Assembly: GCA_006227105.1 (NCBI GenBank)
Contig: SBFR01000196.1
Coordinates: 1 to 37,450 of the forward strand
Length of the DNA: 37,450 nt
Direction: 5' to 3'
Origin: Bacteroidota bacterium
Lineage (GTDB): Bacteria > Bacteroidota > Bacteroidia > Flavobacteriales_D > Crocinitomicaceae
In this document: piece by piece, positions 1 through 37,450 of the stretch
Layout of the letters: each line of letters begins with the position of its first letter
Position numbering within the stretch: position 1 is the first letter of the stretch
The notes under the pieces: generated by a model
Databases searched by the model: none
The model's input: only the letters and a program-made list of their open reading frames with translations
Told to the model about the DNA's origin: nothing
Made by a program: the position numbers and the translations under genes

Positions 1-14
1 GAAGTTAATCAATT

Positions 15-1175
15 TTACGCGCCTATCCAACTTTTATGATAGTCCGCTAATTCTAATTCAATGGCCTTCTTTGTTAATTTTAAAGGCTTAAATGTATCCA
101 CCATTACGGCTAATTCTAGCGTCTCCTTTTGACCAATACTTCTTTCGTATGCGCCAGGATGTGGTCCATGAGGGATACCCGCAGGGTGCAATGTGATCTG
201 TCCTTTTTCAATGTTATTACGACTCATAAAATCACCATCTACATAATAAAGCACCTCATCAGAATCAATGTTACTGTGGTTGTATGGTGCTGGAATTGCA
301 TTTGGATGATAGTCGTATAAACGAGGAACAAATGAGCAAACTACAAATCCAGCAGTTTCAAATGTCTGATGGATCGGAGGTGGAAGATGCACCCTTCCTG
401 TGATTGGTTCGAAATCATGAATTGAGAAAGCATATGGATAGTTGAACCCATCCCATCCCACTACGTCGAATGGATGGTTTTCATATACATAATCGTATAA
501 GATATCCTGTTTCTTAATTCGAAGTAAATAGTCACCCTTTTCAGTATGGGTCTCTAACTCATGCGGAGGACGAATATCTCTTTCGCAGTATGGTGAATGT
601 TCTAACAATTGTCCAAACCAGTTGCGATATCTTTTTGGAGTGTAGACCGGACTAAATGATTGCACGATGAACAATCTGTTGTCTTCTCCATTGAAATGCA
701 ACTGATAGATCATTCCTCGAGGGATTACCAGGTAATCACCATAGCTAAAGTCGATGTTTCCAAGCTGAGTTTTTAATTTACCTTCACCTTTATGAATAAA
801 GATGATCTCGTCTGCATCAGCATTTTTGTAAAAGTAAGACGACATTGATTTTTTAGGTGCCGCCAGTTCAATGTAACAATCTGAGTTCATCAACATTACG
901 TTACGGCTGTCCAGATAATCATCTACCGGATCAACTTTGTAACCCATGAAGCTCCTCATGATCATATTTCTTTCGGCACCAACTTCAGGAGCAATGTTTT
1001 TCTGTCCTAAGATTTCTTTTACTACAGTTGGAGGGGAAACATGATACATCAAACAAGACATTCCATCAAAGCCTACCGTTCCAAACAATTGCTCATGATA
1101 AAGGCTACCATCAGGTTGACGATAAACGGTGTGTCGCTTATGAGGGATCTTTCCCAGTTTATGATAAAAAGGCAT
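15..1175 (-). CDS. hmgA: Homogentisate 1,2-dioxygenase
   Basis: This 386-residue protein should open the aromatic ring of homogentisate to maleylacetoacetate in tyrosine and phenylalanine breakdown, in the cytoplasm, using Fe(II) and O2. The two-cupin homogentisate dioxygenase pattern is visible: a first barrel around residues 110-165 (EIIFIHKGEGKL, YGDYLVIPRG) and a C-terminal barrel. Probable iron ligands lie in PYNHSNIDSDE (H300, E307) and the conserved HPAGIPHGPHPG stretch (H330, H336). It is shorter than the roughly 430-445-residue animal and pseudomonad enzymes, as in other Bacteroidota. The start is an ATG; the stop lies 14 bp inside the left edge. No fumarylacetoacetase or HPPD gene is visible here, so its pathway partners, if linked, lie to the left. 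It is transcribed divergently from the threonine dehydrogenase gene. Confidence 0.95.
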   Translation of the reverse strand: MPFYHKLGKIPHKRHTVYRQPDGSLYHEQLFGTVGFDGMSCLMYHVSPPTVVKEILGQKNIAPEVGAERNMIMRSFMGYKVDPVDDYLDSRNVMLMNSDCYIELAAPKKSMSSYFYKNADADEIIFIHKGEGKLKTQLGNIDFSYGDYLVIPRGMIYQLHFNGEDNRLFIVQSFSPVYTPKRYRNWFGQLLEHSPYCERDIRPPHELETHTEKGDYLLRIKKQDILYDYVYENHPFDVVGWDGFNYPYAFSIHDFEPITGRVHLPPPIHQTFETAGFVVCSFVPRLYDYHPNAIPAPYNHSNIDSDEVLYYVDGDFMSRNNIEKGQITLHPAGIPHGPHPGAYERSIGQKETLELAVMVDTFKPLKLTKKAIELELADYHKSWIGA

Positions 1176-1434
1176 ATTTATTTTATTTAAAAAGTAATTT
1201 TTTCAGTTTGACGGATTGACCAATGCGAAATCATTCCGGATTTCGTTTTTGCATGAATTTCAATAAGAGTGTCAATTCAAACCACATATCTGCGAAGTTA
1301 GAACAAAGAAAAGATCATTGTTTCAGAGGAAATATGATAATTATCAGTTTTTTGTTTTGGAGATATTTTTTTTGATGACTCAGTGAAATTAGTCACCTCA
1401 AAGTTTACCTTTGTCCCATTGCCATACTTGAAAT
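1176..1434. promoter_or_regulatory. Divergent intergenic region hmgA / tdh
   Basis: The longest gene-free stretch in the window (259 bp) separates two divergent genes. It holds the -7 box of the tdh promoter at 1406-1413, an inverted repeat TGACT-N10-AGTCA at 1376-1395 just upstream of it, and a 7-bp hairpin CGAAATC/GATTTCG with a 6-nt loop at 1226-1245 followed by a T run. On the hmgA side only a weak TACTTTTT element is visible near the start. No convincing small ORF or RNA gene was found. Confidence 0.5.
1406..1413 (+). promoter_or_regulatory. Promoter -7 box of the threonine dehydrogenase gene
   Basis: TACCTTTG is an exact match to the Bacteroidota -7 consensus TAnnTTTG and ends 21 nt before the ATG at 1435. 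I see no TTG at the usual 17-23 nt upstream, so the -33 element is weak or replaced by an activator; a TGACT-N10-AGTCA inverted repeat occupies that position. Confidence 0.6.
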
Positions 1435-2385
1435 ATGTCCAAAACAATTATCATAGGAGCTTGCGGTCAAATAGGGACAGAATTAACGCTGGAACTTCGC
1501 AAAAGAAAAGGTGTAGATAACGTTATTGCTGCCGATCTCAAGGAAGAATGTCCAGATATTCTGAAAGATGGGATCTATGTGAAAATGGATATTCTGAATC
1601 GTGAGATGGTTCGGGAATACATTATTGATCACCAGATCAAGGAAGTTTATTTATTAGCAGCGCTGTTATCTGCAACTGCAGAAAAAAATCCGGATTTCGC
1701 GTGGAAACTGAATATGGAGGGATTATTCACCATCCTTGATCTTGCAAAGGAAGGACATATCACTAAAATTTTCTGGCCAAGCTCGATTGCCGTTTTTGGT
1801 CCAACTACTCCAAGAGACAATACTCCTCAATATACTGTTATGGAGCCGACAACGGTTTACGGTATTTCGAAACAGGCAGGTGAAAGATGGTGCGAATATT
1901 ATTTCAATAAGTTTGGCGTCGACGTTCGAAGTATAAGATACCCTGGTTTGATTTCTTATACAAGCCTTCCGGGTGGAGGGACAACAGATTATGCTGTAGA
2001 CATTTTTTATAAAGCAAAAGCTGAAAACAGTTTCAATTGTTTCCTTAGTGCCGATACTGAATTGCCTATGATGTATATGGAAGATGCCATTCGAGCAACG
2101 ATCGAGTTGATGGAGGCACCGTCTCAAAAAGTTAAGATCCGCTCCTCGTATAACTTGTCAGGTTGTAGTTTTACTCCGGCACAGCTTGCAAAAGAGATCG
2201 AAACTCTTCAACCCGGATTTACTATTTCTTATTCACCGGATTTCAGACAGCAGATTGCGGATAGTTGGCCAAATTCTATCGATGATTCAAGAGCAAGGGA
2301 AGATTGGGGATGGCAAGAGAAATATGGAGTAAAAGAGATGGTCAAAATAATGCTCGAAAATGTAAATGTCAATTTGATGGCATAA
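1435..2385 (+). CDS. L-threonine 3-dehydrogenase, UDP-galactose-epimerase type (SDR family)
   Basis: A 316-residue extended short-chain dehydrogenase. The NAD-binding GACGQIG glycine motif is at residues 8-14, the catalytic Tyr and Lys are Y142 and K146 in YGISK, and the serine is in WPSSIAVFG (S116/S117). The segments RYPGLISY and LPMMYMEDAIRATIELM are the ones that distinguish the epimerase-like L-threonine dehydrogenases of psychrophilic flavobacteria and related bacteria from true sugar epimerases. It should oxidise L-threonine to 2-amino-3-ketobutyrate with NAD+. The usual partner, 2-amino-3-ketobutyrate CoA ligase (kbl), is not adjacent. A nucleotide-sugar epimerase is the alternative, but the motif set argues against it. 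Confidence 0.85.
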   Translation: MSKTIIIGACGQIGTELTLELRKRKGVDNVIAADLKEECPDILKDGIYVKMDILNREMVREYIIDHQIKEVYLLAALLSATAEKNPDFAWKLNMEGLFTILDLAKEGHITKIFWPSSIAVFGPTTPRDNTPQYTVMEPTTVYGISKQAGERWCEYYFNKFGVDVRSIRYPGLISYTSLPGGGTTDYAVDIFYKAKAENSFNCFLSADTELPMMYMEDAIRATIELMEAPSQKVKIRSSYNLSGCSFTPAQLAKEIETLQPGFTISYSPDFRQQIADSWPNSIDDSRAREDWGWQEKYGVKEMVKIMLENVNVNLMA

Positions 2386-2513
2386 TTTTCGAGGATGAAT
2401 ATTCAAGCTTTATCGTTGTAAATTAACTTTTGAGCGAAAAATATTCATTCTATTCACTATTATATGTTGAAAGTTGTATATTGCATTAACGTACTGCTAA
2501 AATCTACTAAACT

Positions 2514-3389
2514 ATGTTAGTCGGCAAATTATTTCTAAGCGTGATCGTTGCGGGGGCATTATTGTCACCACAGCAATCTTTTGCTGAGAATAGCCAGGAC
2601 GACAAAATCAACCAGAAGGATAATCAAGGGCGCAAGCAAGGTCGTTGGATATATTTTGGGAAGGATCGTCCGGAAAAAGGTTATCCGGCAGATGGCAAGA
2701 TTGAAGAAGGTCCTTATTTGGACGATCGAAAAGAAGGTACGTGGGTCATCTACCATACCGATGGCGTTACTCCAAAGTTAAAGGGTGAATATCACAATAA
2801 TCGTCCTGAAGGAGCTTACGTTAAGATCTATCCAAATGGTAAGGTGAAAGAAAAAGGAAATTTCGAGAGAAATCTTTATCGTGATTCTTTACAGCGTTTT
2901 CATGAAAATGGAAAGTTGGAATATCAGGCTGTTTACAATACTTCTGGTAAAGAAGACGGCAAAGTAACTTATTGGTATCCGAATGGACAGGTTGAGTTTG
3001 AGTACGAAGCCAATGATGGAAAGCCAACCGGAAAAGCAACCAGATATTACGAAAATGGTGATATTAAGGAAGTGATCTATTACGGTGAAGACGGTGCTAT
3101 TGTGAAAAGTGAGCAACGCGAAATGGTTAGTCCTGCTGTAAAAGTAAACGATCCAGGTATTTCTAAGGAGACAGCTCCAAAAGTGAACTCTCCAAATACG
3201 AAAGGTGTAAAGTTCCAACAGAATGGATACAATAAGATCTACAACAAGAATGAAGAGATCTATCAAGATGGTATCTTTAAGAACGGGGTGCTTTGGGACG
3301 GAAAAGTATACGAGTACGATCGTGACGGAATCCTTTTGAAAGTGAAAGTATTTAAGAACGGCGTCTATCATTCTGATGGGCAACTATAA
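2514..3389 (+). CDS. Secreted MORN/YwqK-like repeat protein
   Basis: A 291-residue exported protein of unknown function. Residues 1-24 form a signal peptide (charged start, hydrophobic core, SFA cleavage site before E25) with no lipobox cysteine. The mature part is a run of short beta-hairpin repeats of the type GxWxxYxxDG, EGxYVKIYPNGKVKEKGNF, NGKLEYQAVY, GKVTYWYPNGQVEFEYE and GKATRYYENGDIKEVIYY, the pattern of the YwqK/MORN-2 family that databases often mislabel as an antitoxin. A linker around residues 195-235 precedes two more repeats at the C-terminus. It is a single gene with a strong terminator directly downstream. A second, shorter member of the family is at 9852-10262. I cannot assign a function. 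Confidence 0.8.
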   Translation: MLVGKLFLSVIVAGALLSPQQSFAENSQDDKINQKDNQGRKQGRWIYFGKDRPEKGYPADGKIEEGPYLDDRKEGTWVIYHTDGVTPKLKGEYHNNRPEGAYVKIYPNGKVKEKGNFERNLYRDSLQRFHENGKLEYQAVYNTSGKEDGKVTYWYPNGQVEFEYEANDGKPTGKATRYYENGDIKEVIYYGEDGAIVKSEQREMVSPAVKVNDPGISKETAPKVNSPNTKGVKFQQNGYNKIYNKNEEIYQDGIFKNGVLWDGKVYEYDRDGILLKVKVFKNGVYHSDGQL

Positions 3390-3410
3390 ATCAAACTAGA
3401 TTAGATAATT

Positions 3411-3434
3411 AAGCGGCTTATGGCCGCTTTTTTA
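3411..3434 (+). terminator. Intrinsic terminator after the MORN-repeat gene
   Basis: The stem AAGCGGC (3411-3417) pairs perfectly with GCCGCTT (3423-3429) around a 5-nt loop, followed by a T run. It starts 22 bp after the stop codon. An in-frame ATG at 3420 of the next reading frame sits inside its loop, which argues strongly against that ATG being the deoC start. Confidence 0.9.
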
Positions 3435-3464
3435 TTGAGTTTCAGTTATGTATTTTTATCTTTG
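3435..3464 (+). promoter_or_regulatory. deoC promoter (-33 TTG, -7 TATCTTTG)
   Basis: TTG at 3435-3437, a 19-nt spacer and TATCTTTG at 3457-3464 give the best complete Bacteroidota housekeeping promoter in the window. Transcription would begin near 3469, downstream of the terminator and of the ATG at 3420, leaving the ATGs at 3477 and 3483 as possible starts. Confidence 0.75.
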
Positions 3465-3482
3465 ATTCTATTGAAAATGCCA

Positions 3483-4409
3483 ATGAGTAAACTAAAACCT
3501 TTTAGTTCTGACTTTGATCCTTTAAGACACGAAAGTCCTTCTGTCGATAAAGTCGGAGTTGAGGAAAGAGTCGCGAGAATTCAGACCAGAAGTATAAAAA
3601 ATGAATCAAAGATCCAGGGCTTGAAGATGGTGTTGAATATGATCGACTTGACTACCCTGGAGGGAAAAGATACGCCTGGAAAGGTGAAGCAGATGTGTTA
3701 TAAAGCGATGCATCTTCATGATGCTCATCCCGGATTGCCTACTACTGCTGCCGTTTGCGTTTATCCATCAATGGTAAGTGTTGCAAAGGAAGCAGTGAAA
3801 GGATCGGATGTTAAAATTGCTTCTGTTTCAACTGCTTTTCCGAGTGGTCAAGCTCCAATGAGTGTGAAGCTAGATGACACTAGATTTGCCGTTGACTGTG
3901 GAGCAGATGAAATCGACATGGTGATATCAAGGGGAAAATTCCTTTCTGGAGAATACCAGTTTGTATTTGATGAGATTGCCGCAATAAAAGAGGCATGTGG
4001 TAAAGCAAGGCTTAAAGTGATTTTGGAAACAGGTGAACTGGTTACATTGGATAATGTCCGTAAGGCCAGTGACATAGCGATACACGCGGGTGCGGATTTC
4101 ATTAAAACATCTACTGGAAAAGTTCAGCCGGCAGCTACGATGCAAGTGACATACACCATGTTGATGGCGATTAAAGACCATTTTGACAGAACCGGTGTTA
4201 TGATAGGTATGAAACCGGCTGGAGGAATTTCAACTGCAAAAGCTGCTCTTCATTACCTGGTTATGGTGAAAGAAACTTTAGGTGACGCTTGGCTATCAAA
4301 CGAATGGTTCAGATTCGGCGCGAGTAGCTTAGCAAACGATGTATTAATGCAGATCATTAAGATGGAGACGGGTGTTTACCAGTCTTCAGATTATTTCTCG
4401 ATAGATTAA
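3483..4409 (+). CDS. deoC: Deoxyribose-phosphate aldolase
   Basis: DeoC cleaves 2-deoxyribose 5-phosphate into glyceraldehyde 3-phosphate and acetaldehyde. With the start at 3483 it is 308 residues long, a long form that carries about 50 extra N-terminal residues. The Schiff-base lysine is K208 in ADFIKTSTGKV, the second active-site lysine is K244 in GMKPAGGIST, and conserved aspartates lie in MIDLTTL and EIDMVISRG. The frame extends back to an ATG at 3420, but that lies in a terminator loop and before the predicted transcription start, so 3483 (or 3477, two codons earlier) is preferred. The gene is followed after 3 bp by two aldehyde dehydrogenase genes, which fits acetaldehyde removal. Confidence 0.93.
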   Translation: MSKLKPFSSDFDPLRHESPSVDKVGVEERVARIQTRSIKNESKIQGLKMVLNMIDLTTLEGKDTPGKVKQMCYKAMHLHDAHPGLPTTAAVCVYPSMVSVAKEAVKGSDVKIASVSTAFPSGQAPMSVKLDDTRFAVDCGADEIDMVISRGKFLSGEYQFVFDEIAAIKEACGKARLKVILETGELVTLDNVRKASDIAIHAGADFIKTSTGKVQPAATMQVTYTMLMAIKDHFDRTGVMIGMKPAGGISTAKAALHYLVMVKETLGDAWLSNEWFRFGASSLANDVLMQIIKMETGVYQSSDYFSID

Positions 4410-4412
4410 AGA

Positions 4413-5876
4413 ATGGCAAAGAAAACTGATAAAAAATTGAGTGGTTGGGATTTTTCACCTTCTCCTGAAGGCACTTCGCATATTGCCTTAAAAGACAAAT
4501 ATGATTTGTTTATTGATGGGAAATGGGTTAAACCTTCAAGTGGGAAATACTTTGACAGCATAAATCCTTCCAATGAAGAAAAGATCTCGTCAGTAGCTCA
4601 TGCAAATCAAGCAGATGTTGACAAAGCAGTAAAAGCAGCCCGTAAAGCCTATAATGGTGCTTGGGGGAAAATGAGCGGAAAGGAAAGAGGTAAATACATT
4701 TACCGAATAGCTCGAATGATGCAAGAGAAAGCCAGAGAGCTTGCAGTCATTGAAACTCTAGATGGAGGAAAACCAATTAGAGAATCACGAGACATTGATA
4801 TCCCACTCGCATGTAATCATTTCTTTTATTATGCTGGGTGGGCTGATAAATTGGATTATGCTTTTCCAAACAGGAAAGTTGAATCCCTGGGAGTTGCAGG
4901 TCAAATAATTCCATGGAATTTTCCATTGCTCATGGCAGCATGGAAGATTGCTCCGGCATTAGCAGCGGGAAATACAGTTGTTTTAAAGCCAGCCGAATCG
5001 ACATCATTGACAGCGTTAAAACTTGCTGAGATCATTGAAGAATCTGGTTTGCCTGCCGGTGTGGTTAATATTGTCACCGGTTTTGGTGATACTGGTGCAG
5101 CGATTGTGAATCATCCTGACGTGGACAAGGTAGCGTTCACCGGATCTACGGATGTAGGAAAGATCATTCAGAAAGCAATTTCTGGTACCGATAAGAAGGC
5201 AACGCTGGAACTTGGTGGAAAGTCTGCTAACATAATTCTTGAAGATGCTCCTATCGATCAAGCTGTGGAGGGAATTGTAAATGGGATCTTCTTTAATCAA
5301 GGACATGTTTGTTGCGCGGGTTCACGACTATTTGTTCAAGAGTCGGTGGCGGAAGTCGTTATTAATAAGTTAAAGCAGCGTTTAGATAGCCTTTATGTCG
5401 GGAATCCATTAGATAAGAACACTGATATTGGTGCGATCAACTCGAAAGAACAGCTGCAAACGATCAAGAAGTATATTAAGATCGGACAAGAGGAAGGAGC
5501 AGAAATGTATCAGTCTCCATGCTCGATTCCAACGAAGGGATATTTTTGCCCACCAACCCTTTTTACGAACGTGGCTCAATCTAGTGTGATTGTTCAGGAA
5601 GAGATCTTTGGTCCGGTACTTACCATCCAAACATTCAGAACGGTTGATGAGGTGATTCAAAAAGCAAACAATACTCCTTTTGGTTTGGCGGCCGGCGTTT
5701 GGACGGATAAAGGCTCCAGGATTTTTAATCTTACAACTAAACTGAGAGCTGGAGTTGTATGGGCGAATACCTATAATAAGTTTGACCCAACTTCCCCTTT
5801 TGGAGGATATAAAGAAAGTGGTTTCGGAAGAGAAGGTGGATTACATGGTTTGGAAGCATACGTTAAATTGAGCTAA
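4413..5876 (+). CDS. Aldehyde dehydrogenase, catalytically complete (ALDH16 N-terminal-half type)
   Basis: A 487-residue NAD(P)+-dependent aldehyde dehydrogenase with all catalytic residues: N168 in PWNFP, E266 in LELGGKS, catalytic C300 in FNQGHVCCAGSR, and the C-terminal EEIFGPVL and SPFGGYKESGFGREGG motifs. It starts 3 bp after deoC and ends 1 bp before a truncated paralogue, so the three genes are almost certainly co-transcribed. Acetaldehyde from the DeoC reaction is the obvious substrate by context, though this is inference. The pairing with a dead half-ALDH directly downstream is the domain order of ALDH16 proteins, in which a full ALDH domain is fused to a truncated one. Confidence 0.9.
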   Translation: MAKKTDKKLSGWDFSPSPEGTSHIALKDKYDLFIDGKWVKPSSGKYFDSINPSNEEKISSVAHANQADVDKAVKAARKAYNGAWGKMSGKERGKYIYRIARMMQEKARELAVIETLDGGKPIRESRDIDIPLACNHFFYYAGWADKLDYAFPNRKVESLGVAGQIIPWNFPLLMAAWKIAPALAAGNTVVLKPAESTSLTALKLAEIIEESGLPAGVVNIVTGFGDTGAAIVNHPDVDKVAFTGSTDVGKIIQKAISGTDKKATLELGGKSANIILEDAPIDQAVEGIVNGIFFNQGHVCCAGSRLFVQESVAEVVINKLKQRLDSLYVGNPLDKNTDIGAINSKEQLQTIKKYIKIGQEEGAEMYQSPCSIPTKGYFCPPTLFTNVAQSSVIVQEEIFGPVLTIQTFRTVDEVIQKANNTPFGLAAGVWTDKGSRIFNLTTKLRAGVVWANTYNKFDPTSPFGGYKESGFGREGGLHGLEAYVKLS

Positions 5877-5877
5877 A

Positions 5878-6759
5878 ATGAGCAGATTGGAGGTACTTAA
5901 AACATACAAAATATACATTGGAGGACAGTTTCCTCGAACAGAATCGGGAAGGTATTATCAGATCCAGGATGGCAAAGGTAAAGTCATAGGTAATATTTGT
6001 TTGTCTTCGAAAAAAGATGTTAGAAATGCTGTTTCCGCTGCCAGAAAAGCGTTTGGTGGTTGGGCAGAAAGATCTGCTTTCAACAGGTCTCAGATCCTCT
6101 ATCGCATAGCTGAAATGCTTGAAGGTAGGAGAGATCAATTCATCAATGAATTAATGATCCAGGGTGCTTCAAAGGTCAATGCGGAAAAAGAAATTGATCT
6201 TGCGATCGACAGAACCGTCTATTATGCCGGTTGGTGTGATAAATACCAGCAATTATTGTCATCTGTAAATCCCGTTTCGAGCGCTCATTTTAACTTTTCA
6301 GTGGTCGAACCGACAGGTGTTGTGTCGATCATTGCCGATGAAAACTCTTCGCTAATAGGTATGGTCTCATTAATTCTCCCTGCGATTGCAGGAGGTAATA
6401 CATGTGTTGTTCTTGCTTCCGAAACGTTACCATTGTGTTCAATTACGTTCGCCGAAGTGTTGAACACGTCAGACCTTCCTGCAGGAGTTGTCAATATCGT
6501 CACAGGGAAGAAAGCTGAATTAATTGAACCTATGGGGAACCATATGGACGTGAATGCCACTGTTTATTCAGGTTCGAATGCGGATGAAATTAAAAAGATC
6601 AAAGAGCTGGCTGTGCAAAACGTGAAGCGAGTGAAGACTTACAATAAGAAATGGATCTCAGATGAATCACAAGATCTATACTTGATCGCTGACTTGCAAG
6701 AGGTAAAGACTACATGGCACCCCATTGAAAACATAGGAGGCGCTACAAGCTCTTACTGA
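5878..6759 (+). CDS. Truncated, non-catalytic aldehyde dehydrogenase (ALDH16 C-terminal-half type)
   Basis: A 293-residue protein clearly of ALDH ancestry (IYIGGQFPRTESGRYY, VRNAVSAARKAFGGWAERSAFNR, LPAGVVNIVTG near residue 210) but lacking the catalytic domain: no LELGGK, no catalytic cysteine and no GPVL/GGxKxSG segments. The PWNFP Asn motif has become IADENSSL. After about residue 215 it ends with a short tail, EVKTTWHPIEN (275-285), resembling the end of animal ALDH16A1 (KALWLPMGD). The first ALDH plus this protein total 780 residues, close to the size of fused ALDH16. I read it as a partner subunit, not decay: the frame is intact and it begins 1 bp after its partner. Its last 7 bp overlap the converging mscS gene. 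Confidence 0.85.
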   Translation: MSRLEVLKTYKIYIGGQFPRTESGRYYQIQDGKGKVIGNICLSSKKDVRNAVSAARKAFGGWAERSAFNRSQILYRIAEMLEGRRDQFINELMIQGASKVNAEKEIDLAIDRTVYYAGWCDKYQQLLSSVNPVSSAHFNFSVVEPTGVVSIIADENSSLIGMVSLILPAIAGGNTCVVLASETLPLCSITFAEVLNTSDLPAGVVNIVTGKKAELIEPMGNHMDVNATVYSGSNADEIKKIKELAVQNVKRVKTYNKKWISDESQDLYLIADLQEVKTTWHPIENIGGATSSY

Positions 6760-7898
6760 TCCTTAAAAGGATTCGACTGTTCTCCTATATTCCCAGTATA
6801 TCCCTGGCGAATGTGTAGATCTCTTTGTGGGTAAGGAATAGATATTTGATATTCTCTGAATAGTCGATCGATCTCAAATCTGATTTCTGACATGTAATTC
6901 TGAACATCCCAACTTTGATCTGCCCAGAAGATCAACTCCATTTCAAGGCCGTTGTCTCCAAAATTCTTAAGACGAACATCTACAGGTTCATTCTTCTTTA
7001 CTTTAGGGTGACCCATTGCGGCTTGTTTTAAAAGACGAGAGACCAATTCAGTATTCGATCCATATGCAACCGTTACAGGAAGTTTAAATCTTGACAGGGG
7101 CGAACCGTGACTCCAGTTTTCTACGAATTCCTGTGTGAGTTTTGTGTTCGGGATGATCAGAACATTTCCTTCTCTGGTTTCAATATGCGTAGTTCGAACA
7201 TTTACTTTGAGGATCTTTGCCACCATGGCATCAGACTTGCCTCCATTGGAGATCTCGATGACATCTCCCACTTTAATATTGCCTTCCAGTAACAATACTA
7301 CCCCGGCAAACATATCCTTGAAAACGTCCTGAAGTCCTAGACCTAGACCAACAAAGATACCGACAGAGGAGGTGATCAAGAGTGTAATGTCTATGTCAAG
7401 TGCTCTAAGACTCGAGAAGATGGCAAAAATGTAAACGACATATTTGGCGATCTGTTGATAGACATATTCAGTACCGGCATTGTATTCATTCGATTTCCTG
7501 AATTTCTTGGAGAGGTAGAGATTAACGATGTTCAGAGCTACCCTGGCCAGGAAAAAGATCAGAATCAATACCATGATATGGTAAAAACTCAGTGTGAATT
7601 TCTTTGACTCAATGAGATTGTAATTCAGAAACTCCTCAAAGGTGACCTCTTCATTGTTTATTCTGAAGCTAAGAATAGCAATATAAACGGCAAGAACGTA
7701 AATACTCTGACTTACTAGCTTTAACCAGGTGATCTTGCGCCCTTCGATCCTAATATTGGACTTCTGAAGTGTTTTTTTCAGCGTTCTGGTAATGATTCTT
7801 CTCAATGCCATGGAGAAGATCACGATCAGAGACCAAATGATCAAATTCCAGAGGCATACGTCGTAAGGACCAATTTTGAAGAGTGTATAGCTTAACAT
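6753..7898 (-). CDS. MscS-family mechanosensitive ion channel
   Basis: A 381-residue inner-membrane protein. Hydrophobic segments are near residues 15-33, 46-66, 104-128, 152-168 and 172-190; the last merges into the pore helix of the MscS family (SSVGIFVGLGLGLQDVFKDMFAGVVLLLEG), followed by the beta domain (IKVGDVIEI, THIETREGNVLIIPNTKL) and an alpha-beta C-terminal domain ending in IRFEIDRLFREYQISIPYPQRD. It should release solutes under hypo-osmotic stress. With about five membrane spans it is a mid-size homologue, larger than E. coli MscS. It is the last gene of the operon, 3 bp after dnaG, and overlaps the converging ALDH gene by 7 bp. Confidence 0.9.
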   Translation of the reverse strand: MLSYTLFKIGPYDVCLWNLIIWSLIVIFSMALRRIITRTLKKTLQKSNIRIEGRKITWLKLVSQSIYVLAVYIAILSFRINNEEVTFEEFLNYNLIESKKFTLSFYHIMVLILIFFLARVALNIVNLYLSKKFRKSNEYNAGTEYVYQQIAKYVVYIFAIFSSLRALDIDITLLITSSVGIFVGLGLGLQDVFKDMFAGVVLLLEGNIKVGDVIEISNGGKSDAMVAKILKVNVRTTHIETREGNVLIIPNTKLTQEFVENWSHGSPLSRFKLPVTVAYGSNTELVSRLLKQAAMGHPKVKKNEPVDVRLKNFGDNGLEMELIFWADQSWDVQNYMSEIRFEIDRLFREYQISIPYPQRDLHIRQGYTGNIGEQSNPFKDQ

Positions 7899-7901
7899 GT
7901 C

Positions 7902-9848
7902 TTATTTCAAAATGATTCTACCAAGTTTTTCTGCAATACTGATCTTTGCTCTTTCATACAAAATTTGCTGAGAAAGCAGGTCATTTAATTGTTCATGATC
8001 GATCTCGCCTGATGAAAGGATCTTTCTGATATCCTCAATCCGCTCTTCGATTTTTGAAGCTTTAAACGAATAGATGGAGTGTAGGACACATGTTTCTAAT
8101 CGATCTTCTTCACTTCTGATGAGGATATTGAAATCATTAAGCCATTTATGACTCACCTCCTGGTCGCTGCTCTCAATATCAGAGATCAAACGAACAATAT
8201 CCTGATCCTCATTTCTAAGGTAAAAAGAAGAATTGTATAGCGTTTTGTTTTCAAGTCCTTCAAGAACAAGAGCAAAGATCTTATTGTAGAGGGGATGGAC
8301 AAAGCCAAGATCATCATTCAATAATTCCTGACAGATCATTTCAGAAACACTTAGTTTATAATCTTCCTGATTTTTATCCGGAACGATTTCTCGATCACCA
8401 TATTTCATCAATATTCGGATCAACCCAAATTCACTTGGAGAATAGGAAGGAGCTGCGCTCGTTGTAGGTTGCTCAACAACAGGAATTGGTTCAATAGGAA
8501 TATCACGGATCTCCGGTTCATTGAGCTGTCTGGAAAGAGTGTTCTTACGTAGCTTTGTCAGCTCATTATTTAAGATTTGCTCGCTGATGTTGAAGGAGCT
8601 TGCGATCTTTTGAAGATATACTGTACGAGTGATCTGATCAGGGATCAATGAAACCGAGTGAACGATCTCTCGGATCAATTCAGCTCTTTTCAAAGGATCT
8701 TCTTCACCATCTTTTAGCAGGATATCTGCTTTGAATGAAATGAAATCCTGTGTATGCTGCTCGATATAATTTTCAAGTTCAGCTGAGCTTACCCGCTTGG
8801 AGTAAGAATCCGGGTCTTCTCCTTCAGGGAACAGAACAACCTTAACATTCATCCCTTCTTCCAGGATCAGGTCAATTCCTCTGAAGGAAGCTTTGATTCC
8901 TGCGGCATCACCATCGAAAAGGATAGTAATGTTTTGCGTATAACGTCTGATCAGTTTGATCTGATCTTTTGTCAGGGAAGTACCAGATGATGAAACAACA
9001 TTTTTTATTCCGGCTTGAAACATACTGATCACATCAGTATAACCTTCACATAAAAAACAATTGTCGTATTTGATGATATCACCTTTGGAATAGTAAAGAC
9101 CATACAAGATCTCACTTTTGTTGTAGATGATACTTTCGGGCGAGTTGAAGTATTTCGCTACCTTTTTATCAGTGAATAATGTTCTTCCTCCAAAACCAAG
9201 TACACGACCTGTAACGCTATGGATCGGGAACATTACTCTTCCGCGGAAGAAGTCAAAATGTCTGTCTTCCTTCGTTTTTACAAGACCTACCTTTTCCAGG
9301 TATTCTAACTTATACCCCTTCTCAAGAGCATTTTTAGTAAAATCGTCCCCGGTATTGAGGCAGTAGCCAAGTTGAAATTGTTTAATGATCTCCGGTCGAA
9401 ACCCTCTTTCTTCGAAATACGACATCCCGACTGCATTACCCTCTTCACTTTCATGAAGGTTCTTCATGAAATGGTCTTTTGCAAATTCATTAATGATGTG
9501 CAAACTTTCGCGCTCAGAGATCGCAGCTAATTCTTCTGCTGTGGCAGGTTTGTCTTCCGGAATAGGAATACCATACTTGTCTGCCAGCCATCGAAGGGCC
9601 TCTGGATAGGAGAAATGTTCCTTTTCCATGAGAAAAGTAACAACAGATCCTCCTTTACTCGATGAAAAACATTTGAAGATCTGTTTTCCTGGAGATACCA
9701 CAAAAGATGGTGTTTTTTCGTCCGTAAACGGACTTAATCCTTTCAGGTTTGATCCAGCTCTTTTGAGATTGACATACTCCCCGATGACCTCTTCAATTCG
9801 GGCAGTTTGCATGATCTCATCAATAATATGTGCTGGAATTTTTGACAT
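7902..9848 (-). CDS. dnaG: DNA primase
   Basis: A 648-residue bacterial primase that makes RNA primers at the replication fork. The order is an N-terminal zinc-finger-like domain (1-95), the catalytic core with TOPRIM motifs (LCEGYTDVISMFQAG, NITILFDGDAAG), and a C-terminal helicase-binding region rich in helices (about 460-648). Comparison with E. coli C40, H43, C61 and C64 gives S39, T42, C60 and S63 here (LKGLSPFTDEKTPSF, IFKCFSSSKGG), so three of four zinc ligands are missing although the fold residues around them are kept. The same loss is typical of flavobacterial primases as I remember them. It lies between a lipoprotein gene (3 bp gap) and mscS (3 bp gap). Confidence 0.96.
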   Translation of the reverse strand: MSKIPAHIIDEIMQTARIEEVIGEYVNLKRAGSNLKGLSPFTDEKTPSFVVSPGKQIFKCFSSSKGGSVVTFLMEKEHFSYPEALRWLADKYGIPIPEDKPATAEELAAISERESLHIINEFAKDHFMKNLHESEEGNAVGMSYFEERGFRPEIIKQFQLGYCLNTGDDFTKNALEKGYKLEYLEKVGLVKTKEDRHFDFFRGRVMFPIHSVTGRVLGFGGRTLFTDKKVAKYFNSPESIIYNKSEILYGLYYSKGDIIKYDNCFLCEGYTDVISMFQAGIKNVVSSSGTSLTKDQIKLIRRYTQNITILFDGDAAGIKASFRGIDLILEEGMNVKVVLFPEGEDPDSYSKRVSSAELENYIEQHTQDFISFKADILLKDGEEDPLKRAELIREIVHSVSLIPDQITRTVYLQKIASSFNISEQILNNELTKLRKNTLSRQLNEPEIRDIPIEPIPVVEQPTTSAAPSYSPSEFGLIRILMKYGDREIVPDKNQEDYKLSVSEMICQELLNDDLGFVHPLYNKIFALVLEGLENKTLYNSSFYLRNEDQDIVRLISDIESSDQEVSHKWLNDFNILIRSEEDRLETCVLHSIYSFKASKIEERIEDIRKILSSGEIDHEQLNDLLSQQILYERAKISIAEKLGRIILK

Positions 9849-9851
9849 GAA

Positions 9852-10262
9852 CTATTCTTTCGGGTAGCCGTAATCTTTTTCAGTTTCTACTTCACCTTTT
9901 TCATTGAAGGTTGTCCAAAGTCCAACCATCTGATCATTTTTATATTCTCCTCTGTAGTGAATGGCTCCGTTCGGATACTTTACAATACTGAATCCCTCCT
10001 TTAAGCCATGCTCATAGAACGTAATAGAAAGCTCGCTTCCATTTTCTGCATAGAAGACCCATTTCCCTTGTCGACGACTTTGATCATCCTGTTCGCCACG
10101 GTATTTGATCTGTTTTTTTCCAGGGTACCATTCTGTATAGATGCCATCTTTGATCTCCACCAGATCTTCAACAACCTCAGGGTCATCTGTTTTTTTCTTT
10201 TCTTCCTCTTCAGAACATGAGATGAAAGCGAATGCGACAAATAAGATGAGCAAGTATTTCAT
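9852..10262 (-). CDS. Small YwqK/MORN-like lipoprotein
   Basis: A 136-residue lipoprotein: hydrophobic leader, lipobox FISC with the lipidated C16, then a strongly acidic and lysine-rich tether (SEEEEKKKTDDPEVVEDL). The body has about four short repeats of the YwqK/MORN-2 type (GIYTEWYPGKKQIKYRGEQ, QGKWVFYAENGSELSITFY, EGFSIVKYPNGAIHYRGEY, VGLWTTFNEKGEVETEKDY). It is probably anchored in the periplasm or at the outer membrane; function unknown. It is wedged between the polyprenyl synthase gene (5 bp gap) and dnaG (3 bp gap) in what looks like one operon. Confidence 0.85.
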   Translation of the reverse strand: MKYLLILFVAFAFISCSEEEEKKKTDDPEVVEDLVEIKDGIYTEWYPGKKQIKYRGEQDDQSRRQGKWVFYAENGSELSITFYEHGLKEGFSIVKYPNGAIHYRGEYKNDQMVGLWTTFNEKGEVETEKDYGYPKE

Positions 10263-10267
10263 GATGC

Positions 10268-11239
10268 TTATTTTTCTCTGTTAACAGTGTATTCTACTAA
10301 TCCAATCAAAGATCTTTTTGCTTCGGAATCTGGTATACTTTCAATGAGCTCCAATGCTTGTGATTTTAGCTCAAGCATTTTAGCGTGTGCATATTCAATA
10401 CCTCCATGTTGGATGACAAGTTGAATGGCGTGTTGTACCTTTTTGGGGTTCTCATTGTGGTTTTTCACAATGTTGATCAATTCGTTTTTAACACTTGAAT
10501 CTACCGTATTGAGCACGTAGATCAGAGGGAGTGTCATTTTGCGCTCACGAATATCCAGACCTGTCGGTTTACCAATGTTGCCCGGACTACCATAGTCGAA
10601 GATATCGTCCTTGATCTGAAATGCTAGTCCAACCAACTCTCCAAATTGTCTCATTTTATCGGAGACATCTTCTCTGTCACAGCTAACGGCTGCCGACTCA
10701 CAACATGTAGCAATCAAGGAAGCCGTTTTCTGACGGATCACCTCGAAGTACACTTCCTCTGTGATGTCAAGTCTCCTTGCTTTTTCTATTTGAAGTAATT
10801 CTCCTTCACTCATCTCCCTTACGGAACGAGCGATGATCTCAAGTAAACGAAGGTTCTGTTTTTCGATCGAAAGTAAGAGCACTCTGGATAGCATGTAATC
10901 TCCAACCAGAACAGCCACTTTATTTTTCCAAAGGGCATTTACTGAAAAGAAGCCTCTTCTCTCGTTAGCGTCATCTACAACGTCATCGTGTACAAGTGTT
11001 GCAGTATGCAAAAGTTCTACAAGAGATGCCGCGTCATAGGTTTGATCAGTGACCTTGCCAAGCATTTTCGCTGTAAGGAAAATAAACATAGGCCGCATCT
11101 GTTTTCCTTTGCGACGAATGATGTAATGAGTGATCTTATCGAGAAGCGGAACTTTGGATTTCATGCTTTGTCGGAAACGGACCTCGAATTCGGCCATTTC
11201 CGCCTCAATAGGAGACATTATTTCCTCAACAGAGAGCAT
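10268..11239 (-). CDS. Long-chain polyprenyl diphosphate synthase (trans-isoprenyl diphosphate synthase)
   Basis: A 323-residue all-helical prenyltransferase that extends FPP or GPP with isopentenyl diphosphate, most likely giving the C35-C45 side chain of menaquinone. The first aspartate-rich motif is D85-D86-V-V-D89 in TLVHDDVVDDANERRG and the second is D211-D212-I-F-D215 in AFQIKDDIFDYG; RRKGKQMRP near residue 43 is the IPP-binding region. The residues five and four before the first motif (T80, A79 region) are small, which favours long products over GGPP, but product length cannot be fixed by reading. An exact -7 box ends 4 nt before the ATG at 11239, so the transcript is leaderless from that ATG, or translation begins at the ATG at 11218 (residue 8). 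Confidence 0.92.
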   Translation of the reverse strand: MLSVEEIMSPIEAEMAEFEVRFRQSMKSKVPLLDKITHYIIRRKGKQMRPMFIFLTAKMLGKVTDQTYDAASLVELLHTATLVHDDVVDDANERRGFFSVNALWKNKVAVLVGDYMLSRVLLLSIEKQNLRLLEIIARSVREMSEGELLQIEKARRLDITEEVYFEVIRQKTASLIATCCESAAVSCDREDVSDKMRQFGELVGLAFQIKDDIFDYGSPGNIGKPTGLDIRERKMTLPLIYVLNTVDSSVKNELINIVKNHNENPKKVQHAIQLVIQHGGIEYAHAKMLELKSQALELIESIPDSEAKRSLIGLVEYTVNREK

Positions 11240-11243
11240 GTAA

Positions 11244-11251
11244 CAAAGATA
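11244..11251 (-). promoter_or_regulatory. Promoter -7 box of the polyprenyl synthase-ywqK-dnaG-mscS operon
   Basis: On the minus strand TATCTTTG matches TAnnTTTG exactly and is separated by only 4 nt from the ATG at 11239. Transcription would then begin at or next to the start codon. No clear -33 TTG is visible upstream. Confidence 0.55.
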
Positions 11252-11329
11252 TACTAATGGAACTGAACAGGATAATAAAATTCGTGAATATTATCAACTA
11301 TTGAGGGACATTATTAAAAGAGTGAACGA

Positions 11330-12406
11330 TCAGTTCTTCAAAATGCGTTCTTCGTTGGTAATCAGCTTGTTTTTATTGGCCAATTGACCGCATGCGGCAT
11401 CAATATCCTTTCCTCGGCTACGACGAACATTTACAATTAAATTCTTGCTTTCAAGGAAGGATGCAAAATCATTTACCTTCTTAGGATCAGCTTGGGAGAA
11501 TTCACCTCCATCGATAGGATTGTATTCTATGATATTGATCTTGCACGGAACGCATCTTGCAAATCTGGCAAGTTCTCTGGCGTCATCAATTGTATCGTTG
11601 AAATCTTTGAATATGATGTATTCAAAAGTTACCCGAGAACCTGTTTTTTCATGAAAATACTTCAGTGCATCAGACAATTCTTCAAGATTGTTCGATTCAT
11701 TGATCTCCATGATCTTATTTCTTTTTTGATCATTCGCAGCATGCAATGAAAGGGCGAGGTTGAATTTAACTTCGTCATCTCCCAACTTTCGGATCATTTT
11801 CGCAATTCCTGCTGTCGAAACAGTGATTCTTTTTGGCGACATCCCCAGTCCATCCTCGGAGGTTAAGAAATCGATCGAACGAAGCACATTTTTGTAATTC
11901 AGCAAGGGTTCTCCCATTCCCATATAGACAATGTTGGAAAGTGGGATGCTGTATCTGGATTCAGCCTCGTTCTTCAGGTAAACAACTTGATCGTAGATCT
12001 CACCTGCAGTCAGGTTACGCAATAACTTCAATCGTCCTGTAGCGCAAAACGTACAAGCAAGACTGCATCCAACCTGAGATGAAATACAAGCAGTCATTCT
12101 TGATGAGGTTGGGATCAAGACCCCTTCGACCACTTTACCCTGTTCAACTGAAAATGCGCATTTGATCGTTTTGTCCGAGCTGATCTGTTGATCCTCCAAA
12201 GTGATCTTATCTATACGATAATGCGTTTTAAGTTTTTCTCTCAATGAAACCGAGAGGTTGGTCATTTCATCAAAACTTCCTGCATTTTTCCTCCATAACC
12301 ATTCATAGATCTGTTTGGCCCTGAATGACTTTTCATTGATCAGGGTCATGGAAGCAGTTAATTCTTCCAGATTAAGATTACGAATTTCGATGAGTTTTTC
12401 TGACAC
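11330..12406 (-). CDS. rlmN: Dual-specificity 23S rRNA (A2503) / tRNA (A37) C2-methyltransferase, radical SAM
   Basis: RlmN, 358 residues, methylates C2 of adenosine 2503 in 23S rRNA. The radical-SAM iron-sulfur cluster motif CxxxCxxC is C114, C118, C121 in QVGCSLACTFCATG; the second, methyl-carrying cysteine is C339 in DIDAACGQL. SAM-binding GMGEPLLNY and STAGI segments are present. The N-terminus aligns with family members (EIRNLNLEELT, FRAKQIYEWLW), which supports the GTG start at 12406 over the ATG at codon 20 (12349), because the latter would remove conserved residues. An exact -7 box ends 4 nt before that GTG. It follows the Bat operon by 30 bp but has its own promoter. Confidence 0.95.
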   Translation of the reverse strand: MSEKLIEIRNLNLEELTASMTLINEKSFRAKQIYEWLWRKNAGSFDEMTNLSVSLREKLKTHYRIDKITLEDQQISSDKTIKCAFSVEQGKVVEGVLIPTSSRMTACISSQVGCSLACTFCATGRLKLLRNLTAGEIYDQVVYLKNEAESRYSIPLSNIVYMGMGEPLLNYKNVLRSIDFLTSEDGLGMSPKRITVSTAGIAKMIRKLGDDEVKFNLALSLHAANDQKRNKIMEINESNNLEELSDALKYFHEKTGSRVTFEYIIFKDFNDTIDDARELARFARCVPCKINIIEYNPIDGGEFSQADPKKVNDFASFLESKNLIVNVRRSRGKDIDAACGQLANKNKLITNEERILKN

Positions 12407-12410
12407 GATG

Positions 12411-12418
12411 CAAAGGTA
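12411..12418 (-). promoter_or_regulatory. rlmN promoter -7 box
   Basis: Minus-strand TACCTTTG, exact TAnnTTTG, 4 nt before the GTG start of rlmN. It implies a leaderless or near-leaderless message; no obvious -33 TTG is seen. Confidence 0.5.
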
Positions 12419-12436
12419 CCCAATATTTTACTGAAA

Positions 12437-13162
12437 TCAGATCTTTCCGATTTGATCATTCTTGACGTAAAGTCCAGACACATCATTCCAGTTGACCCGG
12501 GTGTACTGATCATCAGACTCAATTATTTCAACGATCTGACCTTCAGGGATGATCTCTTTTGTCTTTTCTCCCATATTATTCAGGTAGACAAAGGTTTTTG
12601 GATGAATTACAACCGCTGAATCCTTACTGTGGGTGATTTTTGAACTGTAGAAAGCAAATCCTGAAAAGACCATTGCGATCAGTATGATCAGGCTTCCAGC
12701 GCTTACAAAAAAGGTTCTTTTAATCTTGTTTCGTAACCCAATGAAAACAGTGAACGATCCTGCCAAAACCAGTAAAAGACTCAATATGGCCAGGGTATTG
12801 GTGCCTATACTTAAAAGAAATGCACTGAAACCAGTGGGCAATTGAAGTTCGTCGGAAGAGATATTCAATTTTTCTCCAGCTACAGTCAACAATTGTACGG
12901 CTTCCTTATCCTTCGGATTTATCTTTAGTAGTCGTTTAATTGCCCAGATCGCTTTGCCATTTTCATTATTCATGTGATACGAATAGGCAAGGTTGAATAA
13001 AGCATCCTGATTTTCCGGAGAGACAGAAACTGCATGTTCAAATGAAGTAACCGCACCTTTGAAATCGCCTTTGTTTGCCTGTTCCAAACCATGATTGAAA
13101 TCAGAGGCATGGATTGGTAAAACAACCAGCAAAGCGAATATCAGTCCTACGATTTTAATCAT
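12437..13162 (-). CDS. batE: BatE-like TPR / SH3 membrane protein
   Basis: A 241-residue protein, last of the Bat operon. A signal peptide or anchor (1-19) precedes two TPR units (about 22-95; AVTSFEHAVSVSPENQDALFNLAYSYHM), two membrane helices (about 119-148 and 155-176), and a C-terminal SH3-like domain (about 185-241; GQIVEIIESDDQYTRVNWNDVSGLYVKND). This is the standard BatE arrangement; the TPR and SH3 parts are presumably periplasmic. Its start overlaps batD by 4 bp (ATGA). Confidence 0.85.
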   Translation of the reverse strand: MIKIVGLIFALLVVLPIHASDFNHGLEQANKGDFKGAVTSFEHAVSVSPENQDALFNLAYSYHMNNENGKAIWAIKRLLKINPKDKEAVQLLTVAGEKLNISSDELQLPTGFSAFLLSIGTNTLAILSLLLVLAGSFTVFIGLRNKIKRTFFVSAGSLIILIAMVFSGFAFYSSKITHSKDSAVVIHPKTFVYLNNMGEKTKEIIPEGQIVEIIESDDQYTRVNWNDVSGLYVKNDQIGKI

Positions 13163-14865
13163 GCCAGTTTTCTCAAAAGTTGTGAGATCTTTTCGATCCT
13201 GGTTTCGTCAATTGGAGTTCCAAAGCCATATCTGGCCTGCTGGAAATCAGTCATTAATTCATCCAATTGCTGGATGGTTTCAGCATCTCTTTTTTCACAT
13301 AATTTGGATTTGATCTCTGACCAAGTACATACCGTATTATTCTTTTCAGACTCCAGTTTCTCAGCACTGACTGTCAAAATTAATTTTTCAATAACACCGG
13401 ATGCTTCCTGAGAGCGATTCAATTTCACCAAACTTCTGGCTTTCTCTATTTCGTCCTGAATCATTCGATCCTGGTCTTTTTTCTTCTGAGTTAATAGGCG
13501 GTTGTCCGCTAGCTGGTCTTGTTTTTTCACGAAAAAGCCATAGAAAAGAATCATCAGAATAGGGGAGAACAATCCACCCCAATAAAGTGGAGAAGAGATC
13601 AAATGTGTTTTTGCAAAGTTCTTTTGTTCAGATCTCAAATGGAACGTTATGGTTTCCTGAACCGATTCTGAATTCGTATCATCGCTGTCAATTGAAGGTT
13701 GGTAGTTACTGTTTTTTTCAATCGTTAGCGCATGACTACGGGAAGTTATCGTGATGTACTTTTCTTTTATTGGATCAAAATAGCTGAATGTTGTTCCAGG
13801 AAGAGTCAAATTTCCGGACTTTGACACTTTTATGTTGAACGCATAGGTGATCTTACCTTCTGAACCTTTGGGTCCGAATTGAAATTCTTCAGTAACGATG
13901 GGATCTCCGTATGCAGTGAAACCCTTTGGCAATTCAAGTTTCGGTTCCATGAGGTTGTGAAGATTCCCATATCCCTGAATGGTGATGGTCATGGTGAATA
14001 CATCGCCTTGTGTGAGCTTCTTTTCTGATATTTCTCGATCGATCGTGAAGCTTCCTACACCTCCGGCAAAGTCTTTTGGAGGATTTGGCAAAGCCTTTAC
14101 GGTGATGAAGGAAGAGGTTGAAGTAACTGGATAACTTTCGTATCCTCTTCTCAACAGCAGTTTAAAAGGCTCAATTTCAAGCTTACCAGTTCCGGAAGGG
14201 AAGATGACCTTTTTGTCATAAGTGAAGGAGTACAGAGTATTCCCTTTTACCTTTTCTTCATCAACCATAATTCGGGTTGATGGGGTGATGTCGTGTTGAT
14301 CGATGACCCCATTAATTACATAAGGCTCGTAATTTTCAAGATGATTCGGACTGAATTTCGAATATACCTTCGCATATACAACCAATGGTTCACCTTCATA
14401 GATCGTATGCCTTGATTTTTGAATAACCCCAAAAGCGGGTTGTCTGAGCTGTCTGCTCGTGATCTCGCCATTGGAGCTCTCCTCAGTTTTTACCTTTTTA
14501 ATTGAAACATTAACGGTGTTCGAGCGATAAACTTTGTTTCCCTTTTTAATATAAGCTGGACCAAACAAATAAGTACCTTCTTTGGTCATAGCACCAGTCT
14601 GAGACATGTAATAGAAAGTAATGACCTTACCGGTGGAATAGTCCATTTCCTGTTCCATACCGTTCATGACATTGTACCCATGCACAAATCCTGGAGGTAA
14701 GTCAATATCCAAGTCACCCTGAACATTTGATTTCACAGTGATGGTCAGTATTTCTCCAACTTCTGCCTCATGAGGTTCTACTTCCAGGTAAACAACTGGC
14801 TTTTGGGCCAGAACCTGATTGCTTAAGAGCAATATTGAGACGATATGGAAAATTACTTTAAACAT
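13159..14865 (-). CDS. batD: BatD-like periplasmic protein
   Basis: A 568-residue protein with a signal peptide (1-20), several immunoglobulin-like beta domains (about 25-400; VYLEVEPHEAEVGEILTITVKS and GDVFTMTITIQGYGNLHNLMEPKLELPKGF are the recurring BatD signatures), one membrane helix near 430-455 (YWGGLFSPILMILFYGFF) and a cytoplasmic helical tail. Its position between batC and batE fixes the identification. It is thought to act with the von Willebrand proteins BatA and BatB in an envelope complex important for stress or oxygen tolerance, but its biochemistry is not known. It starts within the stop of batC (1 bp overlap). Confidence 0.88.
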   Translation of the reverse strand: MFKVIFHIVSILLLSNQVLAQKPVVYLEVEPHEAEVGEILTITVKSNVQGDLDIDLPPGFVHGYNVMNGMEQEMDYSTGKVITFYYMSQTGAMTKEGTYLFGPAYIKKGNKVYRSNTVNVSIKKVKTEESSNGEITSRQLRQPAFGVIQKSRHTIYEGEPLVVYAKVYSKFSPNHLENYEPYVINGVIDQHDITPSTRIMVDEEKVKGNTLYSFTYDKKVIFPSGTGKLEIEPFKLLLRRGYESYPVTSTSSFITVKALPNPPKDFAGGVGSFTIDREISEKKLTQGDVFTMTITIQGYGNLHNLMEPKLELPKGFTAYGDPIVTEEFQFGPKGSEGKITYAFNIKVSKSGNLTLPGTTFSYFDPIKEKYITITSRSHALTIEKNSNYQPSIDSDDTNSESVQETITFHLRSEQKNFAKTHLISSPLYWGGLFSPILMILFYGFFVKKQDQLADNRLLTQKKKDQDRMIQDEIEKARSLVKLNRSQEASGVIEKLILTVSAEKLESEKNNTVCTWSEIKSKLCEKRDAETIQQLDELMTDFQQARYGFGTPIDETRIEKISQLLRKLA

Positions 14866-15683
14866 TACCAGTCTTTTCCTGATTTATTGGTTCCTACATC
14901 CCCTTTATTACCACCTATCCGTCTCTTCGTTGAGGCTTCAGCTTTCATCAGCTGATCTAACATCCTTTCCACAGACTTGTTTGGAATTTTGGACCCATTA
15001 TTCATTTTGTCATTCGGATTTCCGTTGGGATCGTTGTTGTTTTTATTGGTACCCTTACCGGTTTTGGGATCTTTATTTCCTTTACCATTTTGTCCGTTCT
15101 GACTTTGATTCTGATTCCCGTCTTTCGGATTTTGGTTTCCCTTGTTTTGATTCCCTTTGCCTTGATTCTGATCCTTACCGTTCTGATTCTTGTTGTCTTG
15201 GTTTTGTTGATCCTGATTTTGATCCTGATCCTGATTGTTCTTTTCTTCTTTCTCCTTTTTTGCTTTCAGCCTTCTGATCGCCTGAGAAAGATTGTATCGT
15301 GTTTCTTCATCATCAGGATTGTTCTTTAAAGCGCTTTTGTATGCATCGATTGCTCCTTGATAATCCTCTTTCTGCATTTTAGAATTTCCCAGATTATGGT
15401 AGTTTTCGCTTTTCTGCTTTTCACTTCTTTTGTTTGAAGTGTTTTGCTGGTAGATCTTTTCTGAAAGTTCGAATTGTCTTGCTTTGTACGCTGACTGCCC
15501 AATTTCATCTGAAAGATCTACACCTTCTGGAGCCTTCTTCTGCGCGCTTTCGTAATATTTTAATGCTTTCCCGTAGTCTTTCTTTTTGTACAATGTTCTT
15601 GCTGTTTCCAAAGAATCTCTCCATTCCTGAGAATAGATCATTCCGGAAACCACGATGAAGAAGAAGAACATCAAAAACTTCAT
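14865..15683 (-). CDS. batC: BatC-like TPR protein with Asn/Gln-rich linker
   Basis: A 272-residue exported protein: signal peptide (1-19), TPR units from about 20 to 140 (YGKALKYYESAQKKAP, QGAIDAYKSALKNNPDDEETRYNLSQAIRRL), then an extreme low-complexity linker at 149-232 made largely of N, Q, D, G and K, and a short C-terminal segment (SVERMLDQLMKAEASTKRRI) that is conserved in BatC. A linker of this kind is common in the family, though this one is long. It begins 4 bp inside batB. Confidence 0.87.
   Translation of the reverse strand: MKFLMFFFFIVVSGMIYSQEWRDSLETARTLYKKKDYGKALKYYESAQKKAPEGVDLSDEIGQSAYKARQFELSEKIYQQNTSNKRSEKQKSENYHNLGNSKMQKEDYQGAIDAYKSALKNNPDDEETRYNLSQAIRRLKAKKEKEEKNNQDQDQNQDQQNQDNKNQNGKDQNQGKGNQNKGNQNPKDGNQNQSQNGQNGKGNKDPKTGKGTNKNNNDPNGNPNDKMNNGSKIPNKSVERMLDQLMKAEASTKRRIGGNKGDVGTNKSGKDW
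14988..15239. repeat. Low-complexity tract encoding the BatC Asn/Gln-rich linker
   Basis: About 250 bp of degenerate short repeats based on codons for N, Q, D, G and K. Units vary in length and sequence, so it is compositional bias and not an ordered tandem array. It also keeps long frames open on the other strand; these encode nothing recognisable. Confidence 0.7.
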
Positions 15684-16822
15684 GACCTTTTAATAAATAG
15701 CTTTTTATCCATGAATAAAAACACCAACCAGCATACCAAAGCTGCGAAAAGTGGAATGCGGTAACGATTCTCTTTCATGTCGAACTGCAAATCTCGTAGT
15801 TTTGTTCGCTTCATTTGGTTAATTTCTGTTAAGAGTGGCGACAGATCCGGAAATTCATCATCACTGAGTATGGCCATTCCTTTTCCTTTGGAGGCGATGG
15901 ATTGAATGAATTCACGATTCACTTTGGAAACGACAGTTGAGCCTAACGGTGTCTTTTTGTAACCCAGCTCAGGTCTGTCTGGATTGATCGGAACAGGTCC
16001 ACCTGATTTTGATCCGATTCCCAACACATTTACAGTGATGTTCTTTTTCTTTAAGATCTCAAAGATCGATGATGGTTTTTCTTCATGGTTTTCGCCGTCA
16101 GTCACGATGATGATACCCTTGGAACATTTTTGATCAGTAAACATATCATTCGCAGTAGACAAGGCCGCATTGATGTTTGTTCCTTGGTTAGACATGATGG
16201 ATGTAGTGATGTCATTCACAAAAAGTTTAGCTGCACTATAATCTGAAGTAATAGGCAATTGAACGTACGCTCCTCCGGCGAAAACGCAAATTCCAATCTT
16301 CTCACCATGTAAATTGTTGATCAACTGAACAATGGCTCTTTTGGAAACATCCAATCTCGTAAGATCATCGGAAATATCTTTTACATCCATTGAGGCAGAA
16401 ACATCCAGACAAATAACCAACTCAAGGCTCTCGATCGTCCCACTTACTTTTTTTGTTCCGAAGACAGGTTGAGCAAGTGATAGAATCAGAAATGCAAAGG
16501 TGTTTCTGAAAAAGAAAAATCGTAAAAAAGTCGACAAATTATCGACCGGTCGAAGGATCATTTTTCTGATTCCTGACCCAAAGGACTCTGAAAGTTTATT
16601 TACTCGGATTAAATTCCAGAAATAAACTCCTGTTAATGGAAGCATGAGTAGATACAACCAAAATGCCTCTGGTGTAAAGAAATCAAGTCGGGTAAGTGAG
16701 CCATTGTCGAGATAGCCAAGCAAGAAAAGTAATCCGGCGATAAGGATCCAGAAGAATATCTCCCAAGCAAGTGCTGCAATGGCGATCCAGGAAAGGCGAT
16801 ATGTACTTTCTTTCTTAGTCAT
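15680..16822 (-). CDS. batB: BatB-like von Willebrand factor A membrane protein
   Basis: A 380-residue protein with membrane helices near residues 17-37, 53-70 and 104-120, a VWA domain from about 132 to 330, and a final membrane helix (IPLFAALVCWLVFLFM) just before the C-terminus. The metal-ion-dependent adhesion site is complete: D140-x-S142-x-S144 in CLDVSASMDV, and a later DGE in IIVTDGENHEE. It overlaps batA by 8 bp, the usual A-B pairing. The VWA domain probably lies in the periplasm and binds partner proteins through a divalent metal. Confidence 0.92.
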   Translation of the reverse strand: MTKKESTYRLSWIAIAALAWEIFFWILIAGLLFLLGYLDNGSLTRLDFFTPEAFWLYLLMLPLTGVYFWNLIRVNKLSESFGSGIRKMILRPVDNLSTFLRFFFFRNTFAFLILSLAQPVFGTKKVSGTIESLELVICLDVSASMDVKDISDDLTRLDVSKRAIVQLINNLHGEKIGICVFAGGAYVQLPITSDYSAAKLFVNDITTSIMSNQGTNINAALSTANDMFTDQKCSKGIIIVTDGENHEEKPSSIFEILKKKNITVNVLGIGSKSGGPVPINPDRPELGYKKTPLGSTVVSKVNREFIQSIASKGKGMAILSDDEFPDLSPLLTEINQMKRTKLRDLQFDMKENRYRIPLFAALVCWLVFLFMDKKLFIKRS

Positions 16823-17858
16823 TCCACTTGAAAATAATTCGTGACGTGCTCCATGAAATAAGTAGCAACAAGAAAGCCCAGTTTAAAAATGCTGTTGGGT
16901 TAGCCGGAGGTTCAGATTTATATCGCTTGTCGATCATTCTTCTTTTTTCCAGCTTATCGATCTCTTTATAAATGGACTGTAAACTTTTTTCATCGGTAGC
17001 TCTGAAATATTGCCCTCCGGTTATTTTTGCTATCCTGTTAAGGGTCATCTCATCGATCTCTACCTCCATGTTTTCGTAGCGAATTCCAAAAGGAGTGATC
17101 ACCGGAGTAGGGGCAAGACCGTTACTTCCAACTCCAATCGTATAAACCCTGACATTTTTCGCTTTGGCGAGTTCAGCTGCGGTAATTGGATCGATCTCCC
17201 CCGAGTTATTGCTACCATCTGTCAAAAGAATGATCACTTTTGAAGGAAGACTATCGTTTCTTAATCTTGTTACCGCCGTACCCAAACCTGTACCAATGGC
17301 AGTTCCCGCTTCAATATTTTCACCGTTGATCTGATCGATCTGTTTTTTCAAGATCGAATAGTCAAGGGTGGCCGGACAAGCTGTATAGGCTTCACCAGCA
17401 TAAACGACTAATCCAATTCTGTCCCCTTTTCTCCCGTTAACGAACTCCTTAGCGACTTTTTTCGAGGCCTCTAATCGATTGGGTTCAAAATCCATGGCCA
17501 TCATTGACATGGAAACGTCAATCGCGAGAATAATGTCAATTCCGTTTTTGTAATCCTGATTTGATTTATCGAAATCATTCCAGTGATAAGGCTTGGTCAA
17601 AGCAAAAATGAATAATGCGATAACCATGGAGTTAACGAGAATAATTGCTTGACGAAGCCAGATGATCCATCTAACCGACATTGATCGCTGATCGGAAGAA
17701 AAACCGGTGAATTTATATTCGCCACTTGATCTTTTCTCGCTTTTAAAGGCGAAATAAAGGTAAACCGGAATAACCAGTAGAAGGACAAGCCACCAAGGAG
17801 AAGAATAATCGTATTCCCAAAAACGTATGTTCCAGTTATTCAGCATCTTCAAATTCAA
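16815..17858 (-). CDS. batA: BatA-like von Willebrand factor A membrane protein
   Basis: A 347-residue protein with two N-terminal membrane helices (about 21-38 and 66-88), a VWA domain (about 107-300) and a C-terminal helix (PTAFLNWAFLLLLISW). The adhesion-site motif is D114-x-S116-x-S118 in LAIDVSMSMM, with TGLGTAV and LLTDGSNNSG supplying the other metal ligands. It overlaps the upstream membrane-protein gene by 23 bp from this ATG; a second ATG four codons in (17846) would cut this to 11 bp. It is the core Bat protein with MoxR and DUF58. Confidence 0.92.
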   Translation of the reverse strand: MNLKMLNNWNIRFWEYDYSSPWWLVLLLVIPVYLYFAFKSEKRSSGEYKFTGFSSDQRSMSVRWIIWLRQAIILVNSMVIALFIFALTKPYHWNDFDKSNQDYKNGIDIILAIDVSMSMMAMDFEPNRLEASKKVAKEFVNGRKGDRIGLVVYAGEAYTACPATLDYSILKKQIDQINGENIEAGTAIGTGLGTAVTRLRNDSLPSKVIILLTDGSNNSGEIDPITAAELAKAKNVRVYTIGVGSNGLAPTPVITPFGIRYENMEVEIDEMTLNRIAKITGGQYFRATDEKSLQSIYKEIDKLEKRRMIDKRYKSEPPANPTAFLNWAFLLLLISWSTSRIIFKWND

Positions 17859-18795
17859 ATGGACTTGTTTCTGCGACGATCTGTCTCACCAGCTGGGAAA
17901 TTTTGAGGATCTCCATTTCGTCTGGCGCTTCTTTAGCGAATTTTACAAGATCAGATTGATTCAACACTGTACCGATAGTCTGAATAGTATCTTCATGTAA
18001 TCCTTTTTCACGTAACAGCAATTGAGCTGCCTTGGTGGTGTTTTCAAGGAGGTTAATATCGTATCTGGCAGAAAGGTAAGATCTGAGGATAAACGATAAT
18101 TCAATGTAATGTTCTTTCAATTTGCCTTGCTCCCATAATCTGGATGCATCAAGTCCATCAACCGCTAAGAGTGTTCTCTCCTTGAGGGATGGAACCTTGA
18201 TAGGTTTTTCAGGTTCTCTGTTCCTTCGTTTAATGAAGTAGTAGATGAACATTGCTACAATTAGGACAGTCAAAATAACCCACCAGTAATTTTCAAGGAA
18301 GATCCTGAACTTTGATTTCGGTTCGGGAACGTCTGCAAAACGTTCTTTGATATCGTACAGATCAATTTTCTGATTGGCTTTAACCAGACTTGCCGTAAGG
18401 ACCTTTTCAGGGAAGGTAAAAGTAGAGTCGTCGATGACTATTGACATGGACTCTAGTTTAAAAGTTCCTTCATCCCATGCTGTTATGAGGTAGGTTCCTT
18501 GCCAAATCTTTTTGTTACCCGAAATGAAAACCGAATCGGTAAACTCTTCGATTAATTCTACTTGATCAGAGACCGAACTGAACGTTTCCCCATTTTCTGC
18601 CTTTATTCTGGATGGGATGGTTAGTTTTAATGGGGTATACTGGTATTCAGAATTTGGATCAAGTTCCGCCTTCAAAATTAGTTTCACAGGACCCCCAACT
18701 TCAGTTTTCTCTGGGGAAAGAATTGCACTAAGCTTCTGTCCGAAAGATGTTTCCCCGGTAAGAATGAAAAGAGTTATGACAACTAGTACTCTCAA
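17836..18795 (-). CDS. Bat-operon accessory membrane protein, between DUF58 and BatA
   Basis: A 319-residue protein with a signal peptide (1-19), an extracytoplasmic beta-rich region (20-160) that begins like BatD (LSPEKTEVGGPVKLILKAEL), one membrane helix near 171-190 (YWWVILTVLIVAMFIYYFI) and a cytoplasmic helical tail (about 200-315) with the LSFILRSYLSARYDINLLENTT segment seen in proteins at this position of Bat operons. No catalytic motif is seen. It overlaps the DUF58 gene by 4 bp. Likely a BatD/DUF4381-like structural component; exact family uncertain. Confidence 0.75.
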   Translation of the reverse strand: MRVLVVITLFILTGETSFGQKLSAILSPEKTEVGGPVKLILKAELDPNSEYQYTPLKLTIPSRIKAENGETFSSVSDQVELIEEFTDSVFISGNKKIWQGTYLITAWDEGTFKLESMSIVIDDSTFTFPEKVLTASLVKANQKIDLYDIKERFADVPEPKSKFRIFLENYWWVILTVLIVAMFIYYFIKRRNREPEKPIKVPSLKERTLLAVDGLDASRLWEQGKLKEHYIELSFILRSYLSARYDINLLENTTKAAQLLLREKGLHEDTIQTIGTVLNQSDLVKFAKEAPDEMEILKISQLVRQIVAETSPFEFEDAE

Positions 18796-19661
18796 GATCT
18801 CCTTCTGAAAAAATTCGACATGGGAGGAATAATATCCTTATCTGTATGCAATTCCACATAGTCTATACCAGACCTTCTTAGTTCATGCTGAAAAGCATCT
18901 CTACGTTCTTTTGCAGTTGCTTCAAATTTTTCCCGAACCTCCTTTGATGATGAATTGATCCAGGTTGTTTCTCCTGTCTCTGCATTGAACAATTGAATGA
19001 TGCCTGCGTCCGGGAGCTCCGTTTCTGCCGGATCCTCAACGCGAACTGCTATTGCATCATGGTATTTTCTGGTAAGTTTTAATCCTTCCAGATAATTATG
19101 ATCATCGACAAAATCAGAAATAATAAAGGTGATGGTTCTTTTCTTCTGGGTGTTTCGCAGGAACTTTAATCCTTCATTCAGATCTGTACCTTCGCCTTTA
19201 CGTTTTAGTTCAATAATCTCGCGTAACAGTATTAAGGCGTGTTGCCTTCCTTTGTCAGGTGCAATATATTTTTCAACACGATCGGAAATTAGAATTGCAC
19301 CAACCTTATCATTGTTCGTGATAGCTGAAAAGCTTAAAATAGCTGCCAATTCCAGAATAAGGTCCTTTTTACTGCGCTGTCCAGAACCAAATTCAGACGA
19401 TCCTGAAAGATCGATCACAAGCATGACGGTCAATTCACGTTCTTCCTCAAACACCTTGACATAAGGTGAATTGTACCTAGCGGTAACGTTCCAGTCAATG
19501 GTCCTTACCTCGTCGCCCAATTGATAGTCACGAACTTCGCTAAAAGCCATACCTCTTCCTTTAAAGGCAGAATGGTATTCACCGGAAAAAATATGTCTGG
19601 TGAGTCCTTTCGCCCTAATTTCCAGGTGACGGATCTTTTTAAGTAGTTCGTTCGTTTCCAT
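18792..19661 (-). CDS. DUF58 domain protein of the MoxR/Bat system
   Basis: A 289-residue cytoplasmic protein of the DUF58 family. The family signature is clear at residues 38-75 (FSEVRDYQLGDEVRTIDWN, then YVKVFEEERELTVMLVIDLSGSS), where the last part is a VWA-like strand with D-x-S-x-S. DUF58 proteins are regularly encoded with MoxR ATPases and VWA proteins and are presumed clients or adaptors in the complex. The gene begins 1 bp after moxR ends and overlaps the next gene by 4 bp. Confidence 0.9.
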   Translation of the reverse strand: METNELLKKIRHLEIRAKGLTRHIFSGEYHSAFKGRGMAFSEVRDYQLGDEVRTIDWNVTARYNSPYVKVFEEERELTVMLVIDLSGSSEFGSGQRSKKDLILELAAILSFSAITNNDKVGAILISDRVEKYIAPDKGRQHALILLREIIELKRKGEGTDLNEGLKFLRNTQKKRTITFIISDFVDDHNYLEGLKLTRKYHDAIAVRVEDPAETELPDAGIIQLFNAETGETTWINSSSKEVREKFEATAKERRDAFQHELRRSGIDYVELHTDKDIIPPMSNFFRRRS

Positions 19662-19662
19662 C

Positions 19663-20685
19663 TTAAGGAACTTCTACCTTATTCACGATCTTGGTTACAA
19701 CGTCTGTGATCGTCAGATTTTCTGCTTCCGCTTCATAGGTTAGGCCCATTCGGTGCCTCATAACATCTGGTGATACGGCTTTAACGTCGTCAGGAACAAC
19801 GAAAGCTCTACCTTGAAGGAATGCGTAGGCTTTTGCGGCGAGTGCCAGATTGATACTTGCTCGAGGAGAGCAACCAAAACTGATCATCGGTTGAAGAAAA
19901 CCAAGTCCATAGGCTTCTGGAGTTCTTGTTGCATAAACCAGGTCAACGATGTATTGTTCTATTTTTTCGTCGAGATATACTTCTCGAACCAATTGTCTTA
20001 TTCTAAGGATGTCCTCTGCAGACATCACCTTTAAACACTCCGGAAGTCCACCTTTTCTGACATTTGCTCGAATGATCTGTTTTTCTTCATCCTTTGAAGG
20101 GTATCCAAGAAATACTTTAAGCATGAAACGGTCAACTTGCGCTTCAGGCAGAGGGTATGTCCCTTCTTGTTCTATAGGGTTTTGAGTTGCAAGAACCAAA
20201 AATGGTTTTGGCAGAATATACGTTTCATCTCCAATGGTCACTTGTCTTTCCTGCATTGCCTCCAAGAGAGCTGATTGCACCTTTGCAGGGGCACGGTTGA
20301 TCTCATCGGCCAAAATGAAATTGGCAAAGATGGGGCCCTTTTTAATTGAGAATTCTTCTGATTTCTGATTATAGATCAATGTTCCTGTAACGTCTGCAGG
20401 TAAAAGATCAGGAGTGAATTGTATTCTGTTGAAATCAACACTGATTGCTTGAGCGAGCGTTTTAATTGCTAGCGTTTTTGCTAGTCCTGGAACTCCTTCC
20501 AAAAGGACATGCCCATCTGCCAGTAAGGCGATCAAAAGTCGATCGATCATGTATTGTTGACCCACAATTACCTTTCCGACCTCTTCGCGAAGTCTTGAAA
20601 TAATTGCATTTTCCATTTTGATCTTCTCACTCAGGATTCTAAGTGCTTCTGCCGGGTTGACCGGTTGTTCCATTTCTTCTGCCAT
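19663..20685 (-). CDS. MoxR-family AAA+ ATPase
   Basis: A 340-residue AAA+ ATPase that heads the Bat operon. Walker A is at 64-71 (GVPGLAKT), Walker B ends at D127-E128 (FILADEIN), sensor 1 is in LATQNPIEQEGTYPLPEAQ and the arginine-finger region is in VDRFMLKVFLGYPS. MoxR ATPases are regarded as chaperone-like assembly factors for VWA-containing complexes, so this protein probably loads metal or remodels BatA/BatB. A weak -7-like element (CAACTTTG, 7 of 8) lies 22 nt upstream of the ATG. Confidence 0.93.
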   Translation of the reverse strand: MAEEMEQPVNPAEALRILSEKIKMENAIISRLREEVGKVIVGQQYMIDRLLIALLADGHVLLEGVPGLAKTLAIKTLAQAISVDFNRIQFTPDLLPADVTGTLIYNQKSEEFSIKKGPIFANFILADEINRAPAKVQSALLEAMQERQVTIGDETYILPKPFLVLATQNPIEQEGTYPLPEAQVDRFMLKVFLGYPSKDEEKQIIRANVRKGGLPECLKVMSAEDILRIRQLVREVYLDEKIEQYIVDLVYATRTPEAYGLGFLQPMISFGCSPRASINLALAAKAYAFLQGRAFVVPDDVKAVSPDVMRHRMGLTYEAEAENLTITDVVTKIVNKVEVP

Positions 20686-20707
20686 ACGTCTGAATATCGG
20701 TAATATA

Positions 20708-20715
20708 CAAAGTTG
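20708..20715 (-). promoter_or_regulatory. Possible -7 box of the Bat operon
   Basis: Minus-strand CAACTTTG matches TAnnTTTG except at the first two positions read as CA, and lies 22 nt before the moxR ATG. No TTG is visible at -33. This is the only promoter candidate in the 104-bp divergent region for the eight-gene operon. Confidence 0.3.
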
Positions 20716-20789
20716 TTAAAGATTGCTCCCGAACACTTGACTATGCTGTTAAATATTGTTAACATTGTTTAGCCACAATTCAGTCACTG

Positions 20790-21152
20790 ATGGAAACCAG
20801 AACATGTAAAGAATGTGGGCAAAAACTTTTGGGTAGAAAGGATCAGAAGTTTTGCTCTGACTATTGTAGAAATACGTTTAACAACCGTCAGAACGAGGAT
20901 GCGAATAATTACGTTCGCAGGATCAATAATATTCTTCGTAAGAATCGTAGAATACTCGAACAAATGAACCCAAAAGGAAAGGTGACTGTTGATGGAATTC
21001 GACTGGCAGAAGAAGGGTTCAATTTTCACTATTTTACCAATGTTTATACGACGCAGAAAGGATCAAGCTATTATTTCTGTTATGATCAGGGGTATTTGAA
21101 AATGGAGAATGATCAATACATGCTCGTACACAAACAGGATTACGTGAAATAG
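20790..21152 (+). CDS. Small zinc-ribbon protein
   Basis: A 120-residue protein with an N-terminal treble-clef or zinc-ribbon: C6-x2-C9-x12-C22-x3-C26 in TCKECGQK and KFCSDYCRNTF, the pattern of DUF2116-like and related ribbons. A basic helical middle (VRRINNILRKNRRILEQMN) precedes a C-terminal beta-rich half that I do not recognise (GIRLAEEGFNFHYFTNVY, YYFCYDQGYLKMEND). Such proteins are widespread and uncharacterised in Bacteroidota; nucleic-acid binding is plausible but not shown. It is divergent from moxR; the next gene follows after 69 bp. Confidence 0.75.
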   Translation: METRTCKECGQKLLGRKDQKFCSDYCRNTFNNRQNEDANNYVRRINNILRKNRRILEQMNPKGKVTVDGIRLAEEGFNFHYFTNVYTTQKGSSYYFCYDQGYLKMENDQYMLVHKQDYVK

Positions 21153-21221
21153 CTGAAAATAGGATTGGAAATGAGACGAATAATCCAATAATTCGTATCT
21201 TCAAAATATAAAACAGGAAAA

Positions 21222-21557
21222 ATGAGCGAAGTAAATGTTGAATGGACAGAGGAACAATTTAGAGCATACCTTATGATTTATGCTGCTAATTCCAATTTTG
21301 TAGAAACAGAAGAGGAGAAAGAATTGATCCTTAGCAAAGTGGATCCGGAGATCTACAAAAAGATGCATCGCGAGTTTGAAAAAGACAATGATTATCAGCG
21401 TTTACAAAAGATCATTGCTTGTTTTGATCGATTTGGAATGACAAAAGATAAAATGGAAGGATTCAGAAACGAGGTGAAACAGATCCTGAACACTGAGGGA
21501 TATCATGACGAACTGGAAGAAAACATGTTCCTCTATCTCAAGAAATTTATGAACTAA
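21222..21557 (+). CDS. Small acidic helical protein of unknown function
   Basis: A 111-residue, apparently all-helical protein without signal peptide or membrane segment. It has several E-rich helices (YAANSNFVETEEEKELILSKVDPEIYKKMHREFE) and ends in an amphipathic helix (NMFLYLKKFM). The pattern of 'N-x-V-x-x-x-E' followed by a helix-loop-helix is vaguely reminiscent of TerB-like proteins, but I cannot support a family. A strong hairpin terminator follows the stop codon by 3 bp. Confidence 0.65.
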   Translation: MSEVNVEWTEEQFRAYLMIYAANSNFVETEEEKELILSKVDPEIYKKMHREFEKDNDYQRLQKIIACFDRFGMTKDKMEGFRNEVKQILNTEGYHDELEENMFLYLKKFMN

Positions 21558-21560
21558 TAA

Positions 21561-21590
21561 AAAAGGCTGGAAATTCCAGCCTTTTCTTTT
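21561..21590. terminator. Bidirectional intrinsic terminator
   Basis: AAAAGGCTGG (21561-21570) pairs with CCAGCCTTTT (21576-21585) around AAATT, and the inner AA/TT can extend the stem. T-rich sequence follows on both strands. It sits between the converging 111-residue gene and yceI and can serve both. Confidence 0.85.
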
Positions 21591-21605
21591 GGAAACAGAT
21601 TTGTT

Positions 21606-22127
21606 TTAGCTCTTAATAAATTGTAATTCCGCTGATAGTTTGATCTCGTCACTAACGACTATGCTCCCTGCTTCCGTAATGGCATTCCATTTCAATCCAA
21701 AGTCACTTCTTTTAATGCGACCAGAAATACTCATTCCTGCTTTTAATTGTCCATAAGGATCTACTACTGTTCCTGAGTGCTCAACAGAAAGCTCAACAGT
21801 TTTAGTAATATCTCTTATCGTCATTTCGCCAGTTAGCGTAAAAGTCTCTTCGCCTGTTTTTGTCACTCCGTTGCTTTTAAAAGTGAGAGTAGGATACGTT
21901 TCTGCGTTGAAAAAATCATCCGATTTTAAATGCGCATCTCTGTCTGCTACGCCTGTAGAGATTGAATCAATAAGGGCAGAAAATTCAAAATTTCCTCCCA
22001 TAAAATTATTCTCGTCTGCTTTCGCTTGCGCGTCAAAATCACCAAAGTTTCCAGTTACGTTAGTGATCATCATGTGTTTTACTTTGAATCCTACTTCTGA
22101 ATGTAATTTGTCTAATGTCCAGTTCAT
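21606..22127 (-). CDS. YceI-family lipid-binding-like protein
   Basis: A 173-residue YceI-type lipocalin-like barrel. The first strand, MNWTLDKLHSEVGFKVKHMM, and the C-terminal SGRIKRSDFGLKWN segment are family signatures. YceI folds bind isoprenoid-like ligands in a hydrophobic pocket in the structurally known members, but the ligand here is unknown. There is no signal peptide from the chosen start, so it appears cytoplasmic. The frame is open back to 22208, but that would overlap the regulator gene and precede the predicted promoter; the ATG at 22127 aligns with other YceI proteins. It is controlled by its own promoter with an FNR-type palindrome. Confidence 0.88.
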   Translation of the reverse strand: MNWTLDKLHSEVGFKVKHMMITNVTGNFGDFDAQAKADENNFMGGNFEFSALIDSISTGVADRDAHLKSDDFFNAETYPTLTFKSNGVTKTGEETFTLTGEMTIRDITKTVELSVEHSGTVVDPYGQLKAGMSISGRIKRSDFGLKWNAITEAGSIVVSDEIKLSAELQFIKS

Positions 22128-22150
22128 GATATATGTTTTAAATCTTTCAG

Positions 22151-22158
22151 CAAAATTA
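22151..22158 (-). promoter_or_regulatory. yceI promoter -7 box
   Basis: Minus-strand TAATTTTG matches TAnnTTTG exactly, 23 nt before the ATG at 22127. There is no TTG at -33, as expected for an activator-dependent promoter, and a palindrome is centred about 41.5 bp before the predicted transcription start near 22147. Confidence 0.6.
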
Positions 22159-22181
22159 GACAGCAAGACAGGGAAAAATCG

Positions 22182-22195
22182 TTGACCTAGGTCAA
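22182..22195. promoter_or_regulatory. FNR-type palindrome TTGACCTAGGTCAA, probable Crp/Fnr operator
   Basis: A perfect 14-bp palindrome with TTGA/TCAA ends, the geometry of FNR-class sites (TTGAT-N4-ATCAA). It overlaps the stop codon of the Crp/Fnr-family gene and lies upstream of the yceI -7 box at the class II activator distance. The regulator encoded next door has E-x-x-S-R in its recognition helix, the FNR arrangement for reading TTGA. Confidence 0.6.
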
Positions 22196-22797
22196 GACTT
22201 TTGATCATTCTTGATCAATTGTTTTTTCAAACGGGAAAGTGATTCAGGTAAAATACCCAGGTAGGAAGCAATTTGATGTTGTGGAACAAGTTGTTCAATC
22301 CCCGGGGATCTATTGATCAACTCGAGATACCGATCCTTGGCACTTGCGGAATGGGACATTAATAATCTTTTCTGCACAACCGATAAGTTGTTCTGGGTTA
22401 GGATCCGGAAAAAACGTTCAAGTTGAGGCACTTTTTTAAATAAAGCTTCTTTGTTTTCAGGATCGATCATCAGGATTTGGGTTTCATCCATTGCTTGGGC
22501 AGAAAGTACTGCAGGTTCATTACGATAAAATGAAGCAATGTCTCCGATCCACCAGTCGCGTAGGGCAAAATACATAACATGTTCAATTCCCTGTTGATCC
22601 GTATTGAAAACCCGTACCAGACCGTTGACGATATAGCCTTCTACCAGACATCCCTGTCCCTGCTGAAAAATGAGTTCCTTTTTTTTAAATGTGCGTAAGG
22701 AGTAAGCAGACCTAATCTCTTTTTCGGATGATGGATCGAGCGTTATCTTTTTTTTGAAGTGTTCGATCAAAGCTTGATAAATATCCATTGACTTCAT
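22192..22797 (-). CDS. Crp/Fnr-family transcription regulator
   Basis: A 201-residue regulator: cyclic-nucleotide-binding-like beta-roll (about 20-120; KKELIFQQGQGCLVEGYIVNGLVRVF, GIEHVMYFALRDWWIGDIASFY), dimerisation helix (about 123-150) and a winged helix-turn-helix (about 162-198; QHQIASYLGILPESLSRLKKQL). The recognition helix ESLSR carries Glu-x-x-Ser-Arg as in FNR (E209, S212, R213) and not the Arg-Glu-x-x-x-Arg of CRP. There is no N-terminal cysteine cluster and no intact cAMP-binding motif, so the signal is unknown. Its likely target is the adjacent yceI. An inverted repeat TTGTT-GAAT-AACAA in its own upstream region may be an autoregulatory site. Confidence 0.88.
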   Translation of the reverse strand: MKSMDIYQALIEHFKKKITLDPSSEKEIRSAYSLRTFKKKELIFQQGQGCLVEGYIVNGLVRVFNTDQQGIEHVMYFALRDWWIGDIASFYRNEPAVLSAQAMDETQILMIDPENKEALFKKVPQLERFFRILTQNNLSVVQKRLLMSHSASAKDRYLELINRSPGIEQLVPQHQIASYLGILPESLSRLKKQLIKNDQKS

Positions 22798-22825
22798 TTT
22801 ATATTACAACATTCTCTGACATGAA

Positions 22826-22839
22826 TTGTTGAATAACAA
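22826..22839. promoter_or_regulatory. Inverted repeat TTGTT-N4-AACAA between divergent genes
   Basis: A 5-4-5 inverted repeat with the same 14-bp geometry as the palindrome upstream of yceI, lying 29 bp from the regulator start and 11 bp from the SRPBCC start. It could be a weaker site for the same regulator; the AT-rich context means chance is possible. Confidence 0.3.
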
Positions 22840-22849
22840 AGTAATCATT

Positions 22850-23314
22850 ATGTATCAAATAAAGAGCGAGCAGATCATCGAATGTAGTTTGGAAGAGGCA
22901 TGGAGTTTTTTTTCTTCGCCCAAGAACCTTTCGAGCATTACCCCTTCTTCAATGGATTTTAAGATCAGAACAGATCTCATTGATGATATGTATGAGGGTA
23001 TGATCATTAAATACACCGTTCGTCCCCTTCTGAATATTCCAATGACATGGGTGACAGAGATCTCACACATTAAAGAGAACTCTTTCTTTGTTGACGAACA
23101 ACGAATGGGTCCATACAAAATGTGGCATCATGAACATCACTTTTATCCTCATGAAAAAGGAGTGCGGATGGTAGATATCGTAAGCTATTCCTTACCTTTT
23201 GGATTTATCGGAAAAATTGCCCATTGGATGTTTGTCCGTAAAAAGCTGGAAGGTATTTTCAAATTCAGAGAAGAAGCCGTGATCAGGATCTTTCCTTCAA
23301 AGAGCGAACGGTAG
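22850..23314 (+). CDS. SRPBCC (START-like) ligand-binding protein
   Basis: A 154-residue helix-grip protein of the SRPBCC/polyketide-cyclase-like superfamily. It opens with YQIKSEQIIECSLEEAWSFFSSPKNLSSITP, the typical first strand and helices, and ends with a long C-terminal helix (MFVRKKLEGIFKFREEAVIRIF). The ATG at 22850 is chosen over an in-frame TTG at 22826, which falls inside the inverted repeat. Small SRPBCC proteins often accompany photolyase genes in light-induced clusters; here it converges on the end of the photoprotection operon with a 32-bp overlap of coding regions. The ligand is not known. Confidence 0.82.
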   Translation: MYQIKSEQIIECSLEEAWSFFSSPKNLSSITPSSMDFKIRTDLIDDMYEGMIIKYTVRPLLNIPMTWVTEISHIKENSFFVDEQRMGPYKMWHHEHHFYPHEKGVRMVDIVSYSLPFGFIGKIAHWMFVRKKLEGIFKFREEAVIRIFPSKSER

Positions 23315-23747
23315 CAAGAGATTGACTCACGTGACCATGAGGATCAGACTGTGAATCATAAATTCCGGCAATCTTTCCTTCTAAGTCAATTACGTATGTT
23401 ACTCTACCTGGAATTAAGCCAAAAAGACTCGGTCTTACCTCGAATGCTTTTCTGACTTTTTGATCCGTATCGGAAAGTAACATAAATCCAAGAGAATGTT
23501 TATCGGCAAATCGTAAGTGGGTATCAGGTTTATCCGAGGATATCCCAATAACCTCACAACCTTCTTCTATAAATTGATCATGATTATCTCTGAATGAGCA
23601 AGCCTCTTTCGTGCAACCCGGTGTATGATCTTTGGGATAGAAATAGATCACCAATATTTTTTTTCCGATCAAGTCTTTGCTGCTGATTATTTTTCCATTC
23701 TGATCTGGCAATTCGAAAGCCGGACATTGGTCACCAATTTGTTTCAT
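23283..23747 (-). CDS. bcp: Thioredoxin-dependent peroxiredoxin (Bcp/PrxQ family)
   Basis: A 154-residue peroxiredoxin that reduces H2O2 and organic hydroperoxides with thioredoxin. The active site is P38-x3-T42-x2-C45 in YPKDHTPGCTKEACSFRD, with C45 peroxidatic and C50 the resolving cysteine five residues later, as in the atypical 2-Cys PrxQ group. No signal peptide, so cytoplasmic. It is the last gene of the carotenoid-photolyase operon, beginning 1 bp after the photolyase stop. Its coding end overlaps the converging SRPBCC gene by 32 bp. Confidence 0.93.
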   Translation of the reverse strand: MKQIGDQCPAFELPDQNGKIISSKDLIGKKILVIYFYPKDHTPGCTKEACSFRDNHDQFIEEGCEVIGISSDKPDTHLRFADKHSLGFMLLSDTDQKVRKAFEVRPSLFGLIPGRVTYVIDLEGKIAGIYDSQSDPHGHVSQSLATVRSLKERS

Positions 23748-23748
23748 G

Positions 23749-25041
23749 TTATTTTTTTAATGTACTACGATATCTTTCAATGGCTCTTTCACGAGCCATT
23801 TTATGTTCGACAATGGGCTCTGGGTAAGAGGATGTGCCATACTCAGGCACCCATTTTTTTATGTATTCAAATTTTGAGTCAAATTTCTCTTGTTGAGATG
23901 TTGGGTTAAAGACTCTGAAATAGGGTGCGGCATCACATCCTGATCCAGCGGCCCATTGCCATCCCCCCACGTTACTGGCAAGGTCAAAGTCCATTAACTT
24001 CATAGCGAAATAGGCTTCTCCAAGTCTCCAATCGAGTAACAGGTGTTTTGTAAGAAAACTTGCAGTGACCATTCTTACCCGATTATGCATGAATCCAGTT
24101 TCATTTAATTCCCGCATTCCTGCATCCACCAACGGGTATCCAGTCTTTCCTTCACACCATGCTTTGAAATGGGTATCATTATGTTCCCAGCGTATGGAGT
24201 CATATTCTTTTCGAAAAGAATTTATCGCTGAATGCGGAAAATGATAGATGATCATCTGATAAAAATCTCTCCAGATCAATTCATTCAGGTAAGTAGGATT
24301 GTGCTTCAAGGCAATGCGACACAACTCCCGAATACTAATTGTACCAAATCTCAAATGAACACTTAGTCTTGATGTACCATGAATGGCCGGAAGATCCCTT
24401 GTTAGGTGATATTTATCAATAATACTGACATTGGGTTCGTTAGGGTCTTTGGCATACGATTCATGAAGGAACCCCATTTCTTTCAAAGTCAATAGAGGCT
24501 CCGGAATGCATTTTTCCAATTTTGAAAAATAGGGAGATGTAGGATAGGAGGAAAGATAGAAATCATTTAACTTTTCCTTCCACTTTTTTGAATACGGTGT
24601 AAAGACCGTGTATGGTTTACCATCATTTTTCAGGATTTCGTTCTTTTCGAAAATGACATGGTCTTTAGTTCCTGTGAATTGAATGTTCCTGTCGTTTAGA
24701 AGATCAAAGATCTTTCTGTCTCGATCCAACGCATATGGCTCGTAATCACGATTTGTGAAAACCATTTTTGCATTAAAATCTTCGGCGAGTTTTGGTATTA
24801 AATCTATGGGGTCACCAAATCTGACAATTAGATCTGATCCATGTTGCTGATAGATCGATTTAAGGTTTTTGATGGCATCATAAATAAAGCTGACCCTTTT
24901 ATCATTTTCAGGCAGTTCGCTTAATATGTTCGAATCGAAAATGAAAACCGGGATGACGGATGCTCCTGATTTTAGGGCTTTGTACAATCCGGCATTGTCT
25001 TCGGACCTTAGATCTCTTCGATGCCAGAATAGAGCTTTCAT
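23749..25041 (-). CDS. phrB: Deoxyribodipyrimidine photolyase (cryptochrome/photolyase family, class I type)
   Basis: A 430-residue photolyase that uses blue light to split cyclobutane pyrimidine dimers. The N-terminal antenna-binding Rossmann domain starts MKALFWHRRDLRSEDNAGLYKAL; the C-terminal FAD domain has GTSRLSVHLRFGTISIREL, LNELIWRDFYQMI, GYPLVDAGMRELNETGFMHNRVRM and the flavin-pocket segment LMDFDLASNVGGWQWAAGSGCDAAPYF, all diagnostic of this family. It is somewhat shorter than E. coli PhrB (about 470). ATGA overlap with the pterin synthase gene upstream. Members of this family carry a folate or flavin antenna, so the adjacent pterin enzyme is suggestive. Confidence 0.94.
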   Translation of the reverse strand: MKALFWHRRDLRSEDNAGLYKALKSGASVIPVFIFDSNILSELPENDKRVSFIYDAIKNLKSIYQQHGSDLIVRFGDPIDLIPKLAEDFNAKMVFTNRDYEPYALDRDRKIFDLLNDRNIQFTGTKDHVIFEKNEILKNDGKPYTVFTPYSKKWKEKLNDFYLSSYPTSPYFSKLEKCIPEPLLTLKEMGFLHESYAKDPNEPNVSIIDKYHLTRDLPAIHGTSRLSVHLRFGTISIRELCRIALKHNPTYLNELIWRDFYQMIIYHFPHSAINSFRKEYDSIRWEHNDTHFKAWCEGKTGYPLVDAGMRELNETGFMHNRVRMVTASFLTKHLLLDWRLGEAYFAMKLMDFDLASNVGGWQWAAGSGCDAAPYFRVFNPTSQQEKFDSKFEYIKKWVPEYGTSSYPEPIVEHKMARERAIERYRSTLKK

Positions 25042-25442
25042 TCACCGTTGTATTCAACCACGTTGTTTTCCGTTTCCCACAGACGAATGACCAATTTGTA
25101 TTTCGACTCCAGTTTTGGTCTCAATAAATTGTAAATGACCACAGCAATATTTTCTGCAGAAGGCTTTAACTCTTTAAATTCTGGACAATCCAAATTTAGA
25201 TTTCTATGATCAAAGCGTTCACCAACCTCCTCGTTGACAAGTTCTTTTAATTTTTTAAGATCAATAACATAGCCCGTCTCAGTATCTATCTCTCCTTCGA
25301 TCCATGTCTCAAGCACATAATTGTGACCATGATAATTTGGATTACTGCATTTACCAAAAACCTCGAGGTTCTTCTCGTCTGACCATTCAGTATTGAAAAG
25401 TCGGTGGGCAGCATTAAAGGTTGTACGTCTACACACTTTCAT
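25038..25442 (-). CDS. 6-pyruvoyl-tetrahydropterin synthase / QueD family enzyme
   Basis: A 134-residue T-fold enzyme acting on 7,8-dihydroneopterin triphosphate. Zinc ligands are H13 (FNAAHRL) and H38, H40 (YHGHNY), and the catalytic cysteine is C32 in FGKCSNPNYHGHNY. That segment resembles animal 6-pyruvoyl-tetrahydropterin synthase (GKCNNPNGHGHNY) more than the short-loop QueD pattern, and there is no Glu replacement of the PTPS-III (folate bypass) type. So the product could be 6-pyruvoyl tetrahydropterin or 6-carboxytetrahydropterin (queuosine route). No other queuosine gene is nearby. It overlaps idi by 14 bp and phrB by 4 bp. Confidence 0.85.
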   Translation of the reverse strand: MKVCRRTTFNAAHRLFNTEWSDEKNLEVFGKCSNPNYHGHNYVLETWIEGEIDTETGYVIDLKKLKELVNEEVGERFDHRNLNLDCPEFKELKPSAENIAVVIYNLLRPKLESKYKLVIRLWETENNVVEYNGE

Positions 25443-25965
25443 AGGTCAACTTTTGAGAGATTTTACTAAAATGGTCTAACATGATTATTCTGAACCAAAC
25501 CGTATACTTTGAAGGATTTTCCTTTATGTCTTCGATCAGTCGATCTGGATTTACAAATTTATATTCCATGGCTTCTTCAGGATTTAATTCGGGCAATTCG
25601 TCCGATATTCCTATAAAGACGTGATCCAGTTCATGTTCAATGAGTGAATTATCAAATTCTGCCCTGTAGATGAATGAAAAACTGTGTTTTAACATTGTAT
25701 TCATCCCCATTTCTTCATTTAATCGGCGATGTGCTGCGGCAGCAGTATCTTCTTCTGGCCTAGGATGACTACAACATGTGTTGGTCCATAATCCAGGGGA
25801 ATGGTATTTATCCAAAGCCCTTCTTTGCAATAACAGTTCTCCGGAAGAATTAAATATTAAAACAGACAGAGCCCTGTGCAACAAACCATCAATGTGGGCT
25901 TGGAGCTTTTCTTCAGATCCGATTTCCTGATCATTTTCGTTAACAAGGATGACTTTGTCTTCCAT
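25429..25965 (-). CDS. idi: Isopentenyl-diphosphate delta-isomerase, type I
   Basis: A 178-residue Nudix-fold enzyme that interconverts isopentenyl and dimethylallyl diphosphate. The active-site cysteine is C65 in GLWTNTCCSHPRPEED, with metal-binding histidines at H25 and H67 and the catalytic glutamate region in IEHELDHVF (residues 109-117). Placed between crtB and the pterin synthase gene, it should raise the supply of allylic primer for carotenoid synthesis. The start codon overlaps the crtB stop by 1 bp (TAATG). Confidence 0.94.
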   Translation of the reverse strand: MEDKVILVNENDQEIGSEEKLQAHIDGLLHRALSVLIFNSSGELLLQRRALDKYHSPGLWTNTCCSHPRPEEDTAAAAHRRLNEEMGMNTMLKHSFSFIYRAEFDNSLIEHELDHVFIGISDELPELNPEEAMEYKFVNPDRLIEDIKENPSKYTVWFRIIMLDHFSKISQKLTYESV

Positions 25966-26801
25966 TAGATCAAATTCAAATTATGTCTAAGGTACGAAGA
26001 AACAAACAGTCGATATTTCTTGCCATTTGGAATACGAATTCTTTCATTTAGAATTCGCTGCGCCTCCAAACCTTTGATCTTAGCAAATAGTTTGTAATAA
26101 TAGATATAGGCCATGTATACCCCAAATCTCGAATTCTTAGGCAATTGTTTGATTCCTTCATACCCTAAGCGGAAATCTTCTTCAATGTCTTTTTCGATCT
26201 CTTTTTTAATGGTGGAATCGAATTCTTTCATGTCAATCCCTGGGAAATACGTTCTTCCCAGTTCATGGTAATCTGCTTTAAGATCTCTAAGGAAATTGAT
26301 CTTCTGAAAAGCCGATCCCAATTTCATTGCAGCAGGTTTAAGCCTTTCATATTCTGCTTCGTCACCATGAACGAAAATCTTTAGACACATTAGTCCTACA
26401 ACCTCAGCAGAACCCAAGATGTAATTTTTATATCCAATTTCGTCGTAATCCGATTTTCTCAGGTCCATTTCCATACTGTCAAGAAATGTCGTGATCAAGT
26501 CGTGCGGAATTCTATATTTATTCACTGCCCATTGAAAACTATTGAGAACAGGATTGATCGAGATTCCTTCCTCTATTGCTTGAAAGGTTTGAGATCTGAA
26601 TTCAGTTAGCATCTTTTCTTTCGGATAGTCATGAAATGAGTCTACGATTTCATCTGCTAATCTTACAAATCCGTATAGGGAATAGATTGGCCTTTGAATT
26701 TCCTTTGAAAGGAATGAAATTCCCAAAGAAAATGATGTACTGTATCGTTTAGTAGTCAATTCACTAACTTCAAAAGAAACGCTATCAAATAATTCTTTCA
26801 T
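25965..26801 (-). CDS. crtB: Phytoene synthase
   Basis: CrtB, 278 residues, condenses two geranylgeranyl diphosphates to 15-cis-phytoene. The two aspartate-rich squalene/phytoene synthase motifs are D50-E-I-V-D54 in GFVRLADEIVDSF and DLKAD near residue 174 in KINFLRDLKADYHELGRTYFPG. The gene follows crtI by 5 bp. No crtE-type GGPP synthase is in the operon, so the substrate must come from a prenyl synthase elsewhere (the one at 10268 looks like a long-chain quinone enzyme). Confidence 0.95.
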   Translation of the reverse strand: MKELFDSVSFEVSELTTKRYSTSFSLGISFLSKEIQRPIYSLYGFVRLADEIVDSFHDYPKEKMLTEFRSQTFQAIEEGISINPVLNSFQWAVNKYRIPHDLITTFLDSMEMDLRKSDYDEIGYKNYILGSAEVVGLMCLKIFVHGDEAEYERLKPAAMKLGSAFQKINFLRDLKADYHELGRTYFPGIDMKEFDSTIKKEIEKDIEEDFRLGYEGIKQLPKNSRFGVYMAYIYYYKLFAKIKGLEAQRILNERIRIPNGKKYRLFVSSYLRHNLNLI

Positions 26802-26806
26802 TGTAA

Positions 26807-28282
26807 TCAGTTTATTGGGTTTTCTTGGTTTATCACTTGAGCTACCACCTCACCGGAAATAATGGATGGAGGAACTCCTGGTCCAGGAACGGTTAGCTGC
26901 CCTGTGTAATATAGGTTTTGAATCTTTTTATGTTTGAGTGATGGCTTCAATATTGCCGTTTGTTTCAAGGTATTTGCAAGACCATAGGCATTACCCCTAA
27001 ACGCATTGTAATCGGATTTAAAGTCTGAAACACAATAGCTCCTCTTGTAGATCACATGATCTCGGATACTTTCACCTGTATGTTTTTCAAGGCGATCCAT
27101 CAACATGGAATAGTATTTTTCACGTGTTTCCCCGTTGTCTTCCAGATCCGGTGCAATTGGGATCAAAAGAAACATATTTTCTTTGCCTTCAGGCGCAACC
27201 GTCTTATCTGTTTTGGATGGTACACAACAATAAAACAGTGGTGCACTTGGCCATTTAGGTTGCTCGTATATTTCTTTTGCGTGTTCTGTAAAAGGCTCGT
27301 CAAAAAACAAATTGTGGTGAAGAAGATCTTTTACTTTCTTGTCAACTCCTAAATAGAAAAGTAAACTCGACGGAGCCATCGTTCGACTTTTCCAGTATTC
27401 GTTACTGTAATTTGATTTTCCTTTCAGGATAGTTGAATCTGTATGTTGGTAATCGGCACCTGAAACAACGATATCAGCTTCAAACTCACCATTGTCAGTA
27501 ATTACCTTTGAAACAGAATTCCCTTCATAGGCAAATCCAGTTACATTTTGTTCTGTTAGAATTTTTACTCCTTGGTCATTGGCGATTTTTTCGAATGCTT
27601 CAATGAATTTATGCATCCCACCCATTGGATACCAAGTTCCAAGCGAAATGTCTGCATAATTCATCAATGAATAAAGAGCGGGGGTCTTATCAGGTGTGGC
27701 ACCAAGAAATAGCACTGGGAATTCCAATAGGCTTAGAATTTTCTCATTCTTGAAGTACTTTCTGATGTGTTTGGCAAATGAGCTTAAAAGATGCATCCTA
27801 AACAGACCTTTAAAAATCCTGAAGTCTGCAAATTCTCTCCATTTCAATCCAGGTTTAAATACGAGTTCGTTCATACCAACTTCATACTTGTATTTTGCTT
27901 CGTCCAGAAATTTCGTAAGTTTCTCAGAACTTCCTGACTCCATTGATTCGAAAAGGCTTTTTAGTTCCTGAAGCTCTGCTGGAAGATCAGTATGAGTTTG
28001 GTCTTTCCAATAGACGCGGTATGAAGGGTCAAGTCTTTTTAACTCGTAAAAATCCGAAGTTGTATGTCCGAACTGGTTATAAAAGCGTTCGAAAACGTCA
28101 GGCATCCAATACCAGCTAGGTCCCATGTCGAACATGAATCCATTTTCTTCAAATTTCCGGGCTCTTCCTCCAATCGTTTTATTTTTCTCCAGAATAGTCA
28201 CGTCGTACCCTTCTTTTGCTAAAAAAGAAGCGCATGAAAGAGATGAGATCCCAGAACCGATTATAACCGCTTTTTTACTCAT
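26807..28282 (-). CDS. crtI: Phytoene desaturase
   Basis: CrtI, 491 residues, an FAD-dependent desaturase and isomerase that converts phytoene to lycopene or a related polyene at the membrane. The FAD-binding fold is at the start (VIIGSGISSLSCASFLAKEG, then TILEKNKTIGGRARKFEENG) and the C-terminal CrtI signature is YTGQLTVPGPGVPPSIISGE. It begins with TAATG overlap to the sigma factor stop. There is only one desaturase and no cyclase, hydroxylase or ketolase in this operon, so the final pigment is made with genes elsewhere or stays acyclic. CrtD-type relatives look similar, but the pairing with CrtB favours CrtI. Confidence 0.94.
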   Translation of the reverse strand: MSKKAVIIGSGISSLSCASFLAKEGYDVTILEKNKTIGGRARKFEENGFMFDMGPSWYWMPDVFERFYNQFGHTTSDFYELKRLDPSYRVYWKDQTHTDLPAELQELKSLFESMESGSSEKLTKFLDEAKYKYEVGMNELVFKPGLKWREFADFRIFKGLFRMHLLSSFAKHIRKYFKNEKILSLLEFPVLFLGATPDKTPALYSLMNYADISLGTWYPMGGMHKFIEAFEKIANDQGVKILTEQNVTGFAYEGNSVSKVITDNGEFEADIVVSGADYQHTDSTILKGKSNYSNEYWKSRTMAPSSLLFYLGVDKKVKDLLHHNLFFDEPFTEHAKEIYEQPKWPSAPLFYCCVPSKTDKTVAPEGKENMFLLIPIAPDLEDNGETREKYYSMLMDRLEKHTGESIRDHVIYKRSYCVSDFKSDYNAFRGNAYGLANTLKQTAILKPSLKHKKIQNLYYTGQLTVPGPGVPPSIISGEVVAQVINQENPIN

Positions 28283-28794
28283 TAATTCATTGCATATCGA
28301 TAACCTGGCAATAGATCTATCAGCTTTTGACGAGCGATATAAATTCTGCTTTTCACCGTTCCGATCGGGATATTCAGTTGGTCCGCGATCTCCTTGTATT
28401 TAAATCCATTGAAATGCATAAGGAATGGTGTTTTAAAATCATCTTCCAAACGCTCGATCTTTTCTCTCAATTCCTTTTCCGTCATCTGACGCTGAGGATT
28501 GCCTAGGTCGTTTCCAGTATTTGAAATTAAGGATAAATCTTTACTATGGTCGAAGATTTCTCCAGATTTAACTCTTCGGCGATATTGATTGATGAAAATG
28601 TTACGCATGATCGTAAAGACCCATGCCTTAAAATTGGTTTGTGGTGTGTAATAACTTCGGTAAGTGATTGCCTTCAACATTGTTTCTTGAGTAAGATCAA
28701 GTGCATCTTCTTGATTTCTTGTGAATGTGAATGCAAAGGACTTCAAATTTCCTTCGAGTCCGATTAGTGCTTCATTGAATTCTACAGTTGACAT
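28282..28794 (-). CDS. ECF-type RNA polymerase sigma factor, carotenoid-operon type
   Basis: A 170-residue sigma-70-family (ECF) factor. Region 2 spans about 10-80 (DALDLTQETMLKAITYRSYY, FKAWVFTIMRNIFINQYRRRV) and region 4 about 110-165 (LPFLM-type helix, YKEIADQLNIPIGTVKSRIYIARQKL). It heads the crt operon, as ECF factors do in many Bacteroidota carotenoid clusters. No anti-sigma gene is adjacent, which is unusual for ECF factors generally, so control is probably at transcription through the multi-site operator directly upstream. Its own targets may include promoters elsewhere. Confidence 0.93.
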   Translation of the reverse strand: MSTVEFNEALIGLEGNLKSFAFTFTRNQEDALDLTQETMLKAITYRSYYTPQTNFKAWVFTIMRNIFINQYRRRVKSGEIFDHSKDLSLISNTGNDLGNPQRQMTEKELREKIERLEDDFKTPFLMHFNGFKYKEIADQLNIPIGTVKSRIYIARQKLIDLLPGYRYAMN

Positions 28795-28801
28795 TTCTCT
28801 T

Positions 28802-28866
28802 TGTTTAACAAATACGATTCAAAGTTAAACAAAAAATGTTTAACAAAACAAAAAAAAAGTTAAACA
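28802..28866. promoter_or_regulatory. Four-half-site operator TGTTTAAC/GTTAAACA upstream of the photoprotection operon
   Basis: Four exact 8-bp copies in alternating orientation: TGTTTAAC at 28802-28809, GTTAAACA at 28824-28831, TGTTTAAC at 28837-28844, GTTAAACA at 28859-28866. Centre distances are 22, 13 and 22 bp, i.e. two identical TGTTTAAC-N14-GTTAAACA palindromes offset by 35 bp. They fill the whole space between the upstream stop codon and the sigma factor start and overlap the -7 box. This is the arrangement expected for a tetrameric or paired dimeric repressor such as a MerR-type CarH/LitR photoreceptor; the regulator gene is not in the window. Confidence 0.7.
28820..28852 (-). promoter_or_regulatory. 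Promoter of the sigma-crtI-crtB-idi-ptps-phrB-bcp operon
   Basis: Minus-strand TAACTTTG at 28827-28820 is an exact TAnnTTTG -7 box; TTTG at 28852-28849 lies 21 nt upstream as a -33 element (another TTTG is 16 nt upstream). The predicted start near 28814 gives a leader of about 20 nt before the ATG at 28794. The -7 box shares four bases with one operator half-site, and another half-site lies in the leader, so binding would block polymerase. Confidence 0.7.
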
Positions 28867-28869
28867 AAA

Positions 28870-31800
28870 TTAAATTTTCATTCCAATGATAGTAATGTCG
28901 TCGGTTTGCTTGTTGCTACTTTTCCATTTCAGGAATTCATCTTCTATCATTATTTTCTGGTCAGGAAGAGGCAATCTTATATTTTCTTCCAACATTTCAA
29001 GTAACCTTCTGAAAGAGAATTTTTTATTTTTTGGTCCACCGAACTGATCTTGCATTCCATCTGTAAATAGATATATGATCGAATTATCTGATAAATTCAG
29101 TTCATGGGTAATATATCCTCGGAATTCCTTCATGTTACGATCACCAATATGTTTAATGTCTCCTTTGAACATATTGAATCCACGATCTTCCCAGATCAGG
29201 AATCTTGAACCTGCACAGCTATAGGATAGTTTTTTCTTCGCGTGGTCAAAAACACAAATGGTGAGCTCAATACCATCTGTTATCTTGGTGCCTTGTATTT
29301 CTGTAGACAAGATCTCTCGTAACTTTTGATCCATTTCGTTCATGATCAAACCAGGTTCTTTTAATTGGCCTTCCAGAACAATCGAATTGAGCATATTAAT
29401 TCCAAGTAAAGTCATGAAAGCGCCCGGCACACCATGGCCAGTGCAGTCACCAACAGCTACAACTGTGAATTGCTGAGTTCGGTGAATCCAATGGAAGTCT
29501 CCTGAAACGATATCTTTAGGATGGAAGATGGCGAAAGATTCATTGAATACCTCCCGATATGAATTTTCCTGAGGCATTAAACTCATCTGGATCCTTTGAG
29601 CATATTCGATACTGGACGTAATGTCATCTCTTTGTTCCTTAATGATCTCTTGTTGGGCACGGATCTCAGTTATATCTCTTGCTAACGCAAGGAATCCTTT
29701 AATATAGTGGTCGCTTCCTTCCTGAAATTGTGTTGTGACATGTTGCCCCAACCAGATTATTCGTCCATTTCTGGATTGGATAGGAAATTCAAAATAACTA
29801 CTGGATAGCTTTCGCTTAAAATGATCCTGGTAATATTCCTGAACTTGCTCTCTGTATTCGTCAGGAACAATAGTAAGTGCGCTTTTCCCATTAATTTCGT
29901 CCTTATCGAACTCAAGGATCTCATACATCCTGTTATTCAGAAACTGAAAGTTCCCATTCACGTCACATTGAAAAATAAGGTCTTCAGCATTCTGAACAAG
30001 TAATTCGTAAGTATTTTCTAATTCTTTCCTGTCCGATACATCTTGTCCGAGTATCACTTTGACATTATCTGAAAATACTTTGCATGACCACTCGATCCAT
30101 TTTATGTTTGATGTTGAATTGAGAAAAGGAACCAGATATTTTTGACCATCAAAAAATTGTGAGGTAAGATCAACATTTCGATATCCACCTGTTTGAGGTA
30201 AGAACTTATTTAAAAAAGAAATGTGTTGATGAAGAAGCTCATCCGATTTAATAGGAACAATTTGATTGATGTTCTCACTGGCATATGTGATCTTTCCATC
30301 TTTATTGAACGCTACGACTTGTGCATTCCCTTGATTTACTACTCCAGAAATGAAGATCAATTTTTCCAAAGAATCATTTCGAAGGAAAGAGATCATTATG
30401 GACATAAAAGCTGCTGCCAGAACAACGAACAAGAAGAGATATTTGTTGTAATGCGTCTGATCCAAGTACAATGTCATCGAACTGCAGATGACAAGAATTA
30501 TCAGGTTTTGTATGATCACCCATTTTATTCGCTCAAACACAAAAGGTGAAACGCATAAGATCATTGAAATAGCAAAGATATAGAATGGGTTTAGGTTTGA
30601 CAAGAATGCACCTATGACATAGTGAGACAAAACAAAGAAGTACGCCAGGATCAAATAAAGTCTGAACAGTTGCTTTCTTCCGGATCTTTCCGCTGATTTT
30701 GATAATAAATAAAGAGATAGAAGACCAAAACCAGTTGTAATTGCCAGACCCATCATTTCGGGGATGGCAGGATCAATGATCGGAGCAATGTAGTTGGCTA
30801 TCACATCTGAGAAAAAGGCGAAAAGTAGGATGGAAGGGGTAATATTCAGCTCTACAGATGTATCCTGTGTTCTGAAATAATTTCCTGAATCAAAAGAACG
30901 ATATCTGACCACGATGAAAATATTGATCAGTACGATTAGAGAAATCAGAAATAGAATGAACCACTTTGTTTTCCAAAATGGAAAATTGACGTGGATGGTG
31001 TATTTGCTTGTGTCACTAAATACAATTCCATCATAAGATGATCGAACCTCTAGGGTATAGTCTCCATTGCTAAGTTCGGACAAATAGATCTTGTCAAGGT
31101 TTGATAGTTCTGACCATTCATCCGAGAATCCTTTTATTCGGTAAGAATAAAGGATATTGTTGATCTTCGGATTATTCGTTGAAAGCTGGAAGGAATAGGA
31201 GTTTTCTTTTTTGGTAATCACACGATAAACCAAAGGTTGAATAACGGGAGGAGTTGGTTTTGGAAAATGCTTAAGCAACTCAGTGTTAATAGAAAACAAG
31301 CCTTCAATAGTTCCAACGTAGAGAATATTATCATCCTGAAACTGTGCCCTCATGTGAGTTTCAAAACCGCCAAATCCTGTTTCTCCCGTGAAATGGCGGG
31401 AATCTCCCGGTTTACCAAGTTCATTCACAGGGAGTATAGTAATACCTTTATTCGTTCCAATGATCAAGTTTCCGAACTTGTCAGCGCTCAGAGTATAAAG
31501 AAGTTTGGAATTAAAATATTTGTTGTCTTTTATTGAGACGGTCTCACCATTTGCTAAAATTCCAAATAGTCCGTCGTCTCCTGTGAACCAAACTGTTTTG
31601 TAAACATCGAGGGTTGAATTTCCAAAGTAGTAACCAACCGTTTTACTTTCAGGGACCTTTTTAAGGGTAAGTTTTTGTGGGTTCAATTCAAATACACCCT
31701 CATTGGTTCCTAAATACCATATTTTGCTTATTGGTGATTTAGTGGCAGTGTAGATAAATCGTGGTCCTTTAAAGATCTTCTTGAGAGTAAAGTCCTTTGA

Positions 31801-33126
31801 GTCGAAAATGATTAATCCCGAATCGGCTATTCCAATGAAAAAAGTATTACCGTCTTTCTGAATAAGATTGATCTTTTTTCCTTCAAAACCTGGGATCAAA
31901 TTGATTTTCTTTGTCTGAATGTTCATCGACCGAAGACCATCTGAACAAGCCATGTACAGCTGTGATTCCGTTTCAAGAAAGTTTAGGATCCTGAAATCAA
32001 GATTTTGGAATGGCTGATTCAAACGTATATTACTAATAAAAGAACCACTCTCACCCGTCGAAAGAATGATATCAGAATCCTTCGTTTTATGGATTGAAAA
32101 AATATCGGGATAACGATAGACGGGATTCAATTGTATTTGTGTGAAGGGATCAAGTGAAACCTTGTAGATTCCTTTATAATTTGATCCTATCCAAAGGTCG
32201 CCTGATGCGTCAACAACAATATTGTTGCATGTTTGAAGTGACTCAAAATAATTTTGAGCCATGCGCTTGGTTGTCCCATTGTTTGAAACGTAGAGCTTGT
32301 TGAAAGTTGTCAGAAAGAAAATCTCATTTTTAAGACTGCTGTATGCTACATCCTTTATTGTTTCTAGTGGTTCAAGTATATTTGAAAGGCTCGTCTTTGA
32401 ATAGGAGAAAATTTTTCCAGATGATTCGAGAACAATGTCAAGTCGGCTTGTAAGATCATTAGTAAACAAGCTCACTTTTTGACCGTCAAAAATGGCATGA
32501 GTAATCCCTTTCACGGAAGTTGAAGATACTCTTAACCAGTAATGCAATTGAACGATTCGCTGAGTGCTTTGAGAGAAATAGAAATTGCCTTGGTCCGTTA
32601 AAATCAGTTCTCCATTGTGGATTTTTAAAGTTTGAATACGACTGATATCTTCTTTGAAATCATAGATTTTTTCCAACGTTCCCTTGCTGTTGAGATAGAC
32701 TCCTTTCGTCGAAATAATGAGCATGGATTTCTTAAAAAGCTCAATGCGCTGAACTTCTCCTTTATAGTCTCTTGCTCCTGCAATTAAATTAGTCTTTCCG
32801 TCTTCTATCTTATAAATACCCCTATACTTAGACCCGAAGTAGATCTTTTTTTCAAATTCCTTGATATCACATACATGATGTCTATTAAAGGACGAGTCCA
32901 TTCCGACTTCATGGAATTTCCTGCCGTCAAATCGAATAAGCCCGGCACCATCCGTACCAACATAAAGACTTCCATTTTCACTACTCAGTAGGGACGTGAT
33001 GTTAGAGGTGATCAGACCATTTTTATGATTGAAATTTTTAAAGGTGTATAGCTGCGACAATGCTCTTCCGGGAAGGAGCAATGCAGGAAGTAAAAAAATC
33101 AAAAATCTCAACAGAAGTAGTCTCAT
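28870..33126 (-). CDS. Large membrane sensor: beta-propeller, Y_Y_Y, polytopic membrane domain, two PAS, SpoIIE-type PP2C phosphatase
   Basis: A 1418-residue signalling protein. Signal peptide (1-24); two-component-regulator-type propeller repeats to about 625 (GSLYVGTDGAGLIRFDG, GDLWIGSNYKGIYKVS, GNLIIGTNKGITILPV); Y_Y_Y domain about 640-712 (YRIKGFSDEWSELS, NGDYTLEVRSS); one membrane helix 722-742; about six more membrane helices between 762 and 916; PAS 1 about 925-1030; PAS 2 about 1040-1155; short coiled coil; SpoIIE phosphatase 1200-1418. Metal ligands are intact: D1210 in VSGDF, D1227 in VGDCTGHG, D1356 in LFTDG, D1409-D1410 in QTDDIT. It probably dephosphorylates an anti-anti-sigma partner in response to a periplasmic and redox or PAS signal. 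The target is not in the window. It ends 75 bp before the ECF sigma gene on the same strand. Confidence 0.9.
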   Translation of the reverse strand: MRLLLLRFLIFLLPALLLPGRALSQLYTFKNFNHKNGLITSNITSLLSSENGSLYVGTDGAGLIRFDGRKFHEVGMDSSFNRHHVCDIKEFEKKIYFGSKYRGIYKIEDGKTNLIAGARDYKGEVQRIELFKKSMLIISTKGVYLNSKGTLEKIYDFKEDISRIQTLKIHNGELILTDQGNFYFSQSTQRIVQLHYWLRVSSTSVKGITHAIFDGQKVSLFTNDLTSRLDIVLESSGKIFSYSKTSLSNILEPLETIKDVAYSSLKNEIFFLTTFNKLYVSNNGTTKRMAQNYFESLQTCNNIVVDASGDLWIGSNYKGIYKVSLDPFTQIQLNPVYRYPDIFSIHKTKDSDIILSTGESGSFISNIRLNQPFQNLDFRILNFLETESQLYMACSDGLRSMNIQTKKINLIPGFEGKKINLIQKDGNTFFIGIADSGLIIFDSKDFTLKKIFKGPRFIYTATKSPISKIWYLGTNEGVFELNPQKLTLKKVPESKTVGYYFGNSTLDVYKTVWFTGDDGLFGILANGETVSIKDNKYFNSKLLYTLSADKFGNLIIGTNKGITILPVNELGKPGDSRHFTGETGFGGFETHMRAQFQDDNILYVGTIEGLFSINTELLKHFPKPTPPVIQPLVYRVITKKENSYSFQLSTNNPKINNILYSYRIKGFSDEWSELSNLDKIYLSELSNGDYTLEVRSSYDGIVFSDTSKYTIHVNFPFWKTKWFILFLISLIVLINIFIVVRYRSFDSGNYFRTQDTSVELNITPSILLFAFFSDVIANYIAPIIDPAIPEMMGLAITTGFGLLSLYLLSKSAERSGRKQLFRLYLILAYFFVLSHYVIGAFLSNLNPFYIFAISMILCVSPFVFERIKWVIIQNLIILVICSSMTLYLDQTHYNKYLFLFVVLAAAFMSIMISFLRNDSLEKLIFISGVVNQGNAQVVAFNKDGKITYASENINQIVPIKSDELLHQHISFLNKFLPQTGGYRNVDLTSQFFDGQKYLVPFLNSTSNIKWIEWSCKVFSDNVKVILGQDVSDRKELENTYELLVQNAEDLIFQCDVNGNFQFLNNRMYEILEFDKDEINGKSALTIVPDEYREQVQEYYQDHFKRKLSSSYFEFPIQSRNGRIIWLGQHVTTQFQEGSDHYIKGFLALARDITEIRAQQEIIKEQRDDITSSIEYAQRIQMSLMPQENSYREVFNESFAIFHPKDIVSGDFHWIHRTQQFTVVAVGDCTGHGVPGAFMTLLGINMLNSIVLEGQLKEPGLIMNEMDQKLREILSTEIQGTKITDGIELTICVFDHAKKKLSYSCAGSRFLIWEDRGFNMFKGDIKHIGDRNMKEFRGYITHELNLSDNSIIYLFTDGMQDQFGGPKNKKFSFRRLLEMLEENIRLPLPDQKIMIEDEFLKWKSSNKQTDDITIIGMKI

Positions 33127-33137
33127 TTTCGTTTTCA

Positions 33138-33145
33138 GAAAGTTA
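33138..33145 (-). promoter_or_regulatory. Possible -7 box of the SpoIIE sensor gene
   Basis: Minus-strand TAACTTTC, one mismatch to TAnnTTTG, 11 nt before the ATG at 33126. It lies in the 53-bp gap after purK, so the sensor gene may also be read from the purK promoter. Confidence 0.35.
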
Positions 33146-33179
33146 GTAAAAAAAGAGACTTACCTGAAAAAGTAAATTT

Positions 33180-34319
33180 TCAGGCGATCACTTTGATCAT
33201 TTTTTTAACCTTTTCGGCTTTTTGAAGTACCTCTTCAATAGTATCACCCGTGAGTGTGACATGACCCATCTTTCTGAAGCTTTTTGTAGAGGATTTACCG
33301 TATATGTGAGGGTGAACTCCTTCCATTGAAATTGCTTCTTCCAAACCTTCATACTTGACTTTTCCCTCGTAATTGGGTTCGCCCAATAAGTTGATCATTG
33401 CACCTGCTCTTGTTGCTTTCGTTGAACCTAAAGGCAAATTCAAAATTGCTCGGATATGTTGCATGAATTGTGAGGTTTCATTGCATTCTATGGTATGATG
33501 TCCGCTGTTATGTGGTCGTGGGGCAATCTCATTGATAAGTAGATCTCCATTTTTTGATAGAAACATTTCTACGGCTAATAATCCAACCATTTCCAGTTTT
33601 TCGATGACTTGACGAGCAAGTAATTGGGCGCTTTCTTCTGTTTCAGCATCAATTTTGGATGGGCAAAAAAGTAATTCTACAAGATTTGCTTTGGGATTGA
33701 AATAACATTCTACAGCAGGAAATGATGCTACTTCACCATTTTCATTTCTTGCTACGATCACAGAGATCTCCTTTTCAAATGGAATAAGTTCTTCGAGAAC
33801 ACATGGGGCATTGAATTGATCCGTTAGGTCACCCGTAGTTTTTATTACCTGAACTCCTTTCCCATCATATCCACCCGTTCTAAGCTTTTGAACAACTGGA
33901 AGGTCTTTTTCAGTAAGTCTGAAATTTTCATCTTTAAGTTCAAAAGGGGCAGTTGGCAAACTGTGCGTTTTGTAAAATTCTTTTTGTACGCCTTTGTCTT
34001 TTATGATTTCCAGTACGTGAGGTTGAGGAAAAACGCGTTTCCCCTCCGATTCAAGCTTCTTTAAAGCTTCAATATTCACATTTTCGATTTCAACAGTTAT
34101 AACATCCTTGTCTTTTCCGAAGGCATAGAGAGTGTCGTAATCATTAAGGGAACCAACCGTAAAAGTAGATGCAATTTTTGCACATGGAGCATTTGGATCG
34201 GGATCGAGACAATGGATCTGAATGTCAAGATTTATAGCTTCCTGGATCATCATTCTTCCAAGTTGGCCACCGCCTACTACACCCAGTTTAAAATCGTCAC
34301 CGTACCATTTGTTTTTCAT
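33180..34319 (-). CDS. purK: 5-(Carboxyamino)imidazole ribonucleotide synthase
   Basis: PurK, 379 residues, an ATP-grasp ligase converting AIR, bicarbonate and ATP to N5-CAIR in purine synthesis. The N-terminal GVVGGGQLGRMM motif, the central ATP-grasp segments (VQKLRTGGYDGKGVQVI, CVLEELIPFEKEISVIVAR) and the signature ligand loop FLSKNGDLLINEIAPRPHNSGHHTIE are all present. purE is not adjacent. It is divergent from hpt-adk across 111 bp. An exact -7 box ends 4 nt before its ATG, predicting a leaderless message. Confidence 0.96.
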   Translation of the reverse strand: MKNKWYGDDFKLGVVGGGQLGRMMIQEAINLDIQIHCLDPDPNAPCAKIASTFTVGSLNDYDTLYAFGKDKDVITVEIENVNIEALKKLESEGKRVFPQPHVLEIIKDKGVQKEFYKTHSLPTAPFELKDENFRLTEKDLPVVQKLRTGGYDGKGVQVIKTTGDLTDQFNAPCVLEELIPFEKEISVIVARNENGEVASFPAVECYFNPKANLVELLFCPSKIDAETEESAQLLARQVIEKLEMVGLLAVEMFLSKNGDLLINEIAPRPHNSGHHTIECNETSQFMQHIRAILNLPLGSTKATRAGAMINLLGEPNYEGKVKYEGLEEAISMEGVHPHIYGKSSTKSFRKMGHVTLTGDTIEEVLQKAEKVKKMIKVIA

Positions 34320-34323
34320 GCCT

Positions 34324-34331
34324 CAAAGATA
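34324..34331 (-). promoter_or_regulatory. purK promoter -7 box
   Basis: Minus-strand TATCTTTG, exact TAnnTTTG, 4 nt before the purK ATG at 34319. Third example in this window of the same 4-nt spacing. Confidence 0.55.
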
Positions 34332-34402
34332 TGGTCAAATATTAAATGCTAATAATTTAAGCGTATAGTTTAAAGAAAATTCTGCAATTCTTTTTAAAAG
34401 GC

Positions 34403-34410
34403 TAACTTTG
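34403..34410 (+). promoter_or_regulatory. hpt-adk promoter -7 box
   Basis: TAACTTTG, exact TAnnTTTG, 20 nt before the hpt ATG at 34431. A CTG at 34382-34384 with an 18-nt spacer is the best -33 candidate. It is divergent from the purK box 72 bp away. Confidence 0.6.
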
Positions 34411-34430
34411 CAACCTGAACAGGATCCGTT

Positions 34431-34961
34431 ATGATCAGAATCGATGATAAGCACTTCGAAACCTTCATCACGCACGATGAAATTCTTAAGGAAGTAAACG
34501 CACTTGGCGCTACTTTGACACAGGATTATTCCGGCAAAGAAGTAGTGTTTGTTGTGGTTCTGAATGGCGCTTTCATGTTTGCTTCAGATCTAATGAAATC
34601 AACCGATCTACCATGTGATATCACCTTCGTAAAAGTGAGCAGTTATGAAGGAATGGAAACCACCAACAAAATCACAGAGTCAATTGGTTTATCGATGGAT
34701 ATCTCGGGAAAACATGTCGTTTTAATAGAGGATATTGTTGACACAGGAAATACTGTCGGATACTTGAAGGATCTTTTGGAAAAACTTGATCCGGCGTCAG
34801 TTGAAATCTGTTCTCTTTTATTCAAGCCAGAAGCGTATAAAGGATCCAGTGAAATAAAGTATGTTGGGTTTTCGATCCCTGATGCTTTTGTTGTTGGATA
34901 TGGGCTTGATTATAACGGAAAAGGAAGAAACCTAAACACCATATATCAATTTAAAAATTAA
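34431..34961 (+). CDS. hpt: Hypoxanthine phosphoribosyltransferase
   Basis: Hpt, 176 residues, salvages hypoxanthine (and guanine) with PRPP to IMP (GMP). The PRPP-binding loop VVLIEDIVDTGNTVGYL is at about 103-119 and the family flexible-loop and hood motifs VVLNGAFMFASDLMK and KYVGFSIPDAFVVGYGLDYNGKGRNL are present. It leads a purine unit with adenylate kinase, which starts 4 bp after its stop, and faces purK. Confidence 0.95.
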   Translation: MIRIDDKHFETFITHDEILKEVNALGATLTQDYSGKEVVFVVVLNGAFMFASDLMKSTDLPCDITFVKVSSYEGMETTNKITESIGLSMDISGKHVVLIEDIVDTGNTVGYLKDLLEKLDPASVEICSLLFKPEAYKGSSEIKYVGFSIPDAFVVGYGLDYNGKGRNLNTIYQFKN

Positions 34962-34965
34962 CTGT

Positions 34966-35538
34966 ATGCTTAACATTGTATTGTTTGGCCCTCCAGGAGC
35001 AGGAAAAGGAACCCAGTCCGAGCGATTGATCGAAAAATATGGTCTTGTCCATCTTTCGACAGGCGATATTTTTAGAGCAAATATCAAAGGAGAAACTGAA
35101 TTGGGTAAACTGGCGAAATCATATATCGATAAAGGTCAATTAGTGCCGGATGAGGTGACTATCAATATGCTGCGTTCAGAAGTTGAAAAGCAGGTAGATC
35201 CAAAGGGATTCATTTTTGATGGCTTCCCAAGAACGAATGCTCAGGCGAAGGCTTTGGATGAGCTTTTGAATGAAATGGGGACTGAAATCAGTGTAATGCT
35301 TGCATTGGAAGTAGAAGAAAATGAGTTGAAGGAGAGATTGAAGAAAAGAGCTGAGGTGAGTGGAAGAGTGGATGATGCGGATCCTGCGATTATTGAGAAC
35401 AGGATCAAGGTTTACAATGCAGAGACGGCTCCTGTGAAAGATTTTTATCAAGGACAAGGAAAGTACGTCGGTATTGACGGAATTGGATCGATCGATGAGA
35501 TTACATCAAGGCTCAATGAAGCGATCATGGCGATCTAA
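34966..35538 (+). CDS. adk: Adenylate kinase
   Basis: Adk, 190 residues, interconverts ATP + AMP and 2 ADP. The P-loop is at 8-16 (GPPGAGKGT), the AMP-binding segment LVHLSTGDIFRANI follows, the GFPRTNAQAKAL motif is near 81, and the LID is the short form without zinc cysteines (KKRAEVSGRVDDADPAIIENRI), as usual in Bacteroidota. It is co-transcribed with hpt and followed by a terminator. Confidence 0.97.
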   Translation: MLNIVLFGPPGAGKGTQSERLIEKYGLVHLSTGDIFRANIKGETELGKLAKSYIDKGQLVPDEVTINMLRSEVEKQVDPKGFIFDGFPRTNAQAKALDELLNEMGTEISVMLALEVEENELKERLKKRAEVSGRVDDADPAIIENRIKVYNAETAPVKDFYQGQGKYVGIDGIGSIDEITSRLNEAIMAI

Positions 35539-35559
35539 AAACAATATTTAATGAAATGG

Positions 35560-35587
35560 AAGCCGATCCATATGGATTGGCTTTTTT
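35560..35587 (+). terminator. Intrinsic terminator after hpt-adk
   Basis: AAGCCGATCC (35560-35569) pairs with GGATTGGCTT (35574-35583), one G-U pair, around ATAT, followed by six T residues. It separates hpt-adk from the obgE unit. Confidence 0.85.
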
Positions 35588-35592
35588 ATTTA

Positions 35593-35613
35593 GTACAGTA
35601 AACTGTACCTTTG
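35593..35613 (+). promoter_or_regulatory. obgE promoter with overlapping inverted repeat
   Basis: TACCTTTG at 35606-35613 is an exact -7 box ending 10 nt before the ATG at 35624. A perfect inverted repeat GTACAGT-AA-ACTGTAC occupies 35593-35608 and shares three bases with the box. It may be an operator, or a small hairpin if transcription reads through from adk. No TTG is seen at -33. Confidence 0.5.
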
Positions 35614-35623
35614 AACCCAGATT

Positions 35624-36616
35624 ATGGCATCAGATAATTTTGTAGACTACGTTAAGATTCATTGTGCTTCCGGAAATGGAGGGGGTGGATCTACCCATTT
35701 AAGAAGAGAAAAGTACATTCCTAAAGGAGGTCCTGATGGAGGAGATGGTGGTCGTGGTGGTCATATCATACTTCGAGGGAATAAGCAGTTATGGACCCTA
35801 TTACACCTTAAATTTCAAAAACACATCAAGGCAGGCCATGGTGGTCATGGATCAGGTGGTTTAAAAACAGGGAAGCAAGGAGAGGACGTATACATTGAAG
35901 TGCCTCTTGGGACTGTTGCTAAAGATGGCGAAACCGGTGAGGTACTATTTGAAATAACTGAAGAAGGAGAAGAGAGAATTATTCAGCAGGGTGGTAGAGG
36001 AGGATTAGGTAATAATCACTTCAAGTCTCCAACGAATCAAACTCCACGCTATGCACAACCCGGAGAGGAAGGTCAGGATGGTTGGAAGATCCTTGAGTTG
36101 AAGGTATTGGCTGATGTAGGTTTGGTCGGATTCCCTAATGCTGGAAAAAGTACACTGTTGTCAGTATTGAGTGCAGCGAAGCCTGAGATTGGTGACTACC
36201 CATTTACTACGTTACGTCCAAATCTTGGTATTGTGAAATACAGGGATTATCGCTCATTTATCATGGCAGATATTCCGGGTATAATAGAAGGAGCACATGA
36301 AGGAAAGGGGTTAGGTTTACGTTTCCTGAGACACATCGAACGAAACTCTTTGTTACTATTCTTGGTTCCAGCTGATAGTGATGATATTCATGCAGAATAC
36401 AAGGTTCTATTGAATGAATTAAAACAATACAACCCTGAATTATTGCACAAGGAAAGAATTTTAGCGATCAGCAAATCAGATATGCTGGACGATGAGTTGA
36501 AAGCAGCTTTAAGTAAAGACCTACCGAAAATACCTCATGTTTTTATATCCTCTGTGGCTCAGCAGGGTTTATCGGAGCTTAAAGATATTATCTGGAAGTA
36601 TTTGAACAATGATTGA
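35624..36616 (+). CDS. obgE: Obg-family GTPase
   Basis: Obg (CgtA), 330 residues, an essential GTPase of 50S subunit maturation and stress response. The glycine-rich Obg fold covers 1-158 ([30 protein letters not shown] and later [37 protein letters not shown]). The G domain has G1 GFPNAGKST (169-177), switch 1 [12 protein letters not shown]3 DIPG, and G4 as ISKSD in place of NKxD. There is no C-terminal OCT extension. It is the first gene of an operon with a PAP2 phosphatase (8-bp overlap) and crcB. Confidence 0.96.
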
Positions 36617-37196
36617 TTACCTAGAACAATTGGATCAGAGTTGGACGGTATGGATCAATACCTCCCTTTATCATCCCGTTGTTCAGTATTTCATGTGGGT
36701 TGTATCCATGAGAATTACCTGGGTTCCTTTGTATGTGTTCCTTTTTTATGTAATAATTAAAACTGCCGGTTTAAAAAAGGCTTCACTTTTTTTACTTTTT
36801 GTTGGAATTACCATCGGAATCACTGATTTGATCTCAGTGCATCTATTTAAAGAAGTGTTTCTCAGATATAGGCCGTCACACAACTTATTGATCAGTGATC
36901 AAATAAAATTATTCATGACTAAAGGTGGACCATATAAAGGCGGAGAGTATGGGTTCATTTCATCGCATGCTGCTAATTTTGGGGCCTTATCATTGGCTTT
37001 GATCTCAGTGTTTAAAGACAAAATATCCTGGATTACCGTAACAATGCTAGTCGTTTCATTTGTGGTTTGTCTAAGTCGGATTTGCCTCGGAGTACATTAC
37101 ATTTCGGATGTCGTGATTGGCTGGTTGGTTGGAGCTACGATTTCCTGGATGATTTTCAAATATATTTATCCATCATTTGAACGAAGAATTTCATGA
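36609..37196 (+). CDS. PAP2-superfamily membrane phosphatase
   Basis: A 195-residue inner-membrane phosphatase with about five or six membrane helices. The PAP2 motifs are visible: K-x6-RP in [19 protein letters not shown] in the place of the usual PSGH (the catalytic His is kept), and SR-x5-H-x3-D in [13 protein letters not shown]. Substrates could be undecaprenyl diphosphate (BacA-independent Und-PP phosphatase, lipid carrier recycling) or phosphatidic or phosphatidylglycerol phosphates; the sequence alone does not decide. It overlaps obgE by 8 bp and the following crcB by 4 bp (ATGA). Confidence 0.9.
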
Positions 37197-37450
37197 GCTA
37201 TCTATGGGTTTTTATTGGTGGTGGTTTAGGTAGTCTTGTGAGATACGGCCTCTCTAATTTTGTAAGTGGAAATTCAAATTGGCACTTCCCTTTGGCTACG
37301 TTAATTTCAAATGTTGTAGCGTGTATTATCCTGGGTATAATAGTAGTTGGATTTATTTCGAAAGGTGAACGATACGAATGGCTGAGTCCACTTTTGGCTG
37401 TTGGCTTTTGTGGAGGACTGAGTACCTTCAGCACCTTTAGTCTTGAAAAC
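37193..37450 (+). CDS. crcB: Fluoride exporter CrcB (5' part, cut by the window edge)
   Basis: The first 86 codons of a gene that runs past the right edge. The reading begins [21 protein letters not shown], has a second hydrophobic segment (FPLATLISNVVACIILGIIVVGF) and reaches GFCGGLSTFSTFS, the conserved pore region with the Ser/Thr and Phe residues that line the fluoride path in Fluc channels. It overlaps the PAP2 stop with ATGA. No fluoride riboswitch is possible in this coding-dense context upstream. Identification is solid although only about two thirds of the gene are visible. Confidence 0.92.
   Translation, partial: MSYLWVFIGGGLGSLVRYGLSNFVSGNSNWHFPLATLISNVVACIILGIIVVGFISKGERYEWLSPLLAVGFCGGLSTFSTFSLEN

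Follow-up and report, generated by a model that had tools for sequence, protein, structure and literature searches.

The promoter region of a photoprotection operon in this Crocinitomicaceae genome carries four copies of the 8-mer TGTTTAAC, arranged as two inverted pairs. Judged by its conservation in orthologous promoters, this array is a real, conserved operator, and the best candidate for its binder is most likely a CarH-type B12 photoreceptor. The array very probably serves as the operator of a light-derepressed photoprotection operon, and would be bound by adenosylcobalamin-loaded CarH (AdoCbl-CarH) in the dark. Compared with known systems, it would represent CarH-type light control with a new operator arrangement, built on a recognition core that is already known.

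The window, i.e. the whole stretch of 37,450 bases that was analysed, contains four exact copies of the 8-mer, all of them in the array (Table 1). They alternate in orientation with start spacings of 22, 13 and 22 bp, just as the first-pass annotation had described, and span 65 bp. In the reading direction of the operon (minus strand), they make up two inverted pairs, TGTTTAAC-N14-GTTAAACA, with 5 bp between the pairs; the last half-site stops 7 bp short of the ECF start codon. The number of copies by itself is unremarkable: 1.63 are expected per window (standard deviation 1.28), and four or more were reached in 9 of 100 shuffles. Because the plain 8-mer count is not rare, the case for the array rests on its conservation across promoters. 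As for the spaced pair, TGTTTAAC-N10..18-GTTAAACA is found in two places in the organism's own draft assembly (2.94 Mb in 256 contigs, 88.8% complete), both within the array, and its backwards control in none; the genome search that the annotation had called for therefore returned no scattered copies. Looser matching (14-base spacer, up to three mismatches) gave 26 places, including the array pairs, versus 55 for the control, which renders degenerate matches in this genome meaningless; further regulon sites sought in this way were dropped.

Table 1. Features of the array, its putative promoter, the operon behind it and the candidate regulator. Positions refer to the window, except for carH.
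Feature	Position	Strand	Basis or remark
Half-site 1	28859..28866	-	exact TGTTTAAC; distal inverted pair, upstream arm (operon sense)
Half-site 2	28837..28844	+	exact copy; distal inverted pair, downstream arm
Half-site 3	28824..28831	-	exact copy; proximal inverted pair, upstream arm
Half-site 4	28802..28809	+	exact copy; proximal inverted pair, downstream arm
Putative -7 element TAACTTTG	28820..28827	-	sequence match to TAnnTTTG
Candidate -33 element TTTG	28849..28852	-	21-bp spacer; read from sequence
Alternative -33 element TTTG	28844-28847	-	16-bp spacer; completed by G of half-site 2
ECF sigma factor, first gene of presumed operon	28282..28794	-	Sigma70_r2, Sigma70_r4_2
crtI-like phytoene desaturase	26807..28282	-	Amino_oxidase, NAD_binding_8; name from operon context
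crtB-like phytoene synthase	25965..26801	-	SQS_PSY
Isopentenyl-diphosphate isomerase-like NUDIX protein (idi)	25429..25965	-	NUDIX; name by resemblance and context
6-pyruvoyl-tetrahydropterin synthase-like (PTPS)	25038..25442	-	family search
DNA photolyase/cryptochrome	23749..25041	-	family search
bcp-like peroxiredoxin, perhaps last operon gene	23283..23747	-	named by resemblance
carH, 292 aa	G000:C1:1900-2775	-	MerR_1, MerR, B12-binding_2, B12-binding, all above Pfam cut-off

The genes behind the array (ECF, crtI, crtB, idi, PTPS, photolyase, bcp) form a tight run on the minus strand. The bcp-like gene follows the photolyase gene in several relatives, too. On the other side of the operator, the gene for a 1418-aa protein with Y_Y_Y, PAS and SpoIIE-phosphatase domains (window 28870-33126, minus strand; its Reg_prop match falls short per stretch) separates the operator from purK, both here and in some relatives; in other members of the genus, purK occupies this place.

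The consensus of the -7 element is TAnnTTTG. The putative -7 box, TAACTTTG, read on the minus strand from 28827 to 28820, has the bases TAAC in common with half-site 3, and the overlap of the -7 box with one copy, noted in the first reading of the sequence, is thus confirmed. Since the -7-like box overlaps half-site 3, and a -33-like TTTG overlaps or adjoins half-site 2, binding of a protein to the array and binding of RNA polymerase should be mutually exclusive. By sequence alone, then, the array overlaps the putative promoter of carotenoid genes, with crtI and crtB lying behind it. Of the 115 ECF-crtI promoters introduced below, only 25 have a proximal left half that makes up a full TAnnTTTG, and the -7 overlap is therefore a match in the organism's own genome and not a general rule; the relaxed form TAnnTT(T/A) is found at this position in 71/115, and TAnnTTTG occurs anywhere in the last 80 bases in 58/115.

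Conservation was assessed from a motif-blind search for ECF orthologues in 200 genomes of the same family, 123 of which gave a match at 1e-25. One promoter was cut by a contig end (G164) and left out, so that 122 were examined, each as the 200 bases upstream of the ECF start codon (105 bases in one that was cut by a contig end). Seven promoters without crtI in the stretch were excluded (L234, L278, L289, L290, L292, L293 and L307); the set of ECF-crtI promoters numbers 115, with the organism's own included. A pair was counted when its half-sites were inverted and had at most one mismatch each. At least one such pair is present in 109 of the 115 promoters, and two pairs in 80; first-order Markov resamples of the same promoters yielded a mean of 0.34 per 115, with a maximum of 2 in 100 rounds, and never two pairs. 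The remaining 6/115 have no pair at the cut-off used. The half-sites are hence conserved in orthologous promoters, which is what the proposed promoter alignment had been meant to reveal. The first-pass annotation had named two grounds for abandoning the array, namely a lack of conservation in orthologous promoters and random scattering of the motif through the genome; as the half-sites are conserved and the exact pair is not scattered, neither applies.

The geometry is conserved as well. The spacing from plus- to minus-oriented half-site is 22 bp in 107 promoters and 23 bp in 16, and the next peaks, at 35 and 36, correspond to the outer arms of two adjoining pairs. The profile consists of near-invariant TGTTTAA(C/T) and (G/A)TTAAACA arms surrounded by T-runs and A-runs, with a weakly conserved centre; such a combination of invariant arms and weak centre suits a dyad bound by a dimer. 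Across all 200 family genomes, the exact pair (N10-18) occurs 112 times, in 76 genomes, against 13 for the backwards control. Where neighbouring pairs are present in the family promoters, their centres are 34-35.5 bp apart in 81 of 101 cases and 63-65 bp apart in 12. Some genera are missing the distal pair at its usual place upstream of ECF-crtI (L270, L273, L274, L276, L280, L284, L285 and L288); by eye, these same loci share a conserved TTGGCAC box just before the proximal pair, which resembles the -24 element of sigma-54 promoters, although no -12 element can be clearly matched.

Classical MerR operators are inverted half-site dyads that are shorter and lie in a stretched promoter spacer, from which they serve activation. 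The array resembles them in offering a dyad to a MerR-type winged helix; it differs in being about one helical turn wider and in covering the promoter elements, an arrangement that would suit repression. In Streptomyces, the carotenoid light response involves the LitR-LitS cascade, which comprises a CarH/LitR regulator and an ECF sigma factor; the difference here is that the ECF gene heads the carotenoid operon itself.

The closest parallel in the accessible part of the literature is with published CarH operators. These are described as tandem direct repeats of 11 bp, nnnnTnnACAn, three in Thermus and four in Bacillus megaterium, which overlap promoter elements of carotenoid genes and are read by a regulator with MerR and cobalamin domains (excerpts of PMC9304148). 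GTTAAACA contains TAAACA, and thus the TnnACA core given in those excerpts. The array accordingly shares with the operators of Thermus thermophilus and B. megaterium, as described there, the TnnACA half-sites, the overlap with a carotenoid promoter and, as a candidate, a MerR regulator with cobalamin domains. The tandem 11-bp direct repeat is not what is seen here, however: the half-sites are inverted, with starts 22 or 23 bp apart, and the pairs often occur as two per promoter. The first-pass annotation had called the motif different from known ones; this was mistaken for the core and correct for the arrangement. The same excerpts describe operator design in myxobacteria as plastic. The Myxococcus xanthus CarA operator is portrayed as a stretch of about 55 bp that binds two dimers, with one repeat overlapping the -35 region; inverted repeats, degenerate among relatives, were once proposed for it, and direct repeats were later suggested as the true units (PMC9304148, same excerpts). 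The present array is like this operator, so described, in its two inverted repeats, and unlike it in that inversion is the feature conserved across genera. Within the searched open-licence literature, seen in part (CarH with Bacteroidetes, LitR with Flavobacteria and proteorhodopsin, operators, repeats), no description of this operator was found, and literature matches to the 8-mer were unrelated among the matches listed. For Chryseobacterium lacus, the available text reports light-induced carotenoids and calls the light-regulated mechanism one of unknown pattern.

A suitable regulator is encoded in the organism's own genome, in keeping with the earlier suggestion to look for a MerR/B12-binding protein. 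Among three MerR-type genes, one gave a CarH-like match; its 292-aa product has the N-terminal MerR winged helix and the helical and Rossmann B12-binding domains that define CarH, and its closest solved relatives are Thermus CarH/LitR structures (3whp, E 6.3e-16; 5c8d, E 7.5e-16). In Thermus CarH, cobalamin is contacted by a W, by an E-H pair and by an H that serves as the lower ligand. When the two proteins are aligned, all of these residues are kept. The W, E, H and H columns are invariant in 61/61 distinct homologues, and a fifth column holds E (56) or D (5); the 61 sequences derive from 68 loci in Crocinitomicaceae and other Bacteroidota and were recovered by their DNA-binding-domain signature only. 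The genome also encodes a cobalamin adenosyltransferase (PF01923, E 3.8e-61).

In the organism's own genome, carH is unlinked to the ECF-crtI operon. In a number of relatives it adjoins the operator: in five loci from other genera (L011-L014 and L018), carH comes first, followed by the operator and the ECF-crtI operon, and an inverted pair lies directly before carH itself in genomes G038 and G052. Cytophaga aurantiaca DSM 3654 (L186) likewise has carH next to the operator. The likeness to multi-site CarH/LitR operators, which had been remarked upon from the sequence, gains support from the presence of the organism's own CarH, from the adjacency of carH and operator in relatives and from the TnnACA core. 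Autoregulation was considered for the organism's own carH and rejected; a site with three mismatches lies at its start, and the two closest relatives (G090 and G140) have none with four mismatches or fewer before carH. Autoregulation of carH is hence not supported in this genus. Next to carH, in divergent orientation, meaB (encoding the methylmalonyl-CoA mutase chaperone) is found at L315 (Pfam-checked), L318 and L323, in genomes G052, G038 and G150, and this neighbourhood is a further link of carH to B12 metabolism.

CarH and the pair also tend to occur in the same genomes. Of 165 family genomes with a CarH match at 1e-10, 74 contain the exact pair (N10-18), compared with 2 of the 35 CarH-negative ones; these counts are uncorrected for relatedness and completeness. 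Part of the 91/165 CarH-positive genomes without an exact pair reflects mismatch tolerance; with up to two mismatches, the best pair is found in 113 of 116 ECF promoters of CarH-positive genomes. Six ECF-bearing genomes have no CarH match. Pairs with one or two mismatches are kept in four of these (G195, G101, G189 and G028), whose assemblies are 80-93% complete; the other two, which are near-complete, have a weak operator or none, with three mismatches in G043 and six in G078, where the stretch contains no crtI. A correlated loss of CarH and operator is only suggestive, because the four less complete CarH-negative genomes keep their pairs.

Other explanations of the array have to be weighed against binding by CarH. 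Low-complexity A/T sequence, or plain chance, might be suspected in a region that is A/T-rich and has A-tracts, the more so as shuffled windows can reach the same number of copies. This is refuted by the promoter counts (109 of 115, against 0.34 in the resamples) and by the fixed spacing, and the excess of exact pairs over the backwards control in the 200 genomes also speaks against it; we regard chance as practically excluded. It is highly improbable, too, that the boxes are promoter elements through which the ECF sigma factor reads its own gene. Their position just before the ECF gene in nearly all promoters of the set would agree with such a role, but the boxes form dyad-symmetric inverted pairs, are also located before genes for CarH, PTPS, CrtB, rhodopsin and fasciclin, and are present in genomes outside the 123 ECF matches at 1e-25 (e.g. 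G038, G045, G052 and G150).

A third possibility is that the array is the operator of another dimeric regulator, be it a small effector-less MerR protein, a TetR-type protein or one that has gone unrecognised, with CarH doing no more than often lying next to carotenoid genes. In Allomuricauda pb2 (G205), an array of three half-sites stands ahead of a fasciclin gene, with no CarH match and a 124-aa protein as its only MerR; the organism's own carH stands apart from the operon; and small MerR proteins (open frames of 115-127 aa) are encoded in this genome and in six of seven genomes checked, the one in G200 having 268 aa. Nevertheless we consider this unlikely, given the pairs directly before carH itself in two genomes, the skew of exact pairs towards CarH-positive genomes and the presence, within the half-site, of the core reported for CarH in the excerpts cited above. 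Moreover, a 109-residue effector-less MerR of Bizionia (MliR) is tied to iron homeostasis in the available part of PMC9478572.

With CarH as the preferred binder, regulation might proceed as follows. In the dark, a CarH-type MerR protein loaded with adenosylcobalamin, encoded away from the operon, would bind the two inverted pairs; a tetramer could bridge both. The bound protein would cover the -33/-7 region of the promoter for ECF sigma factor, crtI, crtB, idi, PTPS and photolyase, and so repress transcription. Light would break the cobalt-carbon bond, whereupon the oligomer would fall apart or let go, and the release of CarH would allow the operon to be transcribed. CarH itself would respond to B12 and light.

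The array is not confined to the family. A GTDB scan for three half-sites in array returned at least 119 stretches. By record title, 34 of these are Bacteroidales and three belong to Paenibacillus, Alkalibacillus and Pseudanabaena; all of these were set apart, and 82 were taken as Bacteroidota. The 82 include two with other titles (L104, Kuenenia; L180, Sphingomonadales), and many are Crocinitomicaceae that are also in the family set; as some loci and family genomes are the same records (e.g. L208, L329), the two sets are not independent. Among the matches listed, 63 of the 82 have either an ECF, crtI, crtB, PTPS or photolyase gene no more than 600 bp from an exact pair or carH at a distance of up to 1.5 kb; a Bacteroidales locus scored beside an ECF gene (L131) was kept out of this count. 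Again among the matches listed, a carH gene no farther than 1.5 kb from the array is seen in 22 of the 82 non-Bacteroidales Bacteroidota loci, and in 22 of 119 overall, none of them titled Bacteroidales. Distances between neighbouring pair centres in the 82 loci (n=81, among the matches listed) are as follows: 34-35.5 bp in 33, 21-22.5 in 19, 41-45 in 14, 53-56 in 3 and 63-64.5 in 9. Because each half-site on its own comes close to a palindrome, alternative pairing accounts for part of the values around 21-22 bp.

Of the 82 loci, 19 fall outside the 63 with such neighbours. In ten of these the array faces a gene whose product has a fasciclin domain; in L138 it faces the gene of a CIA30 protein, and in L215 that of a rhodopsin. 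Fasciclin-facing loci are L109, L127, L152, L156, L176, L182, L187, L208 (the same record as L329), L213, L217, L185, L313 and L326; the domain was Pfam-checked in L109, L152, L185 (which has carH), L217 and L313, and assigned by sequence resemblance in the others. Algal fasciclins (AstaP) are reported to bind carotenoids, and by analogy the operator-facing bacterial fasciclins may be carotenoid carriers; a search of the accessible literature for fasciclin, carotenoid, flavobacteria and light found nothing relevant. In four flavobacterial genomes besides Allomuricauda pb2 that have arrays before fasciclin genes, the MerR open frames are 301 to 329 aa long and all keep the cobalamin residues (L344-L347). 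In L215, the pair (7320-7349) lies directly before the rhodopsin gene (7398-8000; PF01036, 1.4e-34). The contig is shared with L128, where the crt operon is accompanied by the operator and by carH. A second rhodopsin gene (L017 in G002, 1578-2345; PF01036, 4.6e-44) is directly preceded by a single pair at 1501-1531.

Four pair-rich genomes (G038, G052, G150 and G176) were inspected in 20 stretches, including five of the seven pairs of G038. Behind the pairs are carH, crtI with crtB and idi, PTPS-FolE, SOUL, a TetR-type gene and fasciclin genes, as well as a run of an unnamed gene, TspO and photolyase, and an SDR run or photolyase-like genes. Assignments were checked against Pfam, each in a single genome, for FolE, TspO, SOUL, fasciclin, TetR_C and the FAD domain of the photolyase in L316, and the rest were named by resemblance. 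At L314 the pair lies where a transporter-like gene ends, before a different gene, and may be due to chance. Taken by their annotations, the genes behind the pairs read as a putative photo-oxidative stress regulon.

A broader proposal, to which we give an even chance, is that non-Bacteroidales Bacteroidota possess a B12-photoreceptor regulon with a grammar of its own, in which inverted TnnACA pairs about 22 bp apart, often two of them, are bound by CarH as symmetric head-to-head dimers and control carotenoids, photolyase, cryptochrome, tetrahydropterin synthesis, SOUL, secreted fasciclins and, in some lineages, proteorhodopsin. If this is true, head-to-head binding would be unlike the tandem head-to-tail reading in Thermus and would pose a structural puzzle, in that a single recognition core is read from inverted repeats here and from tandem ones there. 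It would also provide a readable DNA signature of a light regulon in a phylum that is common where waters are sunlit, and leads one to expect that carotenoid genes, DNA-repair genes and some rhodopsin genes are controlled by light and B12. For some lineages the inverted-pair operator is a testable candidate, Dokdonia being outside the genomes covered.

Arrays of a related kind occur in the Bacteroidales set (L100, L107, L112, L117, L119, L120, L139 and others), where TGTTWAACA recurs every 21-23 bp; they are present in many contigs of, for example, Tannerellaceae TD116_bin28 and Mediterranea Cd354_bin2, and are not near carotenoid genes. A CarH search of four array-bearing Bacteroidales genomes gave no match in three and one weak match, over the MerR part, in the fourth (2.2e-5). 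As these arrays lie away from carotenoid genes and their genomes lack a good CarH match, the 9-mer alone is not diagnostic. The Paenibacillus genome has a distant CarH match (1.4e-20, 25% identity).
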